Source: Pseudomonadota bacterium
GTDB lineage: Bacteria > Pseudomonadota > Alphaproteobacteria > Acetobacterales > Acetobacteraceae
DNA length: 15,378 bases
Direction: 5' to 3'
NCBI GenBank assembly: GCA_021829055.1
Contig: JAJZCS010000020.1
Location: forward strand, 1 to 15,378
A model generated the notes under the pieces. The model saw nothing but the letters and a program-made list of their open reading frames with translations. It was not told the DNA's origin and searched no databases. How positions within the stretch are numbered: position 1 is the first letter of the stretch; each line of letters begins with the position of its first letter. This document shows positions 1 to 15,378 of the stretch, one piece after another. The position numbers were made by a program, and so were the translations under genes.

Positions 1-11
1 AGCCCTCACGC

Positions 12-29
12 TTGAGATATAATTCTCAA
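12..29 (+). promoter_or_regulatory. -10 box inside an inverted repeat, leaderless promoter of the Nudix gene
   Basis: A perfect TATAAT lies at 18-23, exactly in the centre of an inverted repeat TTGAGA-N6-TCTCAA (12-29). The ATG of the Nudix gene is at 32, only 8 bases after the -10 box, so transcription would start at or within a base or two of the ATG. There is no room for a ribosome binding site, so the mRNA is probably leaderless. The dyad over the -10 could be an operator. The -35 would fall at or beyond the left edge and cannot be judged. Confidence 0.5.
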
Positions 30-31
30 TC

Positions 32-487
32 ATGGCAGATCATCCCCTCGTGCGTGTAGGCGTCGGCGTATTCGTCTTCAAAGACGGCATGTTTCTTTTC
101 GGCCAGCGCAAGAACGCACATGGGGACGGCACCTGGTCGGTCCCCGGCGGCCATCTTGAGTTTGGTGAATCATTGCAGGACACCGCGCGGCGTGAGGTTG
201 AGGAAGAGACCGGCGTCGCAATTAAAAATATACGCTTTGGCGCGCTCACCAATGATCGCTTTCCCACTGAAGGCAAGCACTACATTACCATATGGATGTT
301 GAGCGATTTCGCTGGCGGCAGTCCGCAGATCCGAGAGCCGGATAAATTCGTCGAGCTTCGCTGGGTGAGTTTTGATAACCTCCCTGAGCCGCTATTCCTC
401 CCGTGGCACCAGTTACTTGCGTCAGAGTTCATCGATGCGATACGAAACGAGTGCGCTTGCTCGATAGTAAGCCGCCCTAGGACTTGA
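32..487 (+). CDS. Nudix hydrolase, NUDT15/MutT-like nucleotide diphosphatase
   Basis: A 151-residue Nudix protein, predicted cytosolic, that would hydrolyse a nucleoside triphosphate or related diphosphate with Mg2+. The full Nudix box GX5EX7REUXEEXGU is present at residues 40-62 (G40, E46, R54-E55, E57-E58, G61). The flanking GTWSVPGGHLEFGES segment and the later KHYITIW segment resemble the NUDT15/MTH2 branch, whose members remove oxidized or noncanonical nucleotides. Substrate specificity cannot be read from sequence. The length is normal for a single-domain Nudix enzyme. The ATG at 32 sits 8 bases after a TATAAT, suggesting a leaderless message. The stop codon (485-487) lies inside the 26-bp repeat that recurs at 3625-3650, so the gene's 3' end may have been set by an insertion event. 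The last residues (SIVSRPRT) may therefore not be ancestral. Confidence 0.9.
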   Translation: MADHPLVRVGVGVFVFKDGMFLFGQRKNAHGDGTWSVPGGHLEFGESLQDTARREVEEETGVAIKNIRFGALTNDRFPTEGKHYITIWMLSDFAGGSPQIREPDKFVELRWVSFDNLPEPLFLPWHQLLASEFIDAIRNECACSIVSRPRT

Positions 488-505
488 GGGACTTCGGGGA
501 CTTCA
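480..505. repeat. 26-bp direct repeat, left copy (R1)
   Basis: Identical over 26 bp to 3625-3650, 3145 bp away in the same orientation. Internally it is a 9-nt periodic sequence: GGACTT three times, separated by GAG and CGG. On the plus strand it contains the Nudix stop codon. On the minus strand its first three bases (503-505) are the stop codon of the recombinase-tail remnant. The right copy has the same relation to the intact recombinase. This fits a target or recombination boundary, but an ordinary dispersed intergenic repeat is possible. Confidence 0.8.
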
Positions 506-667
506 GGCAACCATTACGGCATCGCCGTTGTCGTTCGCGGGGCGTTTGAGCGGCTCGCGCCGCTCTGTATCGGCATCCGTCATGAGAATGGCGAGTGCTT
601 CGCGCGCAAAAGCTCGAATACCATCCCGAGAAGGGTCACACGGCAAGTTTTGTGTCGTAATACGAGT
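503..667 (-). pseudogene. C-terminal remnant of a second large serine recombinase
   Basis: Read on the minus strand, the bases before the TGA at 503-505 encode an open stretch of 54 codons. It contains CDPSRDG-I-R-x-F-x-R, ends in AxxRPANDN...MVA, and is preceded by an in-frame TAG at 668-670. This aligns end to end with the C-terminus of the intact recombinase at 3648-5219 (CDPSRDG-S-R-x-F-x-R, then RAANDD...MAA), with a one-codon length difference. At the DNA level 610-640 matches 3758-3788 at 28 of 31 positions. There is no catalytic domain, zinc ribbon or start codon, so this is a dead fragment of a related but not identical recombinase gene. It keeps the same 26-bp sequence over its stop codon. 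It marks where a recombinase module was truncated, or where an insertion at a recombinase 3' end split off the old tail. Confidence 0.75.
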
Positions 668-682
668 CTAAACCTGGTGCGT

Positions 683-721
683 GACCCGACGGCGAGTCGG
701 GTCGGTGCGCTAAGCGCGCAC
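683..721. terminator. Two adjacent hairpins at the break point of the recombinase remnant
   Basis: The first hairpin has perfect 8-bp arms GACCCGAC/GTCGGGTC around a 5-nt loop (683-703). The second has 6-bp arms GTGCGC/GCGCAC around 5 nt (705-721). Neither is followed by a T run on either strand, so they are weak candidates for intrinsic terminators. They fall between the small ORF that ends at 721 and the recombinase remnant, where the body of the recombinase is missing. They could be attenuating structures or traces of the deletion or insertion junction. Confidence 0.4.
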
Positions 722-945
722 TAGAGTGTCAGGCGGTCGCTCGCGCCCCGGCTACGAACCGGGCCACTAAACGGCACGCCATAGAGAATCCGATTCACGA
801 GTCCATCGAACTGGTCGATGTTCTTCTCGACGGCGGTAACCAGTCCGTAGAGGTCGTCGAGACAGACCTGCAGGTTCTCCTCAATCTCCTTGCGGTGGAC
901 ATCGTCGGTGAGGCGGATAAGTCCGAGCGCTTTGTTGTTGTGCAT
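721..945 (-). CDS. Small hypothetical protein (74 aa) behind a recombinase-type promoter
   Basis: I do not recognise this protein. It has 74 residues, with a charged, probably helical middle (VHRKEIEENL ... VEKNIDQFDGLVNRIL, about residues 16-54). The arginine- and serine-rich tail looks noncoding-like and may be a read-through end. No clear ribosome binding site precedes the ATG at 943-945. The main support is position: promoter-like site 1016-1044 points at it, exactly as the matching site at 5462-5504 points at the 66-codon gene upstream of the intact recombinase. It would then be the counterpart small gene of the decayed left module. Similarity between the two small proteins is weak (RKEIEENL against REEARANL). 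A 12-codon ORF also begins on the minus strand near 990. The gene may be real, decayed or spurious. Confidence 0.4.
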   Translation of the reverse strand: MHNNKALGLIRLTDDVHRKEIEENLQVCLDDLYGLVTAVEKNIDQFDGLVNRILYGVPFSGPVRSRGASDRLTL

Positions 946-1015
946 AGGCGGAATGCTATGGGTTTGTAATGATCGGCCGACCGCTAGCCATCATCGACGG
1001 TCGCAAACAATCGCG

Positions 1016-1044
1016 CTAGGCGGCACTTTTTGACCGCGAGTCAA
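1016..1044 (-). promoter_or_regulatory. Shared promoter/operator site A (minus strand)
   Basis: On the minus strand TTGACT (1039-1044) is followed after 17 bp by GCCTAG (1016-1021). TTGAC and GTCAA form an inverted repeat with a 5-bp spacer (1030-1044). The outer arm CTAGGCGGC (1016-1024) lies 13 bp from the dyad centre at 1037. The same arrangement, with the same distances, occurs at 5462-5504 and 6900-6928. It points toward the small ORF at 721-945, 70 bases away. The promoter reading rests on the good -35 and the spacing; the -10 (GCCTAG) is far from TATAAT. Confidence 0.6.
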
Positions 1045-1078
1045 ACTCTTCCTCGTTATAAGATCTTAATCTTTCCAC

Positions 1079-2071
1079 TTAACGGGCAATGTCGCCGATG
1101 TAGTAACCGCCGAACTCATCAGAGAAAAACGTCTCGCTATAAAATCTTTCAGCAAACACTCTGTTTGTAACGTAGAGGGACATTGGCTTTGTGCTCGTGT
1201 CGACAATCATGCTGCCCGCTTGGTTGTTGGTTATGAATGGGAGGTCGCGACTGTTCCAAGCATCATATGCGAGATGTTCAGACCTCGCGTTCCCAAAAAA
1301 TGTAATAGTCGGATTTACGACATCCAAAAACGCATAATCTCTCTCCGAGTCCCTTCCATGATGAGGCGCAATGAGAATATCAACGTCCTTAATATCGTCG
1401 GCATGCTTTTTGAGAACGTGCTCCCAACTACTGTCATGCGAGTCGCCCGCGAGCAAGATACGCCCCCCTTTGCTTCGATAGAGAAGGACATACGACGCAT
1501 CGTTATGTTCTCCTGACGCGTTCGCGTCAGCGAGTAGGCGCTTTGTAGGCGCCAGGATATGCAGACCATCGTGCCCGCTTCCTTCCTTTTTTGGATCATT
1601 GTAATAATGCCCCTTCCCACCGGAAAATAAGCAGAGCCGTTTGGGATCGCTACCCGATCCTTCGTCCCGTAATTTCTTGTAGAACTTCCAATCCTCCTCT
1701 TTATAGCGCCCTCCCTCCTCGAACTCTTTCTCACAGTTGTTATCGCTGTCCCAGAAGTTCGTGGGCGCAAACACTGCGAATAGGGCCCTGATGCCATCCA
1801 TATGATCCATGTCAGGATGCGTCAGTATAAAACGATGGATGGAATCAATGCCCCGGTCGAGCATGTAGTTGATCGGGTTCTCTGGGTACTTTTTTTGATT
1901 GAAATTCCCTAATGCACTGGCGGTGCTTTGGCTGGTTTTTGCGGTTCGTGAACTCGTTGCATCAGCTTCGGCTGAAGCGTTGCAGACGTCGACCACAGTG
2001 ATCCGGCTACTCGCATGTTCAATGATTGAGCAGTCCCCCTCGCATACGTTTAGAAAGTGGAATTTTGTCAT
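1079..2071 (-). CDS. ComEC/Rec2-type metallo-beta-lactamase fold hydrolase (MBL1)
   Basis: A 330-residue stand-alone MBL-fold hydrolase of the ComEC/Rec2 type. Metal-site motifs are visible: THPDMDHMDG at 84-93 (the HxDxDH variant of HxHxDH typical of ComEC-like domains), AGDS at 208-211, and APHHGRDSE at 235-243. There is no signal peptide or membrane segment, so it should act in the cytosol, unlike true ComEC, which has a channel domain. Relatives act on phosphodiester or nucleic-acid-like substrates; the substrate here is unknown. An insert at about 105-180, rich in charged residues and glycine, separates the metal motifs. It is the third gene of a tight operon: its ATG (2069-2071) is 3 bases after the stop of the membrane protein, with only a weak SD (GGTAAAG), so translational coupling is likely. 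The same operon has a second MBL protein. Confidence 0.88.
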   Translation of the reverse strand: MTKFHFLNVCEGDCSIIEHASSRITVVDVCNASAEADATSSRTAKTSQSTASALGNFNQKKYPENPINYMLDRGIDSIHRFILTHPDMDHMDGIRALFAVFAPTNFWDSDNNCEKEFEEGGRYKEEDWKFYKKLRDEGSGSDPKRLCLFSGGKGHYYNDPKKEGSGHDGLHILAPTKRLLADANASGEHNDASYVLLYRSKGGRILLAGDSHDSSWEHVLKKHADDIKDVDILIAPHHGRDSERDYAFLDVVNPTITFFGNARSEHLAYDAWNSRDLPFITNNQAGSMIVDTSTKPMSLYVTNRVFAERFYSETFFSDEFGGYYIGDIAR

Positions 2072-2074
2072 GCT

Positions 2075-2707
2075 TTACCGTGCCGCAGTGAGGGCAAGAA
2101 CCGAGGTAACAAAACGCTCACCATGATGCTTCGCCGATTGACGAACTATGAGGTACTGAGCAATCAGCGCGGCGTCATAAACGGCCGCGGTTAGATGGGA
2201 GACGAGCCACCACATTGCTATGCCACCGATGGCGAGGAAAATTACACTGATCGCAGCATAGTCTCTCGTGAATAGGTATCCCTTATGAACCTGTTGAATG
2301 CGCGGATCAGATTCCGAAGCAAGATATAACTTATACCACCGAGAGTTTTGGTCTTTCGGGCTTGTAGGGAAATCCCCGATTTTTCTGCGAAGTTCGCTAG
2401 TATCAATTCGATCATCCGTGTCTACGTACTCGGAGAATGCTCTCGCGCCGGGCAGGGGATGGTGCCACCTCCAAAAGACAAGACGGGCTTTCCACTTGGC
2501 GTTTAGGAGTTCGACTAGCACGCTCGTAAATACGAATATCGCGCCTGCCGGTAGTGCGTTTACTCCGCTCTTTACCAGCGCCGAGAAACCAGAAATGGCA
2601 ATCGCACCTGATGTCGCGAGCAGATAAAATGCGAGAGCGTTGGCAACAATGATGGCAAGGAGCGGTCTTCGGTTGGCGTCTTTCAGCGATTGATCTTGCA
2701 CGGCCAT
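2075..2707 (-). CDS. Four-helix membrane protein between two MBL hydrolases
   Basis: I do not recognise the family. It has 210 residues with hydrophobic segments at about 15-40, 50-70, 150-171 and 173-190. The soluble stretch at 75-145 contains RLVFWRWHHPLPGARAF, a D-rich segment (YVDTDDRIDTSELRRKIGDFP), then QNSRWYKLYLASESDPRIQQVHKG. The order 2 TM, conserved-looking soluble insert, 2 TM fits a sensor-effector membrane protein rather than a transporter. It is sandwiched between two MBL hydrolase genes with 1-base and 3-base gaps, so the three products are made together and may form a complex at the inner membrane. By analogy with other conflict systems that pair an enzyme with a small multi-TM protein, it could be a membrane-disrupting effector. 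That is inference only. Confidence 0.8.
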   Translation of the reverse strand: MAVQDQSLKDANRRPLLAIIVANALAFYLLATSGAIAISGFSALVKSGVNALPAGAIFVFTSVLVELLNAKWKARLVFWRWHHPLPGARAFSEYVDTDDRIDTSELRRKIGDFPTSPKDQNSRWYKLYLASESDPRIQQVHKGYLFTRDYAAISVIFLAIGGIAMWWLVSHLTAAVYDAALIAQYLIVRQSAKHHGERFVTSVLALTAAR

Positions 2708-2708
2708 A

Positions 2709-3563
2709 TCAGAGGGTCCGGTAAATGCGTCCGTTGCCCGGCGCTAATTGCACCCAAATATGTCCGTCATTCCTAGTTGTTAGCACTTTGCGACGCTGCA
2801 CAGTTGGTGCGCTAACAAGAGTGACACCGTCGCCACGGGTCCGAGATGCATACGCCTGCGCCATTCCTTCTTGCGTACCGTGCACAATAGCCTTATCAGA
2901 AAGAATCACGCATTCCGGTTTGCAAAACCCGAATATCTCTTCGGCATGACCGTTTTCTCGCCCGTGATGGGCCGCCACGAGGATGTCGGTGGATTGCAGC
3001 CAGCTCCGAAAATTTACGTTTTGCAGCATACGTTCCCACCCGGCCTTTTCCAGGTCTCCACACACACATATCGTCGAACCACCATACTGGACGAATATGA
3101 CCTGGCTAAGGTTGTTTGTGTCCCATTGCTCCCCAAGGAACTGATTCTTGGTCAGGCTAAATGGCACAATCCTGTAGGGCGGCGCGTAGTTTTGAACGGT
3201 GCCTGTATAGGTATTTTTCAGGTAGCACAGATGCTCAAGCGCCTCCGTTTTTTCTGGCTTAATAGCCAGAAGCTCTGATGCCGACACGTTGGGTGCCAAG
3301 AATGTCGTTGCTATATGAACGCGGCTCCGCAAGTACGGAAGACCAGAAAAGTGGTCATGGTCATAGTTCGTCAATGCCAAATTGCGGAGAACATATCTGC
3401 CTGTCGGGTCAATGGGCAGTAACTTCCACTGAATAACGAGATCAATCGGATTAAAGTCCGACGTATTGCCGCAGTCGATGAGCATCCCATATTCGGGTGC
3501 TCCCTGCGGGTAAACAAATATGCTTTGCCCGTGTTCAACATTGAAAACTATAATATCCAACAT
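2709..3563 (-). CDS. ComEC/Rec2-type metallo-beta-lactamase fold hydrolase (MBL2)
   Basis: A 284-residue soluble MBL-fold protein, first gene of the MBL operon. Motifs are TNYDHDHFSG (65-74), CGD (168-170) and AAHHGRENG (197-205); an early FNVEHGQSIF...GMLIDCGN segment is typical of the ComEC/Rec2-like N-terminus. The usual first ligand position (H in THPD) is N66 here, so metal binding may differ from MBL1. The ATG at 3561-3563 is chosen because GAGG (minus strand) lies 8 bases upstream. An in-frame GTG at 3570-3572 would overlap that ribosome binding site. It is the only operon member with a proper SD. The stop is 1 base from the start of the membrane protein. The two MBL proteins share the HHGR motif but are otherwise strongly diverged, so this is not a recent tandem duplication. 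It could be a regulatory or partner subunit for MBL1. Confidence 0.86.
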   Translation of the reverse strand: MLDIIVFNVEHGQSIFVYPQGAPEYGMLIDCGNTSDFNPIDLVIQWKLLPIDPTGRYVLRNLALTNYDHDHFSGLPYLRSRVHIATTFLAPNVSASELLAIKPEKTEALEHLCYLKNTYTGTVQNYAPPYRIVPFSLTKNQFLGEQWDTNNLSQVIFVQYGGSTICVCGDLEKAGWERMLQNVNFRSWLQSTDILVAAHHGRENGHAEEIFGFCKPECVILSDKAIVHGTQEGMAQAYASRTRGDGVTLVSAPTVQRRKVLTTRNDGHIWVQLAPGNGRIYRTL

Positions 3564-3586
3564 AGAAAGCACCTCGGCTTCGGAAC

Positions 3587-3615
3587 ATAATATTCCAAGT
3601 AAAGGCGACGGGCAA
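3587..3615 (-). promoter_or_regulatory. Promoter of the MBL operon
   Basis: On the minus strand TTGCCC (3610-3615) and TATTAT (3587-3592) are separated by exactly 17 bp. Transcription would begin near 3580, giving a leader of about 18 bases that contains the GAGG site before the ATG at 3563. The operon therefore has its own sigma70-type promoter just after the recombinase stop and is not dependent on read-through. It does not share the TTGACT/GCCTAG design of the recombinase promoters. Confidence 0.65.
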
Positions 3616-3624
3616 TGCGGTTGG

Positions 3625-3650
3625 GGACTTGAGGGACTTCGGGGACTTCA
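3625..3650. repeat. 26-bp direct repeat, right copy (R2)
   Basis: Identical to 480-505. Its last three bases (3648-3650) are the stop codon of the intact recombinase on the minus strand. Outside the 26 bp, identity continues only as diverged homology into the recombinase tail (best at 3758-3788 against 610-640). The two copies bracket the MBL operon, site A, the small ORF and the recombinase remnant. Confidence 0.8.
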
Positions 3651-5219
3651 TGCGGCCATATATGTGCCGGCTTCATCGTCGTTGGCGGCGCGTTCGCGCG
3701 CCTCACGGCATTCTTTCTCTGCATTCGCTTTGAAGATTTCGAACACGTTGCGGATAAAAGTTCGACTACCATCCCGAGACGGGTCACAATTCCAGGATGA
3801 CGTCAAATTCGCGAGCTCCGAAAACGGAGAGCGCAGCGCAATTGCTATCTTTTTTCCGGTCACCGTCGAGTTCGAACACGTCGCGTGCACCAATTCGCGC
3901 TTTTCGACGGGATTCGCGATTTCATAGCGTAACGATGCGGATTCTGCGAGTTCGAGCGAACGCATAAGGACGTCATGGGTGCTGTGCGCAGTATCGAGCG
4001 ATTCGAGCGCCTCGACGATATAGCGCTTCTCGGCCAAGAGCGCAGCGCGCCTTTCCTCGTATCCCTCCTTATCGATCAAGCAGTCGATCAATGCATCCGT
4101 GAGGCGCGCCAAGCGCGCGTCGAAATTCCCAAGCTTGAGTCTAAGGCTCTGCTCGCGCTTCGCGCGTTCGGCGGACTCGTCGCCCTTTAGCCTCTCTACC
4201 ATGTCCCTCAAGTCCCTGAAGTCCTCGGGCGCGAACCGGAACCGCGCCAGCGCGTCGCCGATCTCGGCGTCAAGCTTGGCTTCCGAAATGCAGGTGCCTG
4301 CACAGGTCGGTGCATGGCAACGATAATAGATGTACCGGCCCTTCTGCTTCTCACCGATGAGATGTTTGCCACAGCCGCCACAACGAACCATCTGCTTGAA
4401 TACGAAATCGTAGCGCAGCGGCACTGTGCCCGCGCGGCGTCCGCGCAGGACCAATTGAACCGCGTCATAGAGCGCCCTGGAAATGAGCGGCTCGTGGACG
4501 CCCTCGAAGCTCTCGCGCGTTTTGCGGAGCTGTATGAGCCCCGTGTAGAAGGGGTTGTTCAGGATTGTGGTTAGGCCTGCCTTGCTGATGGGCCGGTTGG
4601 AATAGCTGTGCAGACCGCGGCGGCGCATCTCGGCCTGCAGCGTGTCGAAGTTCCACTCGCCGGTGGCATAGAGCTCAAAGGTAGCGCGGACCAAGGGTCC
4701 CTGGACCGGATCGATCTCCTTGGCCTTGCCGCGGCCCATGTCGCGATAGCCAATCGGTGCACGCAGAGGATACAGGCCCTGCTTCAGGCGCCCGTAAAAT
4801 CCCTTGCGGGTTTCCTCGCGCAGATTGCGGATAAAGTCTGCTGCGACGACTGCCTGGATGTCCGCGGAGAGGCGTCCGCCGCGAGAGCGTAGGTCAAGAG
4901 CGTCGTGTGCGAAGTGGACCTCGATGCCGCGGTCGATCAGTTCGGCGAGTTCGGCCCAGTCCTTGAGGTTACGAGCGCCGCGGTCGATCTTGTGAATGAT
5001 GATGCCGCTTGCCTTGCCGTGGGCTAGCTTCTTGAGAACTTCGGAGAAAACGTGCCGGCCGCGCTTGGCGGCGGTGACCCGCTCCTCGTACCAAGCGCTT
5101 ATTGTCAGTCCCTGGCGCTGGGCATAGCGCTCAATGGCGGCCCGCTGCTCCTGCAGCGAGACGCCCTGTGTGCCTTGGCGCTGGGTTGAAACGCGGATGT
5201 ATCCGAGATAGGTGCGCAT
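3648..5219 (-). CDS. Large serine recombinase (site-specific integrase/resolvase family)
   Basis: A 523-residue serine recombinase that would cut and rejoin DNA at attachment sites through a phosphoserine link. The resolvase domain spans about 4-145, with nucleophile S11 in YIRVSTQRQ and the KIDRGARNLKDW segment at 77-88. A recombinase domain follows at about 150-260 (GLYPLRAPIGY; NRPISKAGLTTILNNPFYTGLI). A zinc ribbon spans about 280-310 (C280, C283, C301, C306, C310), then a charged helical region at about 330-430, likely the coiled coil. The length is normal for this class and all key residues are visible, so it should be active. A 66-codon gene starts upstream and ends 9 bases before it, forming one transcript driven from the dyad at 5462-5504. 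The ATG is weakly preceded by an SD, so coupling is likely. It is the probable mobility enzyme of the island; its att sites are not identified. Confidence 0.93.
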   Translation of the reverse strand: MRTYLGYIRVSTQRQGTQGVSLQEQRAAIERYAQRQGLTISAWYEERVTAAKRGRHVFSEVLKKLAHGKASGIIIHKIDRGARNLKDWAELAELIDRGIEVHFAHDALDLRSRGGRLSADIQAVVAADFIRNLREETRKGFYGRLKQGLYPLRAPIGYRDMGRGKAKEIDPVQGPLVRATFELYATGEWNFDTLQAEMRRRGLHSYSNRPISKAGLTTILNNPFYTGLIQLRKTRESFEGVHEPLISRALYDAVQLVLRGRRAGTVPLRYDFVFKQMVRCGGCGKHLIGEKQKGRYIYYRCHAPTCAGTCISEAKLDAEIGDALARFRFAPEDFRDLRDMVERLKGDESAERAKREQSLRLKLGNFDARLARLTDALIDCLIDKEGYEERRAALLAEKRYIVEALESLDTAHSTHDVLMRSLELAESASLRYEIANPVEKRELVHATCSNSTVTGKKIAIALRSPFSELANLTSSWNCDPSRDGSRTFIRNVFEIFKANAEKECREARERAANDDEAGTYMAA

Positions 5220-5228
5220 GGTGGTCTA

Positions 5229-5429
5229 CTAGAGTCGCGATTTTACCGAATCATCGGCCGACGCGCGAATCGGGATTTGAGATATCGCCTCCTCGACTTC
5301 GCGCTCCGCAATCCGGAGCATCACCGCCATGAAGGCCGTGAGATTGGCGCGCGCCTCTTCACGCGCGGCCCCTTCGGCGCCGGGCATGGTGCGATCCAGA
5401 ATATCGTCGCCGGGCTTGCGTTCGGACAT
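5229..5429 (-). CDS. Small hypothetical protein upstream of the recombinase
   Basis: A 66-residue acidic, alanine-rich protein beginning MSERKPGDDILDRTMPGAEG, followed by a predicted long helix (AAREEARANL...AEREVEEAISQ, about 21-50). No known catalytic motif is visible. It ends 9 bases before the recombinase start and begins 32 bases downstream of the minus-strand promoter in the dyad at 5462-5504, so the two genes form an operon. A small helical protein encoded just ahead of a recombinase could be an accessory or directionality factor, or an autoregulator; this is inference from position. No good SD is seen before the ATG at 5427-5429. Confidence 0.65.
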   Translation of the reverse strand: MSERKPGDDILDRTMPGAEGAAREEARANLTAFMAVMLRIAEREVEEAISQIPIRASADDSVKSRL

Positions 5430-5461
5430 AGGTCAAGGCTTGCACCTCGATGGTGATCGGA

Positions 5462-5504
5462 CTAGGCGGCGGTTATCGACCCTCGGTCGAATTCTGCCGC
5501 CTAG
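5462..5504. promoter_or_regulatory. 43-bp dyad with overlapping divergent promoters (site B)
   Basis: Outer arms CTAGGCGGC (5462-5470) and GCCGCCTAG (5496-5504) and inner arms TCGACC (5476-5481) and GGTCGA (5485-5490) are perfectly symmetric about base 5483, with 5-bp spacers and a 3-bp centre. Read to the right, TCGACC-N17-GCCTAG points at the ATPase gene, whose ATG follows after 31 bases. Read to the left, TCGACC-N17-GCCTAG points at the small gene and recombinase, whose ATG follows after 32 bases. The two -35 regions overlap, so the promoters should exclude each other, and a dimeric regulator on the inner dyad would cover both. Confidence 0.72.
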
Positions 5505-5535
5505 CGCGTGAGCCGATGCGGCCTATCGTTTAGGG

Positions 5536-6843
5536 ATGACAAACCACAAGGAGAAGCCGAGCCAGAACGTCCCCACCGTCTCGCGTGTCGAAGGCGATAC
5601 GCTTGTCGAGCTGGTCTATGACCGGGACAAGCGAAAGACGGGCCTCATCGTCTCGCGCTTCGGTGGCCTCTGGAATCTTGAGCAGGAACTCTCGCTCGGA
5701 AGTGGCGAAACACTGGTGCCATATTCGGCGGCGAACAATCTCATCGCCAAGGATTATGTGCTCCTGCCATCCACGCCTGTCGAGTATGGCTTCAAGCACG
5801 AGCTCGTCGCGGACATCAGCGCCCATCTCAGACGCTATGTGGACCTGTCGCCACGCTTCGAAACTATCGCGGCCTACTACGTGCTCCTGACCTGGGTCTA
5901 CGACGCGTTTACGGAAGTACCTTACCTGCGGCTCAAGGGCGACTACGGCACAGGTAAGACCCGTGCGCTGATGGTGATCGGCTCGCTCTGCTACAAGGCG
6001 TTCTTCGCCTCTGGGGCGAGCACGGTGTCGCCGATTTTCCATGTGCTCGACAGTTTTGGCGGGACGCTCATCCTCGACGAGGCCGATCTCCCTTTCAGCG
6101 ACGCTAAGGCCGAGCTGGTGAAGATTTTGAACAACGGGACCACGGCCGGCATGCCGGTGCTGCGTACGCTGCAGAACCGGCACAAGGAATTCAGCCCCTA
6201 CGCCTTCAAGGTGTTTGGTCCAAAGATCGTGGCGACGCGTGAACGCTTCGAGGATCACGCCCTCGAAAGCCGTTTCCTTACCGAAGAGACGGGCCTCAAG
6301 GATGTGCGTGCCGATATCCCCATCCACCTTCCGCCCGAAGCCAAGACCGAGGCGCTTGCGTTGCGCAATCGGTTGCTGCATTTCCGGCTATGTGAGTTCT
6401 TCAAGATCAAGGCCGATTCGTCGGCGCTCATCCCCGGTGTTGGGCCTCGCCTCAACCAGATGGCGTTGCCGCTTCTGAGCCTGATCGACGATCCTGCCGT
6501 TCGTGACGATATTCGCCGCATGCTCGAAGAGCAGAGCGCGGCCGAACTCTTGGACCGGCAAGAGAGCGTCCAGGGCGCTGTGCTCGCCGCAGTTGTCGCG
6601 GTGATCCAGCGCGCGCCAGGCGGCGCTATCGCGGTGCGGGACATCGCCGCCCAGTTCAACGCCGATCACTGTTCCGACTTCGGAGGTCCGGTGTCCAATC
6701 GTTGGGTGGGACACATGCTGCGCACGCGATTGGGCGCCAAGACGCGGAAGAGCAGCGGCATCTATGTTCTGCGCGAAGAGGAGCCGAAGCGGCTCGTCGC
6801 CTTGGCGTCGCGTTACGGAATCCCCGTTACGACGCCCGAATAG
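5536..6843 (+). CDS. P-loop ATPase with C-terminal helix-turn-helix-like region, mobile-element type
   Basis: A 435-residue ATPase. The Walker A motif is GDYGTGKT (135-142) and Walker B is TLILDEAD (177-184); a following segment (NNGTTAG...FGPKIVATRERF, about 198-236) contains sensor-like residues. Mobile elements often carry such proteins, related to DUF927/DUF3631-type helicase or primase ATPases, to support replication or processing. The helicase role is inferred. The N-terminus (1-100) has no clear domain, and residues about 345-420 look like a winged helix (GAIAVRDIAAQFN...SNRWVGHMLRTRLGA). It is first in a plus-strand block with XRE, RuvC-like and ArdC-like genes, driven from the dyad at 5462-5504. 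The region just before the ATG has only a weak AGGG motif touching the start. Confidence 0.75.
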   Translation: MTNHKEKPSQNVPTVSRVEGDTLVELVYDRDKRKTGLIVSRFGGLWNLEQELSLGSGETLVPYSAANNLIAKDYVLLPSTPVEYGFKHELVADISAHLRRYVDLSPRFETIAAYYVLLTWVYDAFTEVPYLRLKGDYGTGKTRALMVIGSLCYKAFFASGASTVSPIFHVLDSFGGTLILDEADLPFSDAKAELVKILNNGTTAGMPVLRTLQNRHKEFSPYAFKVFGPKIVATRERFEDHALESRFLTEETGLKDVRADIPIHLPPEAKTEALALRNRLLHFRLCEFFKIKADSSALIPGVGPRLNQMALPLLSLIDDPAVRDDIRRMLEEQSAAELLDRQESVQGAVLAAVVAVIQRAPGGAIAVRDIAAQFNADHCSDFGGPVSNRWVGHMLRTRLGAKTRKSSGIYVLREEEPKRLVALASRYGIPVTTPE

Positions 6844-6899
6844 AGCCGCCCCCACTGCTCGGCGATCTCCAGCCCGTTCCGCGTTATCCCCAACTCGAC

Positions 6900-6928
6900 T
6901 TGACTGGGCGTCAAAATCTGCCGCCTAG
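6900..6928 (+). promoter_or_regulatory. Shared promoter/operator site C, upstream of the XRE gene
   Basis: TTGACT (6900-6905), 17 bp, GCCTAG (6923-6928). TTGAC/GTCAA form an inverted repeat with a 5-bp spacer centred at 6907, and the outer arm GCCGCCTAG begins 13 bp from that centre, as in the sites at 1016 and 5462. The XRE start follows 47 bases later. Only the arm on the side of the transcribed gene is conserved, as at site A; the divergent site B has both arms. Autoregulation by the XRE protein is plausible. A small hairpin CCCGG-ATCA-CCGGG (6961-6974) sits directly before the first start codon. Confidence 0.65.
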
Positions 6929-6975
6929 CCTGAAATCCTGAAGCTGTAATCCTGGTTAGGCCCGGATCACCGGGT

Positions 6976-7332
6976 GTGCATCTTATGCCGCGCCTCCGAC
7001 TGTCGAACTATCTGAGGACCGAGCGCTTGCGTTCGGGCCTTAGCCAGCGTGAATTCGGGGAACTGATGGGTCTCAGCGGGAGCCGCGTTGCGCTTGCCGA
7101 ATCCGATCAACGTGCCCAGAGCATCCGAGTCGTGTTGATGGCGGAGATCATCTTCGGCAGGCCACACCGAGAGCTCTTCCCGGAATTGGTCGAGAGCATG
7201 GAGGACGCCATCCTGTTACGGGCGGCCGCTATAGAAATCCGTTTGTCCACGCGCACGGACCCTGTCTCCAAGCGCAAGCGCGCGCATCTGAATGCACTGA
7301 TTAACCGCCTGCAATTTCATCTACCATCATGA
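6976..7332 (+). CDS. XRE-family helix-turn-helix transcriptional regulator
   Basis: A 118-residue DNA-binding protein with a Cro/C1-type HTH at about residues 8-45: LSNYLRTERLRSGLSQREF, then GELMGLSGSRVALAESDQR. The rest (about 60-118) is helical and unassigned, ending KRKRAHLNALINRLQFHLPS. Two starts are possible: GTG at 6976, right after a CCCGG/CCGGG hairpin, or ATG at 6985; neither has a clear SD. The gene follows promoter site C and its stop overlaps the next ATG by 4 bases (ATGA at 7329-7332), so it is coupled to the RuvC-like gene. It is the best candidate for the regulator that binds the three shared dyads. That is inferred from location, not shown. Confidence 0.82.
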   Translation: MHLMPRLRLSNYLRTERLRSGLSQREFGELMGLSGSRVALAESDQRAQSIRVVLMAEIIFGRPHRELFPELVESMEDAILLRAAAIEIRLSTRTDPVSKRKRAHLNALINRLQFHLPS

Positions 7333-7859
7333 CCAAGACCGTCATTGCCGCCGCGCCCCCTGGTCTCGTTTTAGCAGTCCATGTGAGCACGTTCGGGTTC
7401 GGTTGGGTGTTGTTCGAGACGCCGCGACGGGTTGTGAGCTGGGCATTGGTTCGCGAGCGCGCGGGCCACGACGCCAAGCTACTTCAGAGCTTCAAGCGCC
7501 TAATCGAGCGATACGAGCCTGCGGTTCTTGCGGTCGAGGCATTCGAGGACGGAGAGAGCCGCCGGCGCCCGCGCATCCAGAAGCTCTACCGGGCCATGAT
7601 TGGAGAAGCCAACGCCGCACAAATAGGAACGCGCGTCTTTGACCGCGACGTCATACGGGCCGCCTTCGTCCACTTCGGTGCCCAGACGCGAGGCGAGATC
7701 GCTCGCGTCATCGCAGATCGAATCGATAGCTTTGGCCACCGGCTGCCCGGCAATCGCGAGGTCTGGAATACGCTCGATCCGCGCCAGAGCCTGTTCGATG
7801 CCGCGGCAATCGCCGTCACCTATTTCGTGGCCATGGGTGAGCTCGATCCTTGGGATTAG
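7329..7859 (+). CDS. RuvC/RNase H-fold protein with altered first acidic residue
   Basis: A 176-residue protein whose order of motifs fits the RuvC-like RNase H fold. The first strand is LAVHVSTFGFGWVLFE (15-30), a second strand ends in LAVEAFE (67-73), and a C-terminal helix carries SLFDAAAIAVTYF (154-166). RuvC resolvases have Asp in the first strand (IDPG-like); here the matching position is H18, while E70 and D157 are kept. The enzyme may use another metal arrangement or bind DNA without cutting. If active, the substrate would be branched or recombining DNA of the element. It overlaps the XRE gene by 4 bases and precedes the ArdC-like gene, from which it is separated by a hairpin-rich 73-base gap. 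Confidence 0.68.
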   Translation: MTKTVIAAAPPGLVLAVHVSTFGFGWVLFETPRRVVSWALVRERAGHDAKLLQSFKRLIERYEPAVLAVEAFEDGESRRRPRIQKLYRAMIGEANAAQIGTRVFDRDVIRAAFVHFGAQTRGEIARVIADRIDSFGHRLPGNREVWNTLDPRQSLFDAAAIAVTYFVAMGELDPWD

Positions 7860-7867
7860 CCCTCGCC

Positions 7868-7914
7868 CTGCCTCGCCGGCAGGCGGGAGCGTCGGAATGG
7901 TCCGGCGCTCCCGC
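7868..7914 (+). promoter_or_regulatory. Two RNA hairpins in the leader of the ArdC-like gene
   Basis: The first hairpin is CTGCC/GGCAG with a 5-nt loop (7868-7882). The second has 14-bp arms, GCGGGAGCGTCGGA (7883-7896) and TCCGGCGCTCCCGC (7901-7914), with a 4-nt loop ATGG and one G-U wobble. It ends 6 bases before the strong SD GAGGAGG (7921-7927). No T run follows. It could reduce read-through, protect the downstream mRNA end after processing, or regulate translation of the downstream gene. Confidence 0.5.
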
Positions 7915-7932
7915 GCTGCCGAGGAGGCATCA

Positions 7933-8847
7933 ATGCAAAACAATGTTCTTTCCAGAAAGGATGTCTTCGCCACCATAACGGACAAGATCGTCGCGGCAAT
8001 CGAAGCCGGCGCAGACGAATTCCGCATGCCCTGGCATGGCGGCATCTTGCCGCCGGAATTCCCAGTTAACGCCGCGACGGGCAAGCCGTATCGCGGGGTA
8101 AATGTCGTCTCGCTCTGGGCTGAAGCCATGCTCGGCCGCTACGTCTCCGGCCATTGGGCGTCCTACAAGCAATGGCAGAACCTCGGGGCCCAGGTGCGCA
8201 AGGGCTCCCGCGGCGCGCCCATCGTCTTCTACAAGCCCGTGGAATCAGAGCAGGAAGAAGGCGAACTGGACGACGTGGACGCGACCTATGCACCGCGCTA
8301 CATCGCCCGGCTCAGCTATGTCTTCAATGCCGATCAGGTCGATGGCTGGACCCCGCCCATGCCGGAATCCAAGACCATCGTCGAGCTCAACGAAGAGGTT
8401 GCGGCCTTCATTGCTAGGATCGGCGCCGACATCCACCATGGCTCGCATCGGGCTTGCTACCGGCGCGATCTCGACTGTATCGAGATGCCGGAGCCGAGGG
8501 CGTTCATCGGCACGAGCACCAGCTCACCCACCGAGGCCTATCATTCGGTCCTGCTCCACGAGATGGTGCATTGGTCGGGGGCGCCGCAGCGGCTCGACCG
8601 CGCATTCGGCAAGCGCTTCGGCGACGAAGCCTATGCCTTCGAGGAACTGATTGCAGAGTTGGGCGCAGCCTTCCTCTGTTCGGCATTCCGGATCGTCATA
8701 GAGCCGAGAGCGGATCACGCCGCCTACATAGCGACTTGGTTGAGCGTGCTTAGCCGGGATCACCGGGCGATCCTCTCAGCCGCAAGAATGGCGCGCGAAG
8801 CTGTAGAGTATTTGACGACCGTGTCCGCCTTTCACCATCAAGGCTAA
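7933..8847 (+). CDS. ArdC-like antirestriction protein with zincin domain
   Basis: A 304-residue protein with the two-part ArdC layout. An N-terminal ssDNA-binding domain (about 5-140) carries MPWH, NAATGKPYRGVNVVSLW, GHWASYKQW and VRKGSRG. A C-terminal zincin metallopeptidase domain has HEMVHW (209-214; ligands H209 and H213, catalytic E210) and a downstream EELIAELGAAFLC that supplies the third ligand. ArdC proteins are known to protect incoming plasmid DNA from restriction, which fits a conjugative element. The ATG at 7933 is chosen for its strong SD GAGGAGG 5 bases upstream; the same frame stays open back to 7639 but that part overlaps the RuvC-like gene. The hairpins before it suggest separate control. 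A hairpin with 7-bp arms follows at 8869-8887. Confidence 0.92.
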   Translation: MQNNVLSRKDVFATITDKIVAAIEAGADEFRMPWHGGILPPEFPVNAATGKPYRGVNVVSLWAEAMLGRYVSGHWASYKQWQNLGAQVRKGSRGAPIVFYKPVESEQEEGELDDVDATYAPRYIARLSYVFNADQVDGWTPPMPESKTIVELNEEVAAFIARIGADIHHGSHRACYRRDLDCIEMPEPRAFIGTSTSSPTEAYHSVLLHEMVHWSGAPQRLDRAFGKRFGDEAYAFEELIAELGAAFLCSAFRIVIEPRADHAAYIATWLSVLSRDHRAILSAARMAREAVEYLTTVSAFHHQG

Positions 8848-8868
8848 GTTCAGCTCACGCAGCACTGG

Positions 8869-8887
8869 ACCCCGGTACAACCGGGGT
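8869..8887 (+). terminator. Hairpin after the ArdC-like gene
   Basis: The arms ACCCCGG and CCGGGGT are perfect 7-bp complements around TACAA, 21 bases after the ArdC stop codon. Only CTT follows, not a T run, so termination would be weak or factor-dependent. Position makes it the likely end of the backbone operon. Confidence 0.5.
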
Positions 8888-9055
8888 CTTCAGCACGAGT
8901 GCCGTCCGGCGAAGGTTTGAGGTTACCATCTTTACCTCACCTACTCCGAGGTTCCTCCAACTGCCCGGCGGGTGCGCGGGTTGGCGCCAACTACCTCAAA
9001 TGACGGCAATAAGTTGCCTTCGCTGACCCGACCGGTTCAGCCATCGGGAGTCTTG

Positions 9056-9091
9056 AGAGGCTGTCGCGACTTCGCGGTCGCGACAGCCTCT
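9056..9091. terminator. Perfect 15-bp-stem hairpin upstream of cargo island 2
   Basis: The arms AGAGGCTGTCGCGAC (9056-9070) and GTCGCGACAGCCTCT (9077-9091) pair without mismatch around a 6-nt loop TTCGCG. No T run follows on either strand. It lies 17 bases before the -35 of the cargo promoter, so it could insulate the cargo from backbone transcription. A symmetric DNA recombination or protein-binding site is the alternative. Confidence 0.5.
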
Positions 9092-9108
9092 GGAACGAAC
9101 AGCCGAAC

Positions 9109-9137
9109 TTGCCGTAGGACAAGAAAATCCCTATAAT
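9109..9137 (+). promoter_or_regulatory. Promoter of the methyltransferase-like gene
   Basis: TTGCCG (9109-9114), exactly 17 bp, then a perfect TATAAT (9132-9137). Transcription would start near 9144, leaving a leader of about 40 bases before the ATG at 9184. It is the strongest sigma70-type promoter in the window and should drive both plus-strand genes of the island. Confidence 0.7.
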
Positions 9138-9183
9138 TTCAAGGTATTGAACTGCGCTGCCCACCCTTAGCAGGACACTCTGT

Positions 9184-9954
9184 ATGGCAATCTCACAGCC
9201 GTTGACCAGAAACGTGAATGAGAAGGTACTCTTACGTGAGGATGCGCCATTTTTGAAATTAGGTAAGGCGGTTGTAAAAGTGGCGCGCTCAAGTCCGCGC
9301 TGGTCATCCTTTATCCGAAATTCGGCTCAAGCTCGCAGCAGGTTGGAGGTGCTACGCACCTGTCAGGGCCTAGGCGCCATACCGGAAGCGCTGTTGGAGG
9401 ACTTCAACGATGCGTACTACCTTAGAAATCTCATTAAGTGTAGCTACGTAACCAGCGTTGTGCTTCCGCTACTCCCAAGATCGCTCCTGCACCCCTATTT
9501 CGATGTTGGAGCCGGCCTAGGAACATTCACTCATGCGATTTCCTCGCGTCTCCATGACGACTCAATTCGATTTGTGCTCCTGGACAGATCATGCGACCAG
9601 CTAAAGAGAGCCGATGCCCTGACCGGTGCATTGAATCTGCAAGGGAGCTTCTCGTTCGAAGTCGGAGAGGTCGGCATCGCTAGCATATCCCGCTTGCGCG
9701 AGGGCTTTTTGCTCGCGTCCTACAGCCTCTGCGAACTGAGCGCCCAGCATTTTGCATCCGATCTGATACCGTCAGCAATGGGCGCAGCAATTGTAGATTA
9801 TCCAGAGATCATCGAATCCATAGTCGTCGCGGCGATGAAACGAGAACGTGCTGTCATACACGATTTTGTGGAGCTAGAGTTGCCGTCTTCGATTTCAGGT
9901 ATCATAGGCCAGGAAAGAATTAAGGTGGCATATGCCATCGTACTCCCAAGTTGA
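9184..9954 (+). CDS. SAM-dependent methyltransferase-fold protein, Rsm22-like features
   Basis: A 256-residue class I methyltransferase-fold protein. Motif I is FDVGAGLGTF (106-115), the acidic end of strand 2 is VLLDRS (131-136), and strand 4 reads LLASYSLCELS (176-186). The last resembles the A-x-Y/H-x-L-x-E-L motif of Rsm22-type proteins, which act on or near ribosomal small subunits. No cysteine pair or zinc ribbon typical of full Rsm22 is visible, and the first 80 residues are unassigned. It is predicted cytosolic; the substrate is unknown. It starts an operon: the next gene's ATG (9932) lies inside its end, overlapping by 23 bases. It has its own TATAAT promoter. Tight coupling to a membrane-bound kinase fusion suggests a role as modifier, sensor or antidote in a conflict system rather than housekeeping. 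Confidence 0.68.
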   Translation: MAISQPLTRNVNEKVLLREDAPFLKLGKAVVKVARSSPRWSSFIRNSAQARSRLEVLRTCQGLGAIPEALLEDFNDAYYLRNLIKCSYVTSVVLPLLPRSLLHPYFDVGAGLGTFTHAISSRLHDDSIRFVLLDRSCDQLKRADALTGALNLQGSFSFEVGEVGIASISRLREGFLLASYSLCELSAQHFASDLIPSAMGAAIVDYPEIIESIVVAAMKRERAVIHDFVELELPSSISGIIGQERIKVAYAIVLPS

Positions 9955-11686
9955 CCTAGTCACGAAGTACTTCAGCGCCTGGCAGCATCATGATAGCGCG
10001 CTGCTACGAAGCATCATGGCTGGAGACATCCAATATGAAAGATCTGGCAAGAGCCCAATCCTCGGGATTGAGGCATTGGAATCGTATTGGAAGCGAAATT
10101 CGGATCGGCAAGAGGACCTCATCGTATACCCAAGCATCTCCGAGGTAAGACAAGATGCCATTGAAGCGATGTTCGTTGCCCAATTTTTTAGTTCGAAGGA
10201 GAAGGACTTTCAGACGGTTTTTGGGACAATCCGCTTTTTCTTCGACCCGGCGCAGCCTGGGCGCATCATACGCATCTGGGAAAAGTACGCCGTTAAGCGT
10301 GGTCGCGTCCCTGGACGAACGCTTAGAAAGCTAGGTCAGTGGGGGGTTCGTCGGTATAGACTCGCTCACGCGAGGCTTCTGAGATGGCGCGCTAGGACCG
10401 CTAACGCTCTTCGGGCAACTGGCCGATGGGCTCTGGTAGCGATGGTGGCGGCATTTGCAGCTTCGGCCATATTTTCCTTTTATCTCGATGGTCACCCACT
10501 TCCTCGGTTTATGGCGTCGGCTTGGGGAATCCTCTTTTCTCCGCTCGCTGGGACACCGGCGGAGCAAGCAGGACAAATCCATGCTCGCATCGCAGATTTC
10601 GTCAACGTCGTCGGAGCGTTCGGAGGAATCATAGCGCTCATCCTCTGGCCTCGGAGAGATGACGATGTTGAACTGTTTGACCTTCCCGACTTGGATCGCC
10701 AGCTGAAGGTAATGAATGATTTTATGAAGCGGTCTACGACCAGGCAGGTGGTGATCTTTTCGGGGGATTTCGACTTTCTCGGAAAGCACGACGGTCTATT
10801 CGAAACGCTTTCCGATTTAGCAACGCGTGATCGCCTCACCTTGGTAAGCGACCGTAGCGCAGAAGTCGTCAAGACGGCATCAGGTGATTCTCCACGCGTC
10901 CTCGAACTTCTCGAAAATCTGAGCCTCTCCGGTCGCATTGCGTTCGACAGTGGCCTAACGGACGTTCGATGCTCTTTGATACGAGATGAACTCGACAATG
11001 TCATTCTTTGCAAGGCTACCGTTGACAACTTGCAGCGAACGTGTGCGATCCATAATCGCGGACGCACGGAAAAGGTAGTGGAGGCGTTCGCAAGTGTCGT
11101 CGATGATGTAGTCCGTCGGACGCCCGTGTCGCGCATGTTCGGTGGCGATCGACGTTCCGTAGCGGTTATTGTCACTGGTGAGACGAAGTCTGGAAAATCG
11201 GAACTGGTCAAGCGAATAGCAGAGCAAGGATTTCACAAAATCAGTGCCGGGCGGGAGATCGCAGAGTTGTTGCCCCCGGGGCCTGATTACCCAACGCGAA
11301 GGCAATTGCTGGACAAAGGTGCCGAATTTCTATCTCCGGATGGGCAAAAGAAGTTCGGGGAAATCCTCCTTGGGCGAAGTTGGGGTTTCGAGCGCGTTGT
11401 CTTTGACGGTGTCAGGCTGCCTGGGAGCATCGACGAGATCAAAAGGGCTCTCGGGACTGCGTTCGTCGTATATGTTGAGGCGGACCCTGCGGTAAGACGC
11501 GAGCGGTACGAAGAAAGTTCTGATGGCTCGATTAGCTTCGAGGAAGTGAATGTTCATCCAGTTGAACGATGCGTAACCGAAATACGGAGACAAAACGACG
11601 TGGTCCTCGACGGCACCAAAGGCGTAGGGGAGAATGTGGCACACGTCATGCGGGAGATAGCGGCGAAGTACGAACTTGGAAACTAG
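9932..11686 (+). CDS. Multidomain fusion: NTF2/SnoaL-like, membrane region, PLD-like domain, P-loop kinase
   Basis: A 584-residue fusion I do not recognise as a whole. Residues 1-120 look like an NTF2/SnoaL-like fold (VDLVTKYFSAWQHHD; GTIRFFFDPAQ; IIRIWEKY). A basic stretch (122-165) leads to hydrophobic segments at about 166-186 and 224-240, with a third weak one near 192-207. Residues 270-395 (VVIFSGDFDFLGKHDGLF...LATRDRLTLVSD...CAIHNRGRTEKVVEAF) resemble an inactive PLD-like sensor domain, with no HKD motif. Residues 408-580 form a P-loop kinase with Walker A GETKSGKS (416-423), VVFDGVRLPG (489-498) and VYVEADPAVRRERY (513-526), like adenylate- or deoxynucleotide monophosphate-kinase families. 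The ATG at 9932 has a good SD (AAGGTGG) inside the preceding gene. Its stop is 1 base from the convergent stop of the next gene. A membrane-anchored nucleotide sensor or kinase is the likely role. Confidence 0.7.
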   Translation: MPSYSQVDLVTKYFSAWQHHDSALLRSIMAGDIQYERSGKSPILGIEALESYWKRNSDRQEDLIVYPSISEVRQDAIEAMFVAQFFSSKEKDFQTVFGTIRFFFDPAQPGRIIRIWEKYAVKRGRVPGRTLRKLGQWGVRRYRLAHARLLRWRARTANALRATGRWALVAMVAAFAASAIFSFYLDGHPLPRFMASAWGILFSPLAGTPAEQAGQIHARIADFVNVVGAFGGIIALILWPRRDDDVELFDLPDLDRQLKVMNDFMKRSTTRQVVIFSGDFDFLGKHDGLFETLSDLATRDRLTLVSDRSAEVVKTASGDSPRVLELLENLSLSGRIAFDSGLTDVRCSLIRDELDNVILCKATVDNLQRTCAIHNRGRTEKVVEAFASVVDDVVRRTPVSRMFGGDRRSVAVIVTGETKSGKSELVKRIAEQGFHKISAGREIAELLPPGPDYPTRRQLLDKGAEFLSPDGQKKFGEILLGRSWGFERVVFDGVRLPGSIDEIKRALGTAFVVYVEADPAVRRERYEESSDGSISFEEVNVHPVERCVTEIRRQNDVVLDGTKGVGENVAHVMREIAAKYELGN

Positions 11687-11687
11687 C

Positions 11688-13127
11688 TCACTCCGTTCTG
11701 CGGCGGTAGGTTAGGCGACTTGAATCCGCCTCTATCGCGTCTACCAAATTTTCAAGCGCTTCCTTTCGGTTCTCCGGCTTATGAAGGTCGCCAACAGAAT
11801 CGATGACGGTCACGTTTTGAGATTCGTGCTCAAATGTTGTCACCTCTCCTCGCGTTGACTCTTCCCATAGCTGGCCATCATTCAGTTTGTCGGTCACTAT
11901 GTATATCTTCATGAACGGCCGGTGGTTATCGGAACATGAGCGCGCATAGTTGTATTCTGCGCGAACGCCGCGGCTCCAATTTTTCTCAGGGGGGCTCTTC
12001 GGCCGATAGATGGCGACACAGTCGGACTGGTCAATCATCCTCAAGTCCCTCGGCACGACTTGCCTTGCTATCATGGAGCGGCCGACTGTCTCCGAATGCT
12101 GTTCGTCGACAAGCATGCCGAGATCGTCCACTACCTGCGAAACATCTTCGAGATCGCGCAAACGGATTTTAAGATTCTCGGGAGGCAGCGGAGGACTAAG
12201 CTTGCCGTTGGTGGGGATGGGCCATCGCTGAAGGATCGGGAAATCAACCCACTCAGGGGGATTTTCATGCTGAGTAGATTCGGTAATCTCTTTGTAAAGC
12301 AGGTGTAGAGGAACTTCGTCGACTGTTACAGGATTGAAAGTGGTAAATCTTGACGAAAGAGCGGCAACGAATTCGTTCGCTTCTTCGATCAGCCCGTCCC
12401 GGATTTCCTCTTTGCGTTCCCTACGTACCCGGCTAATCGGAAAAGAGGCATATACTCTGGGCAAATTGGGGCTGAAAATATAGCGATATAATGTTTCAGC
12501 ATCGTGCTGAGTGGCGAACAGGGGTGATCGTTCATATTGGTCGGCCACGAACCCGTTTAGCGGCGGCTTACTCCGAATGATCTCATTGGCGGAAAAGTCA
12601 GCAGCCAATGTTTCGAAATCACGCCACTTAATTATTTCCCGCAACTGAAGCTCGATTTCTGACGGGCCCTTCCGAATCCGATGTTGTATGAAGTGAATAT
12701 CGTCTATGAGATTAACAATAAAAGTTGGGCGGAGTTTGCGTAGGAAGTCGAGCAAGAGCGATGCGGAACCGCTGCCATCGGCCGCGACCGGCCATGACAG
12801 GGGTGAAAACGCGCGATCAAAATGCACGAATGTGAAATGTGTTGGTATGAGGAGAACTTCTGCGGCCTTGTATTCTGGTAACCGCAGCGCATGCAGCGCC
12901 TCCCAATATGATTGGCGCAGAAGGCTCTTCTGCTTGGACGGGCTTGCGCTAAGAAACTTTCGAGTATCGGTAACCCCGCCTTCGGCCGATAGGATTTTTA
13001 CCCTTTGATTCAGCGTCTGGGCGCCGAATGCCCGATTGCGGGCAATCACCTCCTTAATTCGGCCGGCTACAAACTCCTTACGGACACCAGAAATTCCGCC
13101 CAATACGATTCGCGTTTGTGTCTGCAT
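11688..13127 (-). CDS. P-loop protein fused to a nucleoside deoxyribosyltransferase-like domain
   Basis: A 479-residue two-part protein. The N-terminus has a degenerate P-loop (LGGISGVRKE, 9-18, lacking the usual K-S/T), followed by HFTFVHFDRAF (97-107) and PTFIVNLIDDIHFIQHRI (134-151), like adenylate-kinase-type folds. The C-terminus fits the nucleoside 2-deoxyribosyltransferase/RCL-like superfamily: RVYASFPIS (224-232), RDLRMIDQSDCVAIYRP (360-376), WSRGVRAEYNYA (384-395) and KIYIVTD (407-413). That superfamily cleaves or exchanges bases on deoxynucleosides or nucleotides. Both halves point to nucleotide metabolism, matching the kinase on the opposite strand. The start at 13127 (ATG) is preferred over an in-frame TTG at 13145. 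It overlaps the small ORF upstream by 50 bases. It may deplete or alter a nucleotide pool during infection; this is inference. Confidence 0.72.
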   Translation of the reverse strand: MQTQTRIVLGGISGVRKEFVAGRIKEVIARNRAFGAQTLNQRVKILSAEGGVTDTRKFLSASPSKQKSLLRQSYWEALHALRLPEYKAAEVLLIPTHFTFVHFDRAFSPLSWPVAADGSGSASLLLDFLRKLRPTFIVNLIDDIHFIQHRIRKGPSEIELQLREIIKWRDFETLAADFSANEIIRSKPPLNGFVADQYERSPLFATQHDAETLYRYIFSPNLPRVYASFPISRVRRERKEEIRDGLIEEANEFVAALSSRFTTFNPVTVDEVPLHLLYKEITESTQHENPPEWVDFPILQRWPIPTNGKLSPPLPPENLKIRLRDLEDVSQVVDDLGMLVDEQHSETVGRSMIARQVVPRDLRMIDQSDCVAIYRPKSPPEKNWSRGVRAEYNYARSCSDNHRPFMKIYIVTDKLNDGQLWEESTRGEVTTFEHESQNVTVIDSVGDLHKPENRKEALENLVDAIEADSSRLTYRRRTE

Positions 13128-13323
13128 TGAGCGCCCGAGTTTCAAAGAACCACGGTTCTAATTTGGCGGGCCGATCCAAAATCGCCGCGCTAAACTCACC
13201 ATCCATTTGCTCGAATATGTTCTTCAATATCAGCCAGGCCTGAATAACAAACGCCCGCTTCCCAAAGTTGGGGAAATACTTCTCCCCTTGCAGGCTGAAC
13301 CCGAGCGACTTGGAGGCTTCCAT
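13078..13323 (-). CDS. Small ORF, probable downstream part of a frame-split gene
   Basis: 81 codons starting at ATG 13321-13323, reading protein-like: SLGFSLQGEKYFPNFGKR, AFVIQAWLILKNIFEQMDGE, then ILDRPAKLEPWFFETRAL. No domain is recognised. It lies in the frame one base off from the upstream ORF (13196-13438), which it overlaps by 128 bases, and it overlaps the next gene's ATG (13127) by 50 bases. The frame is closed by TAA five codons before its ATG; AAGAAG is the only SD-like element. Either it is a separate coupled gene, or it is the second half of one protein whose reading frame is broken by a +1 shift near 13324-13340. Confidence 0.5.
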   Translation of the reverse strand: MEASKSLGFSLQGEKYFPNFGKRAFVIQAWLILKNIFEQMDGEFSAAILDRPAKLEPWFFETRALNADTNANRIGRNFWCP

Positions 13324-13438
13324 TGAAGCGCTTCTTTAGCATGGAAATTGCTACTTGGTCCTCACTGCTTTCCTCTAGCGCGACCAATAGACGAAGAACC
13401 ATGGTCGCGTGGACCGCATGCCGCACTTTCTTTCCCAT
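13196..13438 (-). CDS. Small ORF, probable start of a frame-split gene
   Basis: 80 codons from the ATG at 13436-13438, which has GGAG 6-7 bases upstream (13445-13448). The first part, MGKKVRHAVHATMVLRLLVA, then LEESSEDQVAISMLKKRFNG, looks coding; from about 13325 on (VARVQPARGEVF...) it looks out of frame, while the alternative frame (13078-13323) becomes protein-like there. The simplest reading is a single gene of about 118 codons with a one-base shift, natural or from sequencing. Programmed frameshifting is possible, but I see no classic slippery heptamer. It heads the minus-strand transcript leading to the deoxyribosyltransferase-like gene. Confidence 0.42.
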   Translation of the reverse strand: MGKKVRHAVHATMVLRLLVALEESSEDQVAISMLKKRFNGSLQVARVQPARGEVFPQLWEAGVCYSGLADIEEHIRANGW

Positions 13439-13718
13439 TAGCTTCTCCAAGTGTGAACAAATGAAGAACGTAGCGCTGCACGATGGCAAAGCAAGTTAAA
13501 CGGGGCCAGCCATCCACCGGAAGAGGGTGAGCCACTATATCTTGTGGATGCGCTTACTTCGTCCGCTATGAAGCCCTTCGAAAGGTAAAGAATCTGTAAA
13601 TTGGCCTCCTCTTTCGGATCGGCTCGGGCGTGCTGGTCGCTGTTTTGCCCATTGTGCTGCACGTCGACTCTAAGCCGTGAGGGCAATAGGATTTATTGCT
13701 CACCGGTGCGTCTCAACC

Positions 13719-13734
13719 GGAGCGTCGACGCTCC
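13719..13734. promoter_or_regulatory. 16-bp perfect palindrome ahead of the AlpA-like gene
   Basis: GGAGCGTC followed directly by GACGCTCC (13719-13734), ending 18 bases before the ATG. A second palindrome, CACCGGTG, lies at 13702-13709. Either could be the operator for an AlpA-type regulator, or an RNA hairpin in the leader. No convincing -35/-10 pair was found nearby. Confidence 0.4.
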
Positions 13735-13752
13735 CTATCACGGGAGTGTTCG

Positions 13753-13974
13753 ATGTTTCCGAAACAAGTCGTATCGAAGAAGGAGCTGAGAACGGTCTGC
13801 GGCATACCTTACTCTCCGCAGCATATCGCACGGCTCGAAGCGGCAGGGCAGTTTCCCAAGCGGATTCGGCTCGGCCAGAATCGGGTGGTGTGGTTGCTAA
13901 AGGAAGTAGAGGCATGGCTCGACGAACGTATCGCAAGTCGCGATCCGGGCAGTCCCACAGACTCTCCCTCCTAG
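13753..13974 (+). CDS. AlpA-family regulator / excisionase-like HTH protein
   Basis: A 73-residue protein matching the AlpA/MerR-like excisionase pattern. VVSKKELRTVCGIPYSPQHIARLEAAGQFPKRIRL is the winged HTH, followed by GQNRVVWLLKEVEAWLDERI, the typical W-x-x-x-E-V-x-x-W-L end. Such proteins regulate integrases or act as recombination directionality factors in islands and prophages. The ATG at 13753 is chosen for GGGAG 6 bases upstream (13742-13746); the frame is open back to 13696. It is short but complete for the family. It lies between cargo island 2 and the coupling ATPase, is probably monocistronic, and is followed by a strong terminator. The recombinase it would serve may be the one at 3648-5219 or one outside the window. 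Confidence 0.85.
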   Translation: MFPKQVVSKKELRTVCGIPYSPQHIARLEAAGQFPKRIRLGQNRVVWLLKEVEAWLDERIASRDPGSPTDSPS

Positions 13975-13980
13975 GGGCAT

Positions 13981-14016
13981 GAAGAGGACCGGCGGCCGCC
14001 GGTCCTCTTCTCTTTT
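13981..14016 (+). terminator. Strong intrinsic terminator after the AlpA-like gene
   Basis: A 30-bp perfect palindrome (13981-14010): GAAGAGGACCGGCGG followed by its exact complement, then TCTTTT (14011-14016). Six bases separate it from the AlpA stop codon. On the minus strand the palindrome is not followed by a T run, so it works mainly in the plus direction. Confidence 0.8.
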
Positions 14017-14198
14017 GGAGGTGATACACATGGAGATACAGGCGGGGATGCCGTATCCCCATAGCACGGACCTCTGCTGATGCAAATTCGCCTGCGTCAT
14101 CAATCACATCCGTCTCTCGTATCCCCATCCGTATAAGCCTGACTTCAATACAAAACTCTCTTCCGTATTGCCCGCCGCCCGCCCCTTCCACCTATCAA

Positions 14199-15378
14199 CT
14201 ACCAATCTTCAGATGCTGCTGTGGGATCGTCTGGAGGTGGAGCCGGATGCTCTGAAGTAGGGCGGAATTCACGACGTGGGGGATCGGCCGCGCCTGGATC
14301 GTAGGGCTCGGGCGGTGCCTCGGTGAAAGTAAAATCCTCGCCACGCTTCGGCTGGGGTAGAGAAACTCGCAGCCGGTTAATCTCCCTTAATCTCCCAAAG
14401 GCTTCGGGCGATAGGCGTGGCTCCGCCTCCAGCACGCCAACCGGGATCGGGATCGAGACTGCACTCGGGGTGACGCCGCGGATGAACCCCGCAAACTGCA
14501 GGCGCGGCTGGTCCAGGATAAAATCCGCCGTCGTGCGCATTTCCGAGGCGAGCGCGCGGGCGTCGCCGGTCGAGGTGCCGCCTGCCATCTTGATGGTCGT
14601 ATTGGCCGCGAGCGAGGCCCTGAGCGAAGAGGTCGCCTGATCCAAAAACTGATGGGCGAAAACACATCCACAATGATACTTGCGGGCTTCGGTAAGGAAG
14701 TCGTCGATATTGTTGTCGAAGTAGGTCGCCGCCTCGTCGACGATGAGGAAAGTGGGTCTGCGCTCATTCTCCGGAATGACCGCCCGCTCGAGCACCGCCT
14801 GGAGAACGAGCGAGATGAATATCCGCCCAAAATGCGCAGACGCTCCCTTGAGGAAATCCTTTGCGGTATCGACCAGAATGATGCCGCCCCGGTTGAGCTC
14901 GCTGAAAAGGTCGATCTTGGTCTCGGGCGCAGTGAAAAGGCGTGCGAGCGTCGGGTTCTCGAGGATGGCATTCAAGCGATAGCGGATCTGCTCTTTGGTT
15001 TGGGCGAAAGTCTTCGAGATGAAATCCCGTTCGAAGAAATTCCGCTGAATGGGTGGTAAGGACTCGATCGCTTTGCGATAGGGCGCGGGATCGTCCATGA
15101 GCGCGAGCATGTCGAGGATGGTCGCGGTCCGGCCAAGGGTCTCCGGAAGGGCCAGCATGAGACGGGCCACGAAGCGGAAGAAGACGCCTTGCTTGGCCGT
15201 GAGATCCGCACCCAAGAGCCCGGCAAAGAGATAGTCGAAGGTCTGGATGACACCGGCGGTTACCTGTTCTTTGGCGGCTTCGCTGTAGCTCGCGAGCCGA
15301 TCCCGGTTCACGTCAAAAATATTCAGGGCCGGGGGATGCTCGATGTCTTTGGGGCTCACGAGGATCAGACGATCGGCA
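14199..15378 (-). CDS. Type IV coupling-type conjugation ATPase (VirD4/TraG/TraD-like), partial
   Basis: The C-terminal part of a conjugative DNA-transfer ATPase; the gene begins beyond the right edge, since the frame is open to 15378 without an upstream stop. An in-frame GTG at 15359 lies inside the conserved LILVSPKDIEHPPALNIFD segment and is not the start. Visible motifs are Walker B FLIVDEA (about 210-216 of the visible part), GGIILVDTAKD, ARKYHCGCVFAHQFLDQ and SLAANTTIKMAGG, all typical of TraG/TraD/TraM-recognition-type coupling proteins or related DUF87 ATPases. Walker A must lie outside the window. The tail is proline-rich and acidic (PPPEPYDPGAADPP, PAPPPDDP), probably disordered. 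It would deliver DNA to the transfer channel at the inner membrane. It is the clearest sign that the island is or was conjugative. Confidence 0.85.
   Translation of the reverse strand, partial: ADRLILVSPKDIEHPPALNIFDVNRDRLASYSEAAKEQVTAGVIQTFDYLFAGLLGADLTAKQGVFFRFVARLMLALPETLGRTATILDMLALMDDPAPYRKAIESLPPIQRNFFERDFISKTFAQTKEQIRYRLNAILENPTLARLFTAPETKIDLFSELNRGGIILVDTAKDFLKGASAHFGRIFISLVLQAVLERAVIPENERRPTFLIVDEAATYFDNNIDDFLTEARKYHCGCVFAHQFLDQATSSLRASLAANTTIKMAGGTSTGDARALASEMRTTADFILDQPRLQFAGFIRGVTPSAVSIPIPVGVLEAEPRLSPEAFGRLREINRLRVSLPQPKRGEDFTFTEAPPEPYDPGAADPPRREFRPTSEHPAPPPDDPTAASEDW

Follow-up and report, generated by a model that had tools for sequence, protein, structure and literature searches.

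An E1-free operon of two predicted ComEC-type metallo-beta-lactamases and a four-helix membrane protein, related by sequence to catalogued candidate anti-phage modules

Background

6A-MBL, PDC-M48, and Csx27 are carried as separate entries in the libraries that we used. PDC-M48 is a phage-defence candidate of PADLOC, and 6A-MBL is an anti-phage entry of NCBIfam (NF058523/NF058524). The combination of an E2-E1-JAB protein with a metallo-beta-lactamase (MBL) is row 6a of a 2006 survey, according to an excerpt of it (PMC1779556). The names '6A-MBL' and 'PDC-M48' were not found in the literature searched. Neither phage nor nuclease assays of a family member turned up there, and an experimental paper on a system of an MBL and a four-helix membrane protein (4TM) was not found among the matches listed. 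Csx27 is an accessory of the type VI-B1 CRISPR system, and its family was treated in a 2019 study that is reportedly the one by Makarova et al., with a competence-type component that is said to be a ComEC-like MBL. As summarised in passages of two other papers, that study assigned Csx27 to a family of membrane proteins whose genes lie with those of WYL proteins and of ubiquitin-type and competence components, and suggested that the operons of this family serve to transport or degrade single-stranded DNA (PMC7642515, PMC8209922). The MBL domain of ComEC is, in excerpts of two papers, a Mn-dependent DNA endo/exonuclease (PMC12455585, PMC8579336), in which Ser728 of the HHGS motif aids substrate handling (PMC12455585) and which is described as extracellular (PMC8579336).

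Results

Operon organisation and the two MBL proteins

The window, the whole stretch of 15,378 nucleotides analysed here, comes from an alphaproteobacterium of the Acetobacteraceae and contains the following features.

2709..3572, minus strand: MBL-A, 287 aa; predicted ComEC-type MBL, NxDxDH + HHGR subfamily
2075..2707, minus strand: 4TM, 210 aa; four-helix membrane protein, conserved insert at residues 68-134
1079..2071, minus strand: MBL-B, 330 aa; predicted ComEC-type MBL, HxDxDH + HHGR subfamily
3648..5219, minus strand: large serine recombinase, upstream of the operon; Pfam Resolvase, Recombinase, Zn_ribbon_recom
480..640, minus strand: recombinase 3'-end remnant, downstream of the operon; 73% identity to 3625-3788
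3587..3615, minus strand: promoter-like TTGCCC-N17-TATTAT; present, not above chance

The genes follow each other in the order MBL-A, 4TM, MBL-B with gaps of one base and three bases, respectively, and the ORF coordinates agree with the three-gene minus-strand operon described in an earlier, sequence-only reading of this DNA. The recombinase and the recombinase remnant between which that reading had placed the operon were both found. The promoter that it had assigned to the operon exists but is no better than chance, because the region contains four promoter-like sites versus 3.5 (sd 2.0) in shuffled sequence. The Rfam scan gave no match over the gathering score. The homologues in the MBL-A family alignment (A2) suggest that the true start of MBL-A is the internal ATG at 3563, which would give a protein of 284 aa.

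MBL-A carries the motifs NYDHDH and HHGR and MBL-B the motifs HPDMDH and HHGR, as had been claimed, and these patterns extend over the whole subfamilies. All 21 rows of A2 keep NxDxDH and HHGR, and all 26 rows of the MBL-B family alignment (A3) keep HxDxDH and HHGR, with the HxExDH form in two of the 26. In the Pfam scan both proteins gave lactamase matches that were all sub-threshold. The A3 profile matches ComEC in the PDB (E 4e-8), and the ComEC MBL domain is the top PDB match of the structural model of MBL-A, whose other fold matches include PhnP, tw9814, and phosphorylcholine esterase, all MBL phosphodiesterases of small molecules. Judging from this fold and from motif II HxDxDH (NxDxDH in MBL-A) together with HHG, both enzymes are ComEC-type metallo-beta-lactamases. 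The Asn-substituted subfamily of the MBL-A type is, by its alignment, conserved and is counted among the new points. ComEC/Rec2 thus provides the closest solved sequence for both MBLs and the closest fold for MBL-A, whereas the window MBLs are free-standing, lack the OB fold and the competence channel, and have HHGR in the alignment columns that HHGS occupies in ComEC. The Arg of HHGR is invariant across both subfamilies (A2, A3). Because HHGR stands in place of HHGS with its Ser728, the MBL substrate may not be DNA. Membrane segments were found in neither MBL-A nor MBL-B.

The membrane protein

No family model for 4TM was found in the four libraries searched, which included Pfam, PADLOC (E 0.1), and NCBIfam. 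A search of 5.8 billion proteins yielded 66 proteins of the 4TM family including 4TM itself, i.e. 65 relatives, and alignment A1 comprises 62 rows, the window 4TM and 61 of the 66, after removal of P0001, which is the window protein's own copy, and of four short sequences. The AF2 model (pLDDT 91.9, pTM 0.86) has long helices at residues 13-31, 48-67, 135-168, and 171-209 and an insert at 68-134 that contains both PLPGARAF and QNSRWY, which supports the earlier description of a four-helix membrane protein with such an insert; simple hydropathy counts three membrane segments versus the four model helices. With 210 aa and four long model helices, 4TM has the size and topology of Csx27-like proteins (about 200 aa, four membrane segments). 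No fold stands out among the solved structures that resemble it. Conservation is very uneven along the protein. Twelve of the 15 invariant positions of A1 are inside the insert, and conservation of at least 90% (62 sequences) is found at 21 of 67 insert positions but at 0/19, 0/20, 4/34, and 7/39 positions of helices 1 to 4, respectively. The insert has 12 basic and 10 acidic residues. Such a concentration of conserved residues in the insert is more in keeping with an anchor that has a docking face than with a selective channel.

Gene neighbourhoods of 4TM relatives

Loci were collected from genome contigs (14), viral contigs (two, L016 and L084), plasmids (12 of the 21 matches), and sampled genomes (three), which gives 31 loci with the same-place duplicates L001, L029-L033, and L048 left out, and 30 without L014, which ends inside the 4TM gene. 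The 28 informative loci are these 30 minus the window (L002, the seed) and L084, which had been reached by way of its MBL. Neighbours were counted within 6 kb at profile limits of 25 bits (M48B-type), 60 bits (6A-type), and 20 bits (E1).

An MBL gene of either type lies within 6 kb of the 4TM gene in 26 of the 28 informative loci (28/30 with the window and L084). The loci are not all independent, because L003, L004, L011, and L017 are closely related Bradyrhizobium loci and because some loci had themselves contributed rows to the MBL profiles, the window, L017, L019, L023, and L026 to one and L005, L010, and L015 to a second; with one Bradyrhizobium only, the pairing is 23/25. The taxonomic spread of the paired loci extends from Proteobacteria as far as Clostridia and Patescibacteria. 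Two loci fall outside the count: L007, with an E1/JAB fragment only and no MBL counted, and L022 (Rahnella), where an MBL-A relative lies across the start of the plasmid and past two IS4 transposases. Chance neighbourhood was rejected, and the MBL and the 4TM together are, as far as gene neighbourhoods tell, a real and conserved module.

The composition of the loci varies. An M48B-type MBL is found within 300 bp of 4TM in 19/28 loci (21/30 with the window and L084), with L009 and L012 scoring just 26 and 27 bits, L026 being divergent, and L016 and L021 having broken genes. A 6A-type MBL is near 4TM in 11/30 loci, nine of which also have an E1 profile match (L020 and L024 are decayed), and both MBL types occur together in four of the 30 (L008, L015, L019, L023). 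The M48B-type occurs without 6A or E1 in 16/30 loci, or 14/28 informative ones, of which L009 is close to a contig end. Two M48B-type genes flank one 4TM in E1-free form in the window (L002) and in L006 (Omnitrophota), and the exact trio of MBL-A, 4TM, and MBL-B is found in one species only. In Clostridium magnum (L015), genes for an MBL-B type protein, 4TM, 6A-MBL, and E2-E1-JAB are consecutive. From the content of Csx27-type operons, the window operon has the MBLs, while E1 and WYL genes are near 4TM in relatives only.

As single observations in annotated stretches, defence genes were seen near some loci, namely type I restriction and Hachiman (L028), type I restriction (L041), and AbiEii-type (L017).

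The module is sparse. The A1 profile found 4TM in four of 398 sampled genomes of the phylum, its own included, and, among 291 genomes from the class to which Clostridium magnum belongs, in C. magnum alone. At E 0.001 the MBL-B profile matched just MBL-B and MBL-A in the home genome, which is partial, and none of the 49 relatives searched gave a match. A single-sequence search with MBL-B (E 1e-20) matched its own genome plus one other of the 398, the latter beside a 6A locus. Relatives of 4TM on plasmids were matched in 21 records, and the phage collection gave no match. By these counts the module is accessory, as expected of a defence or other conflict gene, which is insufficient alone to prove defence.

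A second membrane-protein family and the relation to Csx27

In tblastn searches of plasmids MBL-B matched six records and MBL-A seven, from which eight new stretches were examined. In six of these (L036, L038, L039, L041, L042, L043) the MBL adjoins a small protein with three or four hydrophobic segments, and the A1 profile picked up none of these proteins (E 0.03 or worse). Profile A4 was built from six such membrane proteins of plasmid and 6A-locus origin and A5 from twelve profile hits. Comparison of A1 with A5 gave 94.7% (E 6.4e-8), versus E 0.028-0.033 for reversed alignments and 0.0045 for the best of 60 block shuffles; an earlier comparison with six sequences had been weaker (36.8%, 3.6e-4). 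A4 is present in seven of the 398 genomes, each time with an adjoining MBL (six M48B-type, one of them divergent, and one 6A-type). G048, G188, and G237 had donated A4 rows and G218 had been taken as a 6A locus, and the independent genomes G044, G387, and G389 show the adjoining MBL in 3/3. The over-cut-off E2-E1-JAB protein of 6A was found in five of the 398 genomes, and all five loci have a 4TM-type gene alongside, of the A1 family in G276 and of the A4/A5 family in G048, G188, G218, and G237. None of these five membrane proteins reaches a cut-off in NCBIfam, and the membrane gene, as recognised by our profiles at every over-cut-off 6A locus of the sample, is counted as new.

The membrane protein of L042 matches the PADLOC models of Csx27 (7.1e-7) and PDC-M48A (1.5e-4), and the NCBIfam Csx27 model below its cut-off (4.3e-4; 20.3 of 65 bits), while that of L081 matches PADLOC Csx27 weakly (0.0036). 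Relatives of the L042 protein were found in none of the viral contigs and, in plasmids, as just L042 itself. The short subgroup of A5 (L081, L097, L038) reaches E 5.4e-8 against L042 and 3.7e-8 against the remaining A5 sequences. For A1 the values are 2.3e-5 against those remaining sequences and 2.7e-4 against the short subgroup, which becomes 0.0023 once L042 is included. The remaining A5 sequences by themselves have no match to L042 (0.64) and A5 as a whole reaches 0.011; the relation is therefore a chain and not a direct match. 4TM itself gave no direct match to the PADLOC or NCBIfam Csx27 models. Through the weak intermediates A1 - A5 - short subgroup - L042 - Csx27, 4TM is perhaps tied to the Csx27 family.

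Comparison with named systems

In PADLOC, MBL-A matches the PDC-M48B model PDLC04674 (E 5.5e-37) and MBL-B the PDC-M48B model PDLC04673 (E 1.1e-35). The window operon, however, has two M48B-type MBLs and a 4TM that matches no PADLOC model; the PDC-M48A model PDLC04672 matched none of nine related records and PDLC04670 only the L042 record among eight, and an identity of 4TM with PDC-M48A is not supported. Judged by these models, the operon is a variant of PDC-M48 and not a member. It shares with 6A-MBL the 4TM relatives found at 6A-type loci, but it lacks an E2-E1-JAB gene, and MBL-B scores 48.2 bits against the NCBIfam 6A-MBL enzyme, far under the cut-off of 220, while MBL-A has no match to this model. 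In its own genome (78.5% complete), the best E2-E1-JAB (cap2_3) match is 1.5e-13, under the cut-off of 320. With Csx27 the 4TM family has four predicted membrane segments and the competence, ubiquitin-type, and WYL context in common, but no Cas13b was recognised here. Avs1a, LmuA, and RT-associated MBLs belong to the same broad defence-linked MBL class and match weakly (14-21 bits versus a cut-off of 420 for Avs1a), and the partner genes of these systems were not recognised in the operon.

The sequence-only reading had known of no named system with this composition. Because both MBLs match PDC-M48B and 4TM is profile-linked to the membrane proteins of 6A loci, this was too strong. What is new in the operon is the arrangement, with one 4TM between two different MBLs and no E1; the kind of suspected anti-phage system to which it belongs is already in the catalogues, though little tested.

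Discussion

The proposal of an anti-phage or anti-plasmid module stands in part: the families, their pairing, and the catalytic motifs are supported by sequence, while the lack of any named system is not. We regard the operon with good confidence as an E1-free, double-MBL variant of a conflict module of a ComEC-type MBL and a small four-helix membrane protein, in the PDC-M48 / 6A-MBL neighbourhood and perhaps the Csx27 superfamily. As to mechanism we infer, tentatively and at somewhat below an even chance, an inner-membrane-anchored MBL nuclease complex acting on incoming DNA. 4TM would be an inner-membrane protein whose conserved insert points to the cytosol, an orientation that is a guess, and would anchor both MBLs at the membrane by docking. 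MBL-B, with the full ComEC-type motif II, would be a putative Mn-dependent phosphodiesterase or nuclease, and MBL-A, in which Asn replaces the first His of motif II while the other motif residues are kept, may be a partner with modified specificity or a regulatory one. Foreign DNA reaching the membrane by phage injection, conjugation, or transformation would be cut there, and where relatives carry an E2-E1-JAB protein and WYL regulators, these would act as controllers of the same core. That the ComEC MBL is described as extracellular, whereas the window MBLs have no membrane segment, counts against this membrane-nuclease reading.

Alternatively, 4TM could be a pore-forming toxin of an abortive-infection system. 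The MBLs would keep the pore shut, or a product of the MBLs, or one that they do not remove, would open it, and infection would lead to depolarisation and growth arrest. Defence systems commonly combine an enzyme and a small effector in the membrane, which speaks for a pore, while Csx28 and Csx27 are different families, which speaks against it. The link of the 4TM family through intermediates to Csx27, a Cas13b accessory protein, would favour a pore inasmuch as Csx28, the other Cas13b accessory protein, forms a membrane-depolarising pore according to an excerpt of PMC12669027. However, helices 1 and 2 of 4TM are hardly conserved, with none of 39 positions at 90%, and we consider a pore rather unlikely. 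The same lack of conserved residues weakens the idea that 4TM is a route for single-stranded DNA from which the MBL removes one strand, in DNA uptake or processing and not in defence. The ComEC-type MBLs and the 2019 proposal for Csx27-family operons, as excerpted (PMC7642515, PMC8209922), would agree with such a role, but the distribution is sparse, several relatives are on plasmids, and the MBLs show no sign of export, which makes it improbable. Finally, an action of the MBLs on a nucleotide second messenger or a modified nucleotide with 4TM as output would explain the invariant HHGR Arg in place of HHGS, which points to a changed substrate, and the small-molecule phosphodiesterases among the fold matches, but no nucleotide cyclase or other synthase was recognised in the operon or the neighbours scanned, and this is the most doubtful of the alternatives.

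It is possible, though we advance it as speculation, that PDC-M48, 6A-MBL, and perhaps Csx27/Cas13b immunity share one core, a ComEC-type MBL that binds a 4TM of the Csx27 superfamily, with ubiquitin-type, WYL, and CRISPR parts as optional controllers. The window operon would then represent the E1-free class, in which the Asn-substituted MBL-A and the full-motif MBL-B, held by a single membrane anchor, work as unequal partners with an HHGR substrate pocket unlike that of ComEC.

Conclusions

The profile link between the membrane proteins and the 4TM gene at five of five over-cut-off 6A loci suggest one modular system, whose simplest forms would do without ubiquitin-type parts. This modular view makes the bacterial E2-E1-JAB pathway testable: 4TM or the MBL would be candidate substrates of E2-E1-JAB, and the minimal two- and three-gene versions would show which parts suffice.

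Repeated recombinase end and tandem duplication

The 3' end of the large serine recombinase gene (window 3625-3788) recurs beyond the cargo operon, at 480-640. In L002 (JAJZDZ010000008.1, a MAG sharing the window's sequence), the operon region is tandemly duplicated at 8920-19026, with a period of 5037 bp and copies that are 99.94% identical across 5070 bp. The three differences are all clustered at the junction, within the recombinase 3' end. Because the repeat flanks the cargo's far side and the L002 duplication starts within it, the repeated end may mark the exchange site of the element. The tandem copy itself is either a recent amplification or an assembly artefact. Two small genes resembling each other lie near the recombinase remnants, and the window also contains two palindromes:

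Window 721-945 (-): 74-aa gene
L002 13625-13849: 74-aa gene
Window 9056-9091: 36-base palindrome, 89%
Window 13981-14010: perfect 30-base palindrome

Three genes within window 9184-13145 possibly form a further accessory module. Matches in Pfam and NCBIfam indicate a methyltransferase-like protein and a protein with a weak SnoaL-like start and an AAA/kinase-like end, and the 485-aa protein on the opposite strand is without a match in these libraries.

Genes and domains associated with the 4TM and 6A operons

Among the 398 genomes, all five 6A (E2-E1-JAB-containing anti-phage) loci above the NCBIfam cut-off have a membrane gene adjoining the E2-E1-JAB gene (L079, L080, L081, L044, L047), and three of them encode an additional M48B-type MBL (L079, L080, L047). 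WYL-domain regulator genes adjoin 4TM or 6A operons at L018, L024, L025, L027, L039, L079, and L080; in A. soli (L025) the regulator gene precedes the 4TM gene by three bases.

For MBL-B (window 1079-2071) there is a match at 9.3e-14 to PHROG 7043, a family that carries the label 'tail protein'. Judged by this match, a similar MBL domain is present in a large phage protein.
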